Virus record (IMG/VR): IMGVR_UViG_3300017788_000137 | Location: 1-27,614 of that record | DNA: 27,614 nt | Source: a virus | Strand: one strand, 5' to 3' | Part shown: positions 1-27,614 of the stretch, one piece after another | How positions within the stretch are numbered: the first letter of the stretch is position 1 | How the letters are laid out: every line of letters starts with the position of its first letter | Made by a program: the position numbers and the translations under genes | The notes under the pieces: model-generated | The model's database searches: none | The model's input: only the letters and a program-made list of their open reading frames with translations | Told to the model about the DNA's origin: nothing

Positions 1-1
1 A

Positions 2-454
2 GGCACGAACATCGTCCTCAACTCGGACGACAGCACGACGCTGGGCACGGCAAAGCTGACCACACTGGCCGACAGCGCAGGCGCCAACACCAGCACCCCT
101 GCCGCCATTGCCAACGGCATCGCTAAAGCCTGGGTCAACTTTAACGGCACTGGTACTCCTGCGATCCGCGCCAGCTACAACGTCAGCAGCATTACGGATA
201 ACGGGGTGGGTGACTATACGGTGAACTTCACGACGGCGATGGTGGATGCGAATTATTCTTTTAATTTAAGCGCCAATGACAACGGTACCGGCACTGGTGG
301 TCCTACTCAAGCAAATGGCTTTGCCTATGGCGCTTGGAAACGCGGCACAAATAGCTGCGTCTACAACACCGGCAGCATGAGGTTTCAGATTGGATATCCT
401 GCAAATCAAGATCTATACGATCAAACACACATCAACGTCGCCATCTTCCGCTAA
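2..454 (+). CDS. Tail fibre / receptor-binding protein, C-terminal part (5' truncated)
   Basis: The reading frame is open from the left edge of the window to a TAA at 452-454, so only about 150 C-terminal residues are visible. The segment AKAWVNFNGTGTPAIRASYN followed by VSSITDNGVGDYTVNF is the recurring C-terminal motif of phage tail fibre and side-tail-fibre proteins. Low-complexity Ser/Thr/Asn/Gly beta-type sequence surrounds it. The internal ATG near 206 is therefore not the true start. The protein probably sits at the tail tip and contacts the host surface. The lysis genes follow on the same strand, a usual late-gene order. Confidence 0.85.
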   Translation, partial: GTNIVLNSDDSTTLGTAKLTTLADSAGANTSTPAAIANGIAKAWVNFNGTGTPAIRASYNVSSITDNGVGDYTVNFTTAMVDANYSFNLSANDNGTGTGGPTQANGFAYGAWKRGTNSCVYNTGSMRFQIGYPANQDLYDQTHINVAIFR

Positions 455-469
455 GAGGTACCCCCCCCC

Positions 470-886
470 ATGAAAATCATCTACACCAACAACGAAGGCG
501 GCGTCAGCGTCATCATCCCCACGGGTGAGCTGCCCATCGAAGAAGTCGCCGCCAAGGATGTGCCCGAAGGCGTGGCCTACGAAATCGTGGAAGACGACGC
601 CATCCCCAGTGACCGCACCTTCCGTGGTGCGTGGGTCGCCAATGGTGCCGCTGTGGAGGTGGACCTCGATCAAGCCAAAGAGATCGGCCACGACAAGCGC
701 CGCGCCCAACGTGCTGAGGAGTTCGCCCCACTTGACGAGGTGATCGCCAAGCAAATCCCCGGCAACGACCCAGCCGAAGTGGAAGCCGAGCGCCAAGCCA
801 TCCGCGACAAATACGCCGCAGTCCAAAATCAGATCGACGCTGCTGCCAGCCCCGACGAGATCAAGGCAGCCCTCGGGCTTGATTAG
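470..886 (+). CDS. Hypothetical protein downstream of tail fibre
   Basis: A 138-residue soluble acidic protein with a beta-rich first half and a charged helical second half (about residues 68-138) ending in EIKAALGLD. Its position right after the tail fibre gene suggests a fibre assembly or attachment role, but I see no motif that proves it. Its start is unusual: AGAGG at 454-458 is separated from the ATG by a run of nine C residues (461-469), so the Shine-Dalgarno spacing is set by a homopolymer. A minus-strand frame across the same bases is a shadow. Confidence 0.75.
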   Translation: MKIIYTNNEGGVSVIIPTGELPIEEVAAKDVPEGVAYEIVEDDAIPSDRTFRGAWVANGAAVEVDLDQAKEIGHDKRRAQRAEEFAPLDEVIAKQIPGNDPAEVEAERQAIRDKYAAVQNQIDAAASPDEIKAALGLD

Positions 887-925
887 TTCCAGCCACTACT
901 CCGTGGTACGGCAGTGATACATCGT

Positions 926-943
926 TAATTTGCCGATAAATTA
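926..943 (+). other. Small inverted repeat in the 887-968 gap
   Basis: TAATTT (926-931) and AAATTA (938-943) are perfect 6-nt arms around GCCGAT. GCCGATA recurs directly at 932-938 and 951-957, and CCGT-GGT-ACGG forms a short hairpin at 901-911. This lies just before the small GTG-start gene at 969. It could be promoter or leader structure, but no convincing -35/-10 pair is visible. Confidence 0.3.
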
Positions 944-968
944 GTAACACGCCGATAGCTTCCTACAA

Positions 969-1106
969 GTGGCCGTCAAGTCAAAAACCGGCACCGCCCG
1001 CATCGAGCACCAGCCCGGTCCACCTAAGACCACGAGCCAGGGGCAAGGCCAGCACAGCCGCCCACGCCGCCGTGGCCACAAAAAGCTGCGCGGGCAAGGC
1101 CGCTAA
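969..1106 (+). CDS. Small basic protein of a cyanophage-like type
   Basis: A 45-residue frame with a GTG start and TAA stop, beginning V(M)AVKSKTGTARIEHQPGPPK and ending in an Arg/Lys/Gly-rich tail (KKLRGQGR). I associate the KxGTARIEH start and the (R/K)GQG-type end with small conserved proteins of cyanophages; this is from memory and was not searched. The net charge is strongly positive, so nucleic-acid or virion association is possible. It fills most of the gap between the genes at 470-886 and 1116-1364. Function unknown. Confidence 0.7.
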   Translation: MAVKSKTGTARIEHQPGPPKTTSQGQGQHSRPRRRGHKKLRGQGR

Positions 1107-1115
1107 ACTTAAAGC

Positions 1116-1364
1116 ATGATCGAGCTGGTCGCTGCTGTTGCTGGGGCATCCATCAGCGTGGCTGCGATGGGCGCGATGGGCTTCAGCAAGCGCAACGATG
1201 AAGCGCGTGATGCAGTGATCAGGCTGACGGCAGCCGTTGAGCACATCGCCACGCAGCTAGAGGTGTTGCATGTTGACATCAAAGAAGATCGGCGTGAAAC
1301 ATTCCAGCGGATTAGTGGCGTTGAGCGGCGCGTGGCTACGCTGGAAGCACGCCCACATCGTTGA
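1116..1364 (+). CDS. Small membrane protein with coiled coil (lysis-region, holin-like candidate)
   Basis: 82 residues. Residues 1-22 are a hydrophobic Ala/Val/Gly-rich segment (MIELVAAVAGASISVAAMGA) that reads as a signal anchor or transmembrane helix. The rest is a charged helix with heptad character (EHIATQLEVLHVDIKEDRR, then VERRVATLEARPHR). A membrane anchor plus coiled coil next to an endolysin suggests a holin or haemolysin-like lysis accessory. The better-known XhlA-type proteins carry the helix at the opposite end, so this is an inference from position and topology only. Confidence 0.7.
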   Translation: MIELVAAVAGASISVAAMGAMGFSKRNDEARDAVIRLTAAVEHIATQLEVLHVDIKEDRRETFQRISGVERRVATLEARPHR

Positions 1365-1367
1365 ACC

Positions 1368-1508
1368 GTGGACTTTCTTCATCATCCTGCGTTCTGGATC
1401 ATCGTCGCTGCTGGTAGCGAGCTGATCGGCATGTCCAAGCTCAAGGACAACAGCATCATCCAGTTGGTGTTTCACATCCTCCGCAGCATCAAGCCAAAAA
1501 AGCCCTAG
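1368..1508 (+). CDS. 46-residue membrane protein, zero-frame product of a likely frameshift gene
   Basis: Starts at a GTG 3 nt after the preceding TGA and reads MDFLHHPAFWIIVAAGSELI, then GMSKLKDNSIIQLVFHILRS, ending SIKPKKP. The stretch AFWIIVAAGSELIGM and the amphipathic IIQLVFHILRSI could sit in or on the membrane. It is a very small lysis-region protein and possibly a holin. Its last codons lie on the heptamer A AAA AAG, read in the zero frame just before the TAG, so some ribosomes should slip into the next frame (see 1496-1551). Confidence 0.7.
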   Translation: MDFLHHPAFWIIVAAGSELIGMSKLKDNSIIQLVFHILRSIKPKKP

Positions 1509-1551
1509 AAGTTGGCTGGCGCCGGTGGTGGTTTGAGCTGACCCTACCGGC
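1496..1551 (+). other. Putative -1 programmed ribosomal frameshift signal
   Basis: The slippery heptamer A_AAA_AAG (1496-1502, dnaX type) lies in the zero frame one codon before the TAG stop. A GC-rich stem can form downstream: GCCGGT (1521-1526) with ACCGGC (1546-1551), extended by GGT/ACC (1527-1529 with 1541-1543, two bases bulged). Shifting by -1 opens a frame that has no ATG, GTG or TTG in the overlap. The spacer to this stem is 18 nt, longer than usual. A homopolymer sequencing error is the main alternative. Confidence 0.55.
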
Positions 1552-1726
1552 CAAGCTGGACCAGGCCGAAGCTGACTGGCACGCAGCACAGCCGAAAGAG
1601 CCAGAGCCGGTGATCGTCGAGCACCCTGTTGACGATGAGCTGCAGACTGGCGACAGCCGCCTGCTTGGTGGCGCAATGTCCATCCATGCACCGTGGCAAC
1701 GTGGCGAAGACACCAGTCAGACTTGA
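1502..1726 (+). CDS. Downstream frame of the frameshift gene (C-terminal extension)
   Basis: Open in the -1 frame from the slippery site to TGA 1724-1726. It encodes 74 residues: ALEVGWRRWWFELTLPAKLD, then a charged Glu/Pro-rich tail. A Trp/Arg amphipathic patch (GWRRWWFEL) is followed by a helix and a disordered acidic segment. No standard start codon precedes this peptide in frame after the last in-frame stop, which is why I treat it as the extension of the 46-residue protein (fusion about 119 residues). Its end overlaps the probable start of the endolysin. Function unknown; by context part of lysis. Confidence 0.55.
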   Translation, partial: ALEVGWRRWWFELTLPAKLDQAEADWHAAQPKEPEPVIVEHPVDDELQTGDSRLLGGAMSIHAPWQRGEDTSQT

Positions 1727-2774
1727 ATCGTTATTTCGTTACTGGCGTGGGTTGCCGCACCAAGCCGCAGCCATCGTCGAACTTGAAGCAGCACTGCTCA
1801 AGGCTGCGCCGGATCTGCTGAACCGCGATCAGCCGTGGTTTAGCACATGGTCACAAGATGGCAAGCAAACTGACCTAACCGCAGCACTCAAGCTGATCCA
1901 GGACTTCGAGGGCTGCCACCTTGAGGCATACCTTTGTCCGGCTGGTGTACGGACAATCGGCTGGGGCACCACACGCTACAGCGACGGCAGGCGCGTAAAG
2001 CAAGGCGACAAGATCAATCGCGTCGAGGCTGATATGCTCCTGCGACAGGAGGTTGATCGCATTGCTGAGAAGCTGCGCGCCACCGTGCCGCATTGGCAGC
2101 AGATGGAAGATCACCAGAAGTGTGCACTGGTGTCGTTTGCCTACAACCTAGGCTCGGGTTTCTACGGTGCCAAGGATTTTGAGACCATCACCGCCAAGCT
2201 GCGCGACCGCAAATGGTCTGAGGTGCCTGCTGCACTGCTGTTGTACCGCAACCCCGGCAGCAGCTTCGAGGCTGGTCTGAAGCGCCGCCGTGAAGCAGAA
2301 GGCAGGCTATGGAGTGGCAGTAAGGCAGCACCACAGATTCAGCAGCAACCGGCCAAGCTGACACCTGATAGTCCGTTCGCATCACGCATCACGCCACATA
2401 TCCGCATCGGCGAGTTTGCACTCGATCAAGAAGCAAGGCGCTTTGATCATCAGCACCAGGTCGATACTGCGGCAGAGCTGGCGGCATTTCTTGAGCGGAT
2501 GCGTGGCCAATTTGGCAGCAAGCCGGTGGTCATCACCAGCGGCTATCGGCCACCTGCGGTCAATGCAGCGGTCGGCGGTGCTAAGCAGTCAGAGCACCTG
2601 TACTCACGCGCTGGTGAGGGCGCCGTTGATTTTTACATCGTCGGCGCTGACATGATGGCGGTGCAAAAATGGTGCGACAAAGAGTGGCCATACTCGCTGG
2701 GCTATGCCGCACCGCAGTTCATACACCTAGGACGGCGTGCTGATAAGTCAAGACGCAGGTGGGATTATCGCTAG
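1686..2774 (+). CDS. Endolysin: GH24 muramidase plus M15-type peptidase
   Basis: A peptidoglycan hydrolase with two catalytic domains, 362 residues from the ATG at 1686. The frame is open from 1629, but the first residues from there look like shadow of the frame ending at 1726; a GTG at 1701 is also possible. GH24 lysozyme domain, about residues 65-210: FEG with catalytic E75, then C84 and T90 in TIGWGTT, fitting the E-8-(D/C)-5-T pattern. M15-like domain, about 235-362: ITSGYRPP (R287), SEH (H304), AVDF (D315) and FIHLG (H347), the usual zinc-peptidase ligands. A Gln/Pro linker joins the two. It should cut both glycan and peptide bonds. No signal peptide, so it depends on a holin. Confidence 0.9.
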   Translation: MHRGNVAKTPVRLESLFRYWRGLPHQAAAIVELEAALLKAAPDLLNRDQPWFSTWSQDGKQTDLTAALKLIQDFEGCHLEAYLCPAGVRTIGWGTTRYSDGRRVKQGDKINRVEADMLLRQEVDRIAEKLRATVPHWQQMEDHQKCALVSFAYNLGSGFYGAKDFETITAKLRDRKWSEVPAALLLYRNPGSSFEAGLKRRREAEGRLWSGSKAAPQIQQQPAKLTPDSPFASRITPHIRIGEFALDQEARRFDHQHQVDTAAELAAFLERMRGQFGSKPVVITSGYRPPAVNAAVGGAKQSEHLYSRAGEGAVDFYIVGADMMAVQKWCDKEWPYSLGYAAPQFIHLGRRADKSRRRWDYR

Positions 2775-2802
2775 ACTGTTGTCGCAGCCGCTACACAACG
2801 GC

Positions 2803-3657
2803 ATGGCGATCACCACTACAAGGCTGACGCCAGAGCTGTTAGAGGTACGCATACCGTACAACAGCTTCAAGGATTCCACAACCTTTCTGCTGGCATCCGA
2901 CATCCATTTGGATAATCCTAAATGTGACCGCAAGCTATTCCTGCAGCATCTTGATGAGTGCCGAGCCTTAAATGGCAAGGCGCTTTTTTTTGGTGATGTG
3001 ATGTGCCTGATGCAGGGCAAGAAAGACAGACGCGGCAGCAAAGGTGACATCAGGCCTGAGCATCTCGGCGGTAATTACTTTGATCTGGTCTTCCGTGAAT
3101 CCGCCGACCTATTGAAGCCATACGGCGACATGATTCTGATGATGGGCGACGGCAACCATGAAACCGCTGTCCTCAATAACCAAGAGATTGACCCGCTAGA
3201 GAACGTGGTCCGGTTGATGCGTAACGATGGCGCCGTCACCGAGCACATGGGCTATCAAGGTTTTGTGCGGTTTGTATTTATGCAGCCCGATGGTGGTGCT
3301 GTTAGACGCTCTGTGCTGTTCTTTCACCATGGCGCATGGGGCGGCATCGTTACCAAAGGCACCATGGGCGGCGGTCGCTATTCGCAAATAGCGCCTGATG
3401 CTGACATCGTGCTCAATGGTCACAACCATGAGCGCACCATGGTCGCACTTCCGTGCTACCGGATCAACGACAATGGCAATGCATGGATTGAACAGCGCTG
3501 GCACCTGCAAACTGGCACCTACAAACAAGAGTTTGGCGCTACTGGTGGATGGGCGATTGAACGGATCGTGATGCCCAAAAGCCTTGGCGGGATATGGCTG
3601 ACGCTACAACCACGAAAGCGTGGCGGCGTTGATATTTCCTGCAGACCAACCGTATGA
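2803..3657 (+). CDS. Calcineurin-like metallophosphoesterase
   Basis: 284 residues. All five metal-binding blocks of the family are present in order: SDIHLD, FFGDVM, MGDGNHE, FFHHGAW and LNGHNHE. The enzyme should be a dinuclear-metal phosphoesterase or nuclease; the substrate is not evident. I chose the ATG at 2803, 28 nt after the endolysin stop. A longer reading from 2737 would overlap the endolysin and adds residues unlike the rest. It overlaps the next small gene by ATGA. Its place between endolysin and HNH gene suggests either lysis-region cargo or a DNA/RNA end-processing role. Confidence 0.85.
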   Translation: MAITTTRLTPELLEVRIPYNSFKDSTTFLLASDIHLDNPKCDRKLFLQHLDECRALNGKALFFGDVMCLMQGKKDRRGSKGDIRPEHLGGNYFDLVFRESADLLKPYGDMILMMGDGNHETAVLNNQEIDPLENVVRLMRNDGAVTEHMGYQGFVRFVFMQPDGGAVRRSVLFFHHGAWGGIVTKGTMGGGRYSQIAPDADIVLNGHNHERTMVALPCYRINDNGNAWIEQRWHLQTGTYKQEFGATGGWAIERIVMPKSLGGIWLTLQPRKRGGVDISCRPTV

Positions 3658-3836
3658 GGCAGTACGTCCTTGAGATCGAGTACACCATCGTGGTGGAATC
3701 AGAAGAGGATGGCCGTGAAGCAGTATCTGACAACTTTGTGGCGCGGCTCACTGAGTTAGCGCCATCAAACGATCACATCCTGGGCTTAGCCGTCCAGGTG
3801 TTACCGATACCAGAACTGCGTGGACCATCAGATTGA
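3654..3836 (+). CDS. Hypothetical 60-residue protein
   Basis: Starts in a 4-nt ATGA overlap with the phosphoesterase stop, which supports translational coupling. The sequence YVLEIEYTIVVESEEDGREA followed by a helix looks like a small alpha/beta fold (beta strand, then acidic helix). It ends 17 nt inside the next gene. No recognisable motif. Confidence 0.6.
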   Translation: MRQYVLEIEYTIVVESEEDGREAVSDNFVARLTELAPSNDHILGLAVQVLPIPELRGPSD

Positions 3837-4119
3837 AGGCTCTAACCTCATCCCGAAACGCAATGCAAAACACCAGTTCAGGCAACAGATCTTTGAGGCA
3901 TGGAGCCATGAGTGCGCGTACTGCGGCGCAGAGCCTGACACGTTAGATCACGTCAAGCCACGGCACAAGGGTGGCGCCACAGTTGCTTGCAATCTTGTAC
4001 CGGCGTGTCAGATTTGCAACCGTAAAAAGGGCAGCGAAGACTGGCGCGACTGGTTCAGCCGTCAAGATTCGTGGACAACAGCTCGCGTGCTAAGGATTCA
4101 GGATTGGACGCTTGATTAA
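3820..4119 (+). CDS. HNH endonuclease
   Basis: 99 residues with a GTG start. It has the compact HNH fold with zinc cysteines: C32-x2-C35 (CAYC) and C63-x2-C66 (CQIC). The catalytic core is DHVKPRHKGG (D43-H44) followed by N58 (CNLVPAC) and N67. Phage HNH nucleases of this size act in packaging, in cutting DNA, or as free-standing homing enzymes. Here it is the last gene of the plus-strand late block and converges on the sigma factor gene, overlapping its stop by 4 nt. No terminator hairpin is visible at the junction. Confidence 0.85.
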   Translation: MDHQIEGSNLIPKRNAKHQFRQQIFEAWSHECAYCGAEPDTLDHVKPRHKGGATVACNLVPACQICNRKKGSEDWRDWFSRQDSWTTARVLRIQDWTLD

Positions 4120-4237
4120 GCATTTGGTGGTAAAAAATTAACGCTTGCCATGCCTGCCTGTGCTCGATGCACATACCATTCAGGCACACGCGATAGATAT
4201 GCCCCACCTTGTGAATCGTTGGTTTCGACATGTCCAA
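4055..4237 (-). CDS. Possible overlapping small gene inside the sigma-factor 3' end
   Basis: A 60-residue frame (start at 4237, or the second ATG at 4231) lying in another frame over the last ~40 codons of the sigma gene and over the 3' end of the antisense HNH gene. Its sequence (MSKPTIHKVGHIYRVCLNGM, then CIEHRQAWQALIFYHQML) looks more protein-like than the sigma C-terminal extension it overlaps. It could be a real small gene, or the sigma C-terminus may be the shadow. I cannot decide from composition alone. Confidence 0.4.
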   Translation of the reverse strand: MDMSKPTIHKVGHIYRVCLNGMCIEHRQAWQALIFYHQMLNQASNPESLARELLSTNLDG

Positions 4238-5111
4238 GGGGGGTATCGTCCAAAGGGTTACTCATCAGCATACGCAGCCGTTGCAGGCCACGCTTCTCTA
4301 GGTTCTGCAATCTTGTCTTGCTAATGCCCATACGCTGTTCCAGTTCAGACCAACTCACAGGCCTGGCAAGGCTTCTGGCTTTAAGTATCCGTTTGGTTCG
4401 ACCGTCTAGTTTTGCTTCAAATATCTCCATCATGTCGCGTATTTCTTGCCGCGTTTCAACTAAATCATCCTCGTATTTAGGATCAGCGATGTTATCGCAA
4501 ATGGATGTGGTTTCTGTTTCAGCTACCTTTTGATCAAGACTGGTGACGCGATAGGTTTGTTTCATCAGATATGACAACTGTTCTGTTTTAATCCCCATTG
4601 CTGCTGCCGTTTCAGCCATGCTTGGTTGGCGCCCTAGTTTATGGCTAAGGTCTTGCACCGTGCGGCCTAGCTTGTATAGCGTCTCATGCAGGCTGGTTGG
4701 CAGCCGGATCATGTCATCGCTTTGGATCAATGCACGGGTGATGCCCTGGCGGATCCACCAGTAGGCATAGGTCGAGAACTTGTAGCCCCTTGATGGGTCA
4801 AACAACTCAACCGCACGCGCCAAGCCGATATTGCCCTCTTGAATCAGGTCCATCAGCTCAAGGCTTTTGTTGCTGCGTTTGTCGTACTTGCGTGCTACAT
4901 GCACCACAAGCTGCAGATTGGACTGGATAAACCGCTGCCGTGCGCGTTCACCGCTGCGCACTTCGCGCTGCTCTGCAACGGTCAGTTTCCTTTCTAGATT
5001 CTTTAATTCTTGCCATTTTGCTACACGCCTGCCTAGCTGTATCTCTTGTTGCGGTGTCAACAGCGGATATTTGGCAATACTGTTGAGATAGTCTTTAACG
5101 TTGTCAGCCAT
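4116..5111 (-). CDS. RNA polymerase sigma-70 family factor, cyanobacterial primary-like
   Basis: 331 residues. Region 1.2: VKDYLNSIAKYPLLTPQQEI (5-24). Region 2, about 57-130: DLIQEGNIGLARAVELFDP and YKFSTYAYWWIRQGITRAL, keeping the aromatic melting residues and the Gln/Thr that read the -10 element. Region 3, about 134-196: IRLPTSLHETLYKL. Region 4.2 helix-turn-helix, about 251-283: SWSELEQRMGISKTRLQNLE. The core is very like cyanobacterial group 1/2 sigma factors, so it should redirect host RNA polymerase to phage promoters. A tail of about 48 residues after region 4 is unusual. The start overlaps the divergent gene at 5110 within a single CATG. Confidence 0.92.
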   Translation of the reverse strand: MADNVKDYLNSIAKYPLLTPQQEIQLGRRVAKWQELKNLERKLTVAEQREVRSGERARQRFIQSNLQLVVHVARKYDKRSNKSLELMDLIQEGNIGLARAVELFDPSRGYKFSTYAYWWIRQGITRALIQSDDMIRLPTSLHETLYKLGRTVQDLSHKLGRQPSMAETAAAMGIKTEQLSYLMKQTYRVTSLDQKVAETETTSICDNIADPKYEDDLVETRQEIRDMMEIFEAKLDGRTKRILKARSLARPVSWSELEQRMGISKTRLQNLEKRGLQRLRMLMSNPLDDTPLGHVETNDSQGGAYLSRVPEWYVHRAQAGMASVNFLPPNA

Positions 5112-5355
5112 GACGAATCCGCTGGTTCACACGATGGAAGCGAAGTTCCATGGCGCTGCCAACGCTAACATGCTGCGCCAGCTTCATGCGGCAAAAGACT
5201 GGAACGCATTGCTCGAATATGGCCTGCTACTGGCTGAATCAGAAGCCAGCCAGCGGTCAACGATTAAATGGTTGGTCGCGGAAGCCATGAGATCATGCAG
5301 CGTCCAGGACTGGCACATCCAAGCGGCTAAGGAACTGCTTGCTGGCCGTGACTAA
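5110..5355 (+). CDS. Hypothetical helical protein, antisense within the minus-strand block
   Basis: 81 residues from the ATG at 5110; a second start at 5134 would give MEAKFHGAANANMLRQLHAA. Mostly helical, with a central KDWNALLEYGLLLAESEA. The protein fills exactly the gap between the sigma gene and the dCTP deaminase gene on the opposite strand, and nothing open fills this gap on the minus strand. Its 5' end shares CATG with the sigma start and its 3' end overlaps dcd by 63 nt. Transcription from the early block would be antisense to it. Function unknown. Confidence 0.6.
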   Translation: MTNPLVHTMEAKFHGAANANMLRQLHAAKDWNALLEYGLLLAESEASQRSTIKWLVAEAMRSCSVQDWHIQAAKELLAGRD

Positions 5356-5847
5356 CTTGTCGCCGTTGTAGCTGCCGGTGACGGCATAACTGATGGCTGG
5401 TCGTTGGCTCATGCGCCAAAAGACCATCTGACCAATTTTCAGGCCAGGGTAAATCGGCAGCGGCTGAAGCTGGCGTGCATTTTTTAGTTCCAGTGTCAGA
5501 CTGCTGCCATGCCAACCGGGATCGGCGTAGCCAGCATGGAGATTTTCATAGCCCTCGCGTGCACGACTGGATTTAAGGAAGAACAAGCCTGCGATGTCTT
5601 CAGGCATGTTGAATGTCTCCATTGTCTGCGCAAGAATGAACTGCCCTGGCACCAATTCATACGGGTGCTCGATGGTGTAATCCTTGATGCTGAGCGGAAT
5701 CATCTGATGCCCTTGAACAGACTCCAGCATGATTAAATCACCTACCCGCAGGTCGATGCTTGCTGGGTTAATTAGGTCTGCGTCATAGTCCTGCACCATC
5801 GAGTGCTGGCGGATCAGGTCTTGGATTTCGTGGTCGGAAAGAATCAC
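5293..5847 (-). CDS. dcd: dCTP deaminase
   Basis: 184 residues, close to the usual bacterial length of about 190. It converts dCTP to dUTP and ammonia, feeding dTMP synthesis. Diagnostic segments: start MILSDHEI, NPASIDLRVG (27-36), FFLKSSRAREG (89-99, with the SSxAR substrate loop), HAGYADPGWHG (104-114) followed by the catalytic glutamate E120 in LTLELKN, and IGQMVFW (138-144). No separate dUTPase is visible; some members are bifunctional. Its start overlaps the zinc-ribbon gene by 65 nt. Nucleotide pool control suits a phage that makes modified DNA, but that link is inference. Confidence 0.93.
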   Translation of the reverse strand: MILSDHEIQDLIRQHSMVQDYDADLINPASIDLRVGDLIMLESVQGHQMIPLSIKDYTIEHPYELVPGQFILAQTMETFNMPEDIAGLFFLKSSRAREGYENLHAGYADPGWHGSSLTLELKNARQLQPLPIYPGLKIGQMVFWRMSQRPAISYAVTGSYNGDKLVTASKQFLSRLDVPVLDAA

Positions 5848-6019
5848 TGGCCTGGTAGGGAGTAACGGTTTGCTCGGGTGGCTGTGCGGTGTACCATCGA
5901 TGACCGCAGCCGTTGCATTTACGACGGCGGTAAATTATGCCGTCTTCAGTTTGCTTGGTGTAGACGACATAGGTTTTTTGGCACGCGCATTCAGGGCATC
6001 GGATTTGAATAGCAGGCAT
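5783..6019 (-). CDS. Zinc-ribbon protein, NrdR-like N-terminus
   Basis: 78 residues. C8-x2-C11 (CPEC) and C35-x2-C38 (CNGC) with EDGIIYRRRKCNGCGHRWYT are strikingly like the N-terminal zinc ribbon of NrdR, the repressor of ribonucleotide reductase genes. The NrdR ATP-cone domain is absent; a Pro-rich tail follows instead. It may bind nucleic acid or imitate the ribbon. Both ends overlap neighbours (85 nt with the RHH gene, 65 nt with dcd), so only residues up to about 56 are free of overlap. The ribbon itself is convincing. Confidence 0.7.
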   Translation of the reverse strand: MPAIQIRCPECACQKTYVVYTKQTEDGIIYRRRKCNGCGHRWYTAQPPEQTVTPYQASDSFRPRNPRPDPPALDGAGL

Positions 6020-6240
6020 TGATCTTCAAGGTCTTTTGCCATTACTGCAGCAGAACGCAACATGGTACTGAGCTTGACAGGCTCCATCTCGCGTGCCATC
6101 GCATAACGGATGGCTTGCCGGAAACCCATACTAATGTTGCCGCTGCCTAGCTTGCGTGCCGCTTCAATCTCTTCACGAGTCATCCTGATGTTGACCGTAA
6201 AGTTCCGGCCTTTACCGTTAGGCCGGCGGTCGCTCGGCAT
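5935..6240 (-). CDS. Ribbon-helix-helix-like DNA-binding protein
   Basis: 101 residues. The N-terminus is basic (MPSDRRPNGKGRN), then a short strand FTVNIRM, then TREEIEAARKLGSGNISMGF and RQAIRYAMA. This is the strand-helix-helix pattern of Arc/CopG-type regulators. The last ~28 residues overlap the zinc-ribbon gene in another frame and may not be functional. Lying in the middle of the nucleotide/replication block, it could be a local transcription regulator. Moderate certainty on the fold, none on the operator. Confidence 0.6.
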   Translation of the reverse strand: MPSDRRPNGKGRNFTVNIRMTREEIEAARKLGSGNISMGFRQAIRYAMAREMEPVKLSTMLRSAAVMAKDLEDQCLLFKSDALNARAKKPMSSTPSKLKTA

Positions 6241-6379
6241 CTTGCATCAGCTCCATCAGGTCAAGCATATGCGCTGCAAAAGCAACATGCGTCATTACTG
6301 CATGAGTGCCGGGCGCAATCCCATAGCTTTCACGCCACCAATCTTCGAAGGCAGCCTTGATGGTTAGCTCGTTCATCAT
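6218..6379 (-). CDS. Hypothetical 53-residue protein
   Basis: A short gene in the gap between the sliding clamp gene and the RHH gene. It reads MMNELTIKAAFEDWWRESYG, then IAPGTHAVMTHVAFAAHMLD, and ends at TAA. The start ATG overlaps the dnaN stop as ATGA (6376-6379), typical of coupling in this block, and its end overlaps the RHH start by 23 nt. It is helical, with a Trp-Trp pair. Function unknown. Confidence 0.65.
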   Translation of the reverse strand: MMNELTIKAAFEDWWRESYGIAPGTHAVMTHVAFAAHMLDLMELMQDAERPPA

Positions 6380-7416
6380 TGCCTGACTTGGACTGGCATA
6401 ACCAAATAAGTTTGATCGACTGCAGCCTTCGGCTTGATCACGACTGGTGTTTTTTCACCATTTGCCATAAAAACCACATAGTCATGACTCCTGAAAGCCT
6501 TAAGTGCGTCAAGAATGTAGTTTACATTAAAAGCCCATACCCCTTCTCCTTCGTCCAAATAAGGCATCGACTCGGCGCCATTTAGCGCATCAGCTTCCGC
6601 TGTAATTGTCAAAACACCATTATTGGCTTCAACTTTAACGACCGAGTTGTGCTCTTCGGCCACAATTGCTACTCTTTCTAAACAGCGTAATAGCCTATGC
6701 CGATCAACTTCGATTTGATGATCGAAAGTTTTAGGGATAAGGCTGATCAAGTCTGGATACTTGCCGTCCAACGTCCTTGAAAAAATAGTAATCCCTTCAT
6801 CGGTAACAATAACAGCTTGTCCCTTGTCCGCCGAAATCGTCACAGCTTGATATTGAATTAAACGCATGGTGTTAGCTGGCAACACAAGGTCAATTCCGTC
6901 AGGCAAATCAACTGCATAACGCATCATTCGGTGACCGTCTGTTGCTTCCATGTAACCATTGGCAATGTGGATGCCCTGCAGAATTTGCTTGCTGGCGTCT
7001 TTGCTAGTACATGGCAAACACGCTTTCACTCCATCTGAAAGCAAAAGCTCACTTGACTTCGAATCGACCACTGGCAAAGCAGGGTAGTCAAGTGCGTCGT
7101 GAAATGGAATCTTGTAAGCACCGTCCAATGTTTTGATTAAATTGTTCTCAATACTAATAGCATCATCCTCCTCGAAACGGTTGGTCAAATTAGCTAGCAG
7201 TTTGTACGGCATTGCCAAGCTGCCATTTTTTTCGACTAGCGCAGGCGTTGTGATGCTGATGCCAAGGTCCATATTGAACCCAGTTAAAGTCATTTCACCG
7301 TTCCTTGCATCGAACAGCACGCAACCAAGAATCGGATGGCTGTTGTTTGAATTAATAGCTGGTGAAATCGTTTTCAAAGCGTGGGACAGGTCGCCCTTCG
7401 TTGTAAGTAGTTTCAT
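6376..7416 (-). CDS. dnaN: DNA polymerase III sliding clamp (beta subunit)
   Basis: 346 residues, slightly shorter than bacterial DnaN (about 366). It forms the ring that tethers DNA polymerase III to DNA. The N-terminus MKLLTTKGDLSHALKTISPA, the mid-protein EATDGHRMMRYAV and the C-terminal end YLVMPVQV match the three-domain clamp, including the conserved C-terminal MP(M/V) that lines the partner-binding pocket. The start at 7416 gives an ATGA overlap with the DUF3310 gene; an upstream start at 7437 is less likely. Phage-encoded beta clamps are uncommon, and no phage polymerase accompanies it in this window. Confidence 0.93.
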   Translation of the reverse strand: MKLLTTKGDLSHALKTISPAINSNNSHPILGCVLFDARNGEMTLTGFNMDLGISITTPALVEKNGSLAMPYKLLANLTNRFEEDDAISIENNLIKTLDGAYKIPFHDALDYPALPVVDSKSSELLLSDGVKACLPCTSKDASKQILQGIHIANGYMEATDGHRMMRYAVDLPDGIDLVLPANTMRLIQYQAVTISADKGQAVIVTDEGITIFSRTLDGKYPDLISLIPKTFDHQIEVDRHRLLRCLERVAIVAEEHNSVVKVEANNGVLTITAEADALNGAESMPYLDEGEGVWAFNVNYILDALKAFRSHDYVVFMANGEKTPVVIKPKAAVDQTYLVMPVQVRQ

Positions 7417-7613
7417 TGTCGGTGGATAAGATACCAAATTGCTTTGCCCAAATCCTCATCACCACCCTTGTGCCGTTCGCGCCAGATGTACTTTATTGCA
7501 TTGCCTTTGATGTAACCACGCCATTCCTCAGGATTGAGGGCTGATCGGATTGCATCGATGCATTCAATATTGCCACTGGTGTAATGGTCTGGATGGTTGA
7601 TAGAGTCAGACAT
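7413..7613 (-). CDS. DUF3310 family protein
   Basis: 66 residues from the ATG at 7613. NHPDHYTSGNIECIDAIRSA and GNAIKYIWRERHKGG followed by DLGKAIWYLIH are the full signature of the DUF3310 family, which includes a domain found in T7 gp1.7-like proteins. Members are common in phage nucleotide-metabolism regions; the biochemical activity is not settled. It overlaps the preceding gene by 8 nt and the dnaN start by 4 nt. A longer reading from 7745 would run through the neighbour and is rejected. Confidence 0.88.
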   Translation of the reverse strand: MSDSINHPDHYTSGNIECIDAIRSALNPEEWRGYIKGNAIKYIWRERHKGGDEDLGKAIWYLIHRQ

Positions 7614-7818
7614 TCGCGGCTTCTTGCAGATGAGAAATGATCCAGTCGTAATCAATTTTGAAGCTAGTGACCAGATCCGGCGGAATCGGGACACCATCAT
7701 CTTTTGCATTATCCAGGACTGCCGCTGCATTGGCAAGGGCTTCACGCATCAAACGATCAAGGTTCTGAATTACTGGTTTTTGCTTTTCGCTTATAAAAAG
7801 CAGAGAGTCAGGCTTCAT
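7606..7818 (-). CDS. Hypothetical helical protein
   Basis: 70 residues: a charged N-terminal helix (FISEKQKPVIQNLDRLMREA) followed by LANAAAVLDNAKDDGVPIPP and a C-terminal helix. Both ends overlap neighbours by a few bases (ATGA with the small membrane protein upstream, 8 nt with DUF3310 downstream), so it belongs to one polycistron. No known motif. Confidence 0.6.
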   Translation of the reverse strand: MKPDSLLFISEKQKPVIQNLDRLMREALANAAAVLDNAKDDGVPIPPDLVTSFKIDYDWIISHLQEAANV

Positions 7819-7958
7819 GGTTTAATCGTGATTTTGCATGGTCTGGTTTCTTGAAATGCAAGAACAGCTTGGTCTTTGCCGCTGGCATAACCAGCCGCGT
7901 AGATCATAAACATCATGACCAAAGCCGCAATCCTGTTGACACAAGGATTGTTAATCAT
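7815..7958 (-). CDS. Small membrane or exported protein
   Basis: A 47-residue frame reading MINNPCVNRIAALVMMFMIY, then AAGYASGKDQAVLAFQETRP and a short basic tail. Residues 9-24 are a clear hydrophobic helix, so it is an inner-membrane anchor or an uncleaved signal. The start overlaps the preceding gene's stop by 8 nt and the stop overlaps the next start as ATGA, which supports it as a genuine gene. Role unknown; early phage membrane peptides often interfere with host functions, but nothing here shows that. Confidence 0.65.
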   Translation of the reverse strand: MINNPCVNRIAALVMMFMIYAAGYASGKDQAVLAFQETRPCKITIKP

Positions 7959-8280
7959 TGCTCACCTCAACTGTTTCAGTTTCTGTTTGGTTTAAGGAAA
8001 CATTTTCTTCAGGCCAAAATCTTGCATTACGCAGACCTGCTATTGTTTGAGCCAGCAAATCAATTGCATCCTCAAGTTCAGAGAGGAAGCAGCACATTGA
8101 TGGGTCATGATTTTCCTGTTCATGAATTTCCTCCCATTTTTCATAAAACTTACTTACCAAAACAGATTGACAGACAAAGAGGGCGCTTTTGTTTTCAAGC
8201 AACCAATCCCCAGCGTTAATACGGAATGCATTTCTTCTGGCTTCCAGCATTGTTGTTGCTTTTGCCGTAACGCTTTCCAT
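7951..8280 (-). CDS. Hypothetical 109-residue protein
   Basis: Helical, acidic towards the C-terminus (NVSLNQTETETVEVSND). The centre reads WLLENKSALFVCQSVLVSKF then YEKWEEIHEQENHDPSMCCF, with a Cys-Cys pair. It starts 1 nt after the stop of the upstream 241-residue gene and overlaps the next gene by 8 nt. No family recognised. Confidence 0.6.
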   Translation of the reverse strand: MESVTAKATTMLEARRNAFRINAGDWLLENKSALFVCQSVLVSKFYEKWEEIHEQENHDPSMCCFLSELEDAIDLLAQTIAGLRNARFWPEENVSLNQTETETVEVSND

Positions 8281-8281
8281 T

Positions 8282-9007
8282 TCAAAAAAGCTCCTTAAGT
8301 GTTTGTTTGGTAACGCGGTAGTACATCACCATTCCTGGCACCTTTTCAATGAAATCGCAATCACATAAAATCTGCAATCCACGGCTAACCATTCGGCGCC
8401 ACCTAGGAAGTTCTTTGTGCATTTTGACAAGATCGCCATCCCAAAAGTCTTCGAAACATGCTTCCAAATATGCGTTCATTGTGACCGCCGAAAAAGCGCC
8501 GTCGTGAAACTTAGGATTGTTGGCGATAATCCGCGAAATAATTTGCGCCCATTCTTGTGAGCTGTGGAATGGCAGCTCATCATTGGTTTTTTGTTCTTGC
8601 GCCTTTTGAACATGACTAATCTGAAACAATAGTGATTCAATCACATTTGCTGCATCCCTAAGGAGCTCTGGCATTTTTGCCACATCATCAGGCACCGTTT
8701 GCCTGATTTCGTCTTGCAACAGGCCAGGCATTTGCTGTTCAATCGGGAGCGCGGTGCCTTTGTACTGGCCCTCATAGGCAGGATCGGCGCAAGGTCCAAC
8801 CCTGTAGGCTTTAACAATTTGACCTGGTCGCAGCTTGGCGAACCACTCCTGTTTGTCTGGTGAAAAAATAATGCCTTCATACGTCATACCGTTGTAGACG
8901 TAGCTGCATTTGGCCTGAAGGTTGCCGTTTCGAGTACGCGAAGGCAACAGGAAATTAATCCTAGCGTCGAGTGTTTCTGGAAGCATGAGCTTAATTTGGG
9001 TTTGCAT
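8282..9007 (-). CDS. Hypothetical protein of the replication block
   Basis: 241 residues from the second ATG; an upstream start at 9025 adds six residues with no better signal. The first ~85 residues look like a beta domain (LKLMLPETLD-type start, RTRNGNLQAKCSYVYNGMTY, GQIVKAYRVGPCADPAYEGQ). The second half is helical and ends in a segment resembling a winged helix (MVSRGLQILCDCDFIEKVPG then MVMYYRVTKQTLKEL). It sits directly downstream of ssb. A role in DNA transactions is plausible by position, but I do not recognise the family. Confidence 0.65.
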   Translation of the reverse strand: MQTQIKLMLPETLDARINFLLPSRTRNGNLQAKCSYVYNGMTYEGIIFSPDKQEWFAKLRPGQIVKAYRVGPCADPAYEGQYKGTALPIEQQMPGLLQDEIRQTVPDDVAKMPELLRDAANVIESLLFQISHVQKAQEQKTNDELPFHSSQEWAQIISRIIANNPKFHDGAFSAVTMNAYLEACFEDFWDGDLVKMHKELPRWRRMVSRGLQILCDCDFIEKVPGMVMYYRVTKQTLKELF

Positions 9008-9043
9008 TGTTAAAAATGGGGGCATTGCTGCCCCCAGTGATGG

Positions 9044-9376
9044 TTAAAAGGGCATGTCGTCAGCAGAGCTTTTCTGCTTGGGCGGCAGAGAGAAGTCTGT
9101 TACCGACAAGTTGATCGCGCCACCAGGCGTGCCATCTTTGCGCTCAAATGATTCGACGTACGCCTGGCCAGTCACGGTGATTTGAGCACCCTTGGTCAAA
9201 TAGTCATCTGCAACCTTTGCCTTAGGTCCCCATACGGCACATTTAATGACCGAGACAATGTCTTCTCCTTTGATTTTTTTGTTGACCATCAAGGTGAAGT
9301 TGGCAACTTCGGTGTCTTTGATGGTCTTGAGTTCAGGATCGGCAGCGAGATTACCGACAGCGGTTACTTGCAACAT
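9044..9376 (-). CDS. ssb: Single-stranded DNA-binding protein
   Basis: 110 residues: one OB fold (LQVTAVGNLAADPELKTIKD, VANFTLMVNKK, IKCAVWGPKAKVADDYLTKG, ITVTGQAYVESF) followed directly by a short tail ending in SADDMPF. That acidic tip matches the bacterial SSB C-terminal peptide that recruits replication and repair partners, so the phage protein probably docks host proteins. It is shorter than host SSB because the long Gly/Gln linker is missing. Neighbours are annealing-protein and RusA candidates, forming a recombination and replication set. Confidence 0.93.
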   Translation of the reverse strand: MLQVTAVGNLAADPELKTIKDTEVANFTLMVNKKIKGEDIVSVIKCAVWGPKAKVADDYLTKGAQITVTGQAYVESFERKDGTPGGAINLSVTDFSLPPKQKSSADDMPF

Positions 9377-9402
9377 GATTTTGGAATGGTGTTGGGCTGG
9401 TG

Positions 9403-10107
9403 TCAGAGGCTAAGGCGCTCTTGAATGAAGCGCAGATGCTTGGGCAGCGTGATATGCGCTGTCATCAATTCACCTTCGGGCACGTCAAAGGTTTTGTTGA
9501 ACTCTTTGATAATCTTGTTCCTCACGGCTACTGGCTCTTGGGTCAGTAGGTCACGGATCGTCTTTAAATCTTTGTCCGTGATCGGCGTGTCTTCAGGGTC
9601 AAGTTCTGTCGCGGCAGGCTCTTGAGCTTTTGCTTTTGGCTTGGGCTCAACTTTAGCCTTTGCAACAGATTCTGTGGCTGGTGCTTCAGTGGTCGCCTCC
9701 TTAGCCGTTTCAACCTCTTCTTTTGCCCATAGCTCGTAGCCAAGGCTGAAAAAGTAAGCAGCAGCAGCACAAAGACCACGACGATGCGTGTCAGTCAAAA
9801 CACGGCACGATACCTTTTCAAAGGCCACAGGCTGGTTTCGATGGTCTTGGCATGGATAAGGAAAACAAACAGTTGATTCCCCTTCAGGACCACGGAAATA
9901 ACCCATGATGTAGCCGCTGCCGTCTGGAGCTTTCCAGACATGACTGTTGTTGTCGTCCTGCATCAGGGCGAATTGCCAGCCTGGTGCGTTGGTGTGTAAG
10001 TGGTTTGCTATCCTTGCCCAACTGACGTAGTCAGCGGCATAAGATCCAGACCCTTTGCGGAATACGTCATCTTTTGTGATGGTGCCCGCCAAATTGGGGT
10101 AAGTCAT
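9403..10107 (-). CDS. Candidate single-strand annealing recombinase (ERF/DUF1071-like)
   Basis: 234 residues. Residues 1-130 form a compact domain (YVSWARIANHLHTNAPGWQF, HVWKAPDGSGYIMGYFRGPE, LTDTHRRGLCAAAAYFFSLG) resembling phage annealing proteins of the ERF/DUF1071/Sak group: an invariant W-A-type start, a beta sheet, then a helix with adjacent Arg. Residues 131-175 are a Lys/Ala/Glu/Pro-rich linker and 176-234 a helical C-terminal domain. Genomic context (SSB, RusA, RecB-like nuclease) supports recombination. Family assignment is by pattern, not by search. Its start overlaps rusA as ATGA. Confidence 0.55.
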   Translation of the reverse strand: MTYPNLAGTITKDDVFRKGSGSYAADYVSWARIANHLHTNAPGWQFALMQDDNNSHVWKAPDGSGYIMGYFRGPEGESTVCFPYPCQDHRNQPVAFEKVSCRVLTDTHRRGLCAAAAYFFSLGYELWAKEEVETAKEATTEAPATESVAKAKVEPKPKAKAQEPAATELDPEDTPITDKDLKTIRDLLTQEPVAVRNKIIKEFNKTFDVPEGELMTAHITLPKHLRFIQERLSL

Positions 10108-10547
10108 TTGGTTTGGTGATTAAGCGCAGTGAGCGTAATGATTGCGCCTGGCTGCTCATTTTCAGTGCAGTAGCGCTTGCTGGCCGTCAAACTGACAACC
10201 TGCCGGTCATCGTCAAACAAAACGCCTGTCAAAGCGTCGTGGGTTGACCTGACCAGTTTTTCAATGTCGCCGTTTCGGGCAGACGTGCAGTGCATGGGGG
10301 CGGACGAGCGTAAACCATGTTTTCCGTAATGGGATGTTGGACGTTTAAACCGAAACACCATGGAAGCCGTCATCGGAGCAGCGGTGTCCCAGCCGCTTGG
10401 CTTGGCTGTCATGGACTGGTACTTCACATCCTGCCGCCAGGGCTTTACGTTTTTGCTGGATTCGACCATGACGCCTTTGCCTATGTGACGTTTTGAACCT
10501 TGTGGAGCAGGAAGACCGATGACGACGAAAGAAATGGTGTTTTTCAA
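10104..10547 (-). CDS. rusA: RusA-family Holliday junction resolvase
   Basis: 147 residues, usual RusA size (about 120-150). The N-terminal LPAPQGSKRH and the acidic core GDIEKLVRSTHDALTGVLFD followed by DDRQV give the metal ligands (D94, D104 and the D112-D114 cluster). The common PDxDN is GDIEK here, so the second acidic residue is Glu instead of Asp. The enzyme cuts four-way junctions formed during replication or recombination, which would otherwise block packaging. Both ends overlap neighbours as ATGA, indicating one operon with the annealing-protein candidate. Confidence 0.9.
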   Translation of the reverse strand: MKNTISFVVIGLPAPQGSKRHIGKGVMVESSKNVKPWRQDVKYQSMTAKPSGWDTAAPMTASMVFRFKRPTSHYGKHGLRSSAPMHCTSARNGDIEKLVRSTHDALTGVLFDDDRQVVSLTASKRYCTENEQPGAIITLTALNHQTK

Positions 10548-10867
10548 TCCATAGTGCGCAACTGGTAGTAGGTTGTCACATTCCTGGTCGCTAGTCCAGC
10601 ATCAATGTCTTGCTCCTTAATGGTCCTCATAGCTCGTTCGGCATCTTTGCTGTACTTGTAAGAGTTACGTTCGCAACGGATGTACTTGGCATTGGGGAAC
10701 TGGAAAATGCCATCCTCTTGTTGGTAATCTTTCAATTCACCAAAAGCAATGGCGCCTTGCAGTTGTTCTTTCAGGAATGCTTCTTTTTGCTCTAGCTCTT
10801 CTTTTTGCTGTTTAACCTCGATCAGTGCGTTGATCAGGTCTTGTGCTGTTGTGATTGGAGTGGTCAT
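10544..10867 (-). CDS. Hypothetical coiled-coil protein
   Basis: 107 residues from ATG 10867. Residues 15-40 are a strong coiled coil (LIEVKQQKEELEQKEAFLKE). A compact segment with KYIRCERNSYKYSKDAERAM follows, and the end is TYYQLRTMD. Adjacent to rusA with an ATGA overlap. It could be a small partner of the recombination proteins, but this is positional inference. Confidence 0.6.
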   Translation of the reverse strand: MTTPITTAQDLINALIEVKQQKEELEQKEAFLKEQLQGAIAFGELKDYQQEDGIFQFPNAKYIRCERNSYKYSKDAERAMRTIKEQDIDAGLATRNVTTYYQLRTMD

Positions 10868-11054
10868 GGTGCGCATTGGGTTGGCAGTTGATTGATTGCT
10901 GCTCGACGTAATTGAAAACTGAAAGCCCGACGATGCAGCTAGTTAGGCAGAAAAAGAAAGGAAAGGAAAGCTTGAAACGCTTGTGCCAAGGCAAGTTTGT
11001 GTAACTGTCCATGAGAACGTAAAGCCCACGACGCAGGCGAACTGTTTGTTTCAT
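10812..11054 (-). CDS. Small membrane protein
   Basis: 80 residues with one predicted transmembrane helix, about residues 28-47 (LSFPFFFCLTSCIVGLSVFN), after a basic region (LPWHKRFK). Positive-inside topology would put the N-terminus in the cytoplasm. The C-terminal His/Asn-rich tail overlaps the next gene by 56 nt in another frame and may be only partly meaningful. Its start has an ATGA overlap with the upstream gene. Role unknown. Confidence 0.5.
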   Translation of the reverse strand: MKQTVRLRRGLYVLMDSYTNLPWHKRFKLSFPFFFCLTSCIVGLSVFNYVEQQSINCQPNAHHDHSNHNSTRPDQRTDRG

Positions 11055-11254
11055 TGCACTGCTTGAATACGAACACGTTGAATCAATTCGCTTAGCAGCT
11101 CGTAGCCTTCGTCTTCGTCCGGGTAAATGTCATGCTCAGCCATCAACTCTGTTGCCATTTCGGCCAGTGTGTCGATGTGGTGTTCCCAGACGTACTCGGC
11201 AAACTTGTCAGCCAGTTGATCAGCCAGGTTTGCGGTGAGGTTTGGAAAGGTCAT
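11051..11254 (-). CDS. Hypothetical small acidic protein
   Basis: 67 residues, helical and strongly acidic: LADQLADKFAEYVWEHHIDT then LAEMATELMAEHDIYPDEDE. It is the first gene behind the promoter at 11297-11325, with a leader of about 35 nt. An AAGGAG lies in the leader but is too far (about 30 nt) from the ATG to act as its Shine-Dalgarno. Small acidic early phage proteins may imitate DNA or bind host factors, but nothing specific is visible. Confidence 0.65.
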   Translation of the reverse strand: MTFPNLTANLADQLADKFAEYVWEHHIDTLAEMATELMAEHDIYPDEDEGYELLSELIQRVRIQAVQ

Positions 11255-11549
11255 GTTTAAAACGCGATGGGCTGGGAGGCTTATCTCCTTGAATTAATTA
11301 AAGCGTGAAACTGGGCAAAAAGCAACCCTAAAATCGTTAAAAAAACAACAAAAGTGCGGGGACTTACGCGGTTGAACAGCTTGCACGGTGCCAATGCCGG
11401 ATACGATTTCCTCGGAGCCACACCGCGTCCGCAGTCAGACCTTATTCCATGCTTCAGCCGTTACCCCACCAAATGGTCCGATCAGTGGCGACTTACGCAA
11501 CAGGAGCTGTTCGCACAATGCAGTATCAATGAGCTCCGCTGCCCCTAGA
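11255..11549. other. 295-base region without an assured gene
   Basis: The left part (11255-11330) carries the leader and promoter of the minus-strand gene ending at 11254. The right part (11354-11548) has a 64-codon plus-strand frame with a GTG start, no Shine-Dalgarno and no recognisable family (…RYPTKWSDQWRLTQQELFAQ…). It also holds a direct repeat GACTTACGC (11361-11369, 11490-11498) and an inverted pair GAACAGCT (11374-11381) / AGCTGTTC (11505-11512). The two direct repeats are 129 nt apart, so in phase. It could encode a small plus-strand protein, a structured RNA or a decayed gene; undecided. Confidence 0.4.
11297..11325 (-). promoter_or_regulatory. Promoter for the 11254-and-below operon
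   Basis: On the minus strand, TTGCTT (11325-11320), exactly 17 nt, then TTTAAT (11302-11297). It shares TTGCTTTTTG and GTTTCnnGnTTTAAT with the promoter at 12376-12404. The start point would lie near 11290, about 35 nt before the ATG at 11254. Confidence 0.65.
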
Positions 11550-11792
11550 TCAACCGTCGCTGAAGTGTTTTTGCACCAGCTCGTTGATTTCGTCAGGATA
11601 GTCTGTCCAGGCAGCTAACGCTTTTGCAAGCAAATCAGCTTCCAACCATCCGAGCGGTTTGCCAAAGTGGCCGTCAATATTTCCAGTCAAAATCAAAAAA
11701 GCAGCGTAGGTCGGGGGAAACTGTTCGTTGTCTGCCCATTGAAACAGACGGTCAACGGCGTACTCAGCATCACGTAGTTCTTGGCTTTTCAT
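11550..11792 (-). CDS. Hypothetical protein
   Basis: 80 residues, helical and acidic: MKSQELRDAEYAVDRLFQWA, then aromatic residues around PPTYAAFLILTG, and LLAKALAAWTDYPDEINELV near the end. It starts 3 nt after the stop of the 56-residue gene upstream and is the last gene of its mini-operon before the empty region. No family recognised. Confidence 0.6.
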   Translation of the reverse strand: MKSQELRDAEYAVDRLFQWADNEQFPPTYAAFLILTGNIDGHFGKPLGWLEADLLAKALAAWTDYPDEINELVQKHFSDG

Positions 11793-11795
11793 GGC

Positions 11796-11966
11796 TCAAT
11801 CAAACATGCCTGCATTGTCTTCGAGTGCTGTAACCAGACCATCGAAGTCCTCGCTGTTTGGCAGCACGGTGATCAAAGTGTCAACCAGGTCGGATCCATA
11901 CTCCTCGCGCAAACAATCGAGATAGTCTTCGCGGTCGTTGTATCCATTGTCGGTGTAAACAGTCAT
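11796..11966 (-). CDS. Small acidic protein
   Basis: 56 residues: MTVYTDNGYNDREDYLDCLR, then EEYGSDLVDTLITVLPNSED and a short acidic end. Start and upstream stop form ATGA (11963-11966). The strong negative charge and size resemble other small early phage proteins. Function unknown. Confidence 0.65.
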   Translation of the reverse strand: MTVYTDNGYNDREDYLDCLREEYGSDLVDTLITVLPNSEDFDGLVTALEDNAGMFD

Positions 11967-12157
11967 TGGCGTCGTTGGTGATAAAAGGTTGTGAGTTTGT
12001 CATCAAGTTTGATTAACTTGTCAGCCCAGCTGCCTGCTTCTGCCTGGTCTTCTGGGTCTGGCAGGTTGTTGCGAGCATCACGAGCAAGCTCGTACATCAG
12101 ATCAAGTTCGGCAAACGTGAAGTGGCAGACGTAACCGTGGTCAGCTCGTTTCATCAT
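11963..12157 (-). CDS. Hypothetical protein
   Basis: 64 residues from ATG 12157, which shares one base with the upstream TGA (TGATG). Sequence MMKRADHGYVCHFTFAELDL then MYELARDARNNLPDPEDQAE is mostly helical. An upstream start at 12238 would overlap the neighbour completely and reads as shadow. No motif recognised. Confidence 0.6.
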   Translation of the reverse strand: MMKRADHGYVCHFTFAELDLMYELARDARNNLPDPEDQAEAGSWADKLIKLDDKLTTFYHQRRQ

Positions 12158-12336
12158 CAGCGGAGAGCCATTTTTTCGGCGACGAGCATTTGCACTTCGC
12201 GCATGCGCTTGGCAACAACACGCTTGGCTTTGGTGCAAGCAGGCCAGTCACCACGAGCAAAGCAGTGGGAGTATTCGGTTTGAGCTTGGGAAAGGAGCTC
12301 TTTGGCGGTGGCGAGTTGGAATTCGATGGTTTGCAT
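12157..12336 (-). CDS. Hypothetical helical protein
   Basis: 59 residues from ATG 12336: MQTIEFQLATAKELLSQAQT then a helix with VVAKRMREVQMLVAEKMALR. Upstream in-frame ATGs at 12369 and 12360 exist, but the promoter at 12376-12404 would start transcription at about 12369, so the start at 12336 with a leader of about 30 nt fits best. Coiled-coil character; no family. Confidence 0.55.
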   Translation of the reverse strand: MQTIEFQLATAKELLSQAQTEYSHCFARGDWPACTKAKRVVAKRMREVQMLVAEKMALR

Positions 12337-12375
12337 TTGAGGAAAGAAGTGGAGAGGCATCAGCCCCATACATTT

Positions 12376-12404
12376 ATTAAACCTCGAAACGCAACAAAAA
12401 GCAA
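12376..12404 (-). promoter_or_regulatory. Promoter for the 12336-and-below operon
   Basis: On the minus strand, TTGCTT (12404-12399), 17 nt, TTTAAT (12381-12376). Same pattern as 11297-11325, with ten identical bases from the -35 onward. It decides the start of the 12157-12336 gene. Confidence 0.65.
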
Positions 12405-12438
12405 GTCATTTATGACTCAGAAATGATTCGAAATGATT
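12404..12438. promoter_or_regulatory. Operator-like palindrome and direct repeat upstream of a promoter
   Basis: AGTCAT (12404-12409), TT, ATGACT (12412-12417) forms a perfect inverted repeat touching the -35 end of the promoter at 12376-12404. A direct repeat AAATGATT-CG-AAATGATT (12421-12438) follows. Position just upstream of -35 fits a regulator site, for instance for one of the RHH proteins; this is inference. Confidence 0.45.
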
Positions 12439-12641
12439 TAGTTTTGCTGCTTTTTGCGTTCACGTTCTCTGGTTGCCGCTCTGCTCTCGATTTTTGGTTT
12501 GCGGCTGTTGTTGCCTTTTGCTCGCTTTTGTCCATGTATGGCGTAACGCTGTTTCGTCACCTCTTTTGCAGCCTCAACAGCTTCCCAGTAGCCAGGCGGC
12601 TCCAGCTCTGGATGCTCCTTGAAATAAGCGGTCCAATCCAT
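12438..12641 (-). CDS. Conserved-type small basic protein
   Basis: 67 residues. The N-terminal DWTAYFKEHPELEPPGYWEA is a distinct motif that I associate with small cyanophage proteins (recollection only). A strongly basic tail of Lys/Arg/Glu follows (SRKPKIESRAATRERERKKQ). I chose ATG 12641, which lies 5 nt after the exonuclease stop; the reading from 12683 overlaps that gene. Possibly nucleic-acid binding through the tail. Function not known. Confidence 0.65.
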   Translation of the reverse strand: MDWTAYFKEHPELEPPGYWEAVEAAKEVTKQRYAIHGQKRAKGNNSRKPKIESRAATRERERKKQQN

Positions 12642-12646
12642 CTTGC

Positions 12647-13264
12647 TTAAAAAGGGCAGTTCTCCAGTTGAAACACGTCCCAAGCATCAAGCCATGCGCC
12701 AATGCAGTCGTCAGGCTCGTTTTGAATCAGGCGGCAGCGGTTTGGTCCGACCACAACCGTGTAGCACCAATCCACATACAAGCCGTGATGATGGTCGTTC
12801 AACATCGCCAAGTAACCACCTAGTTGAGCTTTGGCTGGCTTGCGCCGATCAACAGCAGTTTCATTGCCAACAGTCTTTATGTCACCCAATGCGATCTTGC
12901 CATTTTTAGATTTGACCAAAAAATCAAAGCTGCCGCCTACGCCCTTTTTGTGATCGCATAGGCGGTACTCGACTGCCAACACCTCGCTATCGCGCAGCAA
13001 CCAACAATCCTGCAAAGCACTGGTCCATTCGCCGTAATCGGTATCTGGCAGCGGCTCCTGCTTCAACATGGCTTCGCAAAAGGCGTGAACAGCATTCCCG
13101 CGAGGCGCCCACACATGCTTCGTTTCCTCGAATCGACGGTGCTGTTCAGGGTTAAAACGATTCACCACACGCGAAACGCTGAACGGCAACCAGCGCCCGT
13201 TGTATCGGTATTTGTGGATTCCTTCGTGGAACTCCAGTCCATTGATCGGCTCAAGCACTTGCAA
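12647..13264 (-). CDS. PD-(D/E)XK exonuclease, RecB/Cas4-like fold
   Basis: About 205 residues. The catalytic set is complete: H60 (RGNAVH), E99 (VEY), D114 (GGSFDF), D128-I-K130 (LGDIKT) and Q147-x3-Y151 (QLGGY). This is the pattern of RecB-family nucleases used by phages as the 5'-3' exonuclease partner of an annealing protein. The start is uncertain: TTG 13264 or GTG 13258, both consistent with transcription from the promoter at 13287-13315 (start near 13280). It is the first gene of the leftward block. Confidence 0.85.
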   Translation of the reverse strand: MQVLEPINGLEFHEGIHKYRYNGRWLPFSVSRVVNRFNPEQHRRFEETKHVWAPRGNAVHAFCEAMLKQEPLPDTDYGEWTSALQDCWLLRDSEVLAVEYRLCDHKKGVGGSFDFLVKSKNGKIALGDIKTVGNETAVDRRKPAKAQLGGYLAMLNDHHHGLYVDWCYTVVVGPNRCRLIQNEPDDCIGAWLDAWDVFQLENCPF

Positions 13265-13288
13265 AAACAGTCGGTTAACAGGTTTAAT
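13259..13288 (+). promoter_or_regulatory. Candidate rightward promoter
   Basis: TTGCAA (13259-13264), 18 nt, TTTAAT (13283-13288), facing the gene at 13318 with a leader of about 23 nt. It shares its -10 region back-to-back with the leftward promoter. The -35 is an acceptable but not strong match. Confidence 0.4.
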
Positions 13289-13298
13289 TAAAGCTGTT
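13277..13298. promoter_or_regulatory. 22-bp near-perfect palindrome in the divergent control region
   Basis: Arms AACAG (13277-13281) and CTGTT (13294-13298) flank the perfect palindrome TTTAATTAAA (13283-13292); only the pair 13282/13293 (G/G) mismatches. It covers the -10 elements of both the leftward promoter (13287-13292) and a candidate rightward promoter (13283-13288), so one bound dimer would control both directions. The adjacent RHH gene at 13318 is the obvious candidate regulator. Confidence 0.65.
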
Positions 13299-13315
13299 CT
13301 GCTTCAAAAAAGCAC
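13287..13315 (-). promoter_or_regulatory. Leftward promoter of the early block
   Basis: On the minus strand, GTGCTT (13315-13310), 17 nt, TTTAAT (13292-13287). Third member of the (T/G)TGCTT-N17-TTTAAT set. Transcription would start near 13280 and read into the exonuclease gene. Confidence 0.6.
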
Positions 13316-13317
13316 CA

Positions 13318-13500
13318 ATGGCAGTCGGAAAAGCAACCGGAATCGGCATCGACAACAGCCTGCTCGATCGGCTGGAACAGTTTCGACCACCCTACATGAC
13401 CCAAAAAGTGCACATCAACATGCTTGTTGAGGAAGCATTGAAACGGCTCGAACAGCAGGAACAAGCTCCTGTCGAAACTGGCACGCTTACGCTGAAGTAG
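13318..13500 (+). CDS. Small ribbon-helix-helix-like protein
   Basis: 60 residues: MAVGKATGIGIDNSLLDRLE then a helix region KVHINMLVEEALKRLEQQEQ. A short strand (GIGI) followed by two helices is the pattern of CopG/Arc-type DNA-binding dimers. It lies immediately beside the 22-bp palindrome and so may autoregulate and control the opposite strand. No strong Shine-Dalgarno precedes it. A Pro/Glu/Thr tail ends the protein. Confidence in RHH is moderate. Confidence 0.65.
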   Translation: MAVGKATGIGIDNSLLDRLEQFRPPYMTQKVHINMLVEEALKRLEQQEQAPVETGTLTLK

Positions 13501-13558
13501 CTGGCTGCCGAGGCTCAAGCGAGTCGAGCGCATTGCCAAATATAAGGCAAAATAAAAG

Positions 13559-13586
13559 CGCCCTAGCTTGAACAGAAGCCAGGGCG
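13559..13586 (-). terminator. Hairpin with leftward T-tract
   Basis: CGCCCT-A-GCTT (13559-13569), loop GAACAG, AAGC-C-AGGGCG (13576-13586). One A/C mismatch interrupts the stem. Read on the minus strand it is followed by CTTTTATTTT, an intrinsic-terminator layout; in the plus direction no T-run follows. It would block leftward transcription into the switch region, or act as leader structure for the initiator gene. Confidence 0.45.
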
Positions 13587-13611
13587 ATTAGTCTCAGCCG
13601 CTCGATTTTAC

Positions 13612-14403
13612 ATGACTTTCGCTGTTAAGTCCACGGGCTTTTCTGTTCTTCCGTACAGGTTGATGGACGAACAAAAAGACCCAAAGATTTTGATTATTTA
13701 TGCCTGGCTTCATCGCCACGGTTGGAACTCCAACCAAGGTTGTTTTGCGTCTTTGGCGACGTTGGCTGGCGAGGCTGGTGTATCCAGAAAAACCACGCAA
13801 CGGGCATTGGCCATCCTCGTCCGTGACGGCTGGGTGACTGTGGAAAACCGTCCAGGCAAGACCGCCGTTTACCGAATCCGCTCCGAAAAAGCCAGGTCGA
13901 AAACGACCCAAGTCAAAAACGACCCAGGTCGAAAACGACCTAGGGGTCAGGTCGAAAACGACCTAGGTACCCAGGTCGAAAACGACCTACGAACAAAAAC
14001 CCATAAACAAGAACCCATTAACAACAAAAAACCCTTAAAGCTTCAAACTGAGTTTGAAGCCGTTTGTTCGAAGCCTGTTGGCGACAGCAAAAAGCGGCAG
14101 CGGACCAAAGGCTCAGAGGCTTTTGAAGGGTTTTGGAAGCTGTACCTGTCCGCACCTGTTCGGGCAGCTAGCCAGTCCAAACCGAAGGCTTTAGCGCAAT
14201 GGCAAAAAATCACCCGTTTTGAGCCGGAACGGGTTTTAATGGAGGCGCTCGAAACCGAGATCAAGCATCAGCAGGCTGCTGGTGATGCGTTTGTGATCCC
14301 GTTACCCGATTGTTTCCGCTGGCTACGGGACGAGCGTTATGCCGTCGTCAACGAGCGCCCTGCTGGCAGCAGCGGCTTCAACCACGAAACCTATGTCTTC
14401 TAA
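13612..14403 (+). CDS. Replication initiator, lambda O-like (winged-helix domain), containing the origin
   Basis: 263 residues. Residues 27-93 form a winged helix: LIIYAWLHRHGWNSNQGCFA and LATLAGEAGVSRKTTQRALA then LVRDGWVTVENRPGKTAVYR. Residues 94-150 are a basic low-complexity linker encoded by the iterons. Residues 160-263 form a C-terminal domain (FEGFWKLYLSAPV, SKPKALAQWQKIT, PDCFRWLRDERY) of the type seen in phage replisome organisers. It should bind the iterons, melt the AT-rich DNA and recruit helicase or loader. Like lambda O, the binding sites are inside its own gene. No helicase loader is evident downstream. Confidence 0.8.
   Translation: MTFAVKSTGFSVLPYRLMDEQKDPKILIIYAWLHRHGWNSNQGCFASLATLAGEAGVSRKTTQRALAILVRDGWVTVENRPGKTAVYRIRSEKARSKTTQVKNDPGRKRPRGQVENDLGTQVENDLRTKTHKQEPINNKKPLKLQTEFEAVCSKPVGDSKKRQRTKGSEAFEGFWKLYLSAPVRAASQSKPKALAQWQKITRFEPERVLMEALETEIKHQQAAGDAFVIPLPDCFRWLRDERYAVVNERPAGSSGFNHETYVF
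13894..13988 (+). repeat. Five iterons inside the initiator gene
   Basis: Unit AGGTCGAAAACGACCT, itself an inverted repeat (AGGTCG/CGACCT around AAAA). Copies: 13894-13909 (last base C), 13910-13925 (AAGTCAAAAACGACCC, degenerate), 13926-13941, 13949-13964 and 13973-13988. Spacings are 16, 16, 23 and 24 nt. The copies are read in all three frames (SKTTQ, VKND, GRKRP, VEND, VEND), so the conservation is of DNA, not protein. Confidence 0.9.
13989..14040 (+). other. AT-rich tract next to iterons: probable replication origin unwinding element
   Basis: Directly after the last iteron, a 52-nt A-rich strand with repeated AAACCCAT/ACAA-type words runs to AAACCCTTAAAG. An iteron array followed by an AT-rich tract inside the initiator gene is the lambda ori layout. 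Confidence 0.7.
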
Positions 14404-14723
14404 TGTCTTTGAAATTATTTGACTACGAAAACCGTGGGCGTTACGTCCATCAGGTTTATGACAACAAACAACGCCTTTCGACGCAGTCTGTTTATCGCTT
14501 GGCCGGGTCAGGCAATTTTGCTGAAACCGAACTTGGTGATCCGAGGTTTCATTACTCGCCTGTCAGCGGTGACCATGCGATCGGCAAGTATGACGAGGAT
14601 GGCCACTACTGCACCTACCTGCCGCCAATCCCCAGACCTGGCTCGAAAGAACCTGTTGGTCGATACGTGCGCCATCCGTGGGCAGAAGAGGAGCGCCGTC
14701 GTCAAGGCGCGATGGAGGCTTGA
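14403..14723 (+). CDS. Hypothetical protein downstream of the initiator
   Basis: 106 residues from an ATG sharing one base with the initiator stop (TAATG). Sequence MSLKLFDYENRGRYVHQVYD, aromatic and charged, with GDHAIGKYDEDGHYCTYLPP and a basic C-terminus. It occupies the place where a helicase loader would be expected, but is too short and has no Walker motif. No family recognised. Confidence 0.6.
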   Translation: MSLKLFDYENRGRYVHQVYDNKQRLSTQSVYRLAGSGNFAETELGDPRFHYSPVSGDHAIGKYDEDGHYCTYLPPIPRPGSKEPVGRYVRHPWAEEERRRQGAMEA

Positions 14724-14726
14724 TCC

Positions 14727-15023
14727 GTGAAACAACCGAAAATTGGAGGTTTGCAGCCGCTCGGCACGTTCCAACAAACTGGCGAAACGCTCGCCCGCAT
14801 GATCGCCAAGGGACTGTGCACCCTGGACGACCTTGACGCCAGGCCGCCTGGTTCAATTGATTTGCCCATGCCTGAGTACCGAAACATCGCCCGTGATTGG
14901 ATTACGGGCAACCGCAACCGATGGGCTGAAATCAAAAACGAGTACGGGTCAGCTTCGGAGCCAGTAATCGAGCTGGTTTCCCCAAGAGACCTGCCCACAA
15001 CTGAACAACCACTACCGTTCTGA
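14727..15023 (+). CDS. Hypothetical protein
   Basis: 98 residues with a GTG start 3 nt after the previous stop. MKQPKIGGLQPLGTFQQTGE, then LARMIAKGLCTLDDLDARPP and a helical DWITGNRNRWAEIKNEY. Pro-rich C-terminal end (PTTEQPLPF). The TLDDLD region suggests a small helical motif. Unknown function. Confidence 0.6.
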   Translation: MKQPKIGGLQPLGTFQQTGETLARMIAKGLCTLDDLDARPPGSIDLPMPEYRNIARDWITGNRNRWAEIKNEYGSASEPVIELVSPRDLPTTEQPLPF

Positions 15024-15027
15024 CCGC

Positions 15028-15333
15028 ATGAAGCGCATCGCTGTTAAGTGCTACTTGACCCAAGAAGAAAACGAGCTACTGTCGCGTCAAGCGAAACAGC
15101 TCAACATGGAGCGCGGTCAACTGATTCGCCAGAGGGCTCTAGGAGCCGCTGCAGGGCGCTCGAACGGCTCGGCAGGCAAGACTCCCTTAAAGGTCTACCA
15201 CGAGGCCGTTGCAGCCGCCTACAGGGTGTCCAATGGTTACGCACCTCGTCACGTCGTCGAAAGCATTGCCGCTGCCGTACTCTGCTGCGTCGATCAACTT
15301 CAAGTGGACGAGGCGTTTGACGCTGTTGCTTAA
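15028..15333 (+). CDS. RHH/MobC-like DNA-binding protein
   Basis: 101 residues. IAVKCYLTQEENELLSRQAK then QLNMERGQLIRQRALG matches the N-terminal RHH-type segment of MobC-like relaxosome accessory proteins and many phage regulators (strand, helix, turn with S/G, helix). The rest is helical with a Cys-Cys pair (AAVLCCVDQL). It precedes the modification cassette with a 35-nt gap containing AAGGAG. I infer DNA binding; mobilisation itself is unlikely since no relaxase is seen. Confidence 0.6.
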   Translation: MKRIAVKCYLTQEENELLSRQAKQLNMERGQLIRQRALGAAAGRSNGSAGKTPLKVYHEAVAAAYRVSNGYAPRHVVESIAAAVLCCVDQLQVDEAFDAVA

Positions 15334-15368
15334 ACCGGCTAAAAAGGAGCGAAAGCCACACGTTTCAC

Positions 15369-15962
15369 ATGGTTATCGCTCCTGAATTTATCGATCAGAC
15401 CCCAGTTGAAGACCTCAAGCCATACGACAAAAACCCAAGGACCCATAGCGCAACTCAAATCGAACGCCTGGTGAACTCCATGAAAGAGTTCGGGTTCACT
15501 AATCCACTTCTGATCGATGACGATCAAAACGTCATCGCTGGTCACGGTCGCCTTGAAGCAGCAAAAATCCTTGGCCTTGAAACTGTCCCAACAATTACTC
15601 TGTCGCACCTAACGCCAGAGCAAAGGCGTGCTTACGTTATCGCTGATAACCAGCTAGCTCTTAACTCTGGTTGGGATGACGACCTGCTCCAATCAGAAAT
15701 TAACGCACTCGGTGAACTTGGCTACGACTTGACCCTTCTCGGCTGGGGCGATGAACTTCCCAGTTTCGGTGAAGAAATCGACCTGTCCGCCCTAGAAGAC
15801 GAAGAAGACTTGTCCGAATACGCTGCTGGCGTGCGCAAAGCGATTCAGATCGACTTCGAACCAGAAGACTACGAAGAGGCGCAGGCACTGGTATCCGCAG
15901 CTCGCAAGTCTGGTAAATATGTCGGCATGCTTTTAATCAATGCACTTAAAGACGATGCTTGA
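15369..15962 (+). CDS. ParB/Srx-fold nuclease-like domain protein
   Basis: 197 residues. Residues 13-100 are a ParB N-terminal/sulfiredoxin-like domain: LKPYDKNPRTHSATQIERLV, FGFTNPLLIDDDQNVIAGHG (GHGR motif), then LTPEQRRAYVIADNQLALNS. In many phages this domain stands alone or is fused to DNA methyltransferases; here no methyltransferase domain follows, only an acidic region and a C-terminal alpha/beta segment (residues 155-197). It overlaps the glycosyltransferase start by 8 nt, indicating a joint operon with the DNA-modifying enzymes. Possible roles are NTP-dependent DNA binding or nicking. Confidence 0.85.
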   Translation: MVIAPEFIDQTPVEDLKPYDKNPRTHSATQIERLVNSMKEFGFTNPLLIDDDQNVIAGHGRLEAAKILGLETVPTITLSHLTPEQRRAYVIADNQLALNSGWDDDLLQSEINALGELGYDLTLLGWGDELPSFGEEIDLSALEDEEDLSEYAAGVRKAIQIDFEPEDYEEAQALVSAARKSGKYVGMLLINALKDDA

Positions 15963-16752
15963 TTATCAAATCGCTATTCCCTCTTACAAGCGAACGGAAA
16001 CACTAGCGAAAGCAACGCTGTCTATGTTAAAAAAACATGGTTGCGACTTTTCGAACGTAACCATCTTTACCGCCGACAAAAACGAAACCAAAGCCTATTC
16101 CGCCATGCTTGGCATGGTCGGCATTCGAGCTGAAGTAGTTACTGGCGAACCAGGCATCGGCAAGCAACGCATCTTTATTAACAAACACTACCCAGTTGAC
16201 ACGAGGGTTCTCAGCCTCGATGACGATATTTATGCCTTGTCGATCGTTGATGAAAACAAAAAACTGAATCCCTGTGATTGGACAATCGACCGCATTGCCT
16301 TAAAAGGGTTTCAAACCTGCGAAAAGGTCAACGCAAAAATGTGGGGAATCAATCCCGTTGAAAATGGCTTCTATATGGATCGCACTACCTCGATTGGCCT
16401 GCGATACATCTGTGCCAACTTCTTCGGGTCTTACGCCGGTGATGCTGTTTGGACCGCCACAGACCGTAAAGACTTCTCTTCAGGCGAAGACTTTGAATCC
16501 ACGCTTCGATCATTCGTGCAATACAAAGGCGTCGTCCGCCTAGACGGTATTTGCCCTAAAACTAAATACTTCGCGCAAGGTGGCATCTGCGCTGAAATAG
16601 GCGGTGAAGACAAACGCAAACTAGACCATCACAAGCACCTCACCGAAATCGCTGCACGCTTTCCTCACCTATGCAAAACCTACAAAAAATCAGACGGCAC
16701 TACTAACATCAAACTAAAACCAGTCACACGCGGCAAAATTGCTTGGCTATGA
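15955..16752 (+). CDS. GT-A glycosyltransferase, likely TET/JBP-associated (TAGT-like)
   Basis: 265 residues. GT-A nucleotide-sugar fold: IAIPSYKR at 7-13, FTADKNE near 38-44, the metal-binding LSLDDDI at 87-92 (DxD), and GEDFEST at 177-183, where the ED could supply the catalytic base. The sequence style and the 4-nt overlap with a TET/JBP oxygenase fit the glycosyltransferases that place a sugar on hydroxymethylated bases in phage DNA. Sugar donor and base are unknown. A general GT2 role on cell surface is the alternative, but the overlap argues for DNA. I start it at the ATG at 15955 instead of 15940. Confidence 0.75.
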   Translation: MLDYQIAIPSYKRTETLAKATLSMLKKHGCDFSNVTIFTADKNETKAYSAMLGMVGIRAEVVTGEPGIGKQRIFINKHYPVDTRVLSLDDDIYALSIVDENKKLNPCDWTIDRIALKGFQTCEKVNAKMWGINPVENGFYMDRTTSIGLRYICANFFGSYAGDAVWTATDRKDFSSGEDFESTLRSFVQYKGVVRLDGICPKTKYFAQGGICAEIGGEDKRKLDHHKHLTEIAARFPHLCKTYKKSDGTTNIKLKPVTRGKIAWL

Positions 16753-17537
16753 CCATTACAAAACTGCCAACCGTCATACTCAAACCCGTTCAGCACACCG
16801 TCAAAATCGGTGATTCCGTAACCAACCTGCAACCTACAATCACGGATTCCTGCATCCTTGTGGACCCTGACGGCAGTCAGGTAGGACTGTTCCTCAAAGA
16901 GCTTCCGCCAGAACTGCAAAATCTGGTCAACATCGCTGACCTCGAAGTTCGCTCCGATCGCGTTCCAAAATCAACCATGCGCCGCTCTTCAGGCATGATG
17001 GGCGCCGCCAAAGAAGTTGAGCAATACTCGGCCATTCTCGGCTCATGCCCGCCTAAACCGCACATGCGCCGCCCATATCCCACACGCTCGTCAATACACT
17101 CCAAACCCTCGGCGTCAACATTCGTCCGTGCCATGCTCAAAGCAGGCAAACTCGCTATGGGTCTCGTCGCTCACTACATCCCAGACGTCCACGCCAAGCA
17201 CCTATCCGTTATCGAAAAACGCATCCCATCAGATTGGCGCTTCACCCCATACTTCTCCTCAACCATCTCGAACTGCAATATCGCTGCCCCAATCCACCAA
17301 GACAACGCCAACGTCAAAGGCGCCGTAAACCTCATCATTACCAAGCGTCAAAACTCAACAGGCGGAAACCTCTGCGTTCCTGATTACAACGCCACCTTCG
17401 ATCAATCAAATAATTCCCTTCTCGTTTACCCCGCATGGCGCAACATGCACGGCGTAACACCAATCGTCCCAACGCATCCTGGTGGTTACCGTAACTCTCA
17501 CGTCTGGTATGCTCTAGACTCTTTTGCAAACCTGTAA
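16749..17537 (+). CDS. TET/JBP-family Fe(II)/2-oxoglutarate dioxygenase (DNA base hydroxylase)
   Basis: 262 residues, starting in an ATGA overlap with the glycosyltransferase. The C-terminal double-stranded beta helix carries PIHQDNANVKGAVNLI (H183-x-D185), GGNLCVPDYN, NNSLLVYPAWRNMHGVTP (distal H234) and GGYRNSHVWY (R248 for 2-oxoglutarate). This spacing and the N/G residues after HxD follow the TET/JBP group that hydroxylates 5-methylcytosine or thymine within DNA. Residues 1-140 are a less conserved N-terminal part. No C5-cytosine methyltransferase is in the window, so the substrate may be host- or elsewhere-made 5mC, or thymine. Codon use is somewhat more AC-rich than in the neighbouring head genes. 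Confidence 0.8.
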   Translation: MTITKLPTVILKPVQHTVKIGDSVTNLQPTITDSCILVDPDGSQVGLFLKELPPELQNLVNIADLEVRSDRVPKSTMRRSSGMMGAAKEVEQYSAILGSCPPKPHMRRPYPTRSSIHSKPSASTFVRAMLKAGKLAMGLVAHYIPDVHAKHLSVIEKRIPSDWRFTPYFSSTISNCNIAAPIHQDNANVKGAVNLIITKRQNSTGGNLCVPDYNATFDQSNNSLLVYPAWRNMHGVTPIVPTHPGGYRNSHVWYALDSFANL

Positions 17538-17545
17538 TAACAAAT

Positions 17546-17872
17546 ATGGCTGGTAAAACTCGTTGCACTGCAGCAGAAAAAATGTTCAGAACTGCTCGTA
17601 TCGCACGCATGATTGCCAATGGTGCGACACGATCGGATCTTTTGCAATACGGTGCTGCTGAATGGGGGCTCAGCCCACGCATGGTAGACGAGTACCGTGC
17701 CGCAGCAATGAAGGAACTGGAACTTGATTGGAACCTTGACCGCCAGGCCTACGCAGCAGTCCTGTTATCGCAACTCAACATCGTACACAAAAAGTCTATG
17801 GAAGGCGGCAACCTGGCTGTCACCCTTGGCTGCATTAACACCGCTGCAAAAATTGCCAAGATTTTGGATTGA
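17546..17872 (+). CDS. terS: Terminase small subunit
   Basis: 108 residues: helical, with a putative helix-turn-helix IANGATRSDLLQYGAAEWGL SPRMVDEY and a C-terminal helical oligomerisation part (LSQLNIVHKKSMEGGNLAVT). Size and placement directly before the large subunit (1-nt overlap, TGATG) fit the packaging-site recognition protein. The call rests on context plus the helix-turn-helix pattern. Confidence 0.8.
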   Translation: MAGKTRCTAAEKMFRTARIARMIANGATRSDLLQYGAAEWGLSPRMVDEYRAAAMKELELDWNLDRQAYAAVLLSQLNIVHKKSMEGGNLAVTLGCINTAAKIAKILD

Positions 17873-19197
17873 TGGGGTTCCTTAGCTCATTGCCCTCGGG
17901 ATCTGTTCTTTCGCCGATAGTCGAACCCAATACTGATGCGCAGTTAGCAATCGCCTCAGTAAGCGATACCCTTTACGGCACCCTCACCGAACCGCAACGT
18001 AAGGTGTACGACGCACCAGAGCGGTTCAAAATGCTTTGCTCTGGTCGTCGTTTTGGCAAGACTTACCTCTGCATCGCTCGCCTCGTCAACTGGGCTGCTA
18101 CCAAACCAAACAGCCTGAATTGGTACGTCACGGCAAACTACAGAATGGCGAAGCAAATTGCCTGGCGGCAACTCAAAGCAATGATTCCGCCTGATGTTTG
18201 CGTAAAACGAAACGAGTCTGAGTTGAGCCTTGAACTCGTCAATGGCAGCATCATTGCCCTTAAAGGCGCTGAAAACCCAGACACGCTGCGTGGTGTCAGC
18301 CTTTCAACTCTCATCGTTGACGAAGCTGCGTACGTCAAACAAGACGCTTGGGAAATGGTTCTGCGTCCTGCTCTGTCAGACCAAGGTGGTCCGGCTTGGT
18401 TTATTACTACGCCCGCTGGCCTGAACTGGTTTCATGATCTTTGGGAACAAGCGCAGCAGGAACCTGACTGGCGTACGTTTTCATACTCCACCATCGAAGG
18501 TGGCAACGTATCTCAAGAAGAAATCGACGCTGCCAAACGCACCCTGGATGAACGCACCTTCCGCCAGGAATACCTAGCCAGCTTTGAAACGTTGTCTGGC
18601 CGCGTTTATCCAGACTTCTCTGACGACAACATTTCAGACACCGTTCAGGACACTGGAGCTGAAATTTACTGGGGCACAGACTTTAACGTATCAGTCATGG
18701 CTGGCGTACTCGGCAGTCGCGTGGGCGACACGCTGCATGTCTGGGATGAACTGGCAGTCAACCAGTCCAATACTGATGAAGTTTGCACCCTGTTAAAAGA
18801 ACGCTTTCCTGACCGCAAAATTATTGCTTATCCAGACCCGACAGGTTCAGCTCGCAAGACCAGTTCCGCCGGTAAAACTGACCATGACATTATTCGTCGT
18901 TACGGTTTTAGCTGCATGAGCCCGAAAGCTCCTTGGTCGGTGAAGGACAAAATCAACGCGACCAACTGGATGGTTCGCGCCGCCGATGGGCATTTGAAAC
19001 TATTTGTCCACCCTCGTTGCAAACACACCATCAAAGCCTTGAAAAACGTGACATACAAACAAGGCGCAGACGAGTACGTTATTGATAAATCAGCAGGCAT
19101 TGAGCACTGGACTGACGGACTTGGATATCTGATCCTTGGTGCCTTCAATCCCCTTTACGAGCGTGCTGGCAAGGGGACTGGCATTAGGATCTATTGA
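17872..19197 (+). CDS. terL: Terminase large subunit
   Basis: 441 residues. ATPase domain: Walker A SGRRFGKT (57-64), Walker B LIVDEA (147-152), coupling motif ITTP (178-181). C-terminal RNase H-like nuclease: acidic residues at YWGTDFN (D270), YPDPTG (D322) and HWTDGLGY (D415). It cuts and pumps phage DNA into the prohead. The start is the ATG sharing one base with the terS stop; a TTG one codon earlier is possible. The match to the family is clear; packaging type (headful or cohesive) cannot be told from the sequence. Confidence 0.95.
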   Translation: MGFLSSLPSGSVLSPIVEPNTDAQLAIASVSDTLYGTLTEPQRKVYDAPERFKMLCSGRRFGKTYLCIARLVNWAATKPNSLNWYVTANYRMAKQIAWRQLKAMIPPDVCVKRNESELSLELVNGSIIALKGAENPDTLRGVSLSTLIVDEAAYVKQDAWEMVLRPALSDQGGPAWFITTPAGLNWFHDLWEQAQQEPDWRTFSYSTIEGGNVSQEEIDAAKRTLDERTFRQEYLASFETLSGRVYPDFSDDNISDTVQDTGAEIYWGTDFNVSVMAGVLGSRVGDTLHVWDELAVNQSNTDEVCTLLKERFPDRKIIAYPDPTGSARKTSSAGKTDHDIIRRYGFSCMSPKAPWSVKDKINATNWMVRAADGHLKLFVHPRCKHTIKALKNVTYKQGADEYVIDKSAGIEHWTDGLGYLILGAFNPLYERAGKGTGIRIY

Positions 19198-19241
19198 TTG
19201 CCATTCCCTTAGACTGCTCGCATCGACAGCGTTAGTTTGCC

Positions 19242-20687
19242 GTGTACACCGGATACAACTTCTACGACCGGCCACTAGCGCAGAGGACTGTCACAAAAGT
19301 CCAAGACCCGAACACGGCATGGTTTGCGCAAGAGCCGCATTGGATTTTGATTGAAGACCTGCTGCAGGGCACCTATGGGATGCGTCGCAAGCATCGCCGG
19401 TATCTGCCGCAAGAACCGCGTGAACTGGACGAGTCCTATGACAACCGCCTAGCACGCAGCGTGGTGCCGCCGTACTATGTCCGCCTTGAGCGGATGCTGG
19501 CAGGGATGCTCACACGCAAGCCAGTCAGGCTTGACGATACGGCTGACGCAATCCGCGAGCAGTTGTTTGATGTTGACCTGCAAGGTAATGACCTCAATGT
19601 CTGGACCTACGAAACCGCACGCAAAATGGTCCGCTATGGGCACGTTGGTGTCTTGGTGGATGCACCGGCTTCTGGGGGTAGACCCTATTGGGTGAGCTAC
19701 ACGCCTAGGCAGATCCTTGGTTGGCGCACCGAACTACAAGAAGGCAAGCAGGTGTTGACGCAGTTGCGGCTGTCGGAAGTGGTCACAGTGCCTGATGGCC
19801 TGTACGGCGAAAAGGAAGTGCAGCAGATCCGGGTACTGACGCCTGGTGAATACCAACTGCACCGCAAGGATGACAACAGCGATTTTCAAATCGTCGATGA
19901 AGGCCGCACCAGTCTGTCGGAGATCCCGTTCAGCCTTGCTTATGCGCAACGGCATGGCTTTATGGAGTCGCGTCCGCCGCTTGAGGATATTGCCGAGCTG
20001 AACCTGAAGACCTATCAGATCCAGTCAGACCTCGACAACCAGCTTCACATCAGCGCCGTGCCGATGCTGGCGTTTTATGGCTTCCCGTCAGCAGCAGAGG
20101 AAGTCAGCGCTGGTCCTGGCGAGGCGATTGCATTTCCGGCTGATGGCCGCGCTGAGTACATCGAGCCGCAAGGCAAATCGTTTGAGGCTCAGTTCCGCAG
20201 GCTGGAACAACTGGCCATGCAGATCAACGAGCTTGGCCTGTCGGCAGTTCTTGGTCAAAAGCTGACTGCAGAAACCGCCGAGGCAAAACGCATTGACCGC
20301 AGCCAGGGCGACAGCACCATGATGGTGATCGCGCAAAACGTGCAGGACATGATCGACAACAGCCTGCAGTTTCACGCGCAGTACCTCGGCAACGCAACTG
20401 CTGCCGGTAGCGCTTATGTCAACCGCGACTTCCTTGGCGCACGCCTTGAGCCGCAAGACATTCAAGCACTGCTGTCGCTTTATACCGCTGGCACCATCAG
20501 CCAGGAAACGCTGCTGACCGAACTGGCAGAAGGCGATGTTCTTGGCGATAATTTTGATGTAGACGAAGAGCTTGAGGCTACATCCAATGCGGGGCTTGAC
20601 ATATCGTCTACTGGACTGGCTGACAGACTGGTTGGTAGCGCTGATGATCTTGGTGGAGCCGAAGAAACCGAGGCGACCGGGGATTGA
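19242..20687 (+). CDS. Portal protein (DUF4055-type)
   Basis: 481 residues with a GTG start 44 nt after terL. The segments ARSVVPPYYVRLERMLAGML, MVRYGHVGVLVDAPASGGRP, YWVSYTPRQILGWR and SAVPMLAFYGFP follow the DUF4055 portal family (usual length about 450-500). It forms the dodecameric ring at the head vertex through which DNA passes. The acidic Ser/Gly tail (about 440-481) may interact with scaffold. Neighbours terL and minor head protein agree. Confidence 0.88.
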   Translation: MYTGYNFYDRPLAQRTVTKVQDPNTAWFAQEPHWILIEDLLQGTYGMRRKHRRYLPQEPRELDESYDNRLARSVVPPYYVRLERMLAGMLTRKPVRLDDTADAIREQLFDVDLQGNDLNVWTYETARKMVRYGHVGVLVDAPASGGRPYWVSYTPRQILGWRTELQEGKQVLTQLRLSEVVTVPDGLYGEKEVQQIRVLTPGEYQLHRKDDNSDFQIVDEGRTSLSEIPFSLAYAQRHGFMESRPPLEDIAELNLKTYQIQSDLDNQLHISAVPMLAFYGFPSAAEEVSAGPGEAIAFPADGRAEYIEPQGKSFEAQFRRLEQLAMQINELGLSAVLGQKLTAETAEAKRIDRSQGDSTMMVIAQNVQDMIDNSLQFHAQYLGNATAAGSAYVNRDFLGARLEPQDIQALLSLYTAGTISQETLLTELAEGDVLGDNFDVDEELEATSNAGLDISSTGLADRLVGSADDLGGAEETEATGD

Positions 20688-20694
20688 TTACACA

Positions 20695-20907
20695 ATGTGC
20701 AAGCTGCCTGATGAGGTGCTTGCCTTGGTGCGTATGAAGTATTACCGAAACGGCAAAGCTGATGAGGTAGACGAAATGGTGATCATGGAAGATGGCCAAA
20801 ATGGTTATGACGCTTTTGCCGCAGCGGTCCGTGGTGCATTGACACGCGGCGCTGATGTAAGCATCAGATCGCAGTACCGGCCAGATCAGCTAGGGATTCT
20901 GGGATGA
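20695..20907 (+). CDS. Small hypothetical protein between portal and minor head protein
   Basis: 70 residues from ATG 20695: MCKLPDEVLALVRMKYYRNG, then a charged segment DEVDEMVIMEDGQNGYDAFA and a helix. It overlaps the next start as ATGA (20904-20907). The reading from 20572 runs inside the portal gene and is rejected. No known family. Confidence 0.6.
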   Translation: MCKLPDEVLALVRMKYYRNGKADEVDEMVIMEDGQNGYDAFAAAVRGALTRGADVSIRSQYRPDQLGILG

Positions 20908-22094
20908 GCACACCAGAAGCGCTATACCGCAATGCGATTGACCTGAACAGGTACAGCAACAGCGTTGGCCGTCGCATCATCAATGCTTACAACGACATCA
21001 TCATTGATGCGGTCAATCAGCTACGCACCATTGATGAGCTTGCCGCACCAGTCAAGGCTGCACGGCTGCGTGGGATCTTGGCGCAACTTAAAGACAGCCT
21101 CGGCACATGGGCAGGCGATGCAACCGAGCTGACTGCTGCCGAGCTGCAGGGCATTGCGCAGTTGCAGTCTGAGTTTGTCACCGATCAGCTAGCCAGGGCG
21201 CTGCCTGTCGGCGCTCGTGATGCAGTGCGCACCGTCGAGATCAGCCCGCAGTTTGCGCAGTCGGTGGTCACAACCGACCCGACGCAAATCAACGTGGTGG
21301 CGCTTAGCGATGACCTGTTTGCAGCCGTGCAAGGCGCACCGCAGACCTTTGCATTGACCGCTGCCCAGGGTGCCACCATCACGCTGCCTAATGGCGAGGT
21401 GGTCAGCAAAGCCTTTCGGGGCATTGCTGTAGACCAAGCCGAGCGGTTCAATCAAGTGGTAAGGCAAGGACTTCTTACTGGTGAACCGACACCCGAGATT
21501 GCTAAGCGGTTGATTGGCAACTTGCAGTTTGGCGAACGTGCCCGCAATGTTAGACAGCTCATCGCTGCAGGCGGCCAGGCCACAGCCGTTGCCGACAATC
21601 AAATTATGGCACTGGTGCGAACTAGCGTGAATCAGGTAGCGAACAGCGCCAGCCAGCAAGTATATGAGGCGAATCAAGACATCACTAAAAAGTATCGCTA
21701 TGTGGCAACACTGGATACCCGCACCAGCAGCATTTGCCGTGCACTGGATGGTCAAGAGTTTCCATATGGCAAAGGACCAATGCCGCCGCAGCATTTCAAC
21801 TGCCGCTCAACCACAGTGCCAGTAATCGATCCTGACATTCTGCCGCCGTCAACAACTGCAACACGCGCTAGCCAAGCAGGCCAAGTGCCGATCAACCAAA
21901 GCTATGGCGAGTGGCTTAGCAAGCAAGACCTGCCAACCAAGGCAAAAGCATTAGGCGCTAGCAAGGTTGCCTATTTCGACAAGCTGTCAGAAAAGTACGG
22001 ACCCAAAAATGCCATCGCCAAGCTTGTGCGCGATGATGGGAGTGAACTAACCTTGGACCAACTCAAAGCACGCTATGGACCTGCCAGGACTTAG
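20904..22094 (+). CDS. Minor head protein, SPP1 gp7 / Mu F-like morphogenesis
   Basis: 396 residues. The C-terminal ~110 residues contain YRYVATLDTRTSSICRALDG followed by MPPQHFNCRSTTVPVID, the signature of the phage head morphogenesis family with its paired Cys. The helical N-terminal part and IDVAERFNQ-type middle support the same fold. It binds the portal and enters the prohead in small copy number; in SPP1 it aids infection. The 4-nt overlap with the gene upstream and the 20-nt overlap downstream place it in the head operon. Confidence 0.88.
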   Translation: MSTPEALYRNAIDLNRYSNSVGRRIINAYNDIIIDAVNQLRTIDELAAPVKAARLRGILAQLKDSLGTWAGDATELTAAELQGIAQLQSEFVTDQLARALPVGARDAVRTVEISPQFAQSVVTTDPTQINVVALSDDLFAAVQGAPQTFALTAAQGATITLPNGEVVSKAFRGIAVDQAERFNQVVRQGLLTGEPTPEIAKRLIGNLQFGERARNVRQLIAAGGQATAVADNQIMALVRTSVNQVANSASQQVYEANQDITKKYRYVATLDTRTSSICRALDGQEFPYGKGPMPPQHFNCRSTTVPVIDPDILPPSTTATRASQAGQVPINQSYGEWLSKQDLPTKAKALGASKVAYFDKLSEKYGPKNAIAKLVRDDGSELTLDQLKARYGPART

Positions 22095-22383
22095 GCATTT
22101 CAAAGATGGCCTGATCTATAGCGATTCGGTCGAAGCATTGGTTGGTGAAGCTTGGGTCAGAGCTGTGCTGTGCCGCGCTGACAATGGCGATCAATACTGG
22201 GCGACGCCGGACATGGTTAGCCTTAGCCCAGTGACTGAATGGCGCCATGCCACTGAAGCGAGGCAAGAGTCAGGAAGTGATTTCGGAGAACATCCGCCGC
22301 GAGATCAAGGCAGGCAAGTCACCAAAACAAGCAGCAGCAATCGCGTACGCAAAAGCCGGAAAAAGCCGCAAGCGGAAGGCTAA
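22075..22383 (+). CDS. Hypothetical protein overlapping a second gene
   Basis: 102 residues. The first ~60 ([40 protein letters not shown]) look like a small beta-rich phage protein. From about residue 58 the frame overlaps the 47-residue gene at 22247 in another frame and becomes low-complexity Arg/Lys/Ser. The true C-terminus may be nearer 22250 if a frameshift or sequencing error removed a stop; otherwise the tail is simply overlap. Function unknown. Confidence 0.55.
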
Positions 22384-22390
22384 AAAATGA
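22247..22390 (+). CDS. Small basic phage protein, DUF6496-like
   Basis: 47 residues: [20 protein letters not shown] then [20 protein letters not shown] and a basic tail. The SxNIRxEIxAGKxxKQAxAIAxxKAGKS pattern is the compact DUF6496-type phage protein. Its stop overlaps the next start as ATGA, so it is very probably real although it lies in a frame overlapping the 22075 gene. Role unknown; basic and probably nucleic-acid or capsid associated. Confidence 0.75.
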
Positions 22391-22608
22391 AACGCGGTGA
22401 TCGGGTTAGCTGGGACTACCAAGGCACGCGCACCTTTGGCGTCATCACCAGCATCGGCGGTGAGCGAGCAACAATACCAACGCGCAGCGGTGGCAGCGTC
22501 ACCCGCGTCGGCAGCCAGGATGACCCGATCGTGCGGATCAAATCTGAGTCAACCGGCAATGCAGTAATCAAAAAGCGTTCAGAGCTGAAACCAGCACCAC
22601 GGCGATGA
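22387..22608 (+). CDS. DUF2945-like small Tudor/SH3-type protein
   Basis: 73 residues: [20 protein letters not shown], then [10 protein letters not shown] and [11 protein letters not shown] small beta-barrel with the GDRVSW start and KRSEL end matches the DUF2945 (hypervirulence-associated, Tudor-like) family. Biological role in phages unknown. It overlaps neighbours at both ends by 4 nt (22387-22390 and 22605-22608). Confidence 0.8.
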
Positions 22609-22880
22609 GCATCACCTATCGCGGCGAAGAGTTTGAGGGCTACAACAAGCCCAAGCGGACGCCGAAGCATCCGACCAAATCGCACGCGGTACTAGCCAAG
22701 GATGGCGATACGGTCAAGCTGATCAGATTTGGTCAGCAGGGCGTCAGCGGCAGCCCTGCACGCGAAGGCGAATCTGCCGCAGCCAAAGCTAGGCGTGCAT
22801 CTTTCAAGGCAAGGCACGCCAGCAACATCGCTCGGGGAAAGATGTCGCCGGCTTACTGGGCGGACAAGGTGAAGTGGTAG
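22605..22880 (+). CDS. Conserved phage protein, DUF5872-like
   Basis: 91 residues: KSHAVLAKDGDTVKLIRFGQ, then GVSGSPAREGESAAAKARRA and KARHASNIARGKMSPAYWAD. This pattern is shared by a small conserved phage family (DUF5872-type) found in head gene clusters. No activity is known. ATGA overlap with the preceding gene. Its 3' end overlaps the antisense gene at 22804 by 77 nt. Confidence 0.8.
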   Translation: MSITYRGEEFEGYNKPKRTPKHPTKSHAVLAKDGDTVKLIRFGQQGVSGSPAREGESAAAKARRASFKARHASNIARGKMSPAYWADKVKW

Positions 22881-23070
22881 CAGTCTCTTGACGGTGTATC
22901 CACGTCTTCAGCTCGCAGATATAACGCCTCAGGTCATGTGCCCTAGCCGCGTGCCAACCGTTGCCGGTCTTGCGATACAAGTGCTCATGCCGGTCGATGG
23001 CATCAAGCGTTTGCTTGATTAGCGGGTTCCATGGTTCCCGCACTGGCGTATTCCACTCACGTTTTGACAT
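22804..23070 (-). CDS. Antisense small protein within the head operon
   Basis: 88 residues: MSKREWNTPVREPWNPLIKQ, TLDAIDRHEHLYRKTGNGWH, ARAHDLRRYICELKTWIHRQ, then a Pro/Ser tail lying over the plus-strand gene. The first ~62 residues look like a true helical protein and fill the plus-strand gap 22881-23121. It is the only minus-strand gene seen in the late block, so it must have its own promoter, probably in 23071-23121, but no strong -35/-10 is clear there. Function unknown. Confidence 0.6.
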   Translation of the reverse strand: MSKREWNTPVREPWNPLIKQTLDAIDRHEHLYRKTGNGWHAARAHDLRRYICELKTWIHRQETATTSPCPPSKPATSFPERCCWRALP

Positions 23071-23103
23071 GGCGCGAGCGAGCCATTACGATGACAGCGT
23101 AAT

Positions 23104-23118
23104 TAAGCCTGCGGCTTA
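23104..23118 (+). other. Hairpin just before the scaffold gene
   Basis: TAAGCC (23104-23109), loop TGC, GGCTTA (23113-23118), ending 3 nt before the scaffold ATG. It lies between the divergent scaffold and antisense genes and could affect translation start or act as a binding site. Confidence 0.4.
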
Positions 23119-23121
23119 TCC

Positions 23122-23796
23122 ATGTCTGATGAAGCACAAGCTCCTGTGGAGCAAAATGCCGAAGTAGCCAACATGCAAGCTGAACTTGACGCCATGCGGC
23201 GCAAGAACTCAGAGCTGTTAGACGAATACAAAAAAGCCATCGCCCAAGCAAAGGCTGTGCCGGATGGAGTCAATGTTGACGAGCTACTGGAGTTCAAGCG
23301 CAGCTATGAACAGCAGCAGCTTGAATCACAAGGCAAATACGCCGAAGCCAGACAAGCTCTGGAGCAGCAGTTCCGTGAGGCGACGGCGCAAAAGGACCAG
23401 CGCATTGCAGAACTTGAAAGCCGCGTCCGCGAACTGGAACTGGTAACACCTGCCGTGACCGCATTGGCGGACATCGTGCATGACCCCGACATGGTGCTAA
23501 AGACCAAGCTCAAGCCCGAAACAATCGAGCGCGAGCCTGATGGCACCGTCGTTGTAGTAGATGGCTACGAGCGCAAACCTGTTGCCGAATGGGCCAAGAC
23601 CCTGCCGGCATGGATGCAAAAGCAACCCAAGCCGCAGGGCAGTGGCGCCCCATCTAGCGGTGCAACAGGTGGCAGCATCCCGGCTGGCATGACTAATCCT
23701 TTCAACCGTGATTCATTCAATCTGACCGAACAAGCACGGCTATTTAAAACAGACCGTGACCTGTATGAAAGAATGAAAGCAATAGCTAACCGCTAA
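23122..23796 (+). CDS. Capsid scaffolding protein
   Basis: 224 residues, very acidic and helical. Long coiled coil from about 15 to 110 (AELDAMRRKNSELLDEYKKA, QALEQQFREATAQKDQRIAE, LESRVRELEL). A Gly/Ser-rich region around 175-195 is followed by a C-terminal basic helix NLTEQARLFKTDRDLYERMK that probably binds the major capsid protein. Position directly before the major capsid gene and the composition are typical of scaffold proteins, which shape the prohead and then leave. No protease is evident nearby. Confidence 0.85.
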   Translation: MSDEAQAPVEQNAEVANMQAELDAMRRKNSELLDEYKKAIAQAKAVPDGVNVDELLEFKRSYEQQQLESQGKYAEARQALEQQFREATAQKDQRIAELESRVRELELVTPAVTALADIVHDPDMVLKTKLKPETIEREPDGTVVVVDGYERKPVAEWAKTLPAWMQKQPKPQGSGAPSSGATGGSIPAGMTNPFNRDSFNLTEQARLFKTDRDLYERMKAIANR

Positions 23797-23804
23797 GCTG
23801 TTGT

Positions 23805-23836
23805 CACCGGCTGTGCTGGTGAATAGGGCTGTGCCC
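23805..23836 (+). other. Two adjacent TGT-loop hairpins upstream of the major capsid gene
   Basis: CACCGGC-TGT-GCTGGTG (23805-23821, one G-T pair) and GGGC-TGT-GCCC (23826-23836) lie in the 71-nt gap between scaffold and capsid genes. Neither has a T-run, so they are not simple terminators. They may stabilise or process the mRNA to raise capsid expression. Confidence 0.5.
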
Positions 23837-23867
23837 ACACCCGTAAATCCATTTTTGGTGATTCATC

Positions 23868-24896
23868 ATGGCGACTCTTCGCTCTGACATCATCATCCCA
23901 GAGGTTTTTACGCCTTACGTCATCGAACAAACCACCCTGCGTGATGCCTTCTTGGCTAGCGGTGTGGTGCAGCCGATGGCTGAGCTGAACGCTACTGAGG
24001 GTGGTGATTTTATCAACGTGCCTTTCTGGAAGGCCAACCTGTCTGGTGACTTCGAGGTGCTGTCTGATAGCAGCTCGCTGACCCCTGGCAAAATCACTGC
24101 TGACAAGCAAGTCGGCGTGATCCTGCACCGTGGCCGTGCTTTTGAGGCTCGTGACCTGGCTGCTCTTGCTGCCGGTTCTGACCCCATGGCAGCTATCGGC
24201 GCCAAGATCGCTGATTATGTTGCCAACCAGCGCCAGAAGGACCTGCTGTCCTGCTTGGCTGGTGTGTTCGGTAGCCTCGGCGGCACCACTAGCGCCGCTG
24301 CTTTCTTTGGCCTGACCATCGACGGCGAATCGGGTGATACCCCCACCACCCTGTCGCCTCGTCACGTTGCCGAAGCCAAGGCTCTGCTTGGCGATCAAGG
24401 TGACAAGCTGACCGCTATTGCTATGCACAGCAAGGTCTACTACGACCTGGTTGAGCGCAAGGCGATCGACTATGTGACCGCCGCCGAGGCTCGCACCACG
24501 ACTGACAACCAAACTCCTGATGTGTTCGCTGGCAGCATTGCCGGCGCCTACGCAGGTAGCCTCAGTGTCCCGACGTATTGCGGTCTGCGCGTCATCGTTT
24601 CCGATGATGTGCAAGTGGATAGCAATGAGTACGCCACCTACTTCTTTACCCAAGGCGCTGTTGCCTCGGGTGAGCAGATGGCAATGCAGACCGAAACCGA
24701 CCGTGACATCCTCGCCAAGAGCGATGCCATGTCGATCGACCTGCACTACTGCTACCACCCTGTTGGCGCTAAGTGGGGCGTGACCACCACCAACCCGACC
24801 CGCGCACAACTGGAGACCGTCGGCAACTGGTCGAAGGTGTACGAACTCAAGAACCTTGGGATCGTGCGTGCCACCAACACTTCTAACATGGATTGA
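23868..24896 (+). CDS. Major capsid protein
   Basis: 342 residues. Start MATLRSDIIIPEVFTPYVIE; internal GDFINVPFWKANLSGDFEVL, VGVILHRGRAFEARDLAALA, TAIAMHSKVYYDLVERKAID and YCGLRVIVSDDV. The pattern (long N-arm, P-domain helix with DPMAAIGAKIADYVANQRQK, A-domain) fits HK97-fold coat proteins of siphophages. Codon use is the most biased in the window (GCT/GGT/CTG rich), as expected for the most abundant protein. A 338-codon antisense frame over it is a shadow. Confidence 0.9.
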   Translation: MATLRSDIIIPEVFTPYVIEQTTLRDAFLASGVVQPMAELNATEGGDFINVPFWKANLSGDFEVLSDSSSLTPGKITADKQVGVILHRGRAFEARDLAALAAGSDPMAAIGAKIADYVANQRQKDLLSCLAGVFGSLGGTTSAAAFFGLTIDGESGDTPTTLSPRHVAEAKALLGDQGDKLTAIAMHSKVYYDLVERKAIDYVTAAEARTTTDNQTPDVFAGSIAGAYAGSLSVPTYCGLRVIVSDDVQVDSNEYATYFFTQGAVASGEQMAMQTETDRDILAKSDAMSIDLHYCYHPVGAKWGVTTTNPTRAQLETVGNWSKVYELKNLGIVRATNTSNMD

Positions 24897-24911
24897 TAGG
24901 AGGCACTAACC

Positions 24912-25319
24912 ATGGCATCTATTTTTGAACTGGAGAAGCCCGTTTTTGGGCGTTCTAACGAGAGCCTCACTGTTGTTGCTGCATCTGATGCAGCCACCAC
25001 GCTGACCGCCGCTCAGTCGGTGAACAGCTTGGTGATCATGACCCCTGGCGCTGCTCGTGACCTGACCACCGCTACGGCGGCTGCGATCGTTGCTGAGCTT
25101 GGCGATGGCGTCCGCGTTGGCACCAGCTTCTCGCTGATCGTGCGCAACGAGGCTGCCGCTACTCATGCCATCACCTTGGTGGCTGGCAGTGGCGTCACCT
25201 TGGCTACCGATAACACCAACACCGTGGCTGCGGCTAACACCCGTCAGTTCATCGGTCGCGTGACTGCTATCGGCACGCCTGCAATCACCATCTACAGCCT
25301 GCCCGCAGGCACCCACTGA
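24912..25319 (+). CDS. Probable capsid decoration or head protein
   Basis: 135 residues, beta-rich, Ala/Thr-rich (AASDAATTLTAAQSVNSLVI, LVAGSGVTLATDNTNTVAAA, RQFIGRVTAI). A perfect AGGAGG (24898-24903) with good spacing precedes the ATG, one of the strongest ribosome sites in the window, and codon bias equals that of the capsid gene. High expected expression and position right after the capsid gene suggest a decoration protein or head spike. No sequence family is certain. Confidence 0.7.
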   Translation: MASIFELEKPVFGRSNESLTVVAASDAATTLTAAQSVNSLVIMTPGAARDLTTATAAAIVAELGDGVRVGTSFSLIVRNEAAATHAITLVAGSGVTLATDNTNTVAAANTRQFIGRVTAIGTPAITIYSLPAGTH

Positions 25320-25498
25320 TGGGATTGTTTGCCTTTCGCAGGCAACGTGAAAAGGAGGCTGCTGCTAACGCGGCGGCCTCTCTTTCTGCGTCAGAACCTG
25401 CACCTAAACTAGAACTAGAGGAGGCGCCGACCGATGGCAGTAGTAATCGTGGCCACGCCAGGCGCGGCAAACGCAAACTCGTACTTGACGCTGGCTGA
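25319..25498 (+). CDS. Small head-region protein
   Basis: 59 residues starting at an ATG that shares one base with the preceding TGA (TGATG): MGLFAFRRQREKEAAANAAA, then SLSASEPAPKLELEEAPTDG and a basic end RGHARRGKRKL. The short hydrophobic/basic N-terminus with Ala/Pro linker and basic tail is typical of small siphophage proteins after the capsid gene. It overlaps the connector gene by 65 nt, and it contains that gene's Shine-Dalgarno. Function unknown. Confidence 0.65.
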   Translation: MGLFAFRRQREKEAAANAAASLSASEPAPKLELEEAPTDGSSNRGHARRGKRKLVLDAG

Positions 25499-25997
25499 TG
25501 CCACTGCCATCATTGATGGCTTTGTGCAGGATCCTGACGTACAACACTGGAACAGCGGCAACACCGATAGCCGCAACCGTGCATTGTTTACCGCAACGCA
25601 GAGGCTAGACCGTGAGCGGTTCCTTGGTGCCCGTGCTACTGATACACAGGCGCTGCAGTGGCCGCGCACCGGAGTGCGCAAGCCCGATACCTATATCAAT
25701 ACCTACACGGTTGGCTTTCCATTCCGCATCACTACGGACTACTTCACGGATACCGAAATCCCGCAGCAAATCAAGTATGCACAAGCTGTGCTGGCGGCGT
25801 ATTTGCACAACAACACCAGCGGCCTTGGCTTGAGCGGCCTTGAGGACTACAAAAATGTCAAGATTGGCAGCCTTGACGTGACGCCCAACCTTGGTTACGG
25901 CGCAGTCGGTGCTGACCGTGTGCCACCGCTGATGGAACGGTACCTCACTGGCCTTAGAATCAGTGGACCAGGCAACTTCTCAATTCGCCGGAGCTGA
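25434..25997 (+). CDS. Head-tail connector / DnaT-like family protein
   Basis: 187 residues. TPGAANANSYLTLADATAII, RNRALFTATQRLDRERFLGA then QALQWPRTGV match the phage family often annotated DnaT-like; its position after the capsid gene and its helical fold indicate a head-tail adaptor of the gp6/gp15 type instead of a replication protein. AGAGGAGG (25417-25424) is the ribosome site. It would bind under the portal. Confidence 0.8.
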   Translation: MAVVIVATPGAANANSYLTLADATAIIDGFVQDPDVQHWNSGNTDSRNRALFTATQRLDRERFLGARATDTQALQWPRTGVRKPDTYINTYTVGFPFRITTDYFTDTEIPQQIKYAQAVLAAYLHNNTSGLGLSGLEDYKNVKIGSLDVTPNLGYGAVGADRVPPLMERYLTGLRISGPGNFSIRRS

Positions 25998-25999
25998 TC

Positions 26000-26230
26000 A
26001 TGGGTTACAAGTACCCCGGTGCTGAATACATCAGCGATACCAGCGCCCACACTGGCCGCTTTGGCAAGATCGTGTCGCTTGAAGCCAGCACGGTGATCAG
26101 CGCCTTGACCGCACTGGACTACAGCGGCAATGCACTGACTTCTGTGGTGCTGGATCCTAGCTGCGAGCTTGAGGGTGTTTTCACAAGCATCACGTTGTCG
26201 GCTGGCTCTGTGGTCGCCTATAAGCTCTGA
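26000..26230 (+). CDS. Small neck/head protein
   Basis: 76 residues, beta-rich: MGYKYPGAEYISDTSAHTGR, GKIVSLEASTVISALTAL, then LEGVFTSITLSAGSVVAYKL. Overlaps the next gene by one base (TGATGG). The pattern resembles small beta-sandwich proteins seen near connectors; the exact role is unknown. Confidence 0.6.
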   Translation: MGYKYPGAEYISDTSAHTGRFGKIVSLEASTVISALTALDYSGNALTSVVLDPSCELEGVFTSITLSAGSVVAYKL

Positions 26231-26589
26231 TGGCACTTTCAGCCTCGCTGCGGTCAGTTGCCAGCAAGGTCGTCAACAAGTTTGGCGGTGATGTGACTTT
26301 TCGTAAGATCACATCAGGCGCCTACAACACCACCACTGGCGCATCGGCTGAAACCGCTGCGGACACTGGCATCAAGGGCGTGCTGGAAGACGTAAGCAAG
26401 CGTGAAGTAAACGATTTGATACAGGCGGGTGACAAGCGACTAATTATCGCTGCGTTAGACCTAAACGGCACCTTGCCTACAACGGCAGACAAAGTAGTGA
26501 TCAGCAGCCGCGTGCATCAGATCATCCGCGTTGACACGATCGAGCAAGACAACGAACCGATCAGCTACGAACTGATCCTGAGAGACTAA
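26230..26589 (+). CDS. Head closure (stopper) protein candidate
   Basis: 119 residues, mostly beta: VVNKFGGDVTFRKITSGAYN, GIKGVLEDVSKREVNDLIQA, GDKRLIIAALDLNGTLPTTA, then VHQIIRVDTIEQDNEPISYE. Order (connector, stopper, tail completion, terminator) and size fit the gp16/gpFII-like head closure group. Shares one base with the next ATG. Confidence 0.7.
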   Translation: MALSASLRSVASKVVNKFGGDVTFRKITSGAYNTTTGASAETAADTGIKGVLEDVSKREVNDLIQAGDKRLIIAALDLNGTLPTTADKVVISSRVHQIIRVDTIEQDNEPISYELILRD

Positions 26590-26987
26590 TGGCACGGACA
26601 ATCCGAGTTAGCGATATTGGCGATTACGTCAACGGGCAAATGGAAAAGCTGCTGCGTGCTGCGGTGCTGGAAACCGATAGCCTGCTGAAACAGGCCAGTC
26701 CTGTTGACACCGGCAGATTCAGGGCAAGCTGGCAGGTAGGTGAAAACTCTGCACCAGGCGGCCAAAAGCCAGAAGGCACTTACAGTGCAACGCCTTCCAT
26801 CGAGCGCCTTGGCTACCAGCAAGAACGCCTCGGCAACATTTATAGCGTCCACAACAACTTGTCTTATGCCGAGCCATTGGCAAACGGCAGCAGCAAACAA
26901 GCCGCGCCTGGCTGGGTGCAGGGCGTGGCCAAGGACGTTCAGGGTAGGGTGCGTACAGCGGCAGCCAAGATTGGCAGGGAATCATGA
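26589..26987 (+). CDS. HK97 gp10-like tail completion / neck protein
   Basis: 132 residues. A helical start is followed by LLKQASPVDTGRFRASWQVG, the diagnostic SPVDTGxLRxSW segment of the HK97 gp10 family. The middle has YSVHNNLSYAEPLANGSSKQ and the end is a helix. It helps join head and tail. Overlaps the next gene by ATGA. Confidence 0.85.
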   Translation: MARTIRVSDIGDYVNGQMEKLLRAAVLETDSLLKQASPVDTGRFRASWQVGENSAPGGQKPEGTYSATPSIERLGYQQERLGNIYSVHNNLSYAEPLANGSSKQAAPGWVQGVAKDVQGRVRTAAAKIGRES

Positions 26988-27403
26988 GCAGCACCTATAA
27001 CGACATCCGCGCTGCCATCGAAGGTCGCATCGCCACTGAAATGGCAGCAGCACCGGCGTATCCGGTCAGCTATCAGAATGTGCCGTTTACGCCACCTAAC
27101 AATACTCCATGGTTGCAGGTGTTCATCCGCTTTGGTGACAACGCCTACGCCACGCTGCTGGGACCCGCTACCGGCATGAATCGTCAAAATGGCGTGCTGA
27201 CGGTCAATGTCTACACGCCTGTCGGCCTTGGCGCTGGGGCTAACTTCACCATTGCCGAACGCGTCAAGGACCTGTTTGATCGTCGTACTGTGTCGCAGAT
27301 CATCTTTGATGCAGCATCCGGTCCGGCGCAAGTGACACCAGCAGCGCCTGAGCCATATTTTCAGACCCAACTTACGATTACATTTGAGGCATACCTCAAC
27401 TAG
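26984..27403 (+). CDS. Tail terminator protein (DUF4128-like)
   Basis: 139 residues: YNDIRAAIEGRIATEMAAAP, VSYQNVPFTPPNNTPWLQVF, GVLTVNVYTPVGLGAGANFT and a helix ERVKDLFDRR, ending in QTQLTITFEAYL. This alpha/beta arrangement is the gpU/DUF4128-type tail terminator that caps the tail tube before joining to the head. Position just before the major tail protein agrees. Confidence 0.82.
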   Translation: MSSTYNDIRAAIEGRIATEMAAAPAYPVSYQNVPFTPPNNTPWLQVFIRFGDNAYATLLGPATGMNRQNGVLTVNVYTPVGLGAGANFTIAERVKDLFDRRTVSQIIFDAASGPAQVTPAAPEPYFQTQLTITFEAYLN

Positions 27404-27436
27404 CTAGACTGCTGCTAGCCAACTACCGTTCAAGTC

Positions 27437-27614
27437 ATGGCAACCGTTCTGTCCGGTACGTCCGGCGCCCTCTACTACAAACCCGCTGCCACCAAGGCAA
27501 CATTCGGTGAATCTGCCGTTGATGCGGCAGATGACGAAATTACTGTTGCAACCTATCTGAACTTCAAAGTAGGCGATCCTGTTAAGTTCAGCGTGGTCAA
27601 CGTCAATACTGGCG
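27437..27614 (+). CDS. Major tail protein, N-terminal part (3' truncated)
   Basis: 59 codons up to the window edge: MATVLSGTSGALYYKPAATK, then ATFGESAVDAADDEITVATY and VGDPVKFSVVNVNTG. A beta-rich start with GTSGALYYKPA and DFVAGDPV-like turns is usual for siphophage major tail (tube) proteins, and the gene follows the tail terminator as expected. The frame is still open at the edge. Confidence 0.75.
   Translation, partial: MATVLSGTSGALYYKPAATKATFGESAVDAADDEITVATYLNFKVGDPVKFSVVNVNTG

Follow-up and report, generated by a model that had tools for sequence, protein, structure and literature searches.

Among tailed phages, the tail-assembly chaperone genes provide the best-known cases of programmed frameshifting. 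These genes, lambda G/GT and P2 E/E+E' among them, lie between the genes for the tail tube or major tail protein and the tape measure. In each case, a canonical heptamer and a single start give a short product and a C-terminally extended product. The dnaX gene of E. coli carries the heptamer A_AAA_AAG with a downstream stem-loop, and its frameshift shortens the product. For P2, PMC3091744 describes E and E+E' as short and extended products of one start and a -1 frameshift. Dual-start holins, such as lambda S and SPP1 24.1 and 26, also draw a pair of related membrane proteins, whose functions may be opposed, from one gene of the lysis cassette (for SPP1, PMC6316719). The two-component holins XhlA and XhlB of PBSX and SPP1 are a pair of small membrane proteins, one of them with a coiled-coil-like part, whose genes neighbour that of the endolysin; PMC6316719 places the membrane helix of XhlA at the C-terminus. 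In MS2, the lysis gene is tied to a coat-gene frameshift in a different arrangement (it is named in PMC10885494 and among the references of PMC5009743). For tailed phages, no report of frameshifting in a membrane gene of the lysis cassette was found in the accessible text of the open-licence PubMed Central literature, a body that includes PMC3483164, PMC3556154, PMC7260188 and PMC13313380 and leaves subscription papers mostly outside.

Here we describe a candidate for such a gene in a 27,614-base IMG/VR record, hereafter the window (the whole stretch of DNA that was analysed). It is unrelated to the tail chaperones. Briefly, it is a membrane gene flanked by the tail-fibre region and the endolysin, where the chaperone genes are flanked by those for tail tube and tape measure. 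The features needed to follow the argument, in window coordinates, are these.

1116-1364, + strand: 82-aa gene encoding an N-terminal membrane helix and a coiled-coil-like region; matches phrog_26178 (1.6e-39)
1368-1508, + strand: zero-frame ORF encoding the 46-residue short form; short membrane helix, then an amphipathic segment and a Lys cluster
1496-1502, + strand: slippery heptamer A_AAA_AAG, in the zero frame and within the frame overlap, one codon 5' of the stop
1502-1726, + strand: -1-frame tail, 74 codons and TGA; helix, Pro-rich linker and C-terminal motif
1506-1508, + strand: zero-frame stop TAG, one codon past the heptamer
1514-1562, + strand: predicted GC-rich stem-loop, a possible stimulator; z -2.84
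1661-1696, + strand: C-terminal tail motif LLGGAMSIHAPW, read in the -1 frame; the same or a similar end occurs in most listed tails
1701-2774, + strand: endolysin with phage lysozyme GH24 and peptidase M15_3 domains; overlaps the tail end

The zero-frame ORF runs from GTG 1368 to TAG 1506-1508 (46 codons, + strand) and its 3' end reads CCA AAA AAG CCC TAG. The short form that it encodes matches phrog_22542 (9.4e-28), a family without assigned function. The -1 frame is open from 1418 to 1723 and is closed by TGA at 1724-1726. Its first ATG is at 1676, and the open stretch holds no earlier ATG, GTG or TTG. A slip at the heptamer would add the 74 codons past the slip site to 45, giving a fusion of 119 residues. 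A preliminary description of this DNA had claimed the heptamer one codon before TAG, the 74 open codons with no normal start in the overlap, and the 119-residue fusion with an acidic tail. The sequence bears out the first two, and the reading-frame arithmetic agrees with the third. The tail has a net charge of -8, is hydrophilic and contains no membrane stretch.

Our main reading, to which we give a probability of about 0.9, is that programmed -1 ribosomal frameshifting yields two proteins from one start. A ribosome that keeps to the zero frame would stop at TAG 1506 and release a membrane protein of 46 residues. Some ribosomes would instead slip back by one base on A_AAA_AAG, most likely with two tRNA-Lys(UUU) on AAA and AAG, and the downstream stem-loop would aid the slip. 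The slipped ribosomes would read 74 more codons to make the 119-residue form, with its acidic tail in the cytoplasm. The slip rate would fix the ratio of the two forms. With the ratio fixed in this way, the tailed form may regulate the short form or link it to a partner.

The pattern alone is not beyond chance in the window. Counting any X_XXY_YYZ with a stop within three codons and both frames open for at least 40 codons, we found 3 places, against a mean of 1.33 (maximum 7) in 60 second-order Markov surrogates. Hence, the case rests on relatives, and it is conservation there that lifts the site above chance. Besides the site at 1496, the heptamer at 16258 (+) is inside an ORF at 15940-16752 and was taken as chance. 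The third place is at 14959 (minus-strand coordinates).

A search with the 74-codon tail gave 238 IMG/VR relatives, and the best 80 of the 238 were taken. Upstream of the tail, the membrane part was located in 75 of them; the tail is in the -1 frame relative to it at every one of the 75. In the other five, which have no membrane part, the tail is near the locus end. These data bear on the possibility that the six-A run was misread or misassembled, so that a normal 119-residue gene looks broken. Homopolymers are error-prone in sequencing, so the idea is a natural one. However, the frame relation is the same in 75/75 first-scan loci with a membrane part (best 80 of 238) and in named isolates, and loci with G_GGA_AAG have no such run. 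We consider the probability of such an error negligible. The preliminary description had raised a run of five or seven A as a threat to the site; instead, the same site recurs in many independent assemblies.

A search that starts from the tail is biased towards tail-bearing loci; scans with the membrane part as sole query avoid this. For these scans, three differently headed alignments were used, with the best 80 matches taken from each. Among the matches listed, 111 of 130 non-redundant loci combine a canonical heptamer zero or one codon before the zero-frame stop with 40 or more codons of -1 tail. The rest of the listed 130 comprise four that have the heptamer and then run off the contig, three with a heptamer and a short tail, 11 with a short zero frame and no heptamer, and one with a long zero frame. 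A scan with the P60-type protein (best 80 of 308) gave 66 non-redundant loci; 65 are long uninterrupted genes and one is an edge case.

The membrane-part profile made 402 matches among 408 loci and the window. Seven of the 408 loci had no match and were dropped (L012, L017, L031, L040, L053, L340 and L344), while the window itself, L081, was left out of the counts. Redundancy was reduced by identical 220-nt stretches to 252 records, one of them cut by a contig edge. Among the matches listed, the 252 divide into 167 with a heptamer (defined for counting as having the stop zero or one codon after it), 70 long, 14 short without a heptamer and the one edge case. By type, the 167 listed heptamers are 154 A_AAA_AAG, 11 G_GGA_AAG, one A_AAA_AAC and one G_GGA_AAT. 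The heptamer is absent from all 70 long records of the entire listed set. Hence, the slippery site and the stop that ends the membrane part occur together. Subtracting seven of the 167 (four contig edges and three short tails) leaves 160 loci, called below the 160 listed loci.

The frameshift arrangement is present in isolate phages including S-CBS3, S-CBS1 and S-EIV1. In the deposited annotations its parts are separate hypothetical proteins in S-CBS3 (gp21 and gp22) and S-CBS1 (gp22 and gp23), and the tail is omitted in KBS-S-2A. The preliminary description had also allowed for homologues with one uninterrupted frame. Among the relatives listed, none joins this tail to this membrane part in that way. 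P60-like phages do have an uninterrupted gene, but its tail is different and unrelated. Compared across relatives, site and frame are conserved among the matches listed. This strongly supports the earlier proposal of a programmed -1 frameshift, of which the 46- and 119-residue products are predictions from sequence.

What is conserved at the site is its nucleotides. All 150 tail-bearing A_AAA_AAG loci among the matches listed have A as the base 5' of AAA AAG. The preceding codons in these loci (GCA, GGA, CCA, GTA, ACA, GAA, CAA, TCA and AAA) specify nine amino acids (A, G, P, V, T, E, Q, S and K). Among the matches listed, A is the last base in 454 of the 2567 A/G/P/V/S/T codons that occur elsewhere in the membrane part. 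Lys codons elsewhere in this listed membrane part are AAG in 217 cases and AAA in 125, and AAA AAG makes up 66 of 224 Lys-Lys pairs. Judged by this codon usage, the heptamer is conserved beyond the needs of the protein. In addition, a -1 stop lies close 5' of the heptamer in 49 of the 160 listed loci, leaving the frame open for at most 12 nt before it. Such a stop confines the shift to the heptamer.

In S-EIV1 and ten other loci, G_GGA_AAG occupies the position of the heptamer, one codon before the stop; nine of the 11, S-EIV1 included, have a full tail. GGGAAAG is the lambda heptamer as well. In a tree of 45 columns, with many forks unresolved, the G_GGA_AAG rows and one G_GGA_AAT row form one set of 11 (support 98/83), nested among A_AAA_AAG rows. 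This replacement argues against transcriptional slippage, in which RNA polymerase would slip on the A run so that edited transcripts carry the fused frame. The run does comprise six, seven or more A at most loci. However, the G_GGA_AAG loci have just three G and three A and keep the tail, and the phase of the A run is fixed relative to the codons. Slippage by the polymerase is thus highly improbable.

Conservation extends to the tail. Over 52 independent pairs, tail differences at codon positions 1, 2 and 3 of the -1 frame number 170, 97 and 552. The same bias is evident in the first 30 nt past the zero-frame stop (26, 17 and 89), before most sporadic internal starts. By this measure, the tail is evolving as -1-frame coding sequence under protein-level selection throughout. 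We conclude that the comparative evidence shows a conserved site, a conserved frame and a selected tail; slippage and its two products would account for all three.

Could the tail be a gene of its own, read by ribosomes that terminate at the zero-frame stop and reinitiate there or just past it? The -1 codon overlapping the stop in the 160 listed loci is CTG in 94, CTA in 43, GTA in 14, TTA in 7 and TTG in 2. CTG is a rare start, and so the 94 loci are compatible with reinitiation, as are the separate downstream ORFs annotated in S-CBS3 and S-CBS1. In one locus without a heptamer (L408, Cyanobium sp. contig, 4129), the tail begins at a GTG within GTGA, overlapping the TGA stop of the membrane gene. 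There, the tail is probably a separate, translationally coupled gene. By contrast, the overlapping codon is CTA, GTA or TTA in 64 of the 160 listed loci, and it is CTA in the window. No -1-frame ATG, GTG or TTG occurs in the overlap or the 30 nt beyond in 124 of the 160 listed, and an SD-like 4-mer precedes such a start in only 6 of the 160. Reinitiation also leaves the invariant heptamer, and its exchange for G_GGA_AAG, unexplained. We regard it as very improbable.

A few loci depart from the common pattern. Weaker sites, A_AAG_AAG in L026 and its near copy L027 and G_AAA_AAG in L035, are followed by an intact tail. L138 keeps A_AAA_AAG and has a -1 stop immediately after it. L275, L276 and L283 have the heptamer without a full tail. 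In L167 the tail and the endolysin share one frame with no stop between them (frame through 1629-2600); a frameshift there, if it occurs, would yield a membrane-tail-endolysin fusion. Neither a heptamer nor a recognisable tail is present in L406 or in the MedDCM-OCT-S37-C6-like L084, L166, L171, L197, L202, L203 and L217. L405, L406, L407 and L409 are binned as Hyphomonadaceae, Blastopirellula, bacterium TMED88 and Planctomycetota; they are probably misbinned cyanophage contigs.

The GC-rich stem previously described 3' of the site is present as a prediction. The segment 1508-1562 folds with an MFE of -26.5 kcal/mol, and 2 of 200 shuffled sequences are as stable. Among the 160 listed loci, 72 divergent ones have a mean z of -1.37 for 55-nt windows starting 5 nt past the heptamer. 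Comparison windows at the same 72 loci give z of -0.2 to -0.4 upstream, and of -0.6 and -0.7 further downstream. The excess of structure at these loci is maximal 5-15 nt downstream of the heptamer. Compensatory changes were sought in the window and 12 hand-chosen tail-scan loci, where 0 of 23 pairs changed on both sides. An energy excess without compensatory pairs makes the stem likely, short of proof.

The heptamer is that of dnaX, and a downstream stem-loop is predicted for this gene too, but here the shift would extend the product and there is no clear upstream SD stimulator. An SD-like sequence upstream of the heptamer was found in only 4 of the 160 listed loci. In E. coli, according to PMC5009743, A_AAA_AAG is prone to shift because there is a single tRNA-Lys; with two lysine tRNAs it would not be. 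The 27,614-base record contains no tRNA genes. A Cyanobium draft genome, which may not be the host, has 36 tRNA genes, including tRNA-Lys(UUU) and no tRNA-Lys(CUU). The parallel with dnaX in having a sole tRNA-Lys(UUU) comes from this one draft genome.

The neighbouring genes point to lysis. In annotated relatives, tail-fibre genes lie upstream and an endolysin lies directly downstream of the frameshift gene. The 82-aa gene adjoins it in 101 of the 160 listed loci, and makes a weak XhlA-type hemolysin match (phrog_937, 0.013). As with XhlA and XhlB, there are two small membrane proteins beside an endolysin, one of them coiled-coil-like. However, the 82-aa partner has its membrane helix at the N-terminus, where XhlA has it at the C-terminus, and there is no significant homology. 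The preliminary placement in a lysis region stands as far as the endolysin directly downstream is concerned; that the gene itself serves lysis is inferred from its place and size, with no match to a named holin family. Following the endolysin, 2737-3657 (+) encodes a phosphoesterase-like protein that matches the DNA repair exonuclease phrog_7339 (3.4e-15). A sigma-70-type factor (regions 1.2-4) is encoded at 4116-5111 (-), and sigma factors are also found near the lysis region in KBS-S-2A and S-CBS1.

The endolysin start in the window is uncertain (GTG 1701 or ATG 1686). In 125 of the 160 listed loci, the tail stop lies within or right beside the gene for a related endolysin. Such overlap could mean that the slip serves mainly to bring ribosomes to the endolysin start, with the tail itself useless, and the 12-codon tail that precedes the endolysin in L283 would fit this account. 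The tail, however, is under protein-level selection throughout. It is also kept, with the heptamer, in T7-like cyanophages where other genes are annotated next (WH11-B, 7B11-B and S-B28), and its motif is found on single-frame membrane proteins elsewhere. Hence, delivery of ribosomes is improbable as the main purpose of the slip.

Those single-frame proteins are informative about the tail. Tails vary strongly in mid-sequence; most end in LGG-x-M-x-I-x-(A/S)-P-W, DDLHIRAPW or DGW-x-I-S variants. The same kind of C-terminal end occurs in the membrane proteins S-CAM7 gp243 (L449:1267-1653) and S-CBP1_0051 (L450:819-1118), both phrog_3316-like and without assigned function. They resemble the predicted 119-residue form in joining a membrane helix to this motif, but they are single-frame, with another membrane segment and no slippery site. 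The phrog_3316 profile did not match the window tail at E up to 0.01, and 4 of 52 tails match. A structural model of the tail (52 sequences) has one long helix and two short strands (pLDDT 78.3, pTM 0.38). A search of solved structures gave no match to either part at E up to 1. Because the same tail end is present on other membrane segments, the comparison suggests that the unit that matters is membrane anchor plus tail, to which the frameshift would be the only access in most relatives.

These observations lend weight to a different view of the protein. The frameshift may be real and the protein not a holin, but an anchor that holds the tail motif for host takeover or has a spanin-like or assembly role, with the short form a by-product or spacer. 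The tail motif is on unrelated membrane anchors; the S-CBP1 gene adjoins thymidylate synthase, with no lysis genes, and the S-CAM7 gene is three genes from a lysin. In S-EIV1, the frameshift gene has no endolysin directly downstream, and no holin family match was obtained. On the other hand, the endolysin is adjacent in 125 of the 160 listed loci. Furthermore, the tail-less L305, L306, L313 and L146 pass straight from one gene to the next, the short-gene stop overlapping the ATG of an ORF that starts like the window endolysin. We see an anchor without holin function as a real possibility, at rather less than even odds.

The short form has a hydrophobic stretch, AFWIIVAAGSELIGM, near its N-terminus (hydropathy 1.71 over 15 residues). 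Its positive C-terminal end predicts an N-out/C-in orientation. The earlier suggestion that one gene would make two topological forms is not upheld, since the tail brings no further membrane segment and, from the distribution of charge, N-out/C-in is predicted for both products. A small protein with a membrane helix beside an endolysin is a holin trait, and the window gene has it, although the helix reaches a hydropathy of only 1.22 over 19 residues. By sequence, the window gene matched no named holin family. Homology to the T7 holin (gp17.5) was considered, and there was no match. A dual-start pattern is also absent from the window gene, which has a single GTG at 1368; the next in-frame ATG, at 1431, is beyond most of the membrane helix.

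Our best guess is a holin-like protein with a tailed form set in ratio by slippage. In its fuller version, which we offer tentatively, the gene would encode a holin-like subunit of a lysis cassette together with the 82-aa protein and the endolysin. The tailed form would be regulatory or partner-binding, and its C-terminal motif would dock a lysis partner. The window gene would then be the frameshift counterpart of the dual-start holin genes. It differs from them in that its predicted products would diverge at the C-terminal end, by a frameshift that adds 74 residues. A further step, attractive but on present evidence unlikely, is that the slip rate, and not a second start or a second gene, fixes the stoichiometry of holin-like protein and tailed regulator in a widespread class of cyanophage lysis genes, and so sets the timing of lysis.

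Frameshifting here looks conserved in a membrane gene beside the endolysin, in siphovirus-like and T7-like cyanophages. The real protein would be split or missed in deposited genomes such as those of S-CBS3, S-CBS1 and KBS-S-2A. The clade in which G_GGA_AAG replaces A_AAA_AAG offers a natural experiment on the requirements of a frameshift site, and the cassette is short and easily tested for asking whether a decoding ratio sets lysis timing. The gene may set how and when cyanophages burst their hosts. If the slip rate does set timing, lysis could respond to host translation, including tRNA-Lys charging, ribosome load, starvation and darkness.

Follow-up and report, generated by a model that had tools for sequence, protein, structure and literature searches.

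In bacteriophage lambda, dimers of the initiator protein O bind to inverted repeats, and the neighbouring A+T-rich region of 40 bp opens (PMC5043065; see also PMC7466680). O proteins with in-frame deletions in the AT region still complement (PMC6022878). Ectopic lambda origins arrest lambda (PMC4488673), and a plasmid carrying ori-lambda is inhibitory to rep-lambda, whereas a repP22 hybrid is insensitive to it (PMC3349717). In the PLE satellite of Vibrio cholerae, the DNA-binding domain of the initiator RepA co-varies with the iterons while its C-terminal domain stays; two groups of PLE replicon modules are described, the modules have been swapped more than once, and a phage nuclease that mimics the PLE initiator cuts the PLE iterons (PMC8263062). 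Exchangeable replicon modules are also described for Pseudomonas plasmids (PMC5304414).

Here, we analyse a viral DNA of 27,614 nucleotides (the window), in which an iteron array and the tract behind it very probably constitute a lambda-type theta-replication origin, located inside the phage's own initiator gene. The host is likely a Synechococcus-like cyanobacterium; the phage collection has a single named relative, cyanophage KBS-S-2A, which infects Synechococcus WH7803, and the terminase of the window is closest to that of cyanophage S-2L (52%). The gene and its parts are as follows.

13612-14403, plus strand: O-like initiator gene, 263 aa, with a winged helix, a disordered linker and a helical C-terminal domain (HTH_36, phrog_270, AF2 model)
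13642-13884, plus strand: codons of the winged-helix DNA-binding domain, residues 11-91 (AF2 pLDDT about 80-94 over most of it, structural matches at Z about 9-10)
13786-13824, plus strand: codons of the third helix, residues 59-71, the presumed recognition helix (AF2; its residues track the iteron class)
13888-14094, plus strand: codons of the disordered linker, residues 93-161, hosting the iterons and the AT tract (AF2 pLDDT under 50)
14116-14325, plus strand: codons of the C-terminal helical domain, type A (motif CFRWLRD), presumed to recruit the helicase (AF2 helices 169-238)

A reading of the sequence alone had proposed that this gene encodes an initiator, and domain searches agree. The protein matches the Pfam family HTH_36 at 38.6 bits (cut-off 25), its best PHROG is phrog_270 (replication initiation, 3e-19, residues 27-243), and further matches are to the O-like families phrog_391 and phrog_678. 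The predicted product is thus a winged-helix replication initiator. An AF2 model built on 39 relatives, whose overall confidence is modest (mean pLDDT 62, pTM 0.35), places the repeats in the linker between the winged-helix and C-terminal domains, as had been proposed, and a second model, of the related protein L099, again contains a winged helix and a disordered linker. The third helix begins R59-K60-x-x-Q63-R64. Two structures entitled 'Structure of initiator' match the model (4pt7, Z 9.5, rmsd 4.8, 98 aligned residues; 4pql, Z 9.6, rmsd 4.1, 89 aligned residues), in the company of many other winged helices, many of them repressors, and such Z values are common for the fold. Foldseek returned no match at E 0.001 or better with this model, and the solved structures include no sequence relative of value for the window protein, nor for lambda O. 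Just upstream of the initiator, at 13318-13500, lies an ORF of 60 aa with no Pfam match, which by eye has a ribbon-helix-helix look and perhaps encodes a regulator of the initiator operon.

Within the initiator ORF, a rescan recovered five AGGTCG-AAAA-CGACCT sites with start-to-start spacings of 16, 16, 23 and 24 nt, at exactly the positions of the sequence-only reading, followed by an AT-rich tract.

13894-13909, plus strand: iteron 1, AGGTCGAAAACGACCC, frame 0, peptide RSKTTQ
13910-13925, plus strand: iteron 2, degenerate, AAGTCAAAAACGACCC, frame 1, peptide QVKNDP
13926-13941, plus strand: iteron 3, perfect, frame 2, peptide PGRKRP
13949-13964, plus strand: iteron 4, perfect, frame 1, peptide QVENDL
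13973-13988, plus strand: iteron 5, perfect, frame 1, peptide QVENDL
13989-14040, plus strand: AT-rich, strand-asymmetric tract, the presumed unwinding element (~14-nt direct repeats, least stable 50-mer of the gene, conservation)
13992-14007, 14006-14021 and 14023-14038, plus strand: ~14-nt direct repeats within this tract

The description of the array as five copies of a 16-bp inverted repeat needs some qualification. The arms are indeed inverted, but the unit is not a continuous palindrome, since two arms of 5-6 bp flank an A4 core; and while all five copies were located, only three are perfect (AGGTCGAAAACGACCT), the first having one mismatch and the second three. The copies are read in all three frames and yield different peptides, as had been claimed. 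At up to three mismatches, the whole window contains six sites, five of them in the array, compared with a mean of 0.17 and a maximum of 2 in 100 dinucleotide shuffles. Because the peptide restricts the DNA, we also generated 20,000 synonymous recodings of the ORF, following local codon usage. Five sites at this threshold were reached in 9 of the recodings (mean 1.97 sites), and none attained the four exact 14-mers seen in the ORF, the maximum being 2. The array is not accounted for by the peptide alone and lies far above chance.

Relatives of the initiator were collected by a protein search, which returned 22 loci, and by a sequence scan, which found two adjacent GGTCRAAAACGACC in 44 viral contigs. 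In all 44, the array lies within the initiator ORF, with copies in at least two frames; genome contigs contained neither a relative nor an array of the GGTCG class. Among 50 distinct genes of the class, the last iteron is an exact GGTCGAAAACGACC read as RSKTTY in 20 and as QVENDL in 16, and the other 14 carry one- or two-base variants of it. The two readings belong to different clades, so that relatives keep the DNA of this iteron while its frame and peptide differ, in agreement with the earlier proposal that selection acts on the DNA. The alignment with related phages that had been suggested as a check thus gave a retained repeat and an altered peptide, the reverse of a kept peptide with a lost repeat. 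These observations bear on the idea that what is selected is a repetitive peptide in the linker, or that the repeats derive from a mobile palindrome. Short peptide motifs do recur in the linker, QVENDL occurring twice, but the use of three frames with different peptides, the recoding test, the disorder of the linker and the constancy of DNA under changing peptides between clades all speak against this idea, and neither the window nor the 44 contigs contain scattered copies, beyond a few matches with three mismatches. We give this explanation next to no probability. The lambda O deletions that still complement fit the view that the amino-acid sequence of the linker is of little importance.

The perfect copies could, by eye, form RNA hairpins (GGUCG-AAAA-CGACC) with a 5-bp stem and an A4 loop, which might control translation or transcription of the gene. 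However, over 210 copies from 40 arrays, in which the GGTC/GACC half-sites are nearly invariant, a change in one arm is not balanced by a matching change in the other: pair 5-10 combines A with C in 75 copies and pair 3-12 G with A in 17, only 102 copies are fully symmetric, and other iteron classes show mixed arms, such as GGTC..GCTC. Since compensatory changes are absent, we rejected RNA hairpins, which are very improbable. The conservation of the half-sites points instead to recognition by protein.

The sequence-only reading had also placed an AT-rich tract immediately behind the repeats, which is borne out by base composition (30 A, 14 C, 3 G and 5 T in the 52 nt from 13989) and by stability; the direct repeats of ~14 nt within it are an addition. 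The 50-mer at 13991 has the lowest stability of the 739 starts in the initiator gene; across the whole window, 77 of 27,565 starts fall below it. Of 20,000 synonymous recodings, 207 attained the AT content of the tract and 198 its repeat pairing, so that the tract taken alone is unusual only to a moderate degree, its conservation being the stronger argument. Among loci fetched without the AT repeat as a probe, 75 of 78 distinct linkers retain it, and the three exceptions are one truncated contig and two genes of the GGAGC class. When used as a probe, the AT repeat retrieved 80 contigs, at least two of which (L089, L114) represent unrelated ORFs.

Across the relatives, the same place in the initiator gene is occupied by about ten classes of iteron sequence, the GGTCG class among them, which are listed here with the residues of the presumed recognition helix.

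GGTCR (GGTCG) iterons: helix [ST]RK..QR
GGAGCA-AAAA-TGCTCC iterons: helix CEK..QR
CCCCTnnC-AAAAA-CGnnAGGGG iterons: helix S[QE]x..RR
GGTTCA-AAAA-TGAACC iterons: helix GKR..QN
YACG-AAAA-CGTRA iterons: helix SAA..RR
CCCC-AAAA-GGKG iterons: helix KPD..RQ (KBS-S-2A)
GGTACC or GGCC type iterons: helix KVK
TACCGGATCCGGTA iterons: helix HREGVRR
Two more distant iteron types: L093, L117

The classes of L073-L077, L082, L093 and L117 were read by eye, the half-site finder giving an unclear consensus. Motif rules applied to the DNA alone classed 67 of 71 distinct combinations of helix and iteron, leaving L106, L109, L170 and L202. GGTCR sites accompany a [ST]RK..QR helix in 40 of 40 cases and no other helix, and nine of ten CEK combinations fall into the GAGCA class. 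These associations indicate that each iteron class goes with its own recognition helix. Two loci, L023 and L024, have the VSINTI context of the CCCCT class, yet combine the helix SRKVVQR with GGTCG iterons, which singles out the recognition helix itself as the likely determinant of the iteron class. In L088, L103, L118 and other loci of the GGAGC class, a left GGTC arm and a right GCTC arm occur in one copy, as if the site stood between two specificities or the array had been partly converted.

The 74 distinct full-length initiators that were compared have two main C-terminal types. In relatives, the type A domain of the window gives way to a type B domain (motif GWGDVF); the initiators with GGTCG iterons include 24 of type A, 23 of type B and 1 other. 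With class labels assigned from the helix motif, as in all pair and tree comparisons, 142 pairs with at least 75% C-terminal identity have a common class, with a mean identity of 0.94 in the HTH and 0.94 in the iteron DNA, whereas in the 77 such pairs of different class these values drop to 0.57 and 0.62. One example is provided by L099 and L116, which are 94.3% identical over 600 bp upstream and 94.8% over 1.5 kb downstream of the gene and, within it, 97.6% in the N-terminus, 97.8% in the AT tract and 96.2% in the C-terminus, but only 64.5% in the HTH and wing and 58.5% in the iterons. In steps of 50 bp, their identity is 82% at 100-149, 56-70% up to 399 and 98% from 400 onward. L108 and L028 follow the same pattern, from ~300 bp upstream to ~2.1 kb past the start codon. 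The segment that differs sharply in these otherwise ~95% identical phages comprises ~265 bp, covering the helix-turn-helix and the iterons. Conversely, the cassettes of L099 and L108 are 90% identical in the HTH and 93% in the iterons, while the DNA of their AT tracts plus C-termini is only 75% identical.

The phylogeny of the cassette conflicts with that of the backbone. A tree of the AT tract and C-terminal DNA of 38 type B genes requires at least 11 class changes (least possible 6), and for the GGTCG class alone its well-supported branches force at least 7; since the labels derive from the helix motif, the 6 changes on the HTH tree are partly circular, whereas the 11 on the C-terminal tree are not. 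Assembly chimeras are an unlikely source of these patterns, because several independent contigs carry each main class. The trees and pairs together indicate that the recognition helix and the iterons are exchanged as one cassette, with the C-terminal region staying in place, and this co-variation as an exchangeable unit goes beyond the first reading. One GGTCG-class initiator (L061, 3533-4204; 225 aa) is without part of the type B C-terminal domain and has no GWGDVF, possibly reflecting a natural deletion or an assembly error.

The strict coupling between protein and site does not in itself reveal what the site is for, and repressors abound among the winged-helix structural matches. The array could therefore be bound by the protein as an operator for autoregulation, or as a partition or packaging site, rather than as an origin. 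We consider this unlikely, given that the array lies deep in the gene, immediately before a conserved, unstable tract of AT-rich repeats, that the best-matching gene families are replication initiators and that the anatomy is that of the lambda origin; for an operator, there would be no need of the AT tract, or of five sites that lie about 280 bp inside the gene. In the origin that we favour, initiator dimers would bind to each inverted repeat, with half-sites about one helical turn apart, and the bound initiators would pack into a nucleoprotein complex over 13894-13988, whose strain would open the AT-rich tract behind it (13989-14040). The replicative helicase, probably that of the host, would then be brought in by the C-terminal domain, either alone or together with a loader. 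No gene for a P-like helicase loader was recognised at 14403-14720 or 15028-15330 by PHROGs and Pfam, or at 14727-15020 by Pfam. GC skew, which had been put forward as a mark of the origin, does not turn at the array in either the window or KBS-S-2A. The cumulative skew has a local maximum about 1.5 kb left of the site in the window and a maximum about 2.6 kb left in KBS-S-2A, and it seems to follow gene orientation.

Because the codons of the binding domain precede the iterons and those of the C-terminal domain follow them, specificity and target can be replaced jointly. Two crossovers, the first placed before the helix-turn-helix and the second at the conserved AT tract, would suffice for this replacement and would leave the rest of the replicon unchanged. 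It is tempting to speculate that this origin is one allele of a multi-specificity replication-compatibility system, in which repeated swaps of a ~265-bp cassette between fixed flanks are combined with diversifying selection. The swapping itself rests on sequence; the system as a whole is a tentative proposal, to which we give somewhat less than an even chance. Selection against a common origin type might come, for instance, from phages infecting the same cell, from satellites that make use of the phage initiator, from decoy origins or from initiator-mimicking nucleases, and the lambda and PLE precedents suggest, by analogy, why origin types would diversify. GGTCR arrays outside initiator genes, as expected of satellites or decoys, were found in none of the 44 viral contigs in a scan for this class.

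Several other genes of the window are also of note. On the minus strand, positions 4116-10547 encode a sigma-70 factor, a dCTP deaminase, an NrdR-like zinc ribbon, a DNA polymerase III beta clamp, SSB, a Sak-like protein and RusA, and the occurrence of a phage-borne sliding clamp alongside an O-type origin is notable. The stretch at 9403-10107 has a strong match to the unknown family phrog_21418 (2.5e-67) and a weak match to Sak-like annealing proteins. Behind a ParB_N-like gene at 15369-15962, the region at 15940-17537 encodes a TET-associated glycosyltransferase (TAGT, PF20691, 1.3e-8) beside a weak match to Tet/JBP oxygenases (PF12851, 4e-5, below the cut-off), which possibly form a cassette for cytosine hypermodification. 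Such modification could affect initiator binding, because the iterons contain CpG steps.

According to our findings, a lambda-like origin would be present in relatives of a cyanobacterial siphovirus whose initiator is still annotated as hypothetical. The KBS-S-2A protein CPKG_00028, a mere 'hypothetical protein' in its record, is homologous to the window initiator (40% identity over residues 1-93) and shares with it the place of the linker, an AT-rich AAAACCCA repeat and a similar divergent gene layout, but it differs in its CCCC-AAAA-GGKG iterons and recognition helix. In the main text of the KBS-S-2A genome paper, the words 'replication' and 'helicase' are absent and a putative DNA polymerase is mentioned (PMC3751600). 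A literature search of titles and the beginnings of abstracts, with subscription journals mostly outside its reach, returned no account of the iterons or the origin of these phages. The set of relatives amounts to a natural experiment, with about ten recognition helices and their cognate sites on one scaffold and pairs whose sharp differences are confined to the cassette, so that a winged-helix recognition code and the reason for the change of origin type become directly testable.

The proposed equivalence with the origin inside lambda O agrees with the anatomy of the lambda record, in which iterons whose inverted arms enclose an A-rich core (CCCTC-AAAAC-GAGGG) start at 39034, 39054, 39078 and 39101 of gene O, in frames 0, 2, 2 and 1, and the least stable 50-mer by the same calculation lies just after them. 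Both origins combine such iterons in the middle of the initiator gene with a subsequent A-rich, strand-asymmetric tract, and both have spacings of 23 and 24 nt and mixed reading frames. The claim that the repeat sequence is quite different from that of lambda applies to the arms, but not to the design of inverted arms around an A-rich core, which is common to both. The window further differs in the 14-nt repeats of its AT tract, in its cyanophage-like context and in that no P-like gene was recognised beside the initiator among the ORFs scanned. The proteins belong to different families: lambda O matches phrog_277 at 1.2e-152, which the window protein does not at E 0.1, and hhalign of the window profile against lambda O gave no significant result (probability 0.9%, E 0.059), whereas both match the O-like families phrog_391 and phrog_678.

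Work by Furth and Yates (1978; cited in PMC6022878) reportedly dealt with hybrid O proteins and with the rep-type specificity of related lambdoid phages. The type-specific replication of lambda, phi80, 82 and P22 resembles the present case in that related phages differ in rep type, whereas the set described here contains near-isogenic natural pairs and many specificities within one initiator family. As in the modular replicons of PLE, the DNA-binding domain and the iterons change together while the C-terminal domain is constant. However, the PLE origin is noncoding and lies outside repA, whereas here target and reader reside in one gene, and the two groups described for PLE compare with about ten classes in the initiator family of the window.

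Follow-up and report, generated by a model that had tools for sequence, protein, structure and literature searches.

A putative TET-dependent DNA-hypermodification operon with an exchangeable middle gene in cyanophages

Organization of the locus

The window, i.e., the whole stretch of 27,614 nucleotides of viral DNA analyzed here, is a 27.6-kb fragment of a phage genome whose missing part, judged by synteny, consists mainly of the tail module. Between its replication initiator and its terminase lie three genes, all on the plus strand: the first (15369..15962) encodes a stand-alone ParB_N-domain protein of 197 aa (PF02195), the second (15955..16752) a TET-associated glycosyltransferase (TAGT), probably of the GT-A type (265 aa, PF20691), and the third (16749..17537) a protein of 262 aa that, by its fold and catalytic residues, is predicted to be a TET/JBP-type 2-oxoglutarate/Fe(II) DNA-base hydroxylase. 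The three open reading frames are intact, begin with ATG and overlap by 8 nt (ParB/TAGT) and 4 nt (TAGT/TET); coordinates and overlaps are those given in a preliminary description of this DNA. The cassette is followed, on the same strand, by a conserved gene of 108 aa in the small-terminase position (17546..17872; phrog_34910, E = 9.3e-25, unknown function) and by the gene of the large terminase subunit, TerL (17869..19197; phrog_2, E = 5.6e-45). The 108-aa gene is syntenic in most relatives and belongs to the context of the cassette, outside the proposed pathway.

Among the named phages, cyanophage S-2L (L171) has the TerL closest to that of the window (52% identical). Just before its TerL, with one small gene in between, S-2L carries purZ-mazZ-datZ, i.e., its 2-aminoadenine genes (PMC8342488), at the place where the window has ParB-TAGT-TET, a comparison indicating that, in related phages, DNA-modification systems of unrelated kinds occupy the position before the terminase. 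The small gene of S-2L and the 108-aa gene of the window do not align, and the former was rejected as a homologue of the latter.

The TET/JBP-type protein

The third protein matches the Pfam family Tet_JBP (PF12851) with 23.2 bits (E = 4.3e-5), below the Pfam cut-off of 34.9. A PDB search with its AlphaFold2 model, for which 33 relatives were used (pLDDT 85.9, pTM 0.86), returned CcTet (3.6e-12), TET2 (9e-11) and NgTet1 (1e-9) as the best matches, CMD1 also ranking ahead of FTO and AlkB; TET-family structures thus top the list, in agreement with the preliminary assignment. In a profile limited to the catalytic part, H183-x-D185, H234 and R248, all of them present as previously claimed, line up with the iron/2-oxoglutarate ligands of TET2 and NgTet1, and H183, D185, N188, H234, R248 and L256 are invariant in all 80 distinct relatives. 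Furthermore, Synechococcus phage S-CBWM1 has a protein, gp9, that the TET family profile matches with 62 bits and, since gp9 itself passes the Tet_JBP cut-off (65.5 bits), the window protein can be regarded as a divergent member of this family. It is by the modeled fold and by this bridging homologue that its assignment as a TET/JBP-type enzyme is secured.

Matches of the full TET profile to TAL effectors were discarded as repeat-driven artefacts of a helical stretch, being gone when the catalytic part alone is used. As to S-CBWM1 gp9 (L085:3729-5165), it is annotated as "putative SNF2 DNA repair protein", yet it is a clear Tet_JBP (E = 4.3e-18); its gene adjoins a TAGT and sugar-nucleotide genes, and a C5-cytosine methyltransferase (C5-MTase) was not found in the 139-kb genome of this phage.

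The glycosyltransferase and the ParB partner

By sequence the second protein is a TAGT, its match with PF20691 (E = 1.2e-8, 35.6 bits) being over the curated cut-off of 27.5; phrog_842 (beta-glucosyl-HMC-alpha-glucosyltransferase) is matched as well (5.5e-6). The DxD motif noticed earlier is there as D89-D90-D91, and both this DDD and an ED pair (E178-D179) are invariant across the two, mutually distant, kinds of TAGT. The structural model is of low confidence (pLDDT 70) and its best PDB matches are GT-A/GT2 enzymes, e.g., TarS and chondroitin polymerase, which support a GT-A fold and do not distinguish between a DNA and a cell-surface substrate. Many phages carry solitary TAGTs whose product is unknown, and PF20691 takes in the T6 enzyme that acts on glucosylated hmC (PMC13216743).

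The first protein matches ParB_N (E = 1.1e-7, 32.2 bits, over the cut-off of 26.3), phrog_620 "ParB-like partition protein" (1e-49), phrog_498, which is the ParB domain of a phage DNA methyltransferase (4.8e-47), and Spo0J/ParB structures (E = 7.8e-6). The preliminary description had singled it out as an odd third member of the cassette; it is instead the constant partner of the TET, which it precedes in all 61 relatives whose sequence extends 1.5 kb or more upstream, the genes of the cassette nearly always overlapping, and which it also accompanies in the five named phages Acadian, Prairie, CaiB, Tonitrus and MementoMori. This strict linkage, together with the similarity to the ParB domain found in phage DNA methyltransferases, points to a role as TET partner, and the phrog_498 match suggests that ParB proteins of this kind may be general DNA-modification partners. 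Two genes annotated as "DNA methylase" in other records (L081:15790-16431 and L082:13830-14471) encode only a ParB_N-type protein of ~213 aa.

Relatives and the exchangeable middle position

Relatives of the TET were found in at least 586 stretches of viral contigs with the same gene order, which argues against a chance assembly of the cassette. A close-relative pattern scan of 84,980 cellular genomes returned none, and on this ground the idea that the TET stems from a prophage or a cell was rejected. The order ParB-slot-TET is kept, the small gene and TerL usually coming next, and what varies is the content of the slot: among the 80 distinct relatives it is most commonly an FkbM-family methyltransferase (41), followed by TAGT of a second kind (19) and of a first kind (16), whereas it is empty in three and occupied by a P-loop kinase-like protein in one. 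Mapped on the TET tree, a quick tree in which 20 of the 77 branches are starred, slot content changed at least 12 times, the minimum possible being 4. Indeed, near-identical TETs differ in having an FkbM gene or nothing in the slot (L230, L229), and TAGT-2 is found inside FkbM clades (L063, L218, L080). Judged by gene content, the middle position is open to exchange between the constant ParB and TET, and this exchangeability is the main feature that the preliminary description had overlooked. The enzymes found there (TAGT, FkbM of the O-methyltransferase type, a possible kinase) fit a hydroxyl acceptor.

The P-loop kinase-like protein (L066:1445-1939) is unique, and a tblastn search found no counterpart of it in named phages; as a 5hmU DNA kinase it is at best a tentative candidate, its match to PF18751 being under the cut-off and confined to the P-loop. 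MED4-184 and MED4-117, two cultured phages of Prochlorococcus MED4, share with the window the arrangement ParB-slot-TET-small gene-TerL and a TET that is 69% identical, but have an FkbM methyltransferase instead of a TAGT in the slot.

That hydroxymethyl pyrimidines made by TET enzymes are starting points for hypermodification and that ParB-TET cassettes lie near the terminase was already known or predicted. The exchangeable slot of the picocyanophages and the pairing with FkbM appear to be new, although this is not put forward as a firm claim; a literature search found nothing pertinent on cyanophage TET or on the TET-FkbM pairing.

Comparison with other modification systems

The nearest parallels are offered by the actinophages CaiB (Gordonia), Tonitrus (Rhodococcus) and Acadian (Mycobacterium) in which, as in the window, ParB and then TET, overlapping or closely packed, stand directly before the terminase. 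The cassettes of CaiB and Tonitrus were read by their authors as serving nucleotide modification (PMC9302106) and thymidine hypermodification (PMC11955845), respectively. Acadian also resembles the window in having a TAGT, which occurs with ParB-TET and a PIG-L deacetylase. Unlike the window, which has a single TAGT, these sister cassettes add a P-loop nucleotide kinase (PF18751, in five of six actinophage records), an amino acid:DNA transferase (ADDT, PF18724, in three of six) or a PIG-L deacetylase; neither the kinase nor the ADDT is present in the window. The gene order differs as well, being ParB-slot-TET in the cyanophages and ParB-TET-tailoring in the actinophages. In Acadian (L083, 3022-3576) and MementoMori (L175, 1604-2158), a gene labeled "terminase small subunit" matches PF18751 over the cut-off, so that this label is likely a misannotation. 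In Kozie, a TET-bearing Microbacterium phage, gp3 (L176:1826-2692) is an FAD-dependent oxidoreductase (PF01266) placed between the ADDT and the P-loop kinase.

In the base J pathway of kinetoplastids (JBP1/2 and the J-associated glucosyltransferase) the base is hydroxylated within DNA by a TET/JBP-type enzyme and the resulting hydroxymethyl group is then glycosylated (PMC10276184), as proposed here; the 262-aa protein of the window, however, is devoid of a J-binding domain and has a ParB partner in its stead, and its thymine specificity is conjectural. The TAGT of the T-even phages (beta-glucosyl-HMC-alpha-glucosyltransferase) belongs to PF20691 like that of the window, but adds a second sugar to hmC made at the nucleotide level, whereas no alpha/beta-GT or hydroxymethylase was seen in the window, where the TET would supply the hydroxyl. 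Finally, the phage cytosine pathway reportedly described by Burke et al. 2021, consisting of C5-MTase, TET and glycosyltransferase, has TET and TET-associated glycosyltransferase in common with the window; the window and most of its relatives differ from it in the lack of the C5-MTase.

The target base

The lack of a C5-MTase was considered a distinctive trait in the preliminary description. A six-frame search of the 27.6-kb window likewise found none, but the trait is not special to it, since the enzyme was not found in eight of ten near-complete relatives, nor in Acadian, Prairie, S-CBWM1, CaiB, Tonitrus, MementoMori and Kozie. The sole phage C5-MTases found in the group, both intact, are those of the other two near-complete relatives, which are closely related to each other (G017, L086; G015, L087); they lie in the early region, a region that is present in the window, and in G017 the gene adjoins a RusA-like gene. 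On the host side, the C5-MTase family PF00145 occurs in 54 of 200 Prochlorococcus-genus genomes (27%), in 29 of 251 Cyanobium-family genomes (12%) and in one of 15 named host-group genomes, figures to be read bearing in mind that many of these genomes are incomplete, that the host group was picked as picocyanobacterial, that the window's own host may differ and that IMG/VR records, too, may be incomplete. The sigma factor of the window (4116-5111, minus strand) is closest to picocyanobacterial sigma factors (42%); partial homologues of it occur in L003, L017 and S-2L. A literature search on the MED4 methylome found nothing pertinent.

Hydroxymethylases of the thymidylate-synthase family (PF00303) were found in none of 19 related records and an enzyme of this type is not among the PHROG matches of 28 window proteins, which leaves the TET as the obvious supplier of the hydroxymethyl group. 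As to its active site, TET2 H1904 and NgTet1 H297 contact 5mC in their structures, and the aligned position is Leu256 in all 80 relatives; on the other hand, Asn188 aligns with TET2 N1387 and is thus kept as in a 5mC enzyme.

The dCTP deaminase of the window (5293-5847, minus strand), to which the preliminary description had drawn attention, is shared by only one of 13 further records tested, namely L001, the 99% twin of the window; for this reason it was rejected as a component of the system. Also on the minus strand (6376-7437) the window encodes a sliding-clamp-like DNA polymerase processivity factor.

Proposed pathway and alternatives

With the TET fold and residues established and the TAGT over its cut-off, the interpretation of the locus as a TET/JBP- and TAGT-based DNA-hypermodification system stands. 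JBP enzymes convert thymine in DNA to 5-hydroxymethyluracil (5hmU). In the pathway that we infer here, the TET/JBP-type dioxygenase would likewise act on a pyrimidine within the DNA, most likely thymine, and hydroxylate its 5-methyl group, yielding 5hmU. The TAGT would then glycosylate this hydroxyl, drawing on a host nucleotide-sugar, to give a base-J-like glycosylated 5hmU; where FkbM fills the slot, the outcome may be a hydroxymethyl base that is O-methylated. The ParB-fold protein might act as the DNA-loading or targeting partner of the TET, this being the least certain step. The position of the operon between replication initiator and terminase suggests that modification probably follows replication and precedes or accompanies packaging, and the modified DNA should be protected from host nucleases. 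To this reading as a whole, i.e., a phage operon in which the TET hydroxylates a pyrimidine, most likely thymine, the TAGT glycosylates it and ParB assists, we assign a probability of about 0.6.

The choice between the two bases named in the preliminary description, 5mC from the host or thymine itself, is thereby tilted toward thymine by the comparative evidence, 5mC of host or phage origin being the less probable substrate. If the same operon acted on 5mC, the methyl group placed by a host or phage C5-MTase would be oxidized by the TET to 5hmC and then glycosylated by the TAGT. Combinations of C5-MTase, TET and glycosyltransferases are indeed common in phages, where they make glycosylated cytosine (PMC12730594), and Asn188, the enzymes of G015 and G017, the PF00145 matches of some host-group genomes and the T6 member of PF20691 all speak for this alternative. 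It is nevertheless rather unlikely in view of the rarity of the C5-MTase in these phages and in most host-group genomes, of the replacement of the 5mC-contacting His by Leu, and of the kinase and ADDT of the sister cassettes, which count in favor of thymine as partners reported for thymidine hypermodification. These same points and the lack of a hydroxymethylase cause thymine to be favored over 5mC by about two to one, without amounting to proof.

Readings that dispense with hypermodification fare worse. Since the fold of the third protein is also matched by FTO and AlkB and the best structural matches of the glycosyltransferase include TarS and chondroitin polymerase, the former might be an AlkB/FTO-like demethylase/repair or counter-silencing enzyme and the latter an unrelated cell-surface enzyme; this is very improbable, given that TET-family structures are ahead by several orders of magnitude, that the TAGT passes a curated cut-off and that the TET is tightly linked to ParB and to tailoring enzymes that replace one another. 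Even less credible is a queuine tRNA-ribosyltransferase in a cassette modifying tRNA or 7-deazaguanine, as would follow from the label of phrog_6059, which matches the third protein with E = 7.4e-70, and from the RefSeq labels in MED4-184 and Acadian. At E values up to 1 the window TET matches Tet_JBP only and no transglycosylase Pfam model, Acadian gp2, itself a member of phrog_6059, matches only Tet_JBP, and the fold, being that of a TET, already contradicts this function; on the strength of Pfam and fold the label is considered wrong for the TET group.

Returning to the operon acting most likely on thymine, a more tentative extension, conceivable though not the likelier outcome, is that ParB-TET constitutes a modular base-hydroxylation platform whose decorating enzyme is swapped, the version of the window leading to glycosylated 5hmU and the FkbM version to a methoxymethyl-pyrimidine, e.g., 5-methoxymethyluracil. 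We know of no description of such a methoxymethyl-pyrimidine in DNA.

Implications

If the proposed pathway is correct, abundant marine and freshwater cyanophages would have DNA hypermodified in a TET-dependent way without recourse to a methyltransferase of their own, and close relatives among these phages would give their DNA a different chemical coat through the exchange of a single gene, as expected in an arms race with host nucleases. Cultured members exist, i.e., P-HS2/MED4-184 and MED4-117, Mycobacterium phage Acadian, Gordonia phage CaiB and Rhodococcus phage Tonitrus, and these could yield new base-modifying enzymes.
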